DNA of 64,000 nt from Bryopsis sp. KO-2023. Its lineage: Eukaryota; Chlorophyta; Ulvophyceae; Bryopsidales; Bryopsidaceae. The notes under the pieces are model-generated. The model was not told where the DNA came from, ran no database searches, and saw nothing but the letters and a program-made list of their open reading frames with translations. Both the position numbers and the translations under genes were made by a program. Below, piece after piece: positions 1 to 64,000 of this stretch. The stretch lies in NCBI GenBank assembly GCA_030272585.1, contig BSYQ01000010.1:2914001-2978000 (forward strand), read 5' to 3'. Positions within the stretch are counted from its first letter, which is position 1. Each line of letters starts with the position of its first letter.

Positions 1-3000
1 GCTGGATGGCTGTGCCCATAGCACCATCAATATAGGCGATTCTCTTGGAGAAGATCGCCTCCAGCTTGTCGAACGTATCTGTCCGTCGCAAAGGATCCAC
101 ATATGGTTTGTATTCTGGGACAGGAGGCAGATTTTCCTCTGGAGCGAGGGTATCCACATTGTCAGGAACAGGGTTCTCTCTCGGTGGGATCTTGACCTGC
201 CCCTGGCCGCCAAGTTTGACAACCGCAGTAGGCTTGCTCTTTGGATCAATGGTGGCGGCATACTCCAAGAGCCTTTCGGTTCCATTTTCACATCGGTTCA
301 GAAGCACATCTTCAATGAAAGTGAGCAACTCCTTGTCAAGCTTCTCATAGGCATCATTCTTGACCTAAGGGACACAACCACTGGTTTATTACTTTGGAGG
401 AATCACGGCGATGGTTTTTTTTCAGTCCATAAATAAATGGCATCAGTTCAGTTCAGATTGTCTGATTCAGCGTTTTCTGTCAGCTAGGTATTGGGCTTTT
501 GTTGTCGTACGGATGGTATCAGTATATTGTTAAACTGATAGGATGATGCAGGCGCTCCACGGAACAATGAACTCTACTCATCTCAGCTCACACATGGAAT
601 CATCATGAATCACATGACCAATGGTTTTACAACTGCATCGTTCGTTGTGGGGCCCTCGTCAAATTCAGGCGTGTCTCTATGTTTGACCCTTGTTCACAGA
701 GAGAGAGAGAGAGAGAGTAGAGGCCAGCTTTCGGAGCACAAATACAGTCTGGAAGGTAGTATTATTTCAACCTACCTTCCCTGAATTTTACACGAAAAAA
801 AAAAAAGGTACTCTGAAACTGTACAGTTACACCACTATGCAGGCCATCGGATACTGTGACAGGCTGTTCGCTGAGCAAAACTGCCAGGAGCAGAAGTTTT
901 ACCCAGAGGAGCCCACTGCTTACTGATTCCGGACTTCGGCTAATAAGTGTGTGGATGAACGGCCAATGAAATGAAAAGAGAATACGAAACGATAGAATTT
1001 TTTTGTGTTTGGACATTAGCTGGTGGCGATTGGTGGCTGCGTTTCTTACACCACCCTTTTCACCTGCGATGAAGAAAAATCTGGTCCTCAAGTCATTTTA
1101 TACAGAATGATTCGAACGCGTGCGCGTATGGGCAGAGCAAGTGTCAGACATCGCATCGTAAATCGATTGGTTATTAAGCCTGAAAAGTCAACCCCACCCC
1201 ATTCAGGGTTATTGAGCCGTGTCTACTGGAGCAACCAATGTCCCAGGCAGACTTTCATTGAAACGACAGTTTCTCATACACGAGATGTCGAGCACTTTGG
1301 TATTTTGATCCCCCACTGTGCTCCTAATCTTTCACTGCCTTTGTTGTTCCTCTCCGAAAGAAATAAAAACAAAAAAATGACAAATTCTGCACAGTCCAAC
1401 AAAACGTGAGCTTGCATGCTGACGATCTTCATACATGCTTGGGTTCTTATGCTTGGGTTCTTGACCTTGGTAGGAAAAACAAGTGAACAGATGGATTAGT
1501 ATCACCCTACGTTACCCCCAAATATTTGGATTGAATCGTACCTGAACAGTGTTTACAATCCCCATGTCCATTCCCGCCTTGCATGCGTAATGGAGAAAAG
1601 CGCTGTGGAATCCTCTCCTCACAGGTTCATTTCCACGGAATGAAAAAGCAATGTTGGAAACTCCTCCACTGATCTTACACCCTGGGCAAACCCTCTTGAT
1701 CTCCCGGGTGGCTCGAATAAAGTCCACAGCATAGTTGTTGTGCTCGGATAGACCAGTCCCCACTGTTAAAATATTGGGGTCGAACACTACATCTTGGGGA
1801 TCGAATCCAACATCCTCCACCAGAATCTTGTATGCTCGTTGACAGATGCGAACCTTGTCGGCATATCCAGCGGCTTGACCCTCCTCATCGAAGGCCATCA
1901 CCACCACAGCCGCTCCATGTCGTTTCACGATATTTGCATGCTCTCGGAATTTCTCTTCTCCCTCCTTCAGTGAGATAGAATTGACAATGCATTTTCCCTG
2001 ACTGCACTTCAGCCCATTCTCCACGATGAAAAACTTCGAGGAATCCACCATGAAAGGTATTCTGCTCGTCTCAGGATCGCTCACCAACAGATTCACAAAC
2101 TTGGTCATGGCAGCACCTCCGTCAATCAACCCATCGTCCATATTAATGTCCAAGATATCCGCCCCCTGCTGGACCTGCTTCAAAGCTATGGAATGTGCCT
2201 TGTCGTAGTCCCCATCCACAATGGCTTTCTTGTACATGATAGATCCAGCCACATTGCACCTTTCCCCAACATTCAAAAAGGTTTTCCGCATGTTCGTCTC
2301 ATCAGGGTAATAGTTCAACGGCTCTAGGCCACTCAGCTTCATAACGTTGTCAATCTCATGTTTTTCCCTGGGCTCATATTCCTTGCTCATTTTCACCACT
2401 GCTGCTATGTGGTCGGGTGTGGATCCACAGCAACCACCCAAAGCATTCACAATGCGATCTTCGCAGAACGGCTGGAGCTCGTCGGCCATTTCTTGAGGCT
2501 TCTGGTCGTATCCCCCCATGGCATTCGGCAATCCAGCATTTGGATATGCAAAGACGTAGCAATCGCTGCACTTGCCCAGGTTCTCCACATATGGTTTCAT
2601 GTCTGTCGCTCCGAGGGCACAGTTCAATCCAATCGCAAAAGGTTTTGCATGTCGAACACTGTTCCAGAATGCTTCGTTTGTCTGACCACTGAGCGTCCTG
2701 CCAGACATATCAACGATGGTGCCACTGATCATGACAGGGATTCGGATGCCCTTATCCTCGAAAAATTTCTCCAGGGCAAAAATGGCGGCTTTGGAATTCT
2801 GGGTGTCGAAAATGGTTTCCACCAAGAACAAATCCACTCCTCCATCATAGAGACCAATGCATTGGTCATAGTAAGCATCCACCACCTCATCGTAAGTGAT
2901 GCCCCGAAACGCAGGGTTTTCCACAGATGGTGAGACTGACAAAGTCTTGTTGGTAGGCCCAATGGCTCCTGCCACAAATTTGTCCTCTCCAGGATGCTCC

Positions 3001-5558
3001 TTCATGTAAGCTGCAGTGCATTTCTTGGCCAGCTCGGCAGCAGTTCTGTTGATCAGATAAACCTCCTCTTTGGCTTCCAGTGCATAGTCTGCCTGAGAAA
3101 TAGATGTACCATTGAAAGTGTTTGTCTCCAAGATATCCGCCCCAGCCTCCAGATATGCAGTGTGGATTTCAGCGATCACGTCGGGCCTGGTAATCACCAA
3201 CAGATCATTGTTTCCTTGGAGCTCGCTGCCGTGATTCTTGTACCGCTCCCCCCTGAAGTCTGCTTCCTTCAACTTATATTGCTGGATGGCTGTGCCCATA
3301 GCACCATCAATGTATGCGATTCTCTTGGAAAAGATTGCCTCCAGCTTATCAAATGTGTCAGTCCGTCGCAAAGGATCCACATATGGTTTGTATTCTGGCA
3401 CAGGGGGCAGATTCTCCTCTGGAGCGAGGGTGTCCACATTATCGGGAACAGGGTTCTCTCTCGGTGGGATAGTGGAAGCTTCTTCTCCATTGATCTTTTT
3501 CACGGCGGTGGGTTTGCTCTTGGCATCAATCGTGGCTGCGTAGTCCAGCAGCCTCTCCGTGGAGTCATCCCTTCTGTTCAAGAGCACATCCTCGATGTAC
3601 TGCAGCAATTCCTTGTTGATTTTCTCATACGCATCGTTTTTCACTTGGATAGTGTTGACGATCCCCATGTCCATTCCAGCTTTGCATGCATGATGGAGAA
3701 AAGCGCTATGGAATCCTCTCCTCACAGGTTCATTTCCACGGAACGAAAAAGCAATGTTGGAAACTCCTCCACTGATCTTACATCCTGGGCACACCCTCTT
3801 GATCTCCCGAGTGGCTCGAATGAAATCCACAGCATAGTTGTTGTGCTCGGATAGACCCGTACCAACAGTCAGGATGTTGGGGTCAAAAACAATATCTTGA
3901 GGATCGAATCCAACATCCTCCACCAGAATCTTGTATGCTCGTTGACATATGCGAACCTTGTCCGCATATCCAGCGGCTTGACCCTCCTCGTCGAAAGCCA
4001 TTACCACCACAGCCGCCCCGTGTCGTTTCACGATGTTTGCATGTTCTCGGAATTTCTCTTCCCCTTCCTTCAGTGAGATGGAATTCACAATGCACTTTCC
4101 CTGACTGCACTTTAACCCGTTCTCCACGATGAAGAATTTGGACGAATCGATCATGAAAGGTATCCTACTCGTCTCAGGATCGCTCACTAGTAGATTCACG
4201 AACTTGGTCATGGCAGCACCCCCATCAATCAACCCATCGTCCATATTAATGTCCAAGATATCCGCCCCCTGCTGAACCTGTTTCAGAGCTATGGAATGCG
4301 CCTTGTCGTAGTCCCCATCGACGATCGCCTTCTTGTACATGATGGATCCCGCCACATTGCACCTTTCGCCGATGTTCAAAAAGGTTTTTCGCATGTTCGT
4401 CTCATCAGGGTAATAGTTCAACGGCTCCAGCCCGCTCAGCTTCATAACATTGTCAATCTCGTGTGTTTCCCTGGGCTCATATTCCTTGCTCATCTTTACT
4501 ACAGCAGCAATATGGTCGGGTGTGGATCCACAGCAACCACCCAAAGCATTCACAATGTGATCTTCACAGAACGGCTGCAGCTCGTCGGCCATCTCTTGGG
4601 GCTTTTGATCATATCCCCCCATGGCATTTGGCAATCCAGCATTTGGATAAGCAAACACGTAGCAATCGCTGCACTTGCCCAGGTTCTCTATATATGGCTT
4701 CATGTCTGTCGCTCCAAGGGCGCAGTTCAATCCGATGGCAAAAGGTTTTGCATGTCGAACGCTGTTCCAGAATGCTTCGTTCGTCTGACCACTGAGCGTC
4801 CTGCCAGACATATCCACGATGGTGCCACTGATCATGACAGGAATTCTGATACCCTTATCCTCAAAGAACTTTTCAAGGGCAAAAATGGCGGCTTTGGAAT
4901 TCTGTGTGTCGAAAATGGTCTCCACCAAGAACAAATCCACCCCTCCATCGTACAAACCGATGCATTGGTCATAATAAGCATCTACAACCTCATCGTATGT
5001 GATACCCCGAAACGCTGGATTCTCAACAGATGGGGACACTGACAGAGTCTTGTTGGTAGGTCCAATGGCTCCTGCCACAAATTTGTCCTCTCCAGGATGC
5101 TGCTTCATGTAAGCTGCAGTGCATTTCTTGGCCAGCTCGGCAGCAGTTTTGTTGATCAGATAAACCTCCTCTTTGGCTTCCAGTGCATAATCGGCTTGAG
5201 AAATGGATGTGCCATTGAACGTGTTTGTCTCCAGGATATCCGCCCCAGCCTCCAGATATGCAGTATGGATTTCAGCGATCACGTCAGGCCTGGTAATCAC
5301 CAACAGATCATTGTTTCCTTGGAGCTCACTGCCGTGGTTCTTGTACCGTTCTCCCCTGAAGTCTGCTTCCTTAAGCTTGTATTGCTGGATGGCTGTTCCC
5401 ATCGCACCATCAATGTACGCAATCCGCTTGGAGAAAATGGCCTCCAGCTTGTCGAACGTGTCTGTCCGTCGCAAAGGATCCACATATGGTTTGTATTCTG
5501 GGACAGGTGGGAGGTTCGCGTCTGGCGCGAGCGGATCGTCCGGCTTGGTGCCACTCAT
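1..5558 (-). CDS. metH: Cobalamin-dependent methionine synthase with tandemly repeated Hcy/pterin halves (3' end off window)
   Basis: 5-methyltetrahydrofolate:homocysteine methyltransferase of cytosolic one-carbon metabolism. Each unit shows the homocysteine-binding barrel (IDGAMGTAIQ, GPTNKTLSVSPSVE, zinc cysteines in GLNCALG and GGCCGST) followed by the pterin-binding barrel (NIGERCNVAGS, DINMDDGLIDGGAAM, CIVNSISLKEGE, ISGGVSNIAFSFRG). After about 700 residues the protein restarts at the same N-terminal sequence. An intron at 365-1541 (donor CAG/GTACG, acceptor TTAG/GTCAAG, phase 0) joins unit 2 to the start of a third unit at 1-148. The cobalamin-cap, B12 and SAM-activation domains of a normal MetH (about 1,230-1,270 residues in total) must lie beyond position 1 if present. 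I start at the ATG at 5558 (MSGTKPDD); a longer frame begins with TTG only. Family identity is certain; the repeated architecture is what is unusual. Confidence 0.95.
149..5531 (-). repeat. Tandem 2,103-bp coding repeat in metH (units 1 and 2; unit 3 begins at 148)
   Basis: Equivalent points (codons LAP just before NLPPVPEYKPYVDPL) fall at 5531, 3428 and 148. The first spacing is 2,103 bp. The second is 3,280 bp, which is 2,103 plus the 1,177-bp intron. Units 1 and 2 differ at about ten residues (K/R, Q/E, several I/V, H/R, T/K, H/Y) but at many silent sites, so they are distinct copies held by selection or gene conversion and not a duplicated read. Confidence 0.93.
365..1541 (-). other. Intron of metH between unit 2 and unit 3
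   Basis: Phase-0 intron with GTACGA donor and CCTTAG acceptor on the minus strand. The position it interrupts (NTVQ / VKNDAYEK) is uninterrupted in the junction between units 1 and 2. It contains a (GA)n run near 698-718. Open frames inside it have no recognisable content. Confidence 0.85.
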
Positions 5559-5750
5559 CTTGTCTCCCGCCAAGTTCCGCCAACAGTGTCGAGGCCGTAC
5601 GCAGTTTCCGTTCGTCGGCGGGCGGAGGCAGCCAGGAATACAGATTCTTCAATTTGCCACGTCGTACTTACAGATTCCATTTGCATTGGGAAAGGCAGAG
5701 CACGTGACACCTCCGCTCGAATCCAAATCCAATCTCGAACAGCTGATGAA

Positions 5751-5790
5751 TGAATGAAAATTGCTGAACTTGGCTAGCAATTTTCATTCA
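5751..5790. repeat. Perfect 15-bp inverted repeat upstream of metH
   Basis: Arms 5751-5765 (TGAATGAAAATTGCT) and 5776-5790 are exact reverse complements around a 10-base loop, about 195 bp upstream of the metH ATG. It could form a hairpin or be a dyad protein-binding site; function unknown. Confidence 0.8.
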
Positions 5791-5832
5791 CTCGAGTTGT
5801 GGAGGAGGTGGCATCTCCTTCACCATGTAACT

Positions 5833-7680
5833 TCACATGTTTGATTGTTTTGTTTGGTTGGCTGGCTGGCCATACCAAGCGATTAGAAGGATCAAGATCA
5901 ACCCAGGCCAGCGGACCCACACCAGCACATCGTTGGCAGGCCGCCGCCGATAGGGTGTGCTAGCCCCCTCCCCGAGGGTAACTCTGACTGGAGCGGCGTT
6001 ATGAAATTCACAAACCTTGAATCTGGGGTGCCTGTTTTGAATTTTCAAGAGCTCTTTACCATACTGAGCCGTCTGATATGCCCGCGAAAAAGGGGATGTG
6101 TAGAAAAACACGGAATCGACTTCGGAAGAAAGAGCTTCCCTGAGTTTTATCCTGGGGGTAAAAAAAAATGTATAGGTAAAAATACATATGTAGCTGATGA
6201 TCTGGGCTGTTTCCCATTTTTATAATAACTTCCTTTTTATGAAAACAATCTTAATTTGCAGATAATTTGATTTTTTGTCTTTGAAAAAATTCGAAGATTC
6301 ATACTGAATTTTTTAGCCAATAGCTCAAATACGTTACCAAATTCTGAGGGTTAAAATCGCACCATCAACAGCAACTGAACTCTGATCGAGGTAGTTCTCT
6401 ATCATATGCTGACAGAAAAATAAAAATGCCATATGCATATACATACATACATATACATATATGTATATAAATAAGTGCTGTGGAAAGGGCTAATTCAGTT
6501 GCGTAGTTGCTGTACAGTTTGTACAGTTAGCACTCTGGGTCGTGGTATTTAAAGGGACTTTGGTTGGAACAGGGGTCATACTTTTTACTATAGGAATGTG
6601 AATTCAACAGTGCTGATTTTGCGTTCGGCTCAAAAATTTCTGAGGCCTCCACTCACCCTGCTTGTTGAGCTTGTGAAACGCCCAACTCAGTCAGTGACCA
6701 TACTCAGGTTTAACGCCTTCCTCCAGTGGAGCGAAAAAAACCCATGTAAACTGCATTGAATGCTTCCAAATTTCTCCTCCCAGCAAGCAAAAAAATGTCA
6801 AATCCGTGACGAATTGAGGAGGGGGGGGGGAATGATGCCCCTCAATTTCATTGTCAGTCTTGATTAAAGAAATTTCAGGGAAGGATTGTTCCTGGAATGC
6901 TCACCATTGATGCCACGACTATTCCAGTTGCGTTGGCGACGCTCTGCCCATGTCTCAACAGCCTGGCAAACCAGCATCACAATTGCTTCAATAAACAACC
7001 AATGCGATCACATTCAAAAACACAAAGAAGACGGAATTCGCGTCTGGGAACGGTGGGACGACAGTACCTTATCTCCACAAAGTGATGGCTGAACCCACCA
7101 GTAACTGTTTTTGCGTTCCGTCAAACGATGCACCATAAAACACCCAGTCTCATTCTAATGGGTTTTACACCAGCACAGAAACAATTCCTATTCATGGAAT
7201 TGGGATATGAGGATTGTCCAAGTGAACACTTCATATTCATTTCATATGAGGTTTGTTATTTGGCTTGTGTGTTTGTATTGTGGAGGTGTAATTTCTGGTG
7301 GTAGAATGGCTTTTTGCAACTCCATCCATCTGCGAAACTCCTGAGAAGAGCGACAGGATGTGCATCTGGCAACGGTGTTCCATGCGAAAGCATAGAACCC
7401 ACATTCAACCCTCACCCTCACCCTGAACCTCAACCTCACCCCCACCCCCACCCTCACCCTGACCCTGACCCCCACCCGCCTCCACCACCACCATCTGGCC
7501 CCCATCTGGCCCCTCCACCACCACCTCCTGACATGCCCCAGGCATCACAAACCATTCATCTTCGCACTTCTTCGGATCGTCATAGAAGGAGTATTTTGTG
7601 TGGTCTATCGTAACCCTGAGGTCCATATGGTCCATATGCCGCTTCTTGGCCGTGAAGATCTTGGACATGGCTTCGGACAA
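5833..7680 (-). CDS. Histidine-phosphatase (phosphoglycerate mutase-like) gene, apparently truncated
   Basis: Three minus-strand exons carry consecutive landmarks of the branch: 6905-6962 encodes LLRHGQSVANATG (catalytic RHG histidine), 6657-6702 encodes SLTELGVSQAQQAG, and the exon starting at 6151 encodes IKLREALSSEVDSVFFYTSP then SRAYQTAQYGKELL, the classic YTSP/RA.QTA motif. The 6657/6151 junction is phase-consistent (GG/G). The family then needs an E-rich loop and a second catalytic His, but the frame instead runs into unrelated residues and stops at 5833. An N-terminal exon may lie at 7405-7680 (MSEAMSKIFTAKKRHMDHMD...), on the far side of a repetitive tract; that link is not proven. 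It sits just upstream of metH on the same strand. It could be a pseudogene or have a missed 3' exon. Confidence 0.55.
6420..6480. repeat. AT-rich (CATA/TATA)n simple repeat
   Basis: Alternating cat-ata and tatata steps form a short low-complexity tract inside the 6.15-6.65 kb intron of the histidine-phosphatase gene. Confidence 0.6.
7407..7500. repeat. CCCTCA/CCCCCA-type minisatellite
   Basis: Irregular hexamer repeats (CCCTCA, CCCTGA, CCTCAA, CCCCCA) followed by CCA-rich sequence. On the minus strand they would encode Gly/Glu/Val-rich sequence. Too irregular and interstitial to be a telomere. Confidence 0.7.
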
Positions 7681-7706
7681 ATGCTTCGGACAAATACTTG
7701 TGGTTG

Positions 7707-7707
<1 letters not shown>

Positions 7708-7737
<30 letters not shown>

Positions 7738-7757
7738 CCTCTCTCACACACACAAAT
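7708..7757. repeat. (TC)n-(CA)n microsatellite
   Basis: Pure TC repeat grading into CACACACA, in the gap between the divergent genes at 7.7 and 8.05 kb. Confidence 0.8.
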
Positions 7758-8053
7758 AGAGGGGGGTTTTTTATGGAACTTCGACGGAACTGTGGCGGAA
7801 CTCTGGTTCAAAGTTTCTTCCTCTGTTTGTGTGTTTGTTTTATTTTATTTGTTTTTGTTTGTACTGTAGATTTTTTTTAAACATGGCCGTTGCAACGACG
7901 AGCCCCCAACAGAAAGTGTGACGCGTCTGAGTCTGCAGTCGTTTCTGTCTGAGTCTGGAATCGTTTCTGTCACATGTCCCGATCAAACGCACTATTTAAG
8001 CACGAGATATCCGTGCATTAGACGTCTCTGGGTCCAGAAAAAGCAAGGAGACG

Positions 8054-9772
8054 ATGAGCCGACAACACTCTTCGTGCACAAAGCACATCGACAGAATCAG
8101 AAAAGCCCGAGGATTACCGCCGACACAAGCACCACCAAGCAAAAGGTGGGTACACATGCGACAGACGACTCTAGAGCTTTGGTAAAAAACTGGAAAGCTT
8201 TTCCTTGCTACGGTTTTGGAACGGATACATAGAACTACCAACACAGTGGCCAGGGAAACCAAAATCAGTGAAATACGAACTTCAGTCTACGCAAAAAGTC
8301 CAAATATTTTCCCTTCCGGCTCGCTTCGCTCGGGCTTGCTTTGCAAGCTACCCTCCAAGGTTAAGAACGACCCTAAAAACGCCCTAGCGTTCGTTTCAAA
8401 AGGTTCGCTTCAATCAGACACCAATTGAAAATATACACCTTCGCGTTTTGCGTGTTCCAGGATCACCACCCCAAAAAGAGAGCCCGCCGACAATCTGCTC
8501 CAAAACACTTTCGAACTCCTCCAAGGTCTGGTGAAAAAAATCGATGGTGGCGATGGCAATCCCACCAAAACCTCATATTTGGCATCGGAGAGGAAACCCC
8601 CACAACAAGCAGCAGCAGTGGGGGGGGGAGGGGTTTCAGGGACCTCTCCGGGATCTTGCCGGTCGAGGTTGAGTAATGTTCATTTGGAGAGGAAATCCGA
8701 TCACGTGGCGGAGCGGTTGAATAGGGTTATTGGTATGGGGTCGACGGAGGACATGGAAATGCAAAAGGGCATCAAGAAATTGCACAAAGAGAGGAAGAAA
8801 CTCGTCGAAAAACAAAAGTTGGTGAACGGACAGACTAACAGTATCTTTTTCAATTTCTGTTTTTATTTCAATTCCATTTTTTTCCCGTAATTTCTTTCTC
8901 TGCAATCCCATTTTTTGTTACTTTAACGATTTTTTATTCATTTTTTTTTGGGGGGGGGATATCTTATTATTTTTATTAATTTTTTTGGGGGGGGTGGGGA
9001 TATATCAGCAAAATATATATTGTCCCCTCTGTTTTTCTTTATTCTTGTGATTTGTGGGTGGTGGAGCAAAATACCTGCTGTTTTTGTTTTTTTATTTGGT
9101 CAGGGATATCGAGGCAATGAGCTGCAAAGGAGGAGCTGCATCGTCGACCGAAAACGAATACCAAACACAGATCGATTTTTTGAAATTGCGTTCTGAGCAA
9201 TTGAGCGAAGAAAACGGACGACTTGGGTATCAACTCGCAGGTGTCCAGCTCCTAGGCAATCTTTCAAATGGAACAAACAATCATGTTTCTTTTTTTTTTC
9301 TGAGCTCGTTCTTGGTCATCCTTCTTTCGACAAAGAAGTCGGCGAAAGAAAAAAAAAAACTTTTGAGAATCAACAAGAATCTAAAATATGTAAACCTTCT
9401 GATCAATACTTTGGAATTTTAAAATAATAATAATAATACTTGAAGGTAGAACTTCTAAAACAGGCATTGGACAAGCTTCTACATATTTTATAACGGTATA
9501 TCTCTAAATAAATATATGTGTTTTTGTGTTTGCAGCCACTAGCAATGGTTCGCCAAAAGATAATTTGGCAAGCACCGCCTTGCCTCCTTTTCAGCCGTTG
9601 AGCGATCAAATGCCAGCAGCCACTCCATCCTTTCAACGCTCTTCCGAGCCCAGCATCATTCATCCAATGGAGTCTCTGACACGATTCTCAACACCACCAC
9701 CGGCAGTTTCAACCTTGATTCCAGAAAAGAGGTGCCGAAATTCCACCCTTTTGCAAAAAAAGATAAAAAAAA

Positions 9773-9805
<33 letters not shown>

Positions 9806-9816
9806 TGTGTGTGTAG
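8054..9816 (+). CDS. Coiled-coil protein of unknown function (4 exons, 288 aa)
   Basis: Exons 8054-8145, 8461-8817, 9104-9240 and 9536-9816 join in phase (92+357+137+281 = 867 nt). The start is the first ATG (MSRQHSSCTKHIDRIRKARG). The middle is charged and helical (KKLHKERKKLVEKQKDIEAM, then IDFLKLRSEQLSEENGRLGY), with leucine/hydrophobic heptads suggesting a dimeric coiled coil. The C-terminus is Pro/Ser/Thr-rich and ends inside a microsatellite that encodes Thr-His repeats. The exon 2 donor (AAAA/GTTGGT) is weak and was chosen for phase and heptad continuity. I recognise no family; a zipper-type regulator or structural protein are both possible. Confidence 0.55.
8932..9002 (+). repeat. Two T(n)G(n) homopolymer junctions in an intron
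   Basis: Runs of T followed directly by runs of G at about 8941-8958 and 8984-9000, inside intron 2 of the coiled-coil gene. The same composite motif recurs through the window. Confidence 0.75.
9774..9816. repeat. (TC)n(CA)n(TG)n microsatellite
   Basis: The CA and TG blocks are mutually complementary and can fold back. The repeat forms the last codons of the 8054-9816 gene. Confidence 0.8.
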
Positions 9817-10854
9817 AGAAAAACCACCAGATATTTTTTTAGCAGAAAAATAAGACCCCTTCTCGCTCGTTTTCATACCCTGAATCGAATCCCAGACAGT
9901 CTTGCTTGGGGGCTGAAGGGAGATGAGCTACGATCCTGTTCAAAGGGCTGAGGTGGGGTGATATCCATCTGCATCTGTGGATTCTCGGCTAGGAGACAGT
10001 TGAGCTTTTTTGATTGGAGCGTTCATTCAGGACCATGAAGGATGACATCCACAGGGATTCTTGGAATCCATTTCAAGGGGACTGGTTGGTTAAAAGGATG
10101 CACTTCAACTTCGATGAGCGCTGTCCGTGGGGAGGATCAAGTGAGATCCAAAACTTTCTTCCGATATAAAATTGATTTCATGGCAGCTGCCATCATCAGG
10201 GTGTTTGTTCTTTTTTCTCATCTCAAAATCCATTTGAATGACCGTTTGCAGAATGCAAAAGGATTTTTTTCAAAAAGCACTAAGGAATGTTTCGGTTGAT
10301 GAGATGTGTCTAAGGCTCTTCGATTGAATTGGAGCAGGCGTCCCCATGGAAATTTGTCTGGACATCTCCTGACAGAAACCAGAATTATTAAATTCCATCA
10401 ACAGTTGCCATCGCTGTGATGACCTAGACCCTCTGTTCGCACTGACTTTCTTTACTCAAGTGGAGCAGCTGTAATTTGATTTCGAAAGGTGAGGGGAACT
10501 CTCTGAAAGTCGAAAGACTGCTGCAAAAGTTCTACGTTCTCAATTTAAAATCAGCATCTTTTTTGGGAGCTGAGATGTTTTATTAACTTCTTTTTTCGAC
10601 AAGCCCAGAAAAAAATCTGGCAAAACCAGCATTCGAAGCACAAAACTAAACCAACCCATCGATAAAGCTTTTTCTTCTTTTGTCAAATTTGATTCTGACG
10701 ATCATGAGAAGGTGTTTCGATCGCATTGGAAGAGTGCATAAGTCTGCGGAACGTTGGGTTGAAGTCTGTGTGTCGTGAATTCAATGGCGTGATGCCGTCT
10801 GGAAATAGATATCGGCTTCTATTTTTAGAAATACGACTTTTACCACTCAGCCAG

Positions 10855-10858
10855 CCTG
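10855..10858. repeat. Target-site duplication (left copy)
   Basis: CCTG directly precedes the left LTR and is repeated at 16477-16480 directly after the right LTR, if the LTR is taken as TGTAGG...CATTTA. Confidence 0.7.
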
Positions 10859-11022
10859 TGTAGGAGAGAAGTGATTGTATGACTCAGTTGGGAGGGTTAG
10901 GATTGTGAGTGGTCAGGAAGAAGGACAGTTAGAGTTTGGTTACTGTCATGTCGAATTGGGAAGTATTAAATGTGGGCCAGCGAACAGATGTTTGTAAGAT
11001 TTTGACACAGTCTTATCATTTA
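10859..11022 (+). repeat. 5' long terminal repeat (164 bp)
   Basis: Begins TGTAGGAGAGAAG and ends ACAGTCTTATCATTTA. It is identical base for base to 16313-16476. Unusually short for an LTR. Confidence 0.95.
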
Positions 11023-11024
11023 GT

Positions 11025-11042
11025 TGGTGGCCAAGAAGGGGA
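11025..11042 (+). promoter_or_regulatory. Putative primer-binding site
   Basis: TGGTGGCCAAGAAGGGG starts 3 nt after the 5' LTR. The TGG would pair with a tRNA 3' CCA. I cannot assign the tRNA. Confidence 0.5.
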
Positions 11043-11487
11043 AGCAGAGTTGCTTTGCTCTGACGGCCTTTTGAATTGAATATTGATCTCCGACTCTTCT
11101 ATTTTTTTACTACCTTGTGATATCTTTGGCCGACGCCACGACGACGTGGTCAATCAGCAAACCGTCGGCGGACTTCGTCTTCGATACCTTCGAGGAAAAG
11201 CTTTCGCACCACGCTGTGCTGGGAAAACAGGCTTGATTGCATTTCTCTCTGTGAAAAATATTATTGACCAGTGACGCGCAGCTAGCGTTTTTCGAACGGA
11301 AAGAGAAGCTGGGTCGAAAAAGGGTTTTGAAGTGTGAAACCGGACAGACCGGCAATTTGGACCGGTGTTTTTATTTGCATTGTGGGCAGGCAGTGCATTG
11401 ATTTGGAATTGATTTGTTTTTCGACGTATTGTCGACAGCTCCCTGACACTACCGCTCCTCTCCAACCCCTTATTCGCTCTCTCCCTC

Positions 11488-14400
11488 ATGGACGTTCACA
11501 TGCTGGCGCAATGCCTCACTGGCCTGGCGGTTCCCGAATTCAACGCTCAGTGTCGGGACCCTGACGACTTCTTGGATTCGTTCGAAGGTTGGCTGGGAAA
11601 AACACAGGCTTGGAGTGACGAAATGGCGGCCAAGCGATTGCCGTTCTTCTGCATAAAGGAATATCGCCACTGGTGTGAGCGATTGGTGACCTTAACAATT
11701 ATAGTGGATGAACGCGGTCGGACAACATACGATTGGAGTCAAATTCGGACGAATTTCGCAAAGGAGGGCGCTGTGCTACTGGGATTGGTCCAGGACTTCG
11801 CGGATGACTTACGCAAAGTAAGGATGACCGCCGGTGATACGGTCGCCGCCTACACCCTGAGATTCGAGCGCGTCACCAACAAAGCGGGAGGCGCAGTGTC
11901 TGAGCAGGAGCAGATTAAAGCATTTCTGCGTGGCCTCGCATCAGACGTACAAGAAAAAGTGATGAACAAAATGCCTAATACAATTAAAAAGGCAAAACAG
12001 TTTGCCACCCAGGCGGCTGAAATTATTACATACAAACAAAGGATAAGGATCGATTCACCTCTCGCTCCTGCACCAGCACTTTTGCCTCGACCAGTCCAAG
12101 CATCAAGTGTGGAAGAACCACCGACACCCACATCTCAGGCAACTCCATTTCTGGCGCTGCCAGCACCAGGAGTCGTCAATCAGGATATTGCGTCATTGGC
12201 AGCGCAAGTCGGAAAGCTGACGGAAGTAGTGACACGCATGGCGACGCAACAAGAAACGCAAACACGAAAAGAGCGACCCACAGTCCATTGGCAAAACAGT
12301 CAGCGTCCACCAATTGCGACAGGCAGCAATCAAGTTCCACTTGGAGGTCAGCTCGATCAATCCAAAGCGGCTGGACGATGTTTTATTTGTCAGTCCCCAG
12401 ATCATTGGGCTGATCGGTGCCCTCAACGCACTGGAAAAAAGCCGGATCAAGCACGATTGGCGCGGGTGGCACCTGCCGAGGACAGTATTGATTTCTCGTC
12501 ACCATGTCCGGTGATCGAATCAGCACGTGTCGGAAAGCGGCAAAGGAGTGGTGAAGGCGCAGCAAGGAAGCCGAGGATCAAGACCACCTTGGACGCGGAT
12601 TTTGAAGCATTTATGGGTGACATCAAAGTGCCATTAAAACTTTGGCAGAACAGATCCAAGAAGCAAATGAACATGCAGTGGCAGTTGGGGTCACGAAAGT
12701 TCTTGATGCCTCCGCCGAAGCGAGCGACTGGATTCGTGCCACCTCCACCACCTCCCCCTAATTCGACTGAAGCTCAACCGACTGCAAGTGCCGATGCCAT
12801 GCACCTTGCACAGGAGGTCGCGCGACAGGCGGCGGTGGTGTATGGAATGGTTGCAGGTCAGAGTATTCGGAATGTCATACTGGATCCAGGGGCGTCCAGG
12901 ACGTTATTGGATGCGGAACAAGCGCGAAAACTCAATCTACTGCAGAAGTTGAACCCAGCTCCGTTTACGATTATGTTGGCGAATGGTGCTTCGGAACCAT
13001 TGCTGGGTGTTACGGATCCGCTCGATGTGGGCGTCAGCACTGCGACAGCCACTCTATCCATTGGAGTTGTTCAGGCGCGACAGTCATACGATTTACTGTT
13101 GGGGCAAGACTATCTCAAGGCAGTGAAGGCCTCAGCCGATTTCAAACGACAAACTTATCGACTGCAAGGGAATCCAGGGGTGACAGTACAACAAGGCAAG
13201 CATCAGTTGCATATGTATGTGGAGGAAGTGGATGGATCTGATGGCTTGGAGTGGGATACTGATGAATCGGAGGAAGAGAGTGAATCAGAGGAGATGACCA
13301 GTGCCACTGAGAGTGCGTTTCGAGCATGGGAAGTTAAGGCAGAGGATCAAATGTTGCAAGCTTTGCGAACGTCAACAGAGGTCGACGACAATCCACTCAA
13401 GGAAGTGCACATTAATACGGAGTTATCCAAAGCAGTTCAGGCCGATATTTGGGAGGTGCTGACCAAGTACAGCTACGTCTTCACGTCGGATATCACGCAG
13501 ATGCTTGTCACGACGACTGCGCAATTTCATATTAACTTGAAACCAGGAGCTGTACCTTGGAAGTGTGGTCGACTGAGACGATATGCACCCAAAGAGGTGG
13601 CGTTCATGAAAGAGCACTGCGAAAAATTACTGGAGGCGAATATGATAGTCCCCACAAATACAACGACATGGTTGGCAGCAGCAACGGTCGTTCCAAAGAA
13701 GGATCCAGTGACTGGCGACTGGAATTTGCTTCGATTCTGTGTGGACTACAGAAAATTGAATGAGGCAACATTGGATGACCCATATCCGCTGCCCAGGACG
13801 GATATGTTATTGGACGAATTGGCCGGACATTCCTTTTACACCACGCTGGATTGTTTGGCAGGGTATCATTCCGTGGAAATTGCACCAGAATCGCAGCCCC
13901 TCACTGCTTTTCTCACCCCATTCGGTATTTACTCGTGGAGAGTAATGCCCTTTGGAGTCAAAAATGCGCCCGCCTGTTATATGCGGATCATCGATCATAC
14001 CCTGCTGGGCGTGAAGGAGGCGGCTGCGTTTGTGGACGACATTTGTCAAGGCGCAGACACTGAAAAAGCTATTGCACCGAATCTGGAGACGTTGCTGAGC
14101 AAAATGGCTGGAGCAGCACTGCGCTGCAAACCGTTGAAGTGTCACGTGGGTTATCCCACCGTTGAATTCCTGGGCCATCGTCTATCGCGTCAGGGATTGA
14201 GTACTCAAGCTCAGAAAGTGCAGAAAGTGGCTGCGGCATTACCACCAAGGAATCGGGAGGAATTACAATCATTTTTGGGATTATCGTCTTACTACAGACG
14301 ATTTGTACCGAAGTTCGCTGCTCGAGCCAAAGTGTTGCACACGATGGTCGCTACAACACCTTTTCCTGAGTGGACAAAAGAGAGGATGGATGCATTCAAC

Positions 14401-16014
14401 GATCTGAAAGGTGCATTAACGACGACGCCAGTGTTGGCAGCCCCTCAAGCGGGTGTGGCGTACATTATCGACTCGGATGCATCGCAATATGCATCAGGTG
14501 GAGTGCTCAGCCAAATTCAAGATGGCGTGGAACGACCTGTGTTTTACACGAGCAAGATGTTTTCTACGACAGAGCGAAACTACAGTACCACCGAGCGAGA
14601 GGGATTGGCGGTCATACACGCACTCAAGGCGTTCAGACCATATGTGTTGGGCGAAAAAATTACCCTGCGAGTGGATCATGCGCCATTGCTCGGTCTATTC
14701 AGGAAAGTGGACCTTACAGGCAGGGTGGCACGATGGCAGTGTCAAATCCAAGAATATACGGAGCTGGAAATGATAACCCGAGCAGGAATCAGACATCGCA
14801 ATGCTGATGGGTTGTCCCGATTGCGCTGTCAAGAGTCAGAAATGGAAGTGGTGCGAAGCGCTAGGGTGCAATGGCGCAGCGTGGATTGGTATGATCAGGT
14901 TGTTGGGCTGTTGGTGCAAGGCGAAACGGAGGAGGAATTATCGGAATTCATGGTCCAGGAGGGCAGACTTTGGCATCGTAATTGCGATGGGGCGGTTCGT
15001 CAGTGTTTGCGCAGCAAGGATGTGGAAAGTGCAATTCAGGTTGCACACTGCGTGGGCCATTTTGGAGTGCAGGCAACGGCGATGAGAATCAGGGAAACCT
15101 TTTGGTGGCCAACCCTTTTTCGCGATGTGAAAGAATACGTGCGTCGGTGTGTGAACTGTCAGCTGGTGGAACCAAGGAGAGGGCCAGGTCGCATTGAACC
15201 AATGGTTGTGCGTTCAGTTTGGCAAGTGTTGGAGGTGGATTACTGCGTTGGAATGCCACGATCGCAAGCTGGGAATGTCGCGTTATTGACGCTGGTGGAT
15301 TGTGCCAGTGGCTATGTTATCGCGGAGGCAACCCCAAACTATGACAGTACCACGGCGGCTCAATTTCTGCTGAAGCGAGTGTTCCTCGTTTTTGGAACAC
15401 CACAGGTGCTGTATTCGGATAATGGGTCGCATTTTCAAGGTGAAGTCGCTGATCTGGTCGCAAAGCTGGGGATCAAACAAAAGAAATCGATTCCTTACAG
15501 GGCTGAAAGTCATGGAAAAGTGGAGAATGCACACCATTTGATTTTGGAGCGATTGCGTCGATACAATGTCACGAATGAAAACTGGGATCAATATGTGGCA
15601 GCAGCTTGTTTTGCCATCAATACCAGGCAAACTGAGACATACATTCACTCACCATTAGAGTTGATGTGTGGGTTGAAACCAAGACTCCCAGGAGAAGTGT
15701 GGATGGCAGAAAATGGAGTGGCAGTTCCAGTGATGGAAGTGAGAAAAGAATTGGGCTGTTTGGGATTGATTCGGGACCATGCACTGGATGTCATGAGTGA
15801 GAAAAGGGACCAATGGGCCAAGAATAGTGCTTATGGAAGCACAGAGCAGATCAAGCAAGGAGATCAAGTCATGGTACTGACTGATCCAAAACACAGGAGC
15901 AAGGTGGAGGTCTACTGGAGAGGGCCATACGAGGTTGAGTGGGTTGGAGAGCGAGGAGCGGTACGTGTAAAGGGTAAGTTGTTTGCTGATTGGCAAATAA
16001 AAACGTTGAAGTAA
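11488..16014 (+). CDS. Gag-Pol polyprotein of the Ty3/gypsy element (1508 aa)
   Basis: One uninterrupted frame. Residues 1-290 are Gag-like. A CCHC knuckle (CFICQSPDHWADRC) begins at residue 298. An aspartic protease follows with the catalytic triplet written DPGAS near residue 467, where DSG or DTG is usual. Reverse transcriptase spans about 640-900 with YPLPRTD, LDCLAGYHS, MPFGVKNAP and AFVDD at 847-851. RNase H starts with DSDAS near 995, with TTEREGLAVIHALKAF and VDHAPLLGL. Integrase has the H-H-C-C zinc site (HCVGHFG...CVNCQ) and D,D-35-E core (VDYC, YSDNGSHF, GKVENAHH). The tail has a GPY/F module (YWRGPYEVEWV). No chromodomain is seen. Gag and Pol are in one frame, so no frameshift is needed. 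Confidence 0.95.
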   Translation: MDVHMLAQCLTGLAVPEFNAQCRDPDDFLDSFEGWLGKTQAWSDEMAAKRLPFFCIKEYRHWCERLVTLTIIVDERGRTTYDWSQIRTNFAKEGAVLLGLVQDFADDLRKVRMTAGDTVAAYTLRFERVTNKAGGAVSEQEQIKAFLRGLASDVQEKVMNKMPNTIKKAKQFATQAAEIITYKQRIRIDSPLAPAPALLPRPVQASSVEEPPTPTSQATPFLALPAPGVVNQDIASLAAQVGKLTEVVTRMATQQETQTRKERPTVHWQNSQRPPIATGSNQVPLGGQLDQSKAAGRCFICQSPDHWADRCPQRTGKKPDQARLARVAPAEDSIDFSSPCPVIESARVGKRQRSGEGAARKPRIKTTLDADFEAFMGDIKVPLKLWQNRSKKQMNMQWQLGSRKFLMPPPKRATGFVPPPPPPPNSTEAQPTASADAMHLAQEVARQAAVVYGMVAGQSIRNVILDPGASRTLLDAEQARKLNLLQKLNPAPFTIMLANGASEPLLGVTDPLDVGVSTATATLSIGVVQARQSYDLLLGQDYLKAVKASADFKRQTYRLQGNPGVTVQQGKHQLHMYVEEVDGSDGLEWDTDESEEESESEEMTSATESAFRAWEVKAEDQMLQALRTSTEVDDNPLKEVHINTELSKAVQADIWEVLTKYSYVFTSDITQMLVTTTAQFHINLKPGAVPWKCGRLRRYAPKEVAFMKEHCEKLLEANMIVPTNTTTWLAAATVVPKKDPVTGDWNLLRFCVDYRKLNEATLDDPYPLPRTDMLLDELAGHSFYTTLDCLAGYHSVEIAPESQPLTAFLTPFGIYSWRVMPFGVKNAPACYMRIIDHTLLGVKEAAAFVDDICQGADTEKAIAPNLETLLSKMAGAALRCKPLKCHVGYPTVEFLGHRLSRQGLSTQAQKVQKVAAALPPRNREELQSFLGLSSYYRRFVPKFAARAKVLHTMVATTPFPEWTKERMDAFNDLKGALTTTPVLAAPQAGVAYIIDSDASQYASGGVLSQIQDGVERPVFYTSKMFSTTERNYSTTEREGLAVIHALKAFRPYVLGEKITLRVDHAPLLGLFRKVDLTGRVARWQCQIQEYTELEMITRAGIRHRNADGLSRLRCQESEMEVVRSARVQWRSVDWYDQVVGLLVQGETEEELSEFMVQEGRLWHRNCDGAVRQCLRSKDVESAIQVAHCVGHFGVQATAMRIRETFWWPTLFRDVKEYVRRCVNCQLVEPRRGPGRIEPMVVRSVWQVLEVDYCVGMPRSQAGNVALLTLVDCASGYVIAEATPNYDSTTAAQFLLKRVFLVFGTPQVLYSDNGSHFQGEVADLVAKLGIKQKKSIPYRAESHGKVENAHHLILERLRRYNVTNENWDQYVAAACFAINTRQTETYIHSPLELMCGLKPRLPGEVWMAENGVAVPVMEVRKELGCLGLIRDHALDVMSEKRDQWAKNSAYGSTEQIKQGDQVMVLTDPKHRSKVEVYWRGPYEVEWVGERGAVRVKGKLFADWQIKTLK

Positions 16015-16300
16015 GGCACTTTTCAAACTGTTTTTTTGAGTGAGTAATGTTGAGTGGAAAAAGGTGAAGTGGGGAAGTTGTTTTTTTTTATGAAGGAGTG
16101 AAATGGAACGAATGGGTAGGCAAGGAATTTGTATGGGTTTTTGTTTATCAACTCTGTGAGGGATGATATCATGTCAGTGAACAATGTTGTTTTACAAAAG
16201 GCTGAACTGAGGGAAGGAAAAGTTTGGGAATGGTGGAGTTTTTCGAAAAGATATTGGACTATGGGTTTTAAAGGCAATCGTGAGGGCACGATTAAGCATC

Positions 16301-16312
16301 GTGGGGGAGGCC
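16301..16312 (+). promoter_or_regulatory. Polypurine tract
   Basis: GTGGGGGAGGCC immediately precedes the 3' LTR, where plus-strand DNA priming occurs in LTR elements. Confidence 0.7.
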
Positions 16313-16476
16313 TGTAGGAGAGAAGTGATTGTATGACTCAGTTGGGAGGGTTAGGATTGTGAGTGGTCAGGAAGAAGGACAGTTAGAGTTTGGTTACTGT
16401 CATGTCGAATTGGGAAGTATTAAATGTGGGCCAGCGAACAGATGTTTGTAAGATTTTGACACAGTCTTATCATTTA
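16313..16476 (+). repeat. 3' long terminal repeat (164 bp)
   Basis: Identical to the 5' LTR. It is followed at 16477 by the CCTG duplication and the interrupted host exon. Confidence 0.95.
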
Positions 16477-17339
16477 CCTGCGAATGTAAAATCGTACTCA
16501 TCCACTGCACTCCCAGTCAAGATCCCTTAAGGCAAAGCAAAGCAAACAAACAAAGATAGAAAATTTGAGCATAAAAAACTAAAAAATAACAAATAGTTTC
16601 AACCTTGACTAATTCGCTGACACGCAGGGCCACATCAACACCACTCTCCCCTCCTTTCGAAAATATCTCGAGCATCCATTTCCCACACCAGCTTGTAAAT
16701 TTCGTGGCTTCCCACCACCTGACGGCACCGATTTTCACCAAGAACTTAAAATAGTTTAGTTTTTTTTTTTGGCCAGGAGTGTGCCAGAACGAATTCTTGA
16801 TAATGTTGATTTCACCGACTGACCTCCGGATACGGTTCGGCATCTTTATTCACAAACAGGACAAATTTGTTAAAAAAAAAAGAAAATCCAATCATCCACC
16901 CAAGATGAGCTGCACTGGAGAGCCATATATAAATAAAAAAGAGAAGTATGTTCAATTTTTCTCACGGCCACATGAACCAGAACTGTGCAAATTTCTGAGG
17001 TTGTTTTCTTGTCCAGCACAGGACTAGTTAGTGTAGCCAGACGGGCTGTTGGAGGTGGTTGAGGTGAATGGATCGTTCTGCATTGTTAAGTAGGCAATCA
17101 ATGACGATTCCAACCGCCAGGAGCATCAAGTGAAATGAGTGATGGTGAATATCAGTTGGATTTTATTGCATTGTGTTTTGGGTCGCAGCAGTGTTGGTTG
17201 GTAGAGAGAGGGGGGGGGCAAAAAAAGAAGAGAGGAAAAAGATCTGAACTAAGAACAAAAAATTACATCGACCGCATTCCAGACCCGCATTCTTAACAGA
17301 TTCATCTCTTCCAACACAGCCAACAGCTCCTAGCCAACC

Positions 17340-19686
17340 TCCCTTTTTAGACCCCCTCCCCCCCTCCCTTTTTTTTTTCCTCCGTGGCCACCGTCTAGAC
17401 AAAACAAACAAAGGAAATTCTTCTCGATGGCAGCATTGCATACTCTTCCAGCCCCCGTTCCCCCAAAACGAACAGAAAATAATCGAAAACCCATGGATTC
17501 TTGTTTTCTTCTGATAAATATCTCTCTTATCTTCGTTCCCTCTTGCTGGTGTTGAAAATCACTTGAAAACCCCCCAAGCCACACAATAAGCGATGTGCCA
17601 ATTTTTACCGGTTCAAATACAAAACAATTCCAAGGGTGGGACGTATTCAATCCTATTTCAATAAGTCTAATGAAAGAGAACAGGAGCAGCAACCCCTCCC
17701 CTTTCCCCACCAAAGAAAACCACACACACTATACAGAGTGAAAAAAAACACAAGCACAAGCACTGAATTAACCCCCTTTTCTAATGTCTCTCTTCCTCGT
17801 TTGTCCGACTTTGGAAAAAAGAAGAAATGAACAAGAAAAAAGACACATCCTATTAGGAAAAGGATTTTTTTTTTTTTTTTTTTTTGGGGGGGGGGGGCAT
17901 AAGAAAGAGGGGGAAAAAGAAATGAAAACATTTTTTTCTTCCTTTTTTTTTTCACAATCCTGACTGATTTTTTGTTTTGCTATCACTTTTTTTTTCCCTT
18001 TCTTTTTTATGCAAACATATCTTGTTCTTCGCCCCTTCATTTTTTTTTTTTCGTTTTTTTTTGGTATGTCTTCTTCTAAGGGATATCTCTATGAAAAACA
18101 GATCAAATGTAAAAAAAGTAAAAAAAGTAACGAACCGTCATCGCAAAACTCATAACATACATTTTACAAATTTTGCATCGTCTTCCCCACCCACCCTGCT
18201 TCATAGAGCAGAAATCCACACTCACTGTCCGAGTTGGTTTTTTTTTCTTTTTCTTTTCGATTCACCTTCCATCCCCTGTCAATTTTTCCCCCAAAACGCC
18301 CTCTGAAGAAACAAGAACGAAACACACAAGACATGGAGGCCACTCTCTTTTTCCCCCCAACCCTCCCAAAAAAAAAGAAAGAAAACAAAGCAAAACAAAA
18401 AAAACAGCAAGAACAAATATAAGAAGCACAAGCTGCGTACCATCACCTTTCTGTTTTTTTTCCAAGATTTTTCTTCTTCTTTTCGATCTTTTTTTTCTTT
18501 TATGACATCCCATGTAAAAAAACCTCTACGATTGTCAGGAGAAGGCGATTTATTAGTCATGCACAATGATTCCAAGGGGGCACACCTACCAGCATAGCCG
18601 AAAGGTTTCTTTTCGTCACTCTCGTGAATTTTTCTTTTTTTTTTTCAAGTCATGAACAACATTTTGGAGGCAAAAAAGAAAAAAAAGCCCTTGTTTTGCA
18701 CCATAAGCCATTTTTTTCTCCCTTTTCACACCTTTATGCCCCTCGTTTTGTTTTTTTTTCGTGTTTTGGCAGTTGTTCAAAAACCCTTACTGAAAATCCT
18801 GGGAGATCGCCAGCATCCCTCTTGTTCCTTGTTTCGTTTTTTTTTTTCAAATTCATATAACCACAGTCAGACACAAAAAGCACAATGTCCGCATCCAGAA
18901 AAAAAAGAAAAGCCAAGGCGAAAAAGAAAAAAAAGGTGCGTTTTCCTTTTTTTTTTGTTTTTTCTTTGGCTTTTTTTTTCTGTTAGGGAATTCCCAATGA
19001 ACTGCACTCTTGCAATGCCCCTACCATTTGTCTACAACAACCCACTTCTCTCAAAAACAGCTGAAAGTTTTTTTTTTTTTGGTTTTTTTTTGTTACCCCT
19101 TGCCAGAAACTCGCTTCCAACACTGACCGTTTCTGTTTTGTTTTTTTTCCTTCCTTAAAGAAATCACATGGTTGCTTTCCCACAAGTCCAATCAATCCCT
19201 CATTGGAGTGCCTCCGTTTTGTCCTCCCCTCCTTTTCATCCCTAACAATTTAAAAAAAAAAAAAAAAAGCCACATCAAACACGAATGCCTACCTCATTTT
19301 CCCAAAGCAAAGGTTTTCAAACTTTTCAAAGAAACACCGCTGCACAGTCCACCCTGTTCCCTTTTCTGTGCCCCACTTATACCATATTAAAAAAAAAGAA
19401 AAAAAAGAGAGATTTTTGTTTTTTTAATGGGATAACGGAGTCCAAACCACAGAAAGCTACATCACCAAAAAAAAACAAGCATAACACATTTCTTGCTTCT
19501 TTTTTTTTTTTTTGTTGCACACAGTACCCCCTCCCCTCCCCCCCTTCTCGAGTTTTCCTCATCCCCGTTCCCCCGGATGGTTCTCAAAAACAAGCCAAAC
19601 AGACTCTTTTTTTTCCTAAAAAAAAAAAAAAGGATGAAGAGGTTTCTCAGCTGAGGGAGGTACCCCAAAAGGAGAACACAGGGAAT
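17340..19686. other. Gene-poor homopolymer-rich stretch
   Basis: Dense T and A runs, including about 22 T followed by 13 G near 17865-17897. A possible short plus-strand start exon (MSASRKKRKAKAKKKKK with a GTGCGT donor) lies at 18884-18935 but no convincing partner exon was found. It may hold upstream exons of the minus-strand gene ending at 9873; none could be supported. Confidence 0.5.
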
Positions 19687-20824
19687 TCAGCGTCCGTTGG
19701 GCTCCCCCGCATCCCCCCCGTGCAACATTATGGCATCATCCAGGCAAACCGCCTTAATGGTCCAATTGAACTCATTGATAGCTTCCTGCAAATTCCAGCA
19801 CCCAAGCGTCGATTCCTTTGGCCCATTGACAAGCAAGTCCAAGCATTCGCTGTTCGTGTCCTCCTGGATCACACCCCTTGCCGTAGTTCGACAGGCGGTC
19901 CTCGCCCCTCGCACGCATTCCGGTTTCAATCCTTCGAAGGGGTTTTGATCTCCTAGGAAAAAGAAAACACTCACGTATAGATATATATGGAAAGAGATAC
20001 ATATAAAAATATACACATATAACGGGATTTCGACCCTGCGCTGTTGACGAGAAGAAAAGTGACTGGAACTGACTGGAATTTCAATCCCCCCCCAAAAAAA
20101 ACAAAAACACAAAAACATTAAAAAATACATTAAAAAATAATCATCAGCAGAAAAAAAAAAGAATGAACTGGAAGGTAGTCTCAAACTGGAATATTGTCAG
20201 AATATCCAGAGCTTTGAATTCCCTCAATTTTTAGCTACGAATTTACGAAGCGTTGTAATTTATATCGGGGAAGTGCAAAGTAAGTGAAACAGAGATGGAT
20301 TTGAAAAAGAAGAGAGTTTTTGCTGGCATACTTCTAAATTGTTGGCTTGCCCCGCCTCCTTCGGACGGTAGACCGATCGTGCACCGAATCTTCAATTCAT
20401 GACATGCAATCTCGGCGGCGATCGTGGCGGCAACGATGCCTTGCAATTCGCATTCCTCATCTGAAACACACGCGCGCACAAAGTTTCGTCTTAACTTTCG
20501 TATCGCCCCATAGAGCCACGCTATAAAATACGCAATTCCCGCCACTCCAATGGCACAGCGACTCGAACAAGAAGCTTGCGGGCCCCCAAAGGGAAGCAAT
20601 CTATCAATAAGAGGCACAGAAACCCACAGGATTTCCCCAAATTCGACAGAAAACGCTGCGAAAGTGCGGGAGCAGCGAGCGGCGTCCGCCGCCGCCACTG
20701 CCGCCGCCTACTCACCCGAAGCGTGATCATTCCCCTCGAACTGCAGCGTTTTCCTGGACGCGGCCACTTGTTTCGAAGTCAGCGCACACAGCGCCACGAG
20801 CAAAGCCACCCAAAAAGGCTTCAT
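19687..20824 (-). CDS. Secreted cysteine-rich protein, family unknown (3 exons, 167 aa)
   Basis: Exons 20716-20824, 20332-20460 and 19687-19952 join in phase 1 at both junctions (109+129+266 = 504 nt). The N-terminus MKPFWVALLVALCALTSKQV is a textbook signal peptide (short basic start, hydrophobic core, small residues before the likely cleavage site). The mature chain has eight cysteines, in DEECELQG, EIACHELKIRCTIG, KPECVRGARTACRTT, NSECLDLL, LGCWNLQE and KAVCLDD, an even number suggesting disulfides. It has no domain I recognise. It ends GGDAGEPNGR. An opposing plus-strand frame across the last exon is treated as a shadow because it has no start, splice or family support. Confidence 0.7.
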
Positions 20825-22392
20825 GTCCACTGGCTCAGACAGATAGGTCGACTTCCTCCTTTCGAGAGGTCGAATCCCGACTAACAGAAAAAGGAGAAGC
20901 CCCAAAAAAAAGGAAAAAAAAAGACTAAAAAAGAGAAACCTCGCCGCTGTAAAGCTTTCACGCCCAGCGAAACTTCTTCTCGACTGTCTTTTCTTTTTTT
21001 CTTTTCTTCTCAACTTTTTCCTCTCCTTTCTTTTTTATCGCTTGCTGCCCCCTTCCCCAAAACCCTTGGCTGCTTGATATAGTTGATGTAACCCGAATCG
21101 AGGAAAACGACCCGCGTAGGAACAAAAAAAAAAGGAATGTGCTATGAATCGAGCGCTTTCGCAGCACAAGTTTTTTATGGGTTTTTCTTTACACTTTTTC
21201 TGTGTTTTTCAAATCGTAGTGGATAAAAAAAATGTTATCCCAGCTCCGTTTTGACCATCGTGCGCTGCGGTGCCGTCAGGAGGTATATTTTCTTTTCCCA
21301 GAGCTGGCTGGAACGAAGTCATCCATTCCGTTTGAAGTTCCCCATCAAAGCCGGCAAAGTTCCATCAAATTGTTTTGTTCCGTCCAAGCGCCGTCGCATC
21401 GCCAGGTACTGCTAGAAACGAACCTCCCACCACCACGCCCCCTGCAGCAAGGAAAACAGCACCGAATTCCTTGCCAGCACCCCCCCCTGCTAATCCTTTG
21501 CAAAGGATTCAATTGAACTGTCGCTGACAGCGTGCATGCTGTCGCCGTTTTCATGGCCGCCTTCCAGGAACATTTTGACATCCAAGGGGATGCACGAGAG
21601 GTGAGACTTCAAGAAAAGTACCATCGTCCAAACAACATGAGGAGAACTTTTGAGTCCTCAAAAACTAGAACTTTTGAGCCTGCAACGACTGGGGAATCAT
21701 ATTTGTCTGTTCAGCCTATATATATATATATATATATACATATCATCCACACATCAAATTTGCATGCCCTCGACAAGAAGATTCGAATCTCTCCCCAATT
21801 CTTCGATCCTCAATGGTCCAATCGCTGCAACAACCAGCTATTATTTTATTATTTTTAGCTTCATTTTTAATATTTTTTATGGCTTCTGCGCTTGGTTTCC
21901 AGCATCATAAAGAGGTGGTGGCTCTCTTTTGCTGTTGTGGGTAGCCTTATTTTGTTTGTTGTGTTTGTTTCAAAAAAAAAGTCGAATCAACCTACTTGCA
22001 TTGTTTGCTTGTTTTGCTGTGGTGAAGAAAAAACCTTTTTTTTTCCGAACCCCCCCCCCCCCAAAAAAAAAATCGCGCACAACACAACGCCACCTTTCTC
22101 ACATCCCTTGGTGACACGTAACCTTTCGTCAGTCCTTGTGTATCCCACGTGTCTCCTCATTCCTATCTTCATTTTCTGACAATTTCAATATGTGGGTTGG
22201 GTTGTGCTTGGTTTTAGTGATTTTTCCCCTGGATGGAGGGAGGAACAGCTTCCCAGCCAATATCGTAATCATTGAATAATGTAGATTGCAATCAAACTTT
22301 GTTTTGCACACGTTGATGTCATAGAGCCCAATGGAATCAACCAAAAGAATGTTCAAATGACGCACTGATATGACAACGCCCATCGAAATCCC
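20825..22392. other. Intergenic, no supported gene
   Basis: Some plus-strand pieces have splice-like ends (21232-21282, about 21301-21415, and 21540-21600 ending in GAG/GTGAGA). An isolated minus-strand frame MVLFLKSHLSCIPLDVKMFL near 21.5-21.6 kb is also open. None could be joined into a gene. There is a (TA)n run at about 21716-21740 and a C(n)A(n) tract near 22045-22070. Confidence 0.5.
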
Positions 22393-24354
22393 ATGCAACT
22401 GGTGCGCCACGCCGTTCGGAAAACCGTCTGCGAGTTTGGGAAAGCCTACCCATCAGCGAAAACGAGAAACAGAAACCTTGCAGATACTTTTCTCAAAGAA
22501 GAAACGAGGTCTGGGCGGCGAACGCGCTGTTCGAATCTCGCGACGGGGGCTATGGACTTGCAGTTCAACGAAACGAACGTCAGAGTGAGCTCCAGAGAAA
22601 TCATCCCACAGCTCACGGGTAAGGGCGGATTTTTTTTTCTTTGTCGACGAACGAGGCATCGGCTTGAGCCCAGTTCTGCTTTGGATGTTTTCACCCAGAG
22701 TGTAGAGCTTTCGTGTTTCGTTTTCAGGGGATTTGTACAAGGGAGATCTGGGGAGGGTGGGGATAGTGGGCGGCTGCCGAGAATACACTGGTGCGCCTTA
22801 CTTCGGGGCGTTTTCTGCGCTGCGGGTAGGTATGCGGTTTGTTTTCATTGAAGTTTCGGAATTTTTTTTTCGTCTAAACTGCATGGGGCGCGGGGATGTT
22901 GGGGGGGGGGGGTGAACACGAATGTCTTGATGTGTCAAATGTTACTTATGCATGCATTCAAGATATTTCGACATTCAAAATTTTGCGCGCCCCGTCGGAC
23001 GATTACGCGAACAATTGATGTCGAACGAATGACTGATGTGAAAACCGAAAGGAAGGGTTTCTGTTTCTGTGGGTGCTGGCAAAATTTCAGAAAGGGGGTT
23101 GGGGGGGGGGGGAAGCCATCATTGATGTACATCATGTTGAAGTTTTTGTGTTTGTGTGTTTGCATCTTTTGTAGCTTGGGGCGGATTTATCGCATGTGTT
23201 TTGTTCGAGAAGCGCTGCTGACATCATCAAGGGGTATTCCCCTGAATTGATTGTGCATCCCTACCTGTACGAGTCTGAACACCTGATGGTAGGGGGAATA
23301 TCCAGCTCCTCGACTGATTGCATCACCTGGCCCCATATTTATGGAATATTCTTTTGATCGATAAAATGTCTTTTTCCTCCATTTGAAGTGGATTTTTTCC
23401 CAAAACATTCAGGTGATATGTAGTTTCATGAAAACGATCCGATAACGAAATTTGTGATTCCAAGTGGGACCTGCTTATAGAAATCTTACAAAATTGAAAT
23501 CTGTAAGATTTATACCTCGATAAAAATGAATCGATGGCCGATGGTGGCAATTCTCAGGGGCGAAATGCTGATTTTTTTTGTTTCGTGGTTGCATAAACAC
23601 GTCAAGATGATTTGCTTTTTTTTTTTCCCTCCAGGAGTCTGACGATAGCTTTGAATTTGCACAAAAGGCAGCCGAAGAGGTATCCGATTGGTTTTCAAGA
23701 TTGGACTGTTTGGTGGTAGGCCCCGGGTTGGGTCGAGATCCTCTCAACCTCGAATGTGCCAGACTCATCATTCACGCAGCCCGTGTGCAAGGTATCCCAT
23801 TGGTGATCGATGCCGATGGATTGCACATAGTCACCGTGGAGCCTGCGCTCATCACCGGCTGTGAAAACGTCATTCTGACGCCAAACCTCAACGAACTGCA
23901 CCGGTTGGCTTTCAGCAAGATGAAAACGCCCTCCGACGCGATCAAAGGCAACGCCAGCATCGAAGCGAGGAGGGATATGGCTTACACTCTTGCCATGGCG
24001 TTCAATGGACCTACAATCGTCTCGAAAGGGGCTACCGACATCATTTGCTGTCCGGAGGGGTTTGTGGAATGCACCGTTCGGTCGGCGAACAGACGATGTG
24101 GGGGGTTGGGGGATGTAATGGCAGGGTGTCTAGCGGTGTTCGTTTCGTGGGAAAAGAGGCATTCGAGGATGAAAGAGGCGGAAGTGGGTTCATTTCCGGA
24201 TTTGGTGTCGGCTGCGTATGGGGCTTGTAGTGTGGTGCGGTTAGCAGCTTCGAATGCGTTCATGGAGAAGGGGAGGTCCATGCTGTGTGGAGACGTTATT
24301 GAAAAAATCGGCCTTGGATTGTGTAAGCTTGAAAGTGGGGGGGCAGGGGGTTGA
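22393..24354 (+). CDS. NAXD: ATP/ADP-dependent NAD(P)H-hydrate dehydratase
   Basis: Repairs damaged S-NADHX/S-NADPHX back to NAD(P)H (CARKD, YjeF C-terminal family, ribokinase-like fold). Four exons: 22393-22618, 22728-22825, 23175-23288 and 23635-24354, all phase-consistent, giving 385 aa against about 350 in animals. Diagnostic stretches in order are [69 protein letters not shown] and [17 protein letters not shown]. The phosphate loop usually reads GGQGD or GGSGD; here it is GGLGD. The first 50 residues are Arg/Lys/Ser-rich, consistent with an organelle-targeting peptide; an internal ATG ([10 protein letters not shown]) could give a cytosolic form. Identity is secure. Confidence 0.94.
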
Positions 24355-25727
24355 ATTTGCATCACTTTGGTGGTGGTTTGTATTTGTCGGTAGGATTTCA
24401 AAAAAACAGAAGTCATCGTAAAATACCTCCCCCCTCCCCCAGTAAAGCCAACGAAATGGAACGGCAGAAAGGAAAGATTAATGAGTAATAAGAGGGCAAG
24501 GATACCAAAAAAAAAGATTTAAATAGAAAACTGCTGCATGTGATATGTTCTTTTCTGACACCTTTGGGTTTTTTTGTTGTTTTTTTTGCATTGTTTAGAT
24601 GATCGCCAAATGTTGCTCTTTTTTTGTTTGTTTTGTAGAATGAATTGTTGGAGAGGGATGAAATAAGCGATAACTCAACTAGTCCCTTCGTTTGTCTCAG
24701 GGTAGGGGAATAATAATTGACTAATCGAGTGATGAAAAAATATCGCACAAGTTTTTGCTTTTTTTCTTTTGTTTTGTTGTTATCGTCTTTTTGTTTGTTT
24801 TTTTTTAAAGAAAAAGCTGTGGCAGTCGGTTTCGATCTGAAGGAGCAATTTCTGGTCCTCATGTCTGACAACTTGCTCATCATCGTTATATACATATAAC
24901 GAACCTTTCCCCCCCACTCCCCAAGGGTTCAGACATCTCGATAGGGTTTTTCCTTTTTTTTCTCCTTTTTTTTTCCCTCAGTTTCTTTTTTTACACTTTT
25001 GAGAGTCTCTCTCCCTCTCTCTCTCTTACGCTGTTTTATAAAAAAAATCCCTATACGCATTAACCCAAATGTTTTTGCATCGTTCAGTAACATTTCCCAT
25101 GTCTTTCTAAACTCTTTCTTCCGTTAAAAAAAGAAACGAAACCTCGAAATCCCATTGCATGAGGTTTTTTTTTATGTACTACATACGGTCGATCAAAATT
25201 CATCATCTATTGATGATTCCACCTCCAGATCATTCACCCCTTCTGCCGCAGACGCTCTTGGCTTTTCCTCCAACATTTCGATCGGTGTGGTTACATCCCC
25301 TTTTTGCCACCCCAATCCAGCCTCCCTCTTGGGTTGCACTTCCAGCAACTCCCCTGCACCAACATAACAATACTTTCCCAGTCACAACTGCGGATCGATG
25401 AAGCCGATGCTCCAAACAACTAAAATGTATTCTTTTCCCGGCTATGTCTATCTTTCAGTATAATTCCCCCCCCCCCCCTCTTTTTCTCAGCCTCTCTTTT
25501 TCATGTGGTGAGCTCAATTTCAGGAGGAGGAACCAGAAAGATTATCTATATATACATCGGTTGCTAGTTGTGTTCTATCCAGGATAATATCATCAGAATT
25601 TCTTTCAAAACCAAAAACTTATTTATATATATATATATATATATAGATACACCACTTCAAATTAAAACATGACAATGGATCAACCGCAATGAACAAGAAA
25701 AAACGATGCATAGAATATACCAAGATA
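24355..25727. other. Intergenic, no supported gene
   Basis: A/T-rich with many T runs, a (TA)n repeat at about 25620-25645 and C runs near 25468. A Ser/Pro-rich open frame at 25155-25367 has no start context or family match and is not called. Confidence 0.5.
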
Positions 25728-26558
25728 TCAGTCTTTCTGTTTTCTGTGTTGCAGATATTGCCAATCACCTCGCATGACTTCCCCCTCCTTGGGCGGAGAG
25801 AACAAAGGCTCCCTCAAGGATTTGGTTTTTTCCAAAATGCTGTCCTCCCCCAAGTCCAACGGCTTCCCTTCCTGAGCGCACTCCAATTCGATTTCCCTCA
25901 ACACCCACATGTCTATCAGGAGCTGCAATTTGAAGTTTTGAAAATTCCATTTTTCTTGCCATTCCGCAGATTCGATCTCTTCCCGTTGCAGGCTGGACTT
26001 CAGCGCATGCAGCTCGGCAGCCTGGAAAATAGAAAACATGCACTCCGTTTCGATTCTCGACCCGAATTTTTTATTCTTTATTCATTCTTAGTTTTCACAA
26101 AGCACCCCTTTCTTTTTTTTATTCCAATGGATCAGTAAAATAAGCTTTTTTTTTTCTTCCTTTTTTCTTTTCGATGGGTCAGAAAGTAAATCAAGCTTTT
26201 CTTTGTTCTCTTTTTTTTTGCCTTGACAATTTCTTTAAGAAAACACCCAAGTACCATTCCAGTGTTTTTTCCGTATCTTGAATCTTTATTTAAGCGGTCC
26301 TGGTGTTCCATTGGATGCTGCAACGCTCAACCAAAAATGATTCACCTGGGATGATGTTTTCTTGCGGAGCTCCAGAAGCTCTCTTCTCAACAGGTCAACC
26401 TCTGGAACTTCATTGAATCGAGGTGAGCCGGAGGAAAAAAGATTCCATCGACTTTTTGCACTCGGGGAACGGGGTGCTGCTGCTGCTGCTGTGGTGGTGG
26501 GGGTGGAGGTGAGGTCTACTGACGACCTCCTCCTTGACAAGCTTGATATAAGATTCAT
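25728..26558 (-). CDS. Small coiled-coil protein, unknown function (2 exons, 168 aa)
   Basis: Exon 1 is 26346-26558 and exon 2 is 25728-26021, with a phase-0 junction (CAG/GTGAATC to CCAG/GCTGCC). The N-terminus is Ser/Arg/Thr-rich with an Ala run (MNLISSLSRRRSSVDLTS). A continuous acidic-basic helix follows across the junction (EVDLLRRELLELRKKTSSQ then AAELHALKSSLQREEIESAE), typical of a coiled coil. Trp-rich KWNFQNFKLQLLIDMWVLRE follows. No signal peptide or membrane segment. I do not recognise the family. Phase continuity and codon quality support a real gene. Confidence 0.6.
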
Positions 26559-28277
26559 GTCCCCTTTTTTTCTTGTTTTTTTGGAGAAGTATGGGTTTGT
26601 CTGGATCACGAAAAAACTTCAAGGAATGGTTGCTGTGTGGCAAGTTTGGAAAGGTGTTTTTTTCTTCTCTTGTCTTTTATTTGTCGTGTCAGGAATTCCC
26701 CGCGACCTGGATCACATACATGGCCCCATCAATTTATGCTTTTTCAGCCCGGTGAAAAAAACTTCCCCAAGAGAAGAAAGGAGACGAACAAGAAGTTCTA
26801 GAATGGGTTACCATTTGTGAAGAAAGACTGCTCAAATTGGCGGCTGTTTTTTCGTGTGATATATCAATGCCACCCCTGGGAAAATCCTTGGGTTGCATCC
26901 AAGAATTTGTCTTTGTTTCATTTTCTAATGAAGCAGATTGATGGGGATGGGGCCATGTCCGACAATGAAAATGTGTTGTTGACTTCTGGTAGATCCAGAC
27001 TTTATTTTTTTATATCAATTCAAGTGGCTTATTTATAGAACTCGAAGGTGTCGAGTGATCTTCACCTTCTTTCCCGTTCGAATAGAACGTCCGTCGTTCT
27101 GACGATTATTGCCAGTTACGTCACAAAGTCGTCAAAGAGAATCTGCCTCCCGTCGTTGAACCCGTCGTGATTAAAAAAAAACCCAAACAGAGAGCAGAAG
27201 CAGAAGTAAAATATATTTTTCTTTTTCGAAAATAAAAATTTCTGAGGAGCGGTGGTAATTCGCCCAACATTTCGAAACGAAAGAAGAAGAAAAATAATGA
27301 TCGTTCGGATTGACCTTCGCTTTTCTGTCAGGGATGGAAATCAGATCAAAGACAATTTGTTCCACAACACGATTTCTGACAGTTGGTATGAAAAGCAGAG
27401 ATGCATCCCCCCACCTCACCCCCCAACTGCTCTCTACATCAGTCAATTACAAAAACAAAATCAATCATACAAAACCATCATCAGGTCCTTTCATAACCGC
27501 CCCACTCTGGATCAATTGACACCGCATGCCAAAGCCTGTACTATTTCTTTCAACCAACTTCTTCTTGTTCTAAATCTCAACATATATTCTGCAAGCCACT
27601 TTTCATCCAAAAATTAATCACAAAGCTATTTCGGTTGCTCTTTTAACTATTTTTCTTTTTTCCCTTTCCAAAAAAAACAGGGAGAAAAAGAAATGCCCCT
27701 AGAGATAGATGGATATTGCGATAAAAGAAAAAGCAAAAAACCCGAAACTGAAATTGAACGGGATTCCTTCCACATTGCTGCTGCAATCAAACCTATTTTT
27801 TTTTTCAGTCTTCTTTCAGAATTTTATCATCCGATCACCCAGCCCCCCCCCCCCAACACCTCCTCAACCATTTTCTCTCTATTCCTATTTTTTTTAAACT
27901 TTAGAAAAAAAAAGTAACATCATTGATGATAACCACAAACCTTATTCTACCTTTTGTTCAAAGGCAATTTTTTTTCCCCTTTTAAAAATTATTCTGCCTC
28001 TCAGACGTTGGCTCGATGGTTTTAATCAAAAATGCGATACAAGAAATAAAAGATTTCCAAAAAACGACATTAACTAACTGAAAAAACCAAAACAAAAATA
28101 AACCAAGTTGGAACAGAGCAGCCATTCTTCCTGCTTGATTTCTTTTCCTTTTTTTTTCTTCTCTGTTTTTTCCACTCAGAAAACAAAAAGGAAAAAAGGA
28201 AGCACTCCTACACCTATACACATGCTGATATTGCCTGGACAAAAACAAAAAAACAAAAACAGAAATATGTCCTATTT
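26559..28277. other. Intergenic, no supported gene
   Basis: Contains an opposing-frame open stretch at 27171-27446 without convincing splice partners, a C10 run near 27845 and many T runs. Confidence 0.45.
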
Positions 28278-30115
28278 TTATCCACAGTAGGGGCTGCATG
28301 CACCGACGATGGATGGAATTCCAGCAAGGCCAACTCGCCGAGCAAATCTGTACGGTGCATCGGAAAAGCAGCCACGAAATCCTTCACAGCAATCAGAGCT
28401 TGCCTTTCCGCGACCCCCCCTCTGGAAAAGCAAACAGCATTTTTTCACCACCACACGAGAATCAGCCAACCAGAAACACAAAAAATGCACAAAATTGAGT
28501 TAGAAAAAACAACACCACATGGAATGCATCGAAGTGAGGGGGTGGGCCCCTGTCTTTCATGAGGGGCAAAAAAAAAAGGTGTTTGCGTGAAAAAAAGGAT
28601 AGAGCTCATTCTTGGAGTGCACTGGCTGAACGGACCGCATTTTGTGGAGCATTCTTTGGGGGTTTGAAAATTGTTGGCGTTTCCTCCACATCCCTTGAAT
28701 TTGAAAGGTTCGCATCTTTTGCGGGAAGAATTGTAATGAAAGCGAAGGGCGAAATCAGTGCAAGACCCCTCATCCTTGGGCAATCCGCAAACGTCAGAGG
28801 TAGCTGTGGGGAGTTGGGAGGAGAAGGGGGGGGGGGGACAAACAAAAAAGCAGTAAGGAATAATGCACGACTCAGCCAGTGTTATGTTGAGCAACACTTG
28901 CTCAACACATAAAAGAAAACATAAAACACATATCGAAAATGAAGCGAATTTTTAATTGTATCCAATAAATTTTTGATGACTAGCTCCTGAATTGTCTGGC
29001 GGAGGCGTACTTATATCGAAAATCTCTTTCATACATTGATTTTCCGAATACCAAAACTTGTACAATACACCTCCGAAAACCCATTTCACTGTGGTTTTCC
29101 AAATAAGTAAAAACACTTCAGGCACCAACAATATCCATGGCATTTTTGCACGTAAAAAAACATAATAACTAGAATGCCATGTCAGACAAACACAACAGAA
29201 CAAATTCACCAACCTGGTGGTGGAAGGTTGGGATCCGGGTCTGACACACCACCTGGGCTTCCGCATCGACTGTTTTGGCATTGTTTTTGTGTACTGAATC
29301 GATTGCCATTGCCTTCGCAGCCACCATATATGAAGGTTTCACATTGCTCCGTGTTGATATTGTAAAACCATTGCTTGCCGAACGCTTCACAAGGGCCCAT
29401 ATCGGGAGGCAGAGAACACACAGGGTCCAAATCTGAACCAAAAAGCAGAAACCAAAACCACTGGTCAAAAAAACATCCCCGTTTTGAATGAAATGTCAAA
29501 GTTAAATTATCGATGTCCATTTCGGTGAGGAAAAAACATTCAGCGAGAGGAAGAATATCGGTTGAAAGAAAATGTGCAGGTCGATGCGCGGATTGTTTTT
29601 TTTTTTGTTCTAGTTCAACCTTTCTGGATGATTCCATCCTACATGACACGTGTCATGTGGGATGACCGCCCAGATCGGGAAGCGGTACGACATACAACCA
29701 CATCGTGCATGTCGGTCGCAACTCACCAGGGTCTTCGCATTTCAAAACAGCGCCCTGAGAATCGACGAAGAAAAATCCACATCCGCAATCCACCCTGCAT
29801 TCCGCATCAGGGACGGCTGTGCACTTGGCGAAGCGTGGATCGCAAGGAAATATCAAACACATGGGCGTCGGTTTTGGGCAATCTTTTCCTGGGGCTGGTG
29901 GCGCCTGTGGAATCCCTACAAAACAATACTGAGCTTGAGTTTCATTCATAAAACTCAAGCTTTTTTTTGTTCGCGAGGGTTCCCCCCCCCCCCGCCAGCT
30001 CTTCCCAGACAAGAAAACGAATCAGGAAAAGTAACGCACCGCTTCCTTGAGTCTGGCTCCAACAGGCGATAACTAGGACCGCTGAGAAGATGGTTCGCAT
30101 ACAGATTGTCGACAT
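28278..30115 (-). CDS. Secreted protein with two Kunitz domains and a cysteine-rich module
   Basis: Exon 1 (30040-30115) encodes a signal peptide, MSTICMRTIFSAVLVIACWS. Exon 2 (29727-29915) encodes a Pro-rich linker and an eight-cysteine module (CPKPTPMCLIFPCDP, DAECRVDCGCGFFF, VLKCEDP) of a kind often paired with Kunitz domains. Exon 3 (from 29432 to 29214 or 29253) is a Kunitz domain (CSLPPDMGPCEAFG, QCETFIYGGCEGNGNRF, QCQNSRC). A fourth block (from 28803) is a second Kunitz domain (CGLPKDEGSCTDFA, RCEPFKFKGCGGNANNF, ECSTKC). The junctions through exons 1-4 are phase 1. The 3' end is uncertain: a Cys-rich exon to 28278 (DCCEGFRGCF...CSPYCG) is the best guess, and a small extra exon near 29.0-29.1 kb is possible. 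The reactive-site P1 residues are Glu and Thr, so trypsin inhibition is not expected. Confidence 0.8.
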
Positions 30116-30803
30116 CCTGTGGTATTTTTTCAGCGAACTGGGGTGCGATGGTGGTTTGGTCTGTTCTACTTAAACGGCCATCCGCCGCGGTTTTCACCAG
30201 AAGTTCCCCGTGCAGACTAACCGCTCCAGTACGACGGTGGGGAGGAGCGGACGAAACCCGAACAGAATGTCACTGGGTGGGAATGGAAAAGCAGCACGGC
30301 GAAATGTATAAATGCATGCATGCAGGGGGTGGTATGAGTGTAAAAGACAGGGCGGACTCCACCCAGGGTGCAAGGATTTGAGAAACATTTGGGTAGGCGG
30401 GAGCAATCAAGGATATTCGAACGTACGAATGTTTAGTTTAGTTTCGTTTTCTTTTGTTGTTTCAGTGTTGGACGGAAGAAGCCCAACAAAAGAAAAGGTC
30501 ACCAACCCACCAGATAGGTATATTATCGCATAGCCAGCTTTTTTTTCCACAACGGTAAAGAAAATCCTCTTGGCTGAACGGGGGGGGGGAAGGGAAGAAC
30601 CCCCATCCATAGCGGATTTTCTGTGTGCAGCAAAAGTACGTCTGTTTTCAAAATCACAGATCTTGGTTTGTTTCTCTGGCAACGCAATCTAATTTTCCAC
30701 CTCATGCACTGAGTGCTGCAGTTTCCCTATCACGTCGTCGTTCGGTTTTTTCCTGCGGGGCCCAATTTCCAATCCGTAAGGTTTTCTTTCGTTCAGAGAA
30801 ACC

Positions 30804-30810
30804 TTTATAT
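30804..30810 (+). promoter_or_regulatory. TATA-like element before CURT1
   Basis: TTTATAT lies 52 bp upstream of the CURT1 ATG. The match alone is weak in an A/T-rich genome. Confidence 0.25.
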
Positions 30811-30861
30811 TCCGTCTGTTCGACTTCACGTGTTTTTATTCGCCAAAGCAAAACAAACACG

Positions 30862-32106
30862 ATGGCTCTCAGAATGACGTCCAACCTGCAGAAAGTCTGC
30901 ACGGCCATTCCAGCAACGCGGACGTCGCTTCCCATCGTTTCCGTTCCTACCTTCGCGCCATTGCGACACCAGTCGGTGAGTGTCCCGGCGGCCCGCGCGG
31001 GATCTGAACATCCTGTCGAATCGACGTGATCGAACTGGTTTTTCGCAGAACCGTTGCCACCAGAAAAACCTGGAGATGCTGTTGTCTCGTTTCGACGTGA
31101 TTGGAACACCAATGTGTCCTTTCGCGTTGAATGGCGTTGCACAGGAAGCGAAGTCGCTGTCAGGGTGTTCGTTTGCAGCTGGACCCCTCATCTTTCCTGC
31201 AAGATCGAAAAACGAAAACACACGCGAGTCCTCCGCAAAGTGTCCGTCGGTGCTGCGACGTTTTTTATTTGTCTGTGTATCCATCGAACGGTTTTTCGCT
31301 CGGCGAACGGTTGATCGTCTCCATTCTTTCTGTTTTTTCCTGTGTTTCGCGGTGTATGAGTGGCGATAGCCCGGGCAGGAGATTCTGCGCGCGACGTTAG
31401 TCAACTGTGCAGCATTTTTGCGACGGCCGACCCGTCGATGCGTAATAGTCGCCAATTTCTCTGTAGCGAAGCGTGATCGATTTCAAGCTGAATTACCTAA
31501 TCGAGCAATTGAGTGATATCTATATCTATATATTTATATTTAGTACATATATATTATGCATATATGTGACACAGAGGAATCCTATCGATTTTTACAGAGG
31601 CCTATGGCTTGGGTTCACTTTATGGATAACCATTGCATCCTTCACACACCAACAGCACAAAAAAAAGAAGCAAAAAAAGACTCGAAAAAATTGAAGATCT
31701 TTTTTCTTTTTCTTCTTCTTGTTTTGATGGTCAGGCCTCCAAGTCCCCCAGCCGACATGCAGTGATCGTCGCTGCCGAAAAAGGGACTTCCAGCGGGAAA
31801 GGGAGTTCTGGGTCTTCCGTCAATTACGAAGAGCTCATCAGCGAGGTTCAGGCGAAATGGGATGCGATCGATGACAAACCTACCATCATCACCTATCTGG
31901 TCGCCTCCGTGGCCATCCTCTGGGTTTCCAGCAGCGTGGTGAACGCTTTCAGCGGACTGCCGTTGATTCCGAAGCTGTTGCAGTTGGTGGGGCTGGTATA
32001 CACGGCTTGGTTTGTGTACCGTTATTTGCTGTTCAAGTCCAGTCGGGCGGAGTTGGTGGAAGACATCGATTCTCTCAAAAAAAAGATCACCGGAGGGGAA
32101 GATTGA
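30862..32106 (+). CDS. CURT1: CURT1-type thylakoid curvature protein
   Basis: Small chloroplast membrane protein that bends thylakoids at grana margins (CAAD domain). Exons 30862-30975 and 31735-32106, phase 0, 161 aa. The first exon is a transit-peptide-like sequence (MALRMTSNLQKVCTAIPATR, rich in Thr/Ser/Arg, few acids) with no preceding signal peptide. The mature part has the family order: amphipathic helix (EELISEVQAKWDAIDDKPT), first membrane segment (YLVASVAILWVSSSVVNAF), LPLIPKLLQLVGLVYTAWF as the second, then YRYLLFKSSRAELVEDIDSL. This matches plant and cyanobacterial CURT closely in spacing. It is the main evidence that the organism is photosynthetic. Confidence 0.92.
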
Positions 32107-33226
32107 GCTAAAAAAAAACTAGGGTGGGGCATTTGTTTGGGAAAGGGGGGGAACATGTAAATGAAAGAGAAACAAAAAAAAAGGTGGGGAGAAAAAGGGG
32201 GAAAAAAAAAGAAGCAAAAAACAGTTAAAGAAAAGGGGTGAAATGATTTTGACAACCTACCCCCTCAACCCTTTTTCCTCTTCTTTCCCCCATCCCCTTT
32301 CTGTACGATTTCAGGGGGGGGGGTGAGATGGGGTGTTTTTTTGTTGCATGTGTGTTCGTGTGTGTGTGTGTCTTTTTTTTTGAATTGATGTGAAAAATCG
32401 TCACATCGTTACATATTGACAAGAATAGATTTTGGGGAATGGAGGAAAAGGGCAAGAGGGAAACACATGTCTTTCTTTTTTTGGTTTTTTTTTGTCGAAC
32501 TTTTCTTTCAGTGTGTTCGTTCATGGTATTGTGAAGATAATTTGTCATATCCTTTTTTTTGGCGATTCGAGGGGGCCCTCTCGGTTTTCTATTGTTAATT
32601 TTTTCCACCGAAAGAATAACAATCCACTGACTTATACGGTTGCTTGACAATGGATGAAAACGGAGGAAAATACCAGACTGTAAAAGAGCTGTGTAAATGG
32701 GGGTGTGTTGCTGGAGTGTAGATTGGGGTGTTGTAAAGAGTGTCACTGATTGGGGAAACGAACCTGAATGTGGTGGTTTTCTTGTCTAAATTATTTTGTC
32801 GGAAAAAAAAAAAAAAACTTGAGGAAAAAAAAAGAGGTGAAGGTAAAAAGCTGCTGCCCCACAGAAGTTCCCAATGAACAGTATGAAAAATCGCTGTTTT
32901 GTTGAAAAACAATTGTGTATTACCAATCTGGGTTGGTGCAACACCTGGATTGGAGTTCTATATTTTAAAATGAAAATTTTTACATTTCACACTGTCCATA
33001 CACTCCAAAAAAAAAGACCAATCCACTTACCTTTTCCTGAACCCCTCCGCGAGAAGAATTTTGTTTTTTTTTGGCTCCCCTCTCGAGTACCGTGAAATGA
33101 GCACCGAAGATTGCATTCAACCCAGGATCGAATCCGCCGTACCGCTTTTTCGAACAGTAGTATGACACGTGGCAGCCTGATTTTGTATCGGGAAGCGGGT
33201 TCGATATTCATAGAGGTTGGTCCAAA
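32107..33226. other. Intergenic between CURT1 and THADA
   Basis: Low-complexity G/A runs after the CURT1 stop, then T-rich sequence. No supported gene seen. Confidence 0.5.
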
Positions 33227-36200
33227 ATGAACGCGAGATACAGGAAAGAGCAAAAGCTTCAACGCTGGAACGAGTCTTCCATAAACGCCCCCCAGGAATA
33301 CGAGAGAAAGGTGAACGAGCGCGCCGGAATTTTGCCACGAAGGGCGGCGGCCGGAAAAATGCCCTTCAAATCCTTGCAGGATCTGATCACTAAAATCGAG
33401 AAACAAAAGCTCCATCGATCATGTTTTCTTTTATTGTTTTTTTTGTTTTTTTTGTTTTTTTTTTGGGGGGGGGGGAATCAAACCTGATAATGCCAACAAG
33501 AAAACTTCGATTATAAAAACTTGATGTTTTGTTCTGGCGTCAAATAGTGGATTTTGTATTGAAGTATTCATTTTTTTTCCATTTTTTTTTGCGAACAGCT
33601 CTTAGATATTAAACAGAATGGCGAATCGGGGATCAACCTTGCCAATGCCATCCAAGAATATCTGGGTGCAAAATCTGTGTATGCCCGGATCGAGCTTTTG
33701 AAAATTGTCATTAAAGCACTGAAGACAGCACAATGTCAGCAGGTAGTTTTTACACATTCATGACAAGAGCACCCGGGGGGGGGGGGCAGTTTGGGAGAAA
33801 AAAAAGGCAAAGCCTTCCCCAATCGACAATATATCGATCCCGGGGTGTGTTTTTTCAAGAAGCAATGCTTAGAAAAATTTGAAAAACTTTGTTGGATCGG
33901 TTTCGCAAGGGAGAAGTTTGCGATAGGATGGAATTTTGTGAAAAATGAATGAAAAGCGATGCAGGATTTGCTAATGGGCCATTGCAGTCCCATTAGAATT
34001 TTTTGCATTTAACCGGTTGTGGTGGAACCAGGAGGGCGAATTTTTCCGCTCGAGCCTGATGGTTTTCGGGGAGCTGCTGTTTGTGGAACATTCAAGGCAA
34101 ATGCACAAAGCTATCCTGTCATCAATGAAAAACTTTCCAGGTAAAATTGATGAACTTTTTTTTTTCTTCTGAATGTGGTGGTATTCCTGTCATTGCGATG
34201 ACTTAAGTATTTTTTTTTCTTCTTTTACTTTTTTGTTTTGTATATGCACAGGTTTGAATGAATTCATGGTGGGCTTAATTCGGGCTGCAATGATCAGAAG
34301 AGAGCATAATTCTGTAAGTCCTTGGGTTTTGTTGTATAATAATATTTGACAGCTGGTTCTTTTTCTTTAACAAATGTTTCCGCCAGAACTTTTGCAAGTC
34401 ATAAATTTGGCACGTCTTGTGCAAATTAACACTGTGTTGCAACTTTTTTTTCTCTTCACGATCTGACAATGCAGATATTTCTGGGTTTTTTTTAATTTAG
34501 AATGCATTGAGGGAACCCCTCCTTGCCAATACAGAAACCTTGCATTGTTTTGTTTTGTTTTGTTGTTTTGTTTTTTTTAATGTCAATCCAAATGACCCAA
34601 CAAAATACAAGCAAAGTGTGCCTGTGAAATGTGCAGAGGGAAAAAGGCCCCCCTATCGTTTGCTTGCTCGCTTGCTCTGCAGCGGACGGCTGGATGAGGT
34701 AAACACATGGAAGCTTCTCTCCTTCTTCTTCCACCCCATCCTCCTGAACAATTTAGTGAAAATTTTGTGCAAGCCTGTTCCATTTGCACGTAAAATTCGC
34801 ATCTGTAATGTACTGCAACGCCACCATTGGGTGGCAATCTGAGGTGTCATGGAGGGGTTCCCTCAGTGCCTCAGAAAAAAAAAAAACTAAAATAATATGG
34901 ATTGTCTGCCCGAGAATTTAAAAAATTCTGGTGAGAGAATCGAAATCGATTTCCGGTGGATCTGGCCCCACAGGACGCTAGCATCAGAAACATGCCTGTA
35001 CATCTGCGAAAGAATTCACAGCATTTTCGAAACAGCCGACATTCTCGCGGGGCAATTGGAGGAGGCCCAAGAGGGGGTTTCGTCGATATACACCATGGTG
35101 CAGAGATATAGAGAGGACATGATCGAAAAGGATGGCGAACTGGGGGGAAGGGCAATTTTCCAGATAGGCGCCACAATGATGAGGCTTTTACAGGTTAGTG
35201 TCCGATCGAGCCATCCAGATGCATTGATCGTTTCAGATTTTTCATCAGATTTTTCCCCATGCGATTTCTCGATCGGCAATTCGGTGTGCATTAAGGATCG
35301 ATGTGCAGCGTGACTGTTTGGCCAGGGAAGCGATGGCATCCGCTGGGGTGGCGTTGTTTTCGGCTGCTTGCCTGCCGGAGGTGAAACCTGATAACCTCGC
35401 TTACGTGTTGTCCGAAGGCCTCCTGTTTTGTGAGGATTCGCCGTTGGGTGGAAAAGTCATCCCGCCAACTGGGTAAGGGCTGATTTCTGGTTCTTATTCA
35501 CTCTTTAGCTTGCTTATTGATGCACCTGGGTTGTATTGCAAGAAAAGCTGTTAGGGATTTGGTAAAACAATTAACCACAGTGGGGGTGAGCTGTGTTTTC
35601 TCCGGAGGGGTTGAAGCTTGATAATCCAAGAAAAAATAAATAAAAAATCAAGAAGGTGATGAAATTGAGAATTTGAGCGGATAAGAACGTGCGTGGATAT
35701 TTGCAGGTATGGTGATCGGTGCTTGGGCATAGTGGAGCAGGGATTTGCTTCGGAGGGAACATCCTTGTTGAAAGAAATCAAAAATTTATCGGAATTTGGA
35801 CGAATCGGAGCGATCCGTGCCCTCGTGTCAGGGGTTTCCTTCGAGATACTGTGCCACCCACTGGTGCTGGAAAACTCTTCCACACAGTCAGGTTTGTTGT
35901 GAATGCGTCGACCCTCCTGGATTCGTAATGAGCAGGATAATGCTGGAAGGAAATGAGTGAGATGATGGGGGGGGGGAAGAGTGAGAAGAGAGTTTGATTG
36001 CATTTCATGGGGAAAACTGACACCCACATCCAGATGATTACCAGCTGCCGATTGTGATCAAATAAAATCATTCAAAGATGCTAAAGACGCCAGCTGTCGA
36101 TTATTCCAATATCTTTGCTTCCAACCAAAGCTGGAGGCAAAACTTCATTTTTCTTCTTGTGATATCAACTTGAAAAAAAAAAGGGACAGTTATATTATTG

Positions 36201-39200
36201 GATGCATGTGTGGTAGCATGATTAGATTAGATTTCCTCCTTTTTTTTCTCTTTTGGTTATGAAAAAAGGTTGCCCGCTGGCGCTGTCGCTGCGATTCTTG
36301 TGCGAGGAATTGAGCAAGCCGTCAGACTCCCACAATCGATATCATGTCCTCACCGCTGTCGTGCATTGCCTTCAAAGCTTCCGAACATCGTTGCAGAAGT
36401 TTGGACGCTCCGGACATCAACCATCGGAGACTCCGGAAGAGGTTGGTTTGGGAAAAAAAGGATATTTATATATTTTTATTCGTTTTTCGCTGCTTGTTTC
36501 TTCTTACAGAAAAAAGTAAAGTGTTTTTCCCCTGTTGAAAGAAAATGGAGTGGATGGTGTTCCCCTCGATACATTAGATCACACTTTATCAGTTTTTCTG
36601 GCAATTTGACCTTTATAATTTTTTTTTTAAATCGATTCCATCGGAGCACAATAGTTCCTCAAAAAAATAGGGGCTGATCACATGTCATGAAAAATAAGAC
36701 GAAAAAAAAAACATTTTTTGACTGTCAGGAGTCGATAAATGCTGGGTCTGACATGGGGGATGAGCTTCTGTGCATCTCTTTGGGCGATGATCACGACGGT
36801 GAAAATGAGAAGCCGGAAGCTTCCATAAACCCTCCGTTCATATCCAAATCGGATTGCGACCTTTCCATCGGAGTGATCTGGCGGCATCTGGAAGACCCCA
36901 TGCCACAAACGGAACAAGTCGTTTTCGAAGCTTTCGAAATCCTCCTGGATATCCTGACTATGCAAGAAGCCCTTGTGGAAAACACGGAAGGTGGGCACTG
37001 CATCACCACTCTATTGCATGATCTTCGGACCTTTTCACTTTTTTTTTGACAAGAATCTATCTCACTCTTTTGCTGTCGGCTCCTCTTTGATTTTTTTGAT
37101 GGGGTGCTCAGATATGCCCCGCCGGGATGAGTTAATGGAGGTGATTTCCCGCCGGCTTTTGGAATTTAGCGATTCCAAGAAGGGAAAGTATACCTCACTG
37201 ACAGCTTTGGTCCGGAGGGTGGGTGGGAAATCGCTCTTGGTCTACGTTCCCGATCTGGTCGATCAAGTTTTTCGAGCTTTCCAGGAATCGTCGGTGTGCA
37301 GGGCAGCCAGCCTTTTCCTCAAAATTCTGCTCAGTGATTTGCTGATGGAATCCCGCTCTGAAAAAAAACATGGTGAGAGGAGGTAACCGACGTGTGGCAT
37401 TTTGATGTGTCAAAATATTTTTCGGATTGCTTATATATATAAATACATTGAATTGAATTGGAAGTATTTTACACAATGCCAAAATGCCGAGTGCAGCCTG
37501 TTCACGGAAATGTGTTATATGCTATATATATATACGTATATACATCTTTTTTTTTCTGGAAATGAACAATAAATTCTCTCAAGACACCAGAAAAAAAGAC
37601 CTTTCCAATTATTATCCTACCTCATGGATGACCTCCACTCTTTCTTAACAATCTTTGACATTTAATCGTAATTCCCACAGTTTGGGCAGATCATTTCACT
37701 CTTTTTTCTTTCCCTCATCATATTTTTTCAGCAAAAAGTGGGGAAGCCCTCTGGCGTGAAAGCTGGTCTGGAGCGCTGTTGAACGGGTTGATGAACAAAT
37801 CCGAAAAAGTCAGAATAAACATCGCCACTTATGTCGTTCCAGCTATTTTGGAGCTGGACGAAATGAGTCTAATTTTTTTGGTCCATCAAATACTGGATGC
37901 TGATAAAGAAACGGCCGGTAAGGAAAAAATTAACTGTGCGGATAAAATCAAATATAATTAGATATTATATAATCAAACGCACCTAATTTTATTTTTTGTT
38001 GTTGTGATCCCTTGAATTTGAAACTGAATGCCTCATGTAGCCGGACTACTGTGTCTAATGTCTGACATGGGAGTATTGCATTCTTGTACATAAGGTCAAA
38101 CCCTGCAAATGTTGCCCTTTGAACAAAAATGTAATGGAAATATGTTGATATATATCCGTCAATTATCGTACTCCACTATGGAAAAGCCATTTCATCATTT
38201 CATAAAGCATTGATTTCTTAAAACTGAAATCAGAGATGGGCACAGTCTTTGCATGATGACTCCAGTGTTTTTTTTTCTTCTTCTGATTTTTTTTCTGGAT
38301 TTGTTTAGCTGGAGGGGACTCGCTGTCCAGTGAACAGCTGGGTGCGTTGCTTGCGCTGCTGAGGGTTGGGCGAAAGTTGAATTTGCTTCCCAGTTTGGAT
38401 GCCATCGTCGACAATCCGGGATGCATTTTGAACGTCCCTTTTTCTGCTTTGAAAAGAGCCATTTTCCATGAATCTGAAGATCTCCATGTGAACGCTCTCG
38501 AGTTGGCTTGCATTCATCCAAAGTAAGATTTTTTCGTTCCATTTTATATATATTTTGGAGGGCTTTGTTTCCTTTTGATACGTTTTCTCACTCTTGCCGG
38601 ATTGGATATGACATTTGCAAGCCGGTGTTCGACTCATGCCTTTTTTTAATTTTTGCTTTGGTATTATTAAGCCATACCTGTTTCGTTACTAATCCATTCC
38701 AAAAAACGTTAATTATGGAGCGTTCCCTGTAATATTTTTTTTTGTTTTCTGATTTTTCTGTTTCGTTTTCTCTGTACAGGGGAACTGCGCTCCCCGATGT
38801 TACAGATTTGAAAATCGTTTTGCATGCCGTTCGGGTCGGAGGCCGCTCCACTCCACAGAACACCAGGCACAAGTTCGTGACCCTCATCGGAAATTTTCTG
38901 AAACGAATGCTGGTCGCCCTGAATGCCAAACTGGTGGGAAAGACTCAAAGGATCGAATACAGAAACGGTGGGTGAATTCTCCCTCTTATGCAAAAAAAAA
39001 GAGTGTAAAAAAAAAAAGCGGTAAAAAAAATGAGTGAGACATGTAAAATAGTAGACATGCCAAAACTTGGGAGGGCGTCTGTGTTTCTCTTCTTTTCTTT
39101 TTTCTTGTTTGTTTCTGGTGGTGGGGTTGTTTTTATTTATATTTTCATAGGGATTTTGTGGATTTCGAAAGTTTCATATGTAGCAATGTTGCAAGTGAGT

Positions 39201-42200
39201 GGGATGGGCCCTTGAGGAGATTTTCTTTATATTTTTTTGGGGGGGGGCGTTGAGGTGGTCGATCAAAGGATAGATCGAAAGCCACTGCTCTGGTGGCCTC
39301 CGCCATCATGTCTTCCTGCCGTTCCGAAGGCGATTGGATTGATCCAGACGACCAAGAAGCCGAAACTGAAGCCATTCGACGGTCGGAAGCATTCATGCAA
39401 GAATTCACCAGGATATGCTTGCTCAACCTTTACCCAGGGGCCCCGTTTCAACGCAAGGTGCAAATGTTTTCACTTGACCAGATGTCTGAGGGGACTTTGT
39501 TTTGCTAGTATGGAATCTTCACAATCCAGCTTGCAGGATTAAAAAATAAAATAAGAATTTTCTATCTAAGATCTTTTGATTCTACTTCCACTGTGGTAGG
39601 CTCGATCACTCCCCTCCCCCCATTTTTGTTATTAATTAATGCAAAATTGTGTTTAATTTCCCCCCCCAGCCGCAAAAAATAAATCCAGAACCTATGGTTC
39701 ATCTGGGAGGAGCTGAACGTTTTTTTTTTAAATCTTTTTCTTTGTTGTTGTCAGGTTATGGCGATGGAGCTGCTCTCAACGGTGCTGTCACACTGGTCGA
39801 AGGAAACCTGGGTGGAGAAGCCGTTCGGCGGAATGGCACGGCATTCCAATGGCATCACGATCAAATTCCAGCCCTTCTGCCCAGGATTCTTAGGGCCAGG
39901 GACTATCGAGGTGGATCTTCTGTTCTATTGGGTTTCTTTTTTTTACCACTGCAGTTTTTTCTTGATATGAAGAGAAAAAAAAAACGCTCTCCAGTAGCAA
40001 ACAGTTTTTCTTTTTTTTGACAATCGTCACAGGTTTTCGCCCTGACTTTTTCTGTCTGACATAGAGTATGTGCCAGTCATTTTTGTCCTGCTGATTCCCC
40101 CCCTCTTTATTTTCTTTTTTTCTTTTCCTGTGTAAGCATTTGTCTTGTTTTTGATTGGGTTTTTTTTGCATGGTAGATTTTATTGGGTGCTGCTGTTGAT
40201 TCATGGGATCAGTTGAGATCAGGGGCTGTCGATTGCCTGATGCATTTCCCTGCTCCCTTTCCTGGGCTGGATTCGGCAGAAAAAATGAAAACGTTGATTT
40301 CATGGACCTGTCAGCTCATCAGCAGCCCCAGGTAAAAAACAATAAAAAAAAAGCTGATAAAAGAGCTGAAAGAAAAGGAGAAAAGAAGAAAATGAACCTT
40401 TTTTACGGAGGCAATGACAGGGAAAAGATGAAGAATAACCATGTGTGGGCTATTTGTGCCTTTTGTTTTCTTTTTCAATCTTTTTGCCCTCTTTTGACGA
40501 TTTTTGACTTATTTTTGGTGGGGTGGGCAAGACAGACTGAGGGAGAGCGATTCCGGTGCGAGGCTGCTGATTTTGTTGTACAAGAAATATGCATGCGGCC
40601 TCGGTTGGGAAATTGAATGCCACCCTGCAATGACCGTAGCCAGTCAGACTCCCAACACTAATGGTGGCTTCAATGCTTCTCTGACGTTTTTGGAATCCAT
40701 GTGCTCTTGGCTCGAAAGAAACGTGTCGAAAGGTGATCCTTCAATTTTTTTTCAACTGTCGGGGGCGTTGGAAGTGGCCTTAATCGTTTTGCTCGATCAA
40801 CTGTTCAAAAGTAAATAGGAATGTTGAGGGGCGGAATTCTGAGTGGATGGTGTTTCGGGGTTTTCTTAGGTAAAGAGGATTTGCTGGGTCAATGCGAGGA
40901 GAGTTTGGCGCACGGGGTGGTTCTGACGCTGAGATATGCAATCGAGGTTGCAAAATGGACTTCGTTGTCTGAGCAGCAAGCCGACCTGATCGGGAAATTC
41001 ATCGACCGGCTCTTGGCGGCTTTGCAAGAAGGGGCTGACCTGTGTCTGACTGTTTTATCCAATCAGGTGATCCTGCCATGCACAAAATGCATCAGCTTTC
41101 TGGACGGATTCCGGTTATGGAAACCTCCATCATGTGGAAATTAAGGTTCATTCGCTCATCCGCCTCCTGATCTTTTTTTTCTTTGTAGGATTTGCGTTTA
41201 TTTTTATAGAAAAACTTGCATCATATGATGATAAATATTGAAATAAAAACTTATTCCCTCAGGATATTTAGTGGCATGTCTTTGTTAGATGATGGCAAGC
41301 ATGGGTGCCGAGGATATCGATATGCAGAATGAGGCCTTGGAGGAAGAAGAAGAAGAGGAAGAGTGTGGGGTTCTTGGACCGACAGCCAGAATATTATCCA
41401 CTGGCACCTGGTTGACCATGAAAGAAATCTCTGCATTGCTAGGAACCATGGCCAGGGTCATACCGATGGAAGGTGATTTTCAATTGCAAGTCAATGATTA
41501 ATTTTCTTCAAAACGCTCTCATCATCATGTGTTTTCATTTGAGCTAGTTTTCCTCTGTGCATCATAAGTGTGGAGGCATTTCGTTTCTTGTTTGGATAGG
41601 CATCCGCAGTCTTGTTCAACACCCATCCTTATCAGAAACTATACGGCAGGGGCTTTTTGCAAACTGAGGTTTTCTTCAACTGGTGAAGAAAACCAGTTCC
41701 TTAAAAGAGATTGTGGTGTTTGGGTAGGCGAAGGCATCGATGGCGATCACGTGCTCTTGACGGCTTCTCACCTAGACGTCATCGGTCGTCATTTCATGAC
41801 GGCTCTGATTCGGATGAAACACAACGGCGCCGTGGACAAGACGGGGGTAGGATTCCAGGAATTGTGCAAACGATTGCTGCAGTGTGGGGATCAAGACAAG
41901 CAACGGCTGCCGTCGAAATGGATGGATGCTCTGTTTTCGAGGATTCTCGAAAAAGGGCAGTCGAGGGACGACATCGTTCGCAGGAGCGGCGGTTTGCCAT
42001 TTGCACTGGATGCGATTTTCACGGCGGAACCTCATAACATTCCAAAGGTAGCGCCAAAAGCCCCTTCTCCCAAAAACGCCCTCCAGTTTTCAGGGGTTTT
42101 GATCCGTGGAAATGATGAAAGCCTGTTTTCGTTTTCAATGCATGCGCAAAGCGATTATAACACAGCACAGAACTCACCCCTTCCAAACGCGCGTGAAAGA

Positions 42201-45200
42201 TCGTGATAAAAAACCAGAAAACTTGGAAAGGAAACACGTCTTCAAGGTCCCACAGTGTGTGGCTCCGTTCAGATTCTCCTTCCTCGAGGTCTGAAACGCC
42301 TGCTGGAAATCTCCGCCGATTGCGCTGAGGAGCCCTGGACTCGCACCCACGCTCTCAACTCATTGCGGCACGTTTTCAACGACAAAGCTCTCGCAACAGA
42401 TGCCGCTGCTTTCTTTGCGGAGGGGGTGTGCGTTTGCGTTGGCGGACTTTCGGATGTCTGCTGGGAAGTTAGAAACGCCGCCGCCCTTTGTTTCACTGCT
42501 CTGACGACTCGAATGGTGGGGTATAAAAACGTCGCGGCCAGCGGCGCCGCCAGGAAGTCCATCTCTGCGTTCGAATTCTTCGAAAGGTAGGCTGCAAGGA
42601 AATCCCCAACCACTTTTCAACGAACCTTGGTACTATCCTCCGCCCTTCTTTGCATGAATGCACAATTAAAGAACGCCAAATCTGGATCATCATTCTTTCC
42701 TCTGCTTTTCCAAAAGGTACCCATCCCTTCATGCATTTCTACGCGACAATCTCCAGTCCGCCACTCAACAGCTGTTGTCCACCCCGACCAAAGTTCCTCC
42801 TTCTTTGGCACCCGTTTTGCTGCTGCTGGCTCGATTGCTGCCGTCTGTCAGACCCCATGCCATCAACGCCTCCACCGCCATACCATCCCATTTGATTCCA
42901 GTTGTTCGGAGATGCACTGGGACTCCACACATGGCAGTTCGAATACTGGCAGCAAGATCACTGGTCCCCCTTGTCAGCAGCGACGATCTCCATGGCTTCG
43001 TTATGTCAGTCATGGAACAGACACCTTCACAGGTGGGCCCTCTGTCGCATTCCCCAACCTTGTCATACTGGCGAAATTGGCTCGGGGGAGGATTTCGTGA
43101 GTGACTTCCTTTTTTTCCCTCAATGATTCGGACACAACAGAAATCATCACTGTGCTTGGATTGCCGAGGGCTTCCTTTCAAATTTAAAGAAAAAGCTGGA
43201 GGTTTTCTTACTGAGAAGGGGACTGCTGTCTCGTTTTGCTCGATCAAGGATGGTGGTGCCTTTCCGGACAGCAACTTGACCCATGGGAATCTATTGACGC
43301 TGCGAACGCTGCTGGCATTCACCGATGCATCGCCCTCTGTACACAAGATTCAACCAAACTTGTTGAGAGCTCTGGAGGAAAGAATCTGGCTGCTCCAGAA
43401 ACCGAACATCGCCTGTGGGATTCGGCTAGAGTACGTCCGGATATTGATGGTGGTGTTTTCTGAGGGTGCCCAGAATTTAGCGGAGGCTTTGAAAGATTTT
43501 GGATCGAGGGTCATAGCCGCTCTGGACGACGTGATTGAAAATGCAGAGAGTTGGAATCGAGTGGTGGACCCGATGACTGCTCTCTGGCTCAAGGTGGGAA
43601 GCTGCCTGTTCATGTTAAATGCGGTACTGTTTCGCATTCCTGAAAAGGGGAGGTGGGGGAACTTCTACAGGAGTTTTAAAGTAAAACGGATTGAATGCTA
43701 GCTGACTCTCCCCCCCCCCGAAAAAAATAAAAAATAATCCTTTTGGGAAAGGAATTGGCAGAAGATCAAACCGGAGACAAAGGGCAAAATGGTGAACTTG
43801 CAAGTGGTGATGTTCCGACAGGAAGCACCACATGCTTGTACGTAGTTTGGAAAGAGTCCAGAGGGTTTTGTTTAAAATACTTGCCTGTTTGTTATCAATA
43901 CAGGAGTGCGCGAAATTAAGGTTTGGACCGGTTGCATATTACGGCTCCAGCTTATGGAGCGACAGACATTCGTTGGAAAGAGCCCTGGGCAGTCCAGTGT
44001 ACGAAATCCAAGTTGCAGTGTTGAAATCCCTATCTAGAAATCACGTTCTATTAAAGGGGGCCTGCCCTAAGGAAACGCTATTCTGGATGAGGGACGCTCT
44101 AGTGGGGCTGCTGCAAACTGTGACTAATCCCAAGGTGAGCGATGCTTCGATTTTCTTCCCCCTTTTGTTTGGCTCGTTTTTTCTTGAATCTGTTGGAGGG
44201 TGTTCACTTCTGGCTGGAGGACTGAAAAAAAAAAAAAAAACGAAAAGAAAGCAGAGAGAAAACTGATGGGAATGAAAATTTCTGTCTGTTGTTTTGGCAT
44301 TTTTGCCTACCCCACGCCACATCAGCAAGGTCAAAAAGCCTGCTAACCATTTAGAATTCATTATACTGTGCACTTTCTCGTAATTCCAACTGATGTTCAT
44401 TAGGTGCTCCGAAGAGTTCTGGAGCTGCTGACGTGTGTTCTTGAAAAAGCACCAACAAACTCCTCATTTCAAAATCCCCAATCCGAGTGGGAAATCACCT
44501 CACGAATTCTGACCTCCAAGGGTGGACCCATCAATGTTCGAATGAGTGCTGTGGAGTGTGCGGGGCAAGCTGGCCGGTGCCTTCTGAACATCCACTTGCA
44601 AGAAAAAAACATCCGTTCCGTCAGGGAAATCGTTGGGCGATTTGCGGAGTATTTGTCATGGTGGAGCCGGCCTCAATGCTCGATCGATTTGAGACTGGCG
44701 GTGGTGGGCATGTTGAAATCCTCAGAAATTCTGAAGGTGAGCGTGTGGGTGCCACCTGTGGATTGCTGTACGTATCATGGCCTGTTGGTGCAGTGAGGGG
44801 GGTGTTTGATTTCATTGAACGGACAAAGAAACATGATTTCTGTTGATCTTTTTTCCCCATAAATTAAGAAAAATATTAACAATTTAATGGCGAGTTTGTT
44901 TAACAATTGAAATTTAAATTTAAAAAAAAGAATGTTTGCAAAGTCGGCTTTCAAATGCCATCGTCTTTTTGTTCCACTTTTAACTTTTTGGTTAAAGGAT
45001 TGTATTTTATTATATTTTATATTGAGATCGTTGGCTTGATGTTGTGTTTTGCAGGTCCCTGTGGATATGGGGGGCGATGGGTTGGTTAGGATATGGTTTT
45101 CTGCTCTGGACCTGTTGGAGGATGAAGAACAGTCAGTCAGGGAACGGTGTGCCGGAGTGGTTGCGAAATATTTGGATTTTGCAGATGGTATGATATTGCA

Positions 45201-46361
45201 TTTGTTTTTTTTCCCAAAATATTTTCACTTGGTTTTCAATATTTACTATTTTTTGGGAAGGAGCCATGGCAGGGCCAAAGAACATGCACAAATGCAACCT
45301 TTTTGCATTGAAATTCCCCTGGAGTTTTTTTCTTTGTTTTTTTTTCCCTGGACGAATGGATTTTATTGCTGTTGACTTCACCAGCTCGGTGTAAAACCCT
45401 TAAGGGGGTGGCGTTGCATGTCTGAAACTTATTTGGTTCGAATGTCAGAAACTCATGGACCAAGAGATGGGCTGCATGCAGAAGCGGTGGTTCGGGAAGC
45501 TGTGAAAACACTGGTGAACAAATTCGGAACAAACTCAGAATTGATCAAGAGCATGTTGGATTGGGTAGTCGACCCCTCAAAAAATCACGAGGTAAGACTG
45601 ACACAGAATCAACCTGTCTGTTTTTGTCGGAATTTCAGAAAGGTAATGCTTACATTCCTGTGTGTCGACAAAACTTTGGAGGGCTGTGAACCACCCAACA
45701 CTGAATCGCTCAAGTTAATGATTTTTTTTTCTTCTTCTTCTTTTTTCTTCTGACCGTCTTCATTTTAAAATCAAAATATTGACAGGAGGAAATTCGGCAG
45801 CCTTCTCCGAGTGGTGTATCCGTTCCAATCCCTGGAATCGTGAGAAAAATGTTCGACAAAGAACTGGACAATGACCACCAGGAGCCTTTGCTACGCAGCC
45901 AGCTTGCTGCCCGCAACATCCCTAGGTTTCTGACTAACCCAGGGAATAAAATCGAATCTCTTTACCAATCCTGGCAGAAAGAGGTGGCTGCCCACCTGGA
46001 TCGCTTGGTGAACGAAATCGAAGGCCTTGGCAATTCGGCTTGGGTGGGGGGTGCGACGAACCATCCTCATTTTTTCGTGCCAATGTATAGAGTTTTGTTA
46101 GGATTGTGGGTGGCTGCCGATGTCTCTGAGTTGAAGGATGTAGTGGGAAAGGGTTTGGTCAGACTGGTGGAAAAAGTTGTTGATGGAAGAGTCAGTGTGC
46201 ACCCGATTTTGGGAAATCTGTTGGCATGCGTGTTGGAGAGATATGAAAGCGGAAGTGGGAATGCGATCGTACCAGTAGAGGTTTCGAAAGACTCCGTGAA
46301 GGCTCTATTGGATGATCAATTTGATCCAAAATTTGATCCAATCTTTTTGGGAGATTTGTAG
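33227..46361 (+). CDS. THADA: THADA/Trm732-like protein (about 29 exons, about 2,150 aa)
   Basis: Large ARM/HEAT-repeat protein. The yeast orthologue Trm732 partners the Trm7/FTSJ1 methyltransferase for 2'-O-methylation of tRNA position 32. Landmarks in order are YGDRCLGIVEQGF (35.7 kb), SHNRYHVLTAVVHCLQSF (36.3), KYTSLTALVRRVGGKSLL (37.2), LLNLYPGAPFQRK (39.4), GTWLTMKEISALLGTMARV (41.4, DUF2428), DDIVRRSGGLPFALDAIF (41.97), EPWTRTHALNSLRHVFNDKA (42.3), SDVCWEVRNAAALCFTALTT (42.45), AVRILAARSLVPLV (42.9) and EPLLRSQLAARNIPRFL (45.9). Most junctions were phase-checked; poorly resolved are exon 1 (33227 to about 33.41 kb), exon 3 and the starts near 43.2 and 43.8 kb. Length fits the family (human 1,953). 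An acidic Glu run precedes the DUF2428 motif at about 41340. Confidence 0.92.
33448..33475 (+). repeat. T(n)G(n) tract in THADA intron 1
   Basis: Blocks of T interspersed with G, then T10 directly followed by a long G run. Confidence 0.75.
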
Positions 46362-46671
46362 CTGGTGCAAAGGCGAAACACTCGGAAGAAAGAGTGGGTG
46401 GGGTGGGGATGCAGAAAGTCTTTTCACTTTTTGACAGGGAAATCGATGTTCAATTAGGAAACTATTATCATTGTTTGTCTTCGTGAGGTCAGCAAAGGGA
46501 TATGCTGGCCAAATTGCAGTGAAACTGGGGAAATTAGTGGCACTCGCTTTTTTCATTAAAGGAAAAATTTCAGTGTAAGGCTCACATGACATTTTCTGAA
46601 AAGACGCCATGACATGTATGGTTGGTTGATGGAAAAAGACACGAAACGATTCTTTCTGCCCCCTTCTGTGT

Positions 46672-49600
46672 TCATTTCGCCAGCACGATTACATTGTTGC
46701 ATTCCCATCCATACAAATCGAAGTGCGAGTTGAAAAAAGTGGCTGCGGTTTGAAAAGCTTTTTGCTCCAAAACCGCCCACGATTTTGACAGGGTCGAATC
46801 GCAGCCGACGATGTGGGAAGGAGGAGTTGCATCTGCATGTATACCACAACAAGTTGAGGTGGAAAGAATTTTGTTTCTATGGAACTGATGGCAGAGTTTT
46901 GGCTTATATCTTCTTGGTCCCAAAAAAGTGTATCTCACCAACACCCAGGCTGAAGACCTCGATATTTGTACAATTGTTCGAATATGTTGAAAGAATAAAC
47001 AAATAAATAACCACCTTCGCTGAGAATGTGGTGGGGCAATGACCTTACTCTGCGAAAAGTAGCCCTCCAGCCATGCTCGCGAATTGGAGCGAAAAACATC
47101 GCTTTCCGAAACACAGCTTTGCGGTGTGCATGGTGGCACCAGCTCTGGATGCTGCGTAGTCCCCAAATCCAGATTCATTTCTGCAACGGATCTTGCCCAG
47201 CCTGAAAGAAAGTGGCGAAAAAAAACAGAGAGAAAAAAAAAGCAGCAAAACAACTCAGTTATATGAAGCTTTTTGATCGAAAAAATTTTGAGACAAGAAA
47301 TTTGCCCTGAACGATAGGCAGATTCCTTTCGCAAAATCTGTTCGTGTTTGCAACAACTGAATGAAGAATTGAATGTTTAATCTACATTCTAAGCCAAACT
47401 TGCTCAACGACGGCTCCCCACAACGAGATGATTTAGCCAAAGCCCTTCAAGAGAAAAATCCTGCTCAAAAAAGTCCGTTCTGTAAAGAAATCCTCAACGG
47501 ATTTTGCCTTTTCTTTTTTTCTTTATGGTCATGCTAGATTCTCCTCGGCAGAACGGAATTCTTTCAAACTGTTTTGAAATGGTATTCTGTTGGGGTGCAC
47601 CTGGAGGGGAACAGTCCAGGAATCTCATCGGGACGTTTTTCTTGTGCAGATACGAATAGAGGGGCATCGAGTGGCAAGGTAACAAAAACAAAACGCTCTG
47701 CAGCTCTCCATCAGGCAGTCCTCCCAAATAATCCACTGCAGAAATCGTCCCCCTGATTTAATTCTCGATCAGTTTTATTCCAAGCTGAGCAAAAAGAGAA
47801 TTGCAAAGAAAATAAAAATGCAGGCATATCCGTTTCAAAAATAAAACAAAAGTTTTTTTCTGCTCTTTTCTGGGGCTTTGCCAATTCATGATTTCACATT
47901 TTAGTGCTTTCATTATTTCAATTAAAAACACCCCTCAAAAACACGTAAAATGTGATATGTGAAATCTCAAGCACCCTACCTCTGATGGAAAACGGAGAAA
48001 AATACCATGAAAGGAATTTGGAGCCCAATCACAACGAACACCGCTGCTTTCCACACCGCAGATTTTGGCGTCTTCTCTTTGGAAATCCTTGAAACCCCGC
48101 TGGCAAAATCGTCATCTTTTTTCCCTCCCTTTTTGCTGGCTGGCTGCAGTTTCTGCAATGCATACCCACAGAAGGGCATGCACAGAAGCACAGCAGGATA
48201 AACGTATCTGCCAGACAGGAAAAAAAAAATTTGTTTTCAAAAAGCTGTGGTAGCTTCCCTTCCCCCCTCTACCGCCCCCCCCCCCCTCAAAAAAAAAGAA
48301 AATAATAATTAAAAAAAAAATCCAGGGACTTGCATAGGGTTGTTCAACCCTGATCAATTTTCTCTAACCACAAAAAAAAAATGTATATAAATTGTACTAA
48401 AATATTATTAATTAAAAGCACCACCAGCAGCTGTAACATGGATGGGCAGTTAGATCCAGTGGAGAAGATGATGTATCGATGGTTAGATGACAAGTAGTTG
48501 GTACCATGTTTTGTGATTGCCAAGGCAAAGAGGTTAGGAGGTTATGTGGGAAGGTACTGGCCATTAACAGTTAGGCCATGAGTTGGATAAAAAGGGAACC
48601 AAAACAGTAAACGACGTTTTTTCTCTGTAATCAGTCTTTCATCCATCCTTTTTTGTGACGAGCTGACTTCGAATCCAACAGCAGCACATCTGCTGACAGC
48701 CCAAGTAGAAGTGTTCCGACAATTTCTGGGCATACCTGAATTCCTTGTGGCCAATAAAACTGTGACATAACAGATACCACATCGCCCATCCAGCGATTTC
48801 CCTTTTTCCAGAAGCCCACCAAACTGCAAAGGGAAAAATGAATATCAATGGGCCCAGCATCGCAGGCAACCCCTGCGCATGTTGTTTGCACACCCATTAT
48901 TCACAAGCAGTGTGTGTTTTTAAGAGTATAAATCCCTTTCATAGGGGAAATTTCTGTGCAGTCTCATCATGGATCCAATGACTAATCCCTTCAATGGCAA
49001 ATTAAAAAAATAAAAAGCTTAACGAAAAATTAAAAAGTGATTATCTGCAACGGAAAAAAAAAAAAGGAAAAAAAAAGTTAAAATAGAATGGAGTGAAGCA
49101 AAAGGGAGCATAATTGCACCTGGGTGAAGTACCAATGCCAAGGATGGCTTCCGTACAACACTGCCACTCCATCGACTTGATTGATTTTGAAAAACTGCCA
49201 AGGAGGGAAAACAAACCTACGGGAAAAAACAACAACAAAAAAAAACACAACTTCACCCCGTGAAAATTGAAGGCTGATTTTATGGAGGTGGCATAATTTC
49301 GCACAAAAAGCGAAAGTTGAAAAAAAAAGGTGAAAGGTGAAAAAAAGAAAAACCGACAGAAGAAACTGACCTCTCATAGAACCATCGGTCGGCTGCAAGC
49401 GAAGCTCCCACCACCACCACAGCCAGCGAAATCACTTCAATCACAAACTGCAGCCGTTTTCTCGAACGAAAAATCTCCAGCAAACCTGCTCAAATAAGCA
49501 ACCAAAACAATCAGCCAAAGGGAAAAAGACAACCCCCCCCCCCCCCAAAAAAGAAGAGGTTAGAAACAAAGAAATAACAATGGTAATAAATAAAATATGG

Positions 49601-50872
49601 CAGTTTGTCAAATCAGCTGCAATGTCCTAACCACACAGCGACTACAATATCATAATTACGGCTTTTTTTTCTGCTTTTTTTTTCCTTTCACCTATGGGTA
49701 TCCAGAGCATTGCACTCGTTGGCCTCATCACCACACAGCATCCCGCCACAAAGATCGCTAAGGGCCTGCCCCAGTCTGACCGAGGAGCATTGGAGGTCCC
49801 ATCATATTTGCTGGTCAGACTGGGCCAATGGTAAAATGCCACAATCGTCAGGCACGCTTCCATGCTGTTCGAGAATGTCCTCACAGAACAATAGAAATTG
49901 AACCAACACGCCAGTTGGCATAAAAGGGCAAACCTGAAAAAAGCAAAAAAAAAAACAACAAAAAGTGAAGTTTGTGGAGTGTTGAAAACAAAACTGCCCC
50001 CAAAAAATGATATTTTTTCCTTGCTTCTTTTTTCTTTTTTCCTTTATAAATGCCTTGGTTAGTGGGGGGGATTTTTGGGCGACCAACAGATAAATTGGGG
50101 CTAACTTTTCAGCAGGGCCCCCCCCCCCCCCCGAAAAATCAAATATCTGCAAGGAAAGTTTAACTGGCATCTTGTTTCATCTATCCTCATGTGCCTGTCT
50201 GACATGGGGGCCTCACACCAACGCAACAATTCACCATGTACCTTGCCGTTTCTTTCCCAAAAATCTTCTTCGATACCCCATGCACATGCACGTCGCTTAA
50301 AGCAGCAAATATAGATTGAAGCAAGCGAGGGGCGAACGCCACAGCCCATGGTGCATCCAGCGAAAAGATTTTCAGAGGCCAATATGCCAAAGAGAGCATC
50401 ATCGGGTACAGAATGCTTCTCAATCCTGCCGCCCATTCCCATGTGAGGTGCCCATACCTACATCCGCATGACTCCACTTTAAAATCATATTCTTGTTTGG
50501 AATCTGTTATTTCAGAGGTAATGTGGGATCCACTTCCGAACAAGCACTGTACTCCATATTGTCCGAAGATCTCACACATTTTTAAGTTATTTTCATCCAT
50601 TTTTTTCAGCAGATGTGGTGTAAATGCATGCTTTCCAGAAGATGTCAGAACATCTATTAGGTAACAGATTTATTGTCTATTTTTAATCGATTTGATCCCG
50701 AGATGCACAAAACAAAGGGTTTCTGCTGATGTAAAGACGGCTGGACCTACCCAAATGCGATCTTATGCGCCACCTCGGATCCTTGCCAGAACTCATCGGG
50801 GTCGAAATACGTTCGGACCACCAAAGCGTTGAATACTCGAAACGCAAGACACCACCAAAACAGTTTCCACAT
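46672..50872 (-). CDS. PIGB: GPI mannosyltransferase 3 (PIG-B), 10 exons, 540 aa
   Basis: ER multi-pass mannosyltransferase (GT22 family) adding the third mannose to the GPI anchor core. Exons: 50751-50872, 50242-50457, 49692-49933, 49371-49485, 49120-49216, 48736-48872, 47980-48207, 47601-47752, 47049-47201 and 46672-46832; all phases agree and total 541 codons (human 554 aa). Family landmarks are RTYFDPDEFWQGSEVAHK (luminal catalytic acids), YGHLTWEWAAGLRS, YCSVRTFSNSMEACLTIVAF, LYGSHPWHWYFTQ, HSFIGHKEFRYVYPAVLLC (the HKEFR motif spans a junction), LPCHSMPLYSYLH and VPMRFLDCSPPG. The start is the ATG giving MWKLFWWCLAFRVFNALVV; further upstream the head-to-head exonuclease gene begins. The short final exon ends NNVIVLAK. 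Confidence 0.95.
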
Positions 50873-51048
50873 TCTGACCGCCCAGTTCGAGGTTGCACCC
50901 CATCCATGCACAATAGGATGAGAATATCGAATCCAACAGGTCTGGGGTGGGACTCGAAGCTCACCAAAGGATGCAGACTGGAGAATCGAGCGCAGTCAGA
51001 CGGACATGCAAGCGTGGCGTCTTCGCGCTTTTTTGATCTTGGCGATAT
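50873..51048. promoter_or_regulatory. Shared bidirectional promoter region
   Basis: Only 176 bp separate the start codons of PIGB (leftward) and the exonuclease-like gene (rightward), so both transcription starts and 5' leaders must fit here or overlap. No TATA box is evident. Confidence 0.6.
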
Positions 51049-52957
51049 TTGGGGCCTACCCGTTCCTTCGGCATGCTGTTTTTGCGCCGAGTTTCAATTT
51101 TTCGCAGTGTTGGGACCATTCCTTGTGCGGCGTTTACAAAGAGCCCTGCCAGTGAAAGCAACTCGAGTTTCATTCCCTGCAAGCAAAGATATGAGGCTGG
51201 AAATGGAAGGATAAGCGGCGGAGGGCAACCGCCGCCTCCGACGCCAGTGTTCAGAACCAAGTGTCCAGTGAGCGACCTCGTGACGTTTCCCTGGTTGAAT
51301 GGGACGTCTCGAGATCCCTTGAAAGCTTCTTTACTAAAACACCACGCCAGGCTCTTTTCGGACTCCGCGACCGACGGCACCGGTGAGGAAAGGCTCGCAG
51401 GATCTGTTATATAGTCGTCATTATTGACGTCTTTGACGTCTGTGTTGGGGAAACGTGTTTTGGCCTCATCTAGCACTCTGGATTCTTAAGGAGTGATTCT
51501 CAGGCCTATCCAGCTGCCCAAACAGGCTGGGAGGTGTGCAGGATTTTCAATTAACAATTTTTTTTGTCAGAAGGTGTGAGGGATGGGGCGGACGGTGGTG
51601 GCAGACGGAGACCCTCTCTGTTTTCCTATGATGGGTACGTGGATTATTATGACAATGCTGATGCAGTGATTGAGTGGTGCCATTCTATAAAGGTGCGAAA
51701 ACTGGCATTGATTGTAAACGGAGGGCTTTGATGATTTTCGTATTTTTGGATGCATGCATGCATGCTGCTTTCTTGTGTGGGGATGATTTTTTTTCCCCGA
51801 CATCCCATTCATTCACCAATTTTTTTTTCTCTATAGTAGGCTGTTTTTTTCCATTTGAGTTCAATTTCTGACGTCTTTTTGTTCTTTTTTTTTCCCCTCA
51901 AGGATAAAGTTGAGAGAGTGATTATTGAGTTTCTTTTTATTTTCCTTTTGGCTTGCCATTGAAATGTCAAAGGATGTGTGGGCCTTTGGGTTCGACGCTG
52001 AATGGGACAAAGAAGACGTGCATTCCGAAAACCTATCCCCCTTGGCTTTGCTGCAATTTGTGTACCTCCTCAAAGGCGAAATCAAGGTCGCCCTCATCCA
52101 TTTGTCGAAAATCAAAAGGATGGCACGGCCTAAGACGAAGGAAGCAATCGCAGGGATCCCCCTCGCTTTGAAACAATTCTTGGAGGTGCTTTCGAGATTT
52201 CCTCGCAAAAGAAACCTCTCTCTTTCTCTAAATCGCTTCGAGCATCTCATTGATTGGGTTGCGACCCTCCTTTTTTCGATATGTTGTTTTAACGAGTCAG
52301 TTTTGCAAAAACCTCAAAATCTGATGTCAGATGTTGTAATGATGGAAAAAATCGATACTTTGTTACTCTGGTCGGTGAACTGAATGAAAAAGAATCCTGA
52401 CCCTCTCCACTGATCCAAATTCCTGCAAAGAATGAAAAGACGAAACACTGGCTGATCGATTTTCTTATGTTCTGCACAAAGGGCAAGGGGATTGGTGATA
52501 AAACCTTGTGTAAAGCCTTGTGTAAAACTCGTTCTGATTTGATTGTGTTTTTTTTTTCCACCTTCGTTGGAGAAAGGATCGAGGAAAGCACAAAGCTGGG
52601 TGTAATCTATGGCCGGACGTGGAGAAATTCCAAACATATCATGCGATCAAATTTCGAGGTTTGGTGGATATAGACCCTGGCCCCAATCACAGAGGTATCA
52701 AGAAATTGATGGCGATGATTTTCCGAGTGAAGCTCCACAGGAACGCAGCGATTTCGATCGGAGAATGGAGCAAAGATTTGACGCAAGAGCAACTCCATTT
52801 TGCGTCGATGAATGCCTATGCTGGTTTCCTGGTGTTCAGAACGTTCAGGAAAATCGAGGAAGTTCGTTTCTGGCAGGAGCTGGGGCTGAATCCTGATCCG
52901 ATAGTCGCTGCCATGCTCAGCGATGATTCTCGGATTCACCAAATCAGAGGCTGGTGA
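51049..52957 (+). CDS. Organelle-targeted 3'-5' exonuclease-like protein (4 exons, 349 aa)
   Basis: Exons 51049-51382, 51571-51692, 51973-52185 and 52577-52957 join in phase (334+122+213+381 = 1,050 nt). The first 40 residues (MGPTRSFGMLFLRRVSIFRS...) look like a mitochondrial or plastid presequence. The fold is RNase D/WRN-exo-like (EXD2 type): motif I VWAFGFDAEWD keeps the D-x-E pair; motif II AGCNLWPDVEK...GLVDID keeps the Asp; then HRGIKKLMAMIF and GEWSKDLTQEQL. Motif III, normally YAA-x-DA, reads HFASMNAY: the metal-binding Asp is Asn and the Tyr is Phe. It may be a non-catalytic nucleic-acid-binding relative. Head-to-head with PIGB. Confidence 0.85.
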
Positions 52958-53473
52958 TGTAGCAAAAATAAACAAAGAAAAAAAAATGACAGTGAAATGG
53001 TTGGAATCGGATGAATGAGCTGTTGCTCATTGGGGGGTTGTGAAACGGTGTCAAATTTTTCTTTGCCAGGGGAAAATTGCCGTCGTGTGGTAGTGAACGT
53101 TTTGAGACATGCTGTCTGGTAGAACCTAGAAGTGCAATCGGGGTCAAAAAAGCAAATTTAATGTAATTTTCACCAATGTCGAGCAGAAAACGAAACAGAA
53201 AAATGAAACCTTTTCCTCAGGTTTGTCGAACGGTGAATTCTTCTTGTTACATATTGATAACGGTGCCTTCCCTGTCGAATCGTCGACCCCATCCTATCTT
53301 TTTATAATACCCGATGTAAAAAAGCAAAAACTACCAAGCCCAACCTCCAACTCTCGTCTACCCGCTAATCGATTCAACTGCATTCCTTGACCATAAGAAG
53401 AGAAGAAAAAAAAATCCACGAGGGAAAAAGAAAACAACGATAATTTTTCAACATAAATTCACTGAAGATTTTT

Positions 53474-55893
53474 CTATCGACCCACCCTGCCAAGGCGAGA
53501 ATCCGTTTTTGGATTGGCGGTATACTCCTGCACAGCCATTATTATTATTATTATTCATTATTTAATGTAAATTTATCAAGCCATCGACCCCCCAGATTCA
53601 TGCGATCTGCTGGGTATAGTTGCCAATTGAAATTTGCTTCTTTCTTCCTCACTATAAACCATTCATAAATTTTCCAATAACAAATGTATCGTTTTCTTGT
53701 TTGTTTGTTTTTTTTGTTTTTTTTGTTTTTTTTTGCAACGATGGCCCCAAGAAAAAAAATAAAAGATTCTCAAAAAGGTTGATAGCATCCATTTTTATCA
53801 ATTTTATCAATTTTTGAGAAGTTACCTGGGCTTTGACGATCGTTCTATCGATCAACGACTGCAATTGTCGAACATCTTTGACGAAAAGCATTCTCAGCAA
53901 AGTGGCGGCTTTGTCTACAGCTTTATCTAGAACAGACGAGGAAATTTTTTTTTTTTCAATTTTTCAAGAATCAGCCATATATTTTCTGTTTAATATTGTT
54001 TTTCAACAATGAATAATAAGCAAAGAAGATTCTTTCTCTGTTTTTAATTGTTAGAAGTATGCACAGTGTAATTTTAGGTCGCACTAACCCCCAGTGGTGA
54101 ACCCCAGTGGGAAATCCTCGATTTTGAAGCCGCCTTTCTTGGAGTAAGCCAAAGCTGGAAGGATTTCACTGGTCAAGCATGCTCGAATAGCCTGAAGCCA
54201 AAAAAAAAAAATAGAAAAATAAAAACAGCCAAAAGTCTTTAAAACATCGGTCGATAATCGATATTGGAAAATTTCGATTCGTTCGCTTGTTGAGCAGCTG
54301 GGTTCGAGACGCAAAAAGAAACAGAAAAAACTGGAAAGGAGATGGAATGAAAGGAACACTCACATTGGCCTTGTCTACCATTGATTCTGATGCAATTTTC
54401 AACTTCAGAGCTTTGCATATCTTTGTCAGCAGCTCTGGCACATCATCGCTGCCCACTATGTGGAGGAGGGGGGTGGGGTTGCACACAAAAAAACAGAAAG
54501 TCAGAATTCAAACGATATCGCAAGGACCTACTTAATGACGCCATTAAAAAAAATCGGAGAGAGAGAGTTGGAAGCGTCGAGTGCGGGCCTCTTTTGGGAC
54601 AGACTTGGACATTCAAAATAATAAAAAAAAGTAAATGAATTGTGCATCTTCCAGACGTCAAATGCACTCACCATCTTTAAACGGCTCCGGTGGCTTTTCC
54701 TTTCCATGACTCACTGCAAGATCTCTTGCAAATGAGTTCAGGACTTTTCCTGAAAAAAAAATACACAAAAAAATACACAGGCCATGACCATCAGTTTCAC
54801 AAATGAAATGAAAGGGGGGGGGGGGGGAGAAAAATCGTTATGGGTTTGTTCAAAAAACTTGGAGAAAGCCAGTACAGAAAACTCGCAAAGGCAATCTTCA
54901 CCATGCAAAATGTGAGCAGCTCTGAAGCCCGTAAATTTATCCAAAATGAAGCTCCAATGAAATTCGGGTGGTCGCCAGGCTCCCTTCTGCATGGTTTTAC
55001 ATTGCGGGCAAAATTTACGTTCATGTACATCTGTATGTTTTTTTCTTCCTTTTTTTTGGGGGGGGGGGGGAGGGGATGCACTAAATGATAACAAGTGCAA
55101 TCATGTCAACTTACCAGAATCTTGGTAGTCGAATCGAGTGGATGCTTGAAGCATCCAGCCAACCATGGAATCAGGATTCTTTGGATCGAACTTCATCGGG
55201 CAATCCATCAATGTAAGATACTGTTGAAGGAAAAATATTTTTTAATATAATAAAGTAAAACAAAATGACCAGAGCAAAAAAGAAGAAAAGAGTAGAAAAT
55301 CACCATAAAATCAGTGACATGTGACAAACACAAACAGAATGAATGCTGATCAAGAAATCAGTTGCAAAGCTGAATGCTCCTCCAGGAATAATTTAAAGGG
55401 AAAAAGAAGGTTCCGAAATAAAAAAGACTGCTTGATAAATTTGAAGGGGGGGGGCAATGAAGGCCTAGCACCTGCCTTTCTGAAGTGGTCATCCCATGCA
55501 GGGTGGTTCAATGATTGCAAAGGCTTTCGCTGTTCCAGTTTGTAAAACCTGATCTGCGTGTGCAGTTTTTTTCAACAGGAAAATTAAGCAAGTCAGAGCA
55601 CAGCCAAATTGGATGGAAAGGGATCGACTTCTTTGGTTTCCTATTTGCCCTTAGGAATTTAAAAAACAAGAAATATTATTGATTCGGGAGTTCTAGTTTT
55701 GCTGAAATTAAAAACAACGATTGCTACATGCCAACAGATTTATTTTTATGCTCTGCTGAGAAACGATGGAAATTTCCACCTTCATATTTTCCAACCAAAC
55801 CATCAGTTTCCTGAATTCGGTTGGCTTGCTCGAATCGAAAGATTCGATCCCGGGATACTCAAGCGCCGCCAGCATCATTTTATTCACGGCCAT
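53474..55893 (-). CDS. RTRAF: RTRAF / CGI-99 (C14orf166, hCLE) homologue, 8 exons, 241 aa
   Basis: RNA transcription, translation and transport factor; in animals a subunit of the RTCB tRNA-splicing ligase complex with DDX1 and FAM98. Exons: 55780-55893, 55476-55553, 55115-55220, 54672-54749, 54364-54455, 54089-54191, 53826-53926 and 53474-53527, all phase-consistent (726 nt; human 244 aa). Landmarks are MMLAALEYPGIESF, KPTEFRKLMVWLENMK, HFRKYLTLMDCP, MVGWMLQASTRFDY, AATLLRMLFVKDVRQLQSL and the near-invariant end NPKTDSRLGRVGR. Between exons 2 and 3 the family alignment (HFRK/YLTLMD) requires a GC donor (AAAG/GCAGGT). Identity is secure. Confidence 0.94.
53537..53558. repeat. (ATT)n trinucleotide repeat
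   Basis: About seven ATT units within the last RTRAF intron. Confidence 0.8.
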
Positions 55894-56706
55894 GGTTCCG
55901 TTTTCTTTTTCACTCGCGATCGGAAAATTGCGCTGTCGCCAGTTGAGGGTGTCTGGAAATCGATTGGTAAAAGTACTGCGCTCAAATGAATCGATGCAGA
56001 AGCCCATTAGGAGAAGACACCCTGCATGTCAGACATGGACAGATTTTTCTAAATTCTTCAGATTTTTTTAGCCGTCAACTGTCAGCTCCTCTGATGGGAT
56101 TCTTCGTGTGTGGTGTTGAGTGCAGCAAGCATGCAAAGGGCAAAACTGGAAAAAAAAACTTAGGTGGGAGCCTGGTTTTGCCAGAAATCAGCGTGAGTAA
56201 TGGTTGGGGCATTATCCATAGTGGTTCTTGTGCACACAACTTTCCATATCTGGTAGGTGGAACTCAGCAACGAATTGGGGGAGAGGGGCTTTGAATGCTG
56301 TGAATGTTGTATGATGTACAAAGCATACAGCAGAGTGCCTTCCTGGATTCCTTTTCTTTTTTGCCCCAGTTTGGAATTTAAAAAGGGGGATGTTTGTTGA
56401 GGATTTGTCAAAATTGCTCTCTAGCAGGAATGTTTGCATCCATGCATGCAGCAGGGGGATATTCCTGACCATATTTCTATAAATATTTTTCCGTCCCCTT
56501 CACTACTTATGGAGGATTCAGTTTGATTTCATGTTGGCATTGAAAAACAGCAACTGGCGGCTCGTAGGAACGGTCCTGATCCGATCCCATCCTTCAATTG
56601 GAAAGCGTGCCGTTGATAGCAACGTCCCCTCCCCGGGAAAACTCGAATTCACACAAAAAGATCAACCCATCCCAACAATGACATATACAACGTGCAATAG
56701 TTTCCG
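55894..56706. other. Intergenic between RTRAF and the coiled-coil gene
   Basis: Contains the 5' region of RTRAF (T-rich) and the 3' region of the next minus-strand gene. No supported coding sequence was found. Confidence 0.45.
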
Positions 56707-58741
56707 TTAAGGCTCGTTCTTTGCTTTCATCGCGTTGAGGGCATCCAGTAGCTTTGACACATCACTAACTACTCCCGTCCCTCCTTTAGTGGCCATGCTT
56801 GGAGGCGAAGGAAGGGTTATATCTGCTTCGTCTTCCTGAATGGGCTGGACTGCACCAACATCTTCGGAACATGCCGCTGTTGGGGTATCTTCGGGTGGGG
56901 GTTGTATGATATTTCGCCGGAGGAACTCCCACCTAGGCTTCGCTCTGCCACAGTATATTTCGCTTTCATATCCATTGGGAGGGTCCAGGATGAACTTTCA
57001 AAACTCAGCCAAAAGCGGCTGGGGATGGGTGATTTTCAAGGACAAGGGGAAACAACTACTCAGAAACGGTCTTCGTATTTGGTGTTTCTTGGAAGGTTAA
57101 GGTTGCGACTCATAGCTTTGCGACAAAGAAAACCACAACTTTAATCACTTGGTTCAATAAATTGTGGCGTTTTCGTGGAGGGATAAAAGAGGTCGTGCCT
57201 GGCATACCTTGATTCAGCCGCGATGCTGGCAGTCTCTAGGTTAGAGGCTCGACGAGCGATGTCCAAGTCGTTGCGCTCTTGAACTTTCTCGTGGTAGGCG
57301 CTTTGGACTTTGTCTACCTCTTCGTTGTACTGTTTCTTGAGACCCTCCACCTAGCACCAAGCAATCCCGTTATCTACCAATCGCAATCACATTCCAACAT
57401 GCAATTCTTCCCTTGGTGGAAAAGAAAAAGCCCTCTCTGAAGACCAACAAACCTGATTTTTCAGTTTCTCGACATTGTCGTGCACTCTTCCAAACACGTC
57501 ATTCACTGTGGACTCTATAACCTGTTTGCAGTTGTCTTGGGAACCATCCAGCTCCTCCTTGATGTGCTTTTTCAGGGATTCAATTTTCGCATTGGCCTCG
57601 ACCAGTTCCGATCGAACTGAGAATAACGCAGATTTCAATGGGAAAGAGACCTGATGCTCGCAGTGTTCGATGTACACGTGCAGTGCCTAGCAGAAAACAG
57701 CAACATTTGCTTTGGGGGAAAGAACCGTTTTTCCAATGAATTTATTTGTGTTTTGCTGGCTGGGCCGATAGTTACCTCCTGAACGTCGCCGATGGAAGCG
57801 ATGCAGTCCTGTCTGTGAGTATCAGGCTTCAGCAACGTATTGACGATTTCTTTGTCGATTGGGATTTCTTGCGCGATAGCCCTGATAATTGAACGGATAA
57901 TATCTTCGAGCCGCTCCGTTTCTCTCTTGTACTTCGCGCGATCTTCCAGGAGTCTCACACTTTCGACTGTCGAAACATCGAGCTGTGGAATGAAAAACAG
58001 ACAAGGGTCTAAGAGATGCTTTGGTTTGGTTTCAACACAAACTAGACATCTCCTTTTTTTATGTGGTTTTAATTTTGGAACAACAAGGCTCCGGTGGGAA
58101 TTATACAGAGCTGTCTATCCGATTTCTTTTAATTCCACCGAAGACTTGAAGGTTGCATGAACGTTTGAGCATGCCTGTTCTTGCTACCACAATTATCCAA
58201 ACAAACAAATCTCTTTACAGAAAACGGACTGAAATGCAAACAAAAGAGAACAAAAGAGATCAGGAGACGAGAGGTTAAATTGTCAACGGAATATTGTAAC
58301 CACTGAAATACTGTTTTCACAAACCTTCATTTCAAGCGACGAGGCTTTCGCCTCAGCAGCACACAGGGCAACTTTGGAAGATCTGGCTGCTTCATGTGTT
58401 AACTCGACCTCTCTTCTTAACCTTCCCACCTCCTCCGTCAAGTCGTGCTTTTGTTTCTCCAGTTCTAAAGTCCACCGCGCTTGTTCGCAATGATCCAGAC
58501 CCATTCCTACTGCATGGCATTTATATACCCTAAAATCGTCTTCCCCGTCTTCGTTTTCTCCTTCACCCATTTGGTTCGACCTCTCTTTGAAGCCCTGGCG
58601 GCGGTCGTCGTTTTTCAGTCCCGCCAGAATCTCTGCGGTTCGAGATTCTTCATGTCGGGCTGCAGCGATAAATTGACTCATTTCGTGCAAGGACTCCGAA
58701 AAAGAATTTGCTATGCTTGGGGGTGGCGAGGCCGTCCCCAT
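56707..58741 (-). CDS. Coiled-coil protein, unknown function (5 exons, about 410 aa)
   Basis: Exons 58325-58741, 57776-57982, 57453-57686, 57208-57350 and about 56707-56934. The first junctions are phase 0, the last phase 2. The ATG gives MGTASPPPSIANSFSESLHE. Long charged helices with leucine heptads follow: ARWTLELEKQKHDLTEEVGR, RAKYKRETERLEDIIRSIIR, SELVEANAKIESLKKHIKEE and GLKKQYNEEVDKVQSAYHEK. The tail is Pro/acid-rich and ends LLDALNAMKAKNEP. The last exon's acceptor is ambiguous (CCTAG/G or GGCAG/A, both in phase). It is probably an elongated scaffold or cytoskeletal protein; no family is recognised and there is no signal peptide. Confidence 0.75.
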
Positions 58742-58953
58742 CCTCTTCGTGAATAAAAGGGCGTTTTGCTAGGTTTCGATTAGCTACTGGTAAAAAGAGG
58801 ATCGGTCAATGGGCGGCAAAGCAAAATGATTGGCTTGGAGGCACGCGACAGAAATGAAAGAAAGCCTGATAACGTTTTCCTCTAGGAAAAACGAAATTAG
58901 ATTGTGATATTGTGGGCAGGGTGGTTCATGTTATCTGGAATGTCAAGATGGCC

Positions 58954-59356
58954 CTAATAGGTATCGGAATGAAGTACAGAACAGCGCATCTTGCAGGGGG
59001 ATGCCAAGTTCAAACCAGCGAATTCCGAATTCGCTAGGAGTCCCAGCAAAGCAGAAAGCAGACAAAAAGGATAAAAGGACTGTCGCTTGATCCGTTTCGT
59101 TCCTTTCTGCTTCTTGTGCGTTTTGCACTCTATTTTCTTATCTATATGGTTTTTCAAACTTTGAAAGAACGCTGGAATATCGGAGAGACTGCCCCTCACC
59201 AACACTGATCTTTGCTTTTGCAACTGTGAAAGGAGTAATGTTTTATTTTTATTTTTTTATAAAGAATTGATTTACATCACAATATTCGTCTTCTGATCTC
59301 TTTTGTTCGTTCAATACCCAACCCATCAACCTTTTGACCGACCTGTTCCGGGCCAT
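58954..59356 (-). CDS. Small basic protein, unknown (2 exons, 116 aa)
   Basis: Exon 1 59276-59356 (MARNRSVKRLMGWVLNEQKR...) and exon 2 58954-59223, phase 0, separated by a 52-bp intron (GTAAAT...CACAG). The second exon has a basic stretch (KKIECKTHKKQKGTKRIKRQ) and then a hydrophobic segment (YPFCLLSALLGLLA) that could be a membrane anchor. No family is recognised. Without transcript data the short intron and the start are tentative. Confidence 0.4.
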
Positions 59357-59560
59357 GGTGTCCAAAACACCAGAAAAACAACAAAACCTTCCTTGGCAAT
59401 TTCTAATCAATTCTACCACCCAAGGAATAAATTCGTTGCGACAGTTGGGTATACCCAACTACGAAAAAAACACGACGCAACCACAAGCATCCCTCCCAAT
59501 CTCAGGTATCAAAACCACCACCACTTCATAACCGAAGATTAATTAATCAACTAAGATTAA

Positions 59561-60653
59561 TTAAGTGGTACCACCACCACCATCAGCAGCCACCACTCCA
59601 CCAGTGCCTCCAAAACCACCACCATCACCTCCACCCGCCGCAGTGGCAGCTCCAGCAATGGATCCACCTGTGGATGCAACATGTTGGGCAGCAGTTGCCC
59701 CATCCTTGTTACTGGATGCCCCCAGCATTTCCAGGTCCAGAAATGGAGGCCGAAGTTGCACCAGGGTAGCCGGTGCTCCTTCTTGAAGAAGGAATTGAAG
59801 CTGTGGATCAAAAAACGCTCGCAAAAAGAGTTTGATTTAAAAAGAATGGTTCAGTTTATCTGAAGGAAAGTGACCTGTGGAAGAGAAATTCAAAAGAGTG
59901 CTTTTATTGAGTAGTATGGCTGGCTGGCTTCAGAGAGCGGCGTGGTGGACTGAATATCTCCTTGATTTTTGTAACTGTTCAAATATCAATCGATCGAGCG
60001 CAAGCTACGGAGTTACGGAATGCATGGTAACGCATCTCAAGAGCTTGCTGCCTTCAAAACACTCCATCGATATCGCATTCCTACCTTTCCCATCAATCTC
60101 CACAAGCAGTTCTGTTTCAAAGGGCACCCATCAACCCAAATAAAAACCAAGCAGAACATACCCAAAGATTTTTTTCACATCATGAGCAACCCCTCCATAC
60201 AGCAGGTTTGGTCTATGAACAGACAGCCACAGGGTTAGATGCCAAAAGATGGACCAATCTAGTTACCTAAAATAGCCTGGCCATACCCACCTATAGGTGG
60301 GTATTCTTTAGTTAAAGAATCCCACAAACAACGGTCGGAATTGCCAATCCCCTGAAAATAAAAGAGCATTGGTCTGACTATAATTCATTCATCAAGCGAG
60401 TCAAGACTAATCTACCAAGGATCCCACCAGGACTGCATTTCTTTTCCTGAGTGCCTTACTTGTATGCAACCTGATTTGGTTTTCCTTTCCTCTTCCAAAA
60501 TACAATACATCGAGGCTGGCAGATCCATGCATCTCCCATCAGGGATAGAGCCACGGTGTTTGCAATGAATTTCCTTCCTGTCCACTCTCTGACAAAAGTA
60601 TTTTATGCCAATGGTGTCTACACTCTGTTTGTCATATCGAATCGTCAATGTTC
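59561..60653 (-). CDS. Candidate exons of an unidentified minus-strand gene
   Basis: Three blocks have splice-like borders. 60.43-60.65 kb: TIRYDKQSVDTIGIKYFCQR... ending CAAG/GTAAGG, with six or more cysteines. 60.27-60.36 kb: after CAG, DRCLWDSLTKEYPPIGGYGQ then G/GTAACT. 59561 to about 59.80 kb: LQFLLQEGAPATLVQLRPPF, then a Gly/Ala-rich tail ending ADGGGGTT. A possible short exon ELLVEIDGK lies near 60.1 kb. The blocks were not joined into one consistent frame and may belong to more than one gene. The upstream end abuts the TIR element at 60665. Confidence 0.35.
60283..60304. repeat. 22-bp perfect palindrome
   Basis: ATACCCACCTA followed directly by its reverse complement, inside the candidate exon encoding YPPIGGYG. 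Confidence 0.8.
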
Positions 60654-60664
60654 GAGCCTATTGT

Positions 60665-60688
60665 CGTCGGAAAAATGTCACGTGTTGA
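60665..60688 (+). repeat. Left 24-bp terminal inverted repeat
   Basis: Exact reverse complement of 63013-63036. Confidence 0.9.
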
Positions 60689-62660
60689 ATCAACCATGTT
60701 GATTCAACACTCGTTGATTTGACTATAATCAACCGTGTTGATTCAACTCGACGACGATTTCCGATGCTGTCGTGTTGATTCAACCGTGTTATCCAAGGAC
60801 GGTTGATTTTCGTGGCTTTCAACACACATACGGCATTGCACGCCTCCACAAGAGCGCCAGCATGCGGATCTCCACGTGAACTTTTTTCTCTCTGAAGCTC
60901 GTGGGAAACGATAACACCCAATCCACAAGGGCGCTCCGCAACTTGGCGTCTGGTGGAATCAGCTGGAGCATTCCGTGTATAAGCACCCTTGGGTGCGTCT
61001 GACCCCGCTGTGTCGGGTAATTTCAGCTTTTGCGTTGTCCGTTTTTTTTTCGGAGTTTACACGACGTGCGCCTGTTGAAATGTTCGTTGCTGAGTTTCGG
61101 AATGGTTCTTTTGTGGCGGTTTAGATCTGGCGGACCTCTCGTCTGGAATTATCAACCAGTTGTGGGTCCTCGTGGGGTCTGGCGTTTGGTCGAAAAGGGA
61201 AGAAGAAAACGGCTCGGTTTGGACGCACTCGAGGAGCTTCCGACAACCAGAGCAGATGTCGGGTGTACGGCCTTCTGCGGTCGTATCGCTGGCCACCGAC
61301 GTCGGGACATGAACTTCGCAGAAACTAGTCGTTCACTTGACTTCTAGAAAGAAACCAAACCATCTGCCCCAGTTGGTGGGGATACCGGCATTCCAGTGCC
61401 TTTAGAAAAGAAAAATTGCCAAAGTTGAACTGAAAAAAGCTAGTAAAGCAGATATTATTTGTGTTTCAAGAACTTTTTAACTACATAAACATATGTTTGT
61501 GATATCTGAATGATGGTTGGGTGCAATGTCGGTTCCAGGGTCTCATTGGACTGCTCTCTGCTAGAGTATGTCCCATTTTTGAAGCTTCATATGGCAGCGT
61601 CGTATGCTAGCAGCATGCTGTCCGTTTGGTTGGCTCTCGATGAAGTCAAAGACCCTGTGAGTCCTTGCAATTCTTGAAAGTTTTCTCGGTGACAGGAAAC
61701 CACTCGTGCTGAAAACAGATTTTAGGGGTGCCTGTCCCTCCTCGACATTAAAAGGGCCCCAAAGAAAAAAAAATAAAAAATTCGAAACAGTGTCAAGACT
61801 AGGCCAAGACTGTTGATCTAGAGCTCTTTACACATGTGCCGTGGACTTCTGACCATGGTCCATAACTATTTGTGTCCCTTTTTGTGTTCAAAGCAAAATT
61901 TGGGGCAATTATTCGGTCTGCTTTTTTCCTGGACACCACAAGGATAATTGTCTCCGCTAAGAACTCCTCCCTGAGTCCTCCCTGAGTGTTGCTATCAGCA
62001 GGGTTAGCGTTAGGATGATGGAGTTTTTTTCCCATGCTTTCCTGCATGAAAATGCAACAGTTTTTGGTGGAAGCCCAGAAGCGAGGTTGGCTGATGGTTG
62101 GGGCAGGATCGTCCCCATATGCTATCCTTGTGGTGAACTTAGACGGACGAAGCCTGTGGTTTTAATAGTTGGTGGGTGGAAATGCACATAAGAAAAGAAT
62201 CTCCACACAAATGAGGCTTGATATCAGGATCTGTTTCAACAAATATCTTTCAGCATGAAAAAAGCGTTCCGAAGGGGAGCTCTAGTTTCCCTATGAAGGG
62301 GAAACATGGTGATTGGGATTCCTTTAGGTAAAGGATTGCAGTTGAATCCATTTTGTACACTCTCTTTCCGCTCTTTTTGTTTAGTCTTGTCATTTCCATT
62401 GGTGCTTCTGTGACTGAGGATGTGTGGCTGAGGATGCATGAAAGATTGTCAACTCACTGACTCCTTTATTGTGGGGAATGTGGGCTATGGTCTTAGAACA
62501 ACCGTTCGACAAGGTGCGAAGCTTCCGTGATAATCGAGGGTATTGTGCTAGAAGCCAACAAAGAGTTTCAGACCATTGTCACCAGCAATGTCCCAAACAA
62601 TACCCAAACAGGTTCTAATGAGAAGATTGATTTGAATGAATCCATGGTACACATTGTGTG

Positions 62661-62677
62661 GTGGGTTCGAATCCCAC
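62661..62677 (+). other. tRNA T-arm / B-box-like hairpin
   Basis: GTGGGTTCGAATCCCAC is a perfect 5-bp stem with a 7-base loop matching the RNA polymerase III B box. No acceptor, D or anticodon arm was found around it, so it is not a tRNA gene; possibly a tRNA-derived SINE relic or chance. Confidence 0.4.
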
Positions 62678-62736
62678 AATTCATGATGTACATTTAAAAA
62701 TTAAATATGCTTTCATTCATCCCAGTTGATTCCTTG

Positions 62737-62935
62737 GTTGAATCAACACGATCGTCAACACATACCAGTTGAATCAACCCAGTTGCATCCTCAGTTGAAT
62801 CATCACGATCGTCAACAAGTACCAGTTGAATCAACCCAGTTGCATCCTCAGTTGAATCAACACGATCGTCAACACGTACCAGTTGAATCAACCCAGTTGC
62901 ATCCCCAGTTGAAACAACACGATGGTCAACACGTC
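62737..62935 (+). repeat. 57-bp tandem repeat, about 3.5 copies
   Basis: Unit starts at 62737, 62794, 62851 and 62908 (GTTGAATCAACACGATCGTC...). Copies differ by only a few bases. Each unit holds two GTTGAATCAAC motifs and a CGATCG palindrome. It lies just inside the right end of the TIR element. Confidence 0.92.
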
Positions 62936-63012
62936 GTGTTGAATCAACACGAGTTGAATCAACAAGCGTGTTGACGATCGTGTTGTTTCAACACGGTTGA
63001 TTCAACTCGTAA

Positions 63013-63036
63013 TCAACACGTGACATTTTTCCGACG
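63013..63036 (-). repeat. Right 24-bp terminal inverted repeat
   Basis: Exact reverse complement of 60665-60688. Confidence 0.9.
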
Positions 63037-64000
63037 GTGGGGCCTCGTCAAAAATCCTTGCAAAGTCGATTACAACGCTGCGAAAGCTGATGTGATTGGT
63101 TTTATCGAGCCACAGGCTCAGGAGATCTTTTTTCATTTCGAACTGAGCCCAGGCCGTCTTGGGAACGTTGGGAAGCTTTCCATCTTGTACCAATGGTCAA
63201 CACATGCCCCCGACTTCAGATTTTCAATCGAGAGGCTTGGGAACCTGCAGTTGACGCAAACTGCCCCTTCTCCACACCCGTGCTTGCCCCAAATAAACAT
63301 ACAGCTCCCGGAGCACATAGTGGAAACAGGGCCTGTTTCCACTATTAACGACACCACAGCCAAGAAACAAACAGACCATTTGGCCTGGCCCTCATTCTCC
63401 ACTTTCTCTCTGATTCTTCAGGGGAAATCCACACGCACACAGAAAACAAAAACTAGACACATGTCAAAACATGATACCTCCAATTAACAAATCGTCAGCA
63501 GCTTCTTTATTTGGACAATCCTTGTACCTTGCATCTCATGGTTTTGGTTTCAACACTTTTACTAGTAACATTCTCAGAGGGGGGGGGGGGAGATAGTGAA
63601 ATATGGGTGTATTTTCTTTTAAACCCAAATATATAGTGTGTGTGTGTGTATTAACTTGTGTTTCCCTAGCTGCAGGATGGAACACACTGTTGTACAAATC
63701 CGAATCTGCAAATAACTCAGCTTTTCAAAAGTGAAAATCGCGCCAGCGCAACCCTCCACCTCGTCGAGAAAAAGCAACAAAAAAAATTTGAAAATACACC
63801 CCATCCCGAAACCCCCAAGCGACATCTACCCAACATTGAAAATCAGTGTACAACAGACTTAGTTTACATTCAGTTCATATCAAAAATATTAATTCTTTAC
63901 CTTGAACAGCTGGCTGGAAAAGTTCTAGAACTGCAGATCTGCCAAACCGCACACACACACAGACCCTCACCCATCATGCAAGATCTCAGGCAAAAGCAAT
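63037..64000 (-). CDS. Partial unidentified minus-strand gene (5' end off window)
   Basis: Exon-like blocks read leftward from the window edge: a 37-nt block near 63.93 kb (SAVLELFQPAVQ between GGCAG and G/GTAAAG), near 63.7-63.8 kb (GAIFTFEKLSYLQIRICTTV), near 63.25-63.34 kb (YVLRELYVYLGQARVWRRGS, donor CAG/GTTCCC), and 63037 to about 63.19 kb (KLPNVPKTAWAQFEMKKDLL then WLDKTNHISFRSVVIDFARI). The last block reads FDEAP straight into the right end of the TIR element. The family is not recognised and borders are approximate. Confidence 0.4.
63317..63345. repeat. Near-perfect palindrome, 14-bp arms
   Basis: ATAGTGGAAACAGG and its exact reverse complement flank a single G. It lies at the edge of a candidate exon. 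Confidence 0.8.
63628..63650. repeat. (TG)n microsatellite
   Basis: GTGTGTGTGTG run within the partial gene region. Confidence 0.8.

What the first reader, a model, noticed from the sequence alone, without database searches (positions are those of the whole stretch)
1..5558. Methionine synthase with its substrate half amplified in tandem
Known MetH proteins have one homocysteine barrel and one pterin barrel, then the cobalamin and activation domains. Here the two-barrel half occurs at least twice in full and restarts a third time, each unit exactly 701 codons. Units 1 and 2 keep all visible zinc ligands and pterin motifs and differ at about ten residues but at many silent sites, so both copies look functional and constrained. 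Several methyl-transfer modules could serve one cobalamin domain, or the extra units could be spliced out.
Basis: partly seen in the sequence, partly recalled or inferred. Interest (0 to 1): 0.88.

Follow-up and report, generated by a model that had tools for sequence, protein, structure and literature searches.

The report
Methionine synthase with four catalytic halves
This alga's vitamin B12-dependent methionine synthase gene carries four near-copies of its substrate-binding half ahead of a single B12-binding half, a layout that turns out to be common in algae and whose purpose is not known.

Summary
Extended leftward in the same 5.1-Mb contig, the gene has FOUR Hcy+pterin units (period 701 codons), then one complete Cap-B12-activation half: six exons, 3396 aa. 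It is no assembly artefact: units are 90-93% identical in DNA (dS 0.43-0.58) but 98-99% in protein (omega 0.012-0.033), keep the checked catalytic residues, and are separated by two dissimilar introns. Their differences form a patchwork typical of gene conversion.

It is not unique. All 120 listed homologues of at least 1868 aa (one is this gene's own public model) carry two to four units: green algae, diatoms, thraustochytrids, a pelagophyte, dinoflagellates. In 137 of 160 multi-unit proteins the units cluster together, yet in greens the first junction keeps its own mark, suggesting an old array under concerted evolution. One paper noted a doubled domain in one diatom (PMC4523565); eight searches found nothing wider.

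Most likely several substrate halves are used by one cobalamin domain. Shown: architecture and constraint. Inferred: one chain, and co-operation. Splicing isoforms are untested. New variant of MetH.

The parts
1542..5558 (-). exon 1: start codon, units 1 and 2 (1339 codons, no intron)
   Evidence: open frame 1512..5648; exon model; Pfam
4494..5414 (-). unit 1 homocysteine barrel (PF02574)
   Evidence: C10:2918494-2919414, E 2.7e-89
3654..4370 (-). unit 1 pterin/folate barrel (PF00809)
   Evidence: C10:2917654-2918370, E 1.3e-55
3312..3653 (-). linker 1: stump of the Fol-Cap linker/cap helices, then a copy of the N-terminal extension
   Evidence: helices then about 60 residues of coil in the model
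2391..3311 (-). unit 2 homocysteine barrel (PF02574)
   Evidence: C10:2916391-2917311, E 2.3e-89
1551..2267 (-). unit 2 pterin/folate barrel (PF00809)
   Evidence: C10:2915551-2916267, E 3.9e-55
365..1541 (-). intron 1 (1177 nt, GT-AG, phase 0), inside linker 2
1..364 (-). start of exon 2 (unit 3); the exon continues outside the window to C10:2912262, followed by exon 3 (unit 4, Cap, B12; C10:2910937-2907870) and exons 4-6 (activation domain; to about C10:2906477)
   Evidence: in-frame TAG directly before the exon and no Met in its first 100 codons

Best explanation
The gene encodes one cobalamin-dependent methionine synthase (METH) of 3396 aa (375 kDa) built as four Hcy-Fol 'N-halves' in series followed by one Cap-Cob-Act 'C-half'. 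SHOWN from sequence: four in-frame units with complete catalytic sets, one complete C-half, strong purifying selection on each unit, patchwise exchange among units, and the same layout with 2-4 units in many algae. INFERRED: it is translated as one chain; the linkers, which copy the enzyme's natural flexible hinge plus an N-terminal extension, let the single cobalamin domain dock on more than one N-half, of its own chain or a neighbour's, so that methyl loading from methyl-folate and delivery to homocysteine need not wait for one pair of barrels. Unit number changes by unequal crossing-over and the units are kept alike by gene conversion.
For: Collinear domains and GT-AG exon model. omega 0.012-0.033 at dS 0.43-0.58; upstream units no less constrained than the last: singleton codons 46/30/40/31 synonymous and 3/2/0/1 nonsynonymous for units 1-4. 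Two-and-two sites in 34 runs against 60.3 +/- 4.4 shuffled. Same layout in all 120 listed long homologues; 14 catalytic positions unchanged in 175 of 181 upstream units. Full-length METH profile well over cut-off. Exons 2 and 3 cannot be translated alone from their own starts. Two-unit proteins from transcript collections in other organisms: P0099, P0108, P0070. Hinge and rigid N-half known from human and Thermus enzymes (PMC13376404, PMC10567725, passages); modelled linker has a low-confidence coil.
Against: No RNA, protein or kinetic data for this gene. Nothing shows that an upstream N-half reaches the cobalamin domain. One-unit METH proteins are reported in other green algae, so extra units are not indispensable. 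The public model of this gene cuts 35 residues out of the unit 1 folate barrel, which, if real, would disable it. Six of 181 upstream units have changed catalytic residues.
Confidence: 0.6

Rival explanations
1. Unit number is set by splicing: exon 2 (one unit, phase 0-0) is a cassette, so METH isoforms with different numbers of N-halves, or with a folate-dead unit 1, are made; the four-unit chain may be a minor product.
For: Exons 1 and 2 are both multiples of three (4017 and 2103 nt). The public models of this gene and of Ostreobium both splice 35 and 33 residues out of unit 1 only. In Phaeodactylum a 2280-nt in-frame unit was annotated as an intron, with ESTs covering it (PMC4523565).
Against: Units 1 and 2 share one exon without an intron, so at least two units go together. 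Constraint on unit 3 (exon 2) is as strong as elsewhere. The unit 1 cut uses a GT present in that unit only and may be gene-finder noise.
Confidence: 0.18
2. Neutral amplification: once duplicated in frame, N-halves multiply and are lost by unequal crossing-over, and conversion from the last, working unit keeps them intact; only the last unit matters.
For: Unit number varies among near relatives: Chlorella sorokiniana 3, C. vulgaris 2, C. variabilis 1. Units are homogenised in most proteins. In four related proteins the first Hcy barrel has lost Zn ligands.
Against: In this gene the units have dS 0.43-0.58 since their last exchange but dN only 0.005-0.015; an unconstrained copy should have far more. 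Upstream units show no more amino-acid singletons than the last. In the four proteins with a damaged Hcy barrel the folate barrel of the same unit is kept.
Confidence: 0.12
3. Upstream N-halves do not serve the cobalamin domain of their own chain but work apart: on free cobalamin, on other METH molecules, or as stores of substrate or folate.
For: The N-half is a rigid independent module in human and Thermus enzymes (passages). Three units lie between unit 1 and the cobalamin domain.
Against: Would not need fusion to a METH chain; the fusion is kept in distant groups.
Confidence: 0.08
4. Assembly artefact: one unit expanded in the assembly.
For: None beyond the high identity of the repeats.
Against: Units differ at about 8-10% of bases and linkers at 20-31%; the two introns between units align only in patches; the contig is 5.1 Mb of a 28-contig genome; long contigs of other species show the layout, e.g. 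P0002 on 16 Mb and P0015 on 9 Mb.
Confidence: 0.02

Closest known systems
Human methionine synthase MTR (9SSP, 4CCZ) and bacterial MetH (Thermus 8SSC, 8G3H)
   Same: Each unit is an N-half (Hcy+Fol); the C-half Cap-Cob-Act is complete; unit 4 plus C-half aligns to human MTR over its length at 1545 bits; the modelled Fol1-linker-Hcy2-Fol2 piece matches the human N-half best (TM-score 0.89 by target length).
   Different: Four N-halves in series instead of one; three extra linkers made of a cap stump plus a copied N-terminal extension.
Multi-unit METH models of algae (e.g. P0002 Haematococcus, P0003 Ostreobium, P0010 Chlamydomonas incerta, P0080 Nitzschia, P0068 Chrysophaeum, P0071 Polarella)
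   Same: Same layout: several N-halves, one C-half.
   Different: Mostly 2 or 3 units; of the proteins surveyed only P0002 also has 4. Stramenopile and dinoflagellate linkers are unlike the green ones.
Doubled METH of Phaeodactylum tricornutum noted by Bromke and colleagues 2015 (PMC4523565, section 11 read)
   Same: An in-frame second MetH/pterin segment in one METH gene, put down to duplication.
   Different: One diatom, two units, called to be verified; no breadth, no 3-4 units, no selection or conversion analysis in that section.

Membership tests
Cobalamin-dependent methionine synthase (MetH/METH) | Full-length METH profile above the curated cut-off | tested here: met
   TIGR02082 metH 4186 bits against 1010.85 for the public model P0001 of this gene
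Cobalamin-dependent methionine synthase (MetH/METH) | Hcy barrel with three Cys zinc ligands | tested here: met
   present in all four units (ligand identity recalled, Cys260/Cys323 of human in PMC13376404 passage)
Cobalamin-dependent methionine synthase (MetH/METH) | Pterin/folate barrel | tested here: met
   PF00809 in all four units; 11 checked positions kept
Cobalamin-dependent methionine synthase (MetH/METH) | Cap and cobalamin domain with the His ligand motif, and activation domain | tested here: met
   GDVHDIGKNIV and the Cap aligned to human MTR (motif role recalled); PF02965 in three exons
Cobalamin-dependent methionine synthase (MetH/METH) | One N-half per C-half (textbook layout) | tested here: not met
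   four N-halves, one C-half
Multi-N-half algal METH (group described here) | Two or more N-halves in frame, one C-half, linkers from cap stump plus N-terminal extension | tested here: met
Multi-N-half algal METH (group described here) | One mRNA and one protein carrying all units | not testable with these tools
   no RNA or protein data for this organism; only transcript-derived two-unit proteins elsewhere (P0099, P0108, P0070)

The most novel reading that the evidence does not exclude
Algae evolved, more than once or very early, a 'multi-cylinder' methionine synthase in which two to four substrate halves share one cobalamin and raise turnover per vitamin B12 molecule. The array is held by selection and homogenised by gene conversion; where conversion lapses the first unit specialises to one half-reaction (folate loading in the group of P0120, P0191, P0192 and P0262; homocysteine methylation in P0070).
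Probability: 0.22. Interest if true: 0.82.

Novelty: new variant of a known kind. Interest (0 to 1): 0.62.

Why it matters
MetH is a textbook multidomain enzyme in which one cobalamin arm visits one homocysteine and one folate barrel. If many algae, Chlamydomonas and diatoms included, use two to four barrel pairs per cobalamin, then kinetic and structural models, gene annotation (units mistaken for introns or collapsed in short-read assemblies) and ideas on how phytoplankton stretch scarce B12 need a fresh look. It is testable in laboratory algae.

Tried and rejected
Assembly artefact: rejected on divergent units, linkers and introns. Separate transcripts per unit: unlikely, because exons 2 and 3 have an in-frame stop at the acceptor and no Met in their first 100 codons; not excluded if unseen 5' exons exist. 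A METE loss that would make METH the only methionine synthase: not so here, both METE domains are found on C5 in three pieces each. A second METH gene: PF02965 matched only this gene (3 of 3 candidates); the two PF02574 pieces on C6 are partial matches elsewhere, not followed up, nor the four PF00809 pieces at C10:3066127-3067544. Units orthologous by position: not supported by the barrel tree (137 of 160 proteins have their own units together; one FastTree, midpoint-rooted, no support values weighed; among the 23 misses are near-identical proteins such as P0040-P0051, and the group of P0120, P0191, P0192, P0262).

Limits of the survey. The searches listed 120 of 147, 120 of 7995 and 120 of 300 hits, and the first two bound the length by design. 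Single-sequence phmmer misses split domains: P0003 counts as two full units though it has three, and seven proteins (P0065, P0197, P0198, P0209, P0210, P0241, P0259) count as none. Several 'one-unit' proteins begin inside a linker or pterin end, e.g. P0147, P0151, P0166, P0188, so they look like cut multi-unit genes; P0139, P0144, P0193 and P0205-P0207 may be true single-unit genes or collapsed; I could not open those contigs. Two further models, P0197 and P0209, lack other stretches near the unit 1 cut of P0001 and P0003.

Literature: ten searches of open-licence PMC papers: 19, 20, 21, 25, 36, 45, 64, 65 on the architecture, 35 on the organism, 40 on the mechanism. Seen: PMC4523565 section 11 in full and passages; PMC13376404, PMC10567725, PMC11439496, PMC6557843, PMC9734096, PMC5765456 as passages; every other paper only in search listings.
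Full report
WHAT IS THERE. The window is G000:C10:2914001-2978000 of a 91.1-Mb, 28-contig genome; C10 is 5,138,194 bases. On the minus strand, exon 1 (window 5558..1542) starts at an ATG and holds two complete Hcy-pterin units without an intron. Exon 2 begins at window 364 and continues left of the window. Neighbouring sequence shows four PF02574 and four PF00809 domains and one set of three PF02965 pieces, all on this strand and collinear. My model has six exons with GT-AG junctions, 3396 aa, 375 kDa: units 1 and 2 in exon 1, unit 3 = exon 2 (2103 nt, 701 codons), unit 4 with Cap and B12 domain in exon 3, the activation domain in exons 4-6. Units repeat every 701 residues. The public model of the same gene, P0001 (3361 aa), differs only by a 35-residue cut in unit 1.

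IT IS NOT AN ARTEFACT. Over 640 codons the units are 90.3-92.5% identical in DNA; dS is 0.43-0.58, dN 0.005-0.015, omega 0.012-0.033 (Nei-Gojobori, no correction for codon bias). In protein they differ at 5-14 of 646 positions. The two introns between units sit at the same codon (NT-I/V-Q|VKND); in the same orientation they align significantly only over 92 nt (81.5%) and their last 29 nt (86%), with some short inverted matches. Codon changes found in one unit only are 46, 30, 40, 31 synonymous and 3, 2, 0, 1 nonsynonymous for units 1-4; upstream units are not less constrained than the last (Fisher p = 1.0). The 90 sites that split the units two and two fall into 34 runs, against 60.3 +/- 4.4 when their order is shuffled, 0 of 20000 as low: neighbouring sites share a history, as gene conversion tracts would leave.

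IT IS COMMON IN ALGAE. The full-length search listed 120 of 147 hits, limited by design to proteins of at least 1868 aa. All 120, one of them the own public model, have at least two Hcy and two pterin domains; four lack the activation domain. By the names they include Haematococcus (4 units), Ostreobium, Chlorella sorokiniana, Myrmecia, Chlamydomonas incerta and eustigma, Volvox carteri and africanus, Trebouxia and Dunaliella (3), Chlorella vulgaris, Micractinium, Parachlorella and Volvox reticuliferus (2), the pelagophyte Chrysophaeum (3), the diatoms Nitzschia and Epithemia (2), the thraustochytrids Hondaea and Mucochytrium (2), and the dinoflagellates Polarella and Prorocentrum (3; named 'partial'). 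Their places in these groups are recalled. P0016 and P0066 (2 each) bear the codes Chlat1 and Mesvir1, recalled as Chlorokybus and Mesostigma, streptophyte algae. A second search, limited to 583-1855 aa, listed 120 of 7995 hits; full-length one-unit proteins there include Chlorella variabilis, Auxenochlorella, Helicosporidium, Closterium and the red alga Rhodochaete, and P0220, recalled as the glaucophyte Cyanophora. A third search, with the pelagophyte protein, listed 120 of 300 hits and added 22 proteins. Of 262 proteins (P0001 dropped, own model added), 141 have two full units, 17 three, 2 four (this gene and Haematococcus), 95 one and 7 none passing the length filter. I did not test whether bacteria have the layout beyond what these lists would show.

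CONCERTED EVOLUTION. In 122 of 160 multi-unit proteins all units are at least 98% identical to each other, and in 131 of 160 even the least similar pair is closer than any match to another protein, whose median is 91%. In a tree of all units 137 of 160 proteins have their units together. Yet the first junction looks old in greens. Of 65 proteins taken as Viridiplantae by similarity (P0002-P0066 and own), 56 remain after removing near-duplicates; the linker after unit 1 has R at one site in 39 and D two sites on in 44, the terminal cap has C in 53 and N in 51, and P0016 and P0066 show the same contrast. Middle linkers have the terminal type in 16 of 16 green cases scored (by signature search, which does not score every linker). 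This fits an old two-unit array with middle units added later. Against it: whole linkers are partly homogenised too (first against last within a protein 84%, first against first between proteins 73%), the mark rests on two or three sites, and the same residues could have been chosen repeatedly. One of the 11 'C' cases is a counting error (P0003, whose true first linker reads NRREDSTDR). Stramenopile and dinoflagellate linkers are of other kinds, so the layout arose at least three times, or is older and its linkers have drifted apart.

CATALYTIC RESIDUES. At 14 checked positions 175 of 181 upstream and 158 of 160 last units are unchanged. Exceptions: P0070_u1, P0071_u2, P0120_u1, P0191_u1, P0192_u1 and P0262_u1 upstream; P0133_u2 (gaps at the end of the barrel) and P0247_u2 among last units. 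P0120, P0191, P0192 and P0262 lie in one group of the tree; in each the first Hcy barrel has lost one or two Zn ligands and is 72-78% identical to the second, while the folate barrels are at 90-99%. In P0070 the first folate barrel is at 58% and the Hcy barrel at 78%. In Haematococcus, Dunaliella and P0007 the folate barrel of unit 1 differs (81-86%) and its Hcy barrel less (91-99.7%); in P0006 it is the reverse. In these examples unit 1 is the one that escapes.

HOW IT MAY WORK. In human MTR and Thermus MetH the Hcy and Fol barrels form a rigid N-half joined by a flexible Linker 2 to Cap-Cob-Act (PMC13376404 and PMC10567725, passages). Each unit here is such an N-half. The model of Fol1-linker-Hcy2-Fol2 (window 4451..1542, 970 residues, mean pLDDT 87, pTM 0.65) has confident barrels, short helices after Fol1, then about 60 residues mostly of coil, lowest near pLDDT 40; its best PDB match is the human N-half (9ssp, TM-score 0.89 by target length). 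The junctions thus copy the natural hinge. The simplest reading is that the cobalamin domain can use more than one N-half. Purifying selection shows that all four units matter; it does not show how, and an advantage per B12 molecule is a guess. This genome also has both METE domains, so METH is probably not its only methionine synthase.

AN OPEN LEAD. The public models of this gene (P0001) and of Ostreobium (P0003) cut 35 and 33 residues, catalytic ones included, out of the folate barrel of unit 1 only, at nearly the same place. In this gene the cut needs a GT that only unit 1 has. Real unit-specific splicing or gene-finder noise: RNA would tell.

WHAT IS KNOWN. Bromke and colleagues noted in 2015 that the Phaeodactylum METH model has a 2280-nt in-frame 'intron' encoding a second MetH/pterin segment, with ESTs, still to be verified (PMC4523565, section read). 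A survey of METH over 1666 strains used Pfam domains; the 12 passages I saw do not mention repeated units (PMC11439496). Searches brought up nothing on three or four units, on breadth, or on conversion; they cover open-licence PMC papers only and I judged most hits from listings.

ORGANISM. Not given. The closest protein outside its own model is Ostreobium P0003 (81.6% in the best unit pair), a bryopsidalean ulvophyte (abstract). The assembly size recalls a published Bryopsis genome, from memory only.

VERDICT. A real, constrained four-N-half methionine synthase, one of many multi-N-half METH of algae. New variant of a known kind; the duplication as such was glimpsed once before.

Noticed in passing
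window 11413-16014 (+): Open frame of 1533 aa with gag, protease, reverse transcriptase, RNase H and integrase domains in Ty3/gypsy order: an LTR-type retroelement frame without internal stop.
   Followed up: partly
window 23611-24354 (+): Open frame matching NAD(P)H-hydrate dehydratase (PF01256), probably part of a spliced gene.
   Followed up: partly
unit 1 folate barrel, about window 4064-4168 (-): Public models of this gene and of Ostreobium both splice out a similar in-frame stretch with catalytic residues from unit 1 only.
   Followed up: partly
proteins P0120, P0191, P0192, P0262 (related loci, not in the window): Two-unit METH whose first Hcy barrel has lost zinc ligands while its folate barrel is kept.
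   Followed up: partly
protein P0066 and Closterium P0206-P0207 (not in the window): METH with an added PF16561 (AMPK1_CBM) domain listed by the database; in P0066 the linker carries a near-copy of the N-terminal stretch.
   Followed up: no
proteins P0147, P0151, P0166, P0188 (not in the window): Apparent one-unit METH proteins that begin inside an inter-unit linker, so one-unit counts from short contigs are inflated.
   Followed up: partly
G000:C10:3066127-3067544 (outside the window, same contig): Four further PF00809 pieces about 150 kb away, perhaps another pterin enzyme gene.
   Followed up: no
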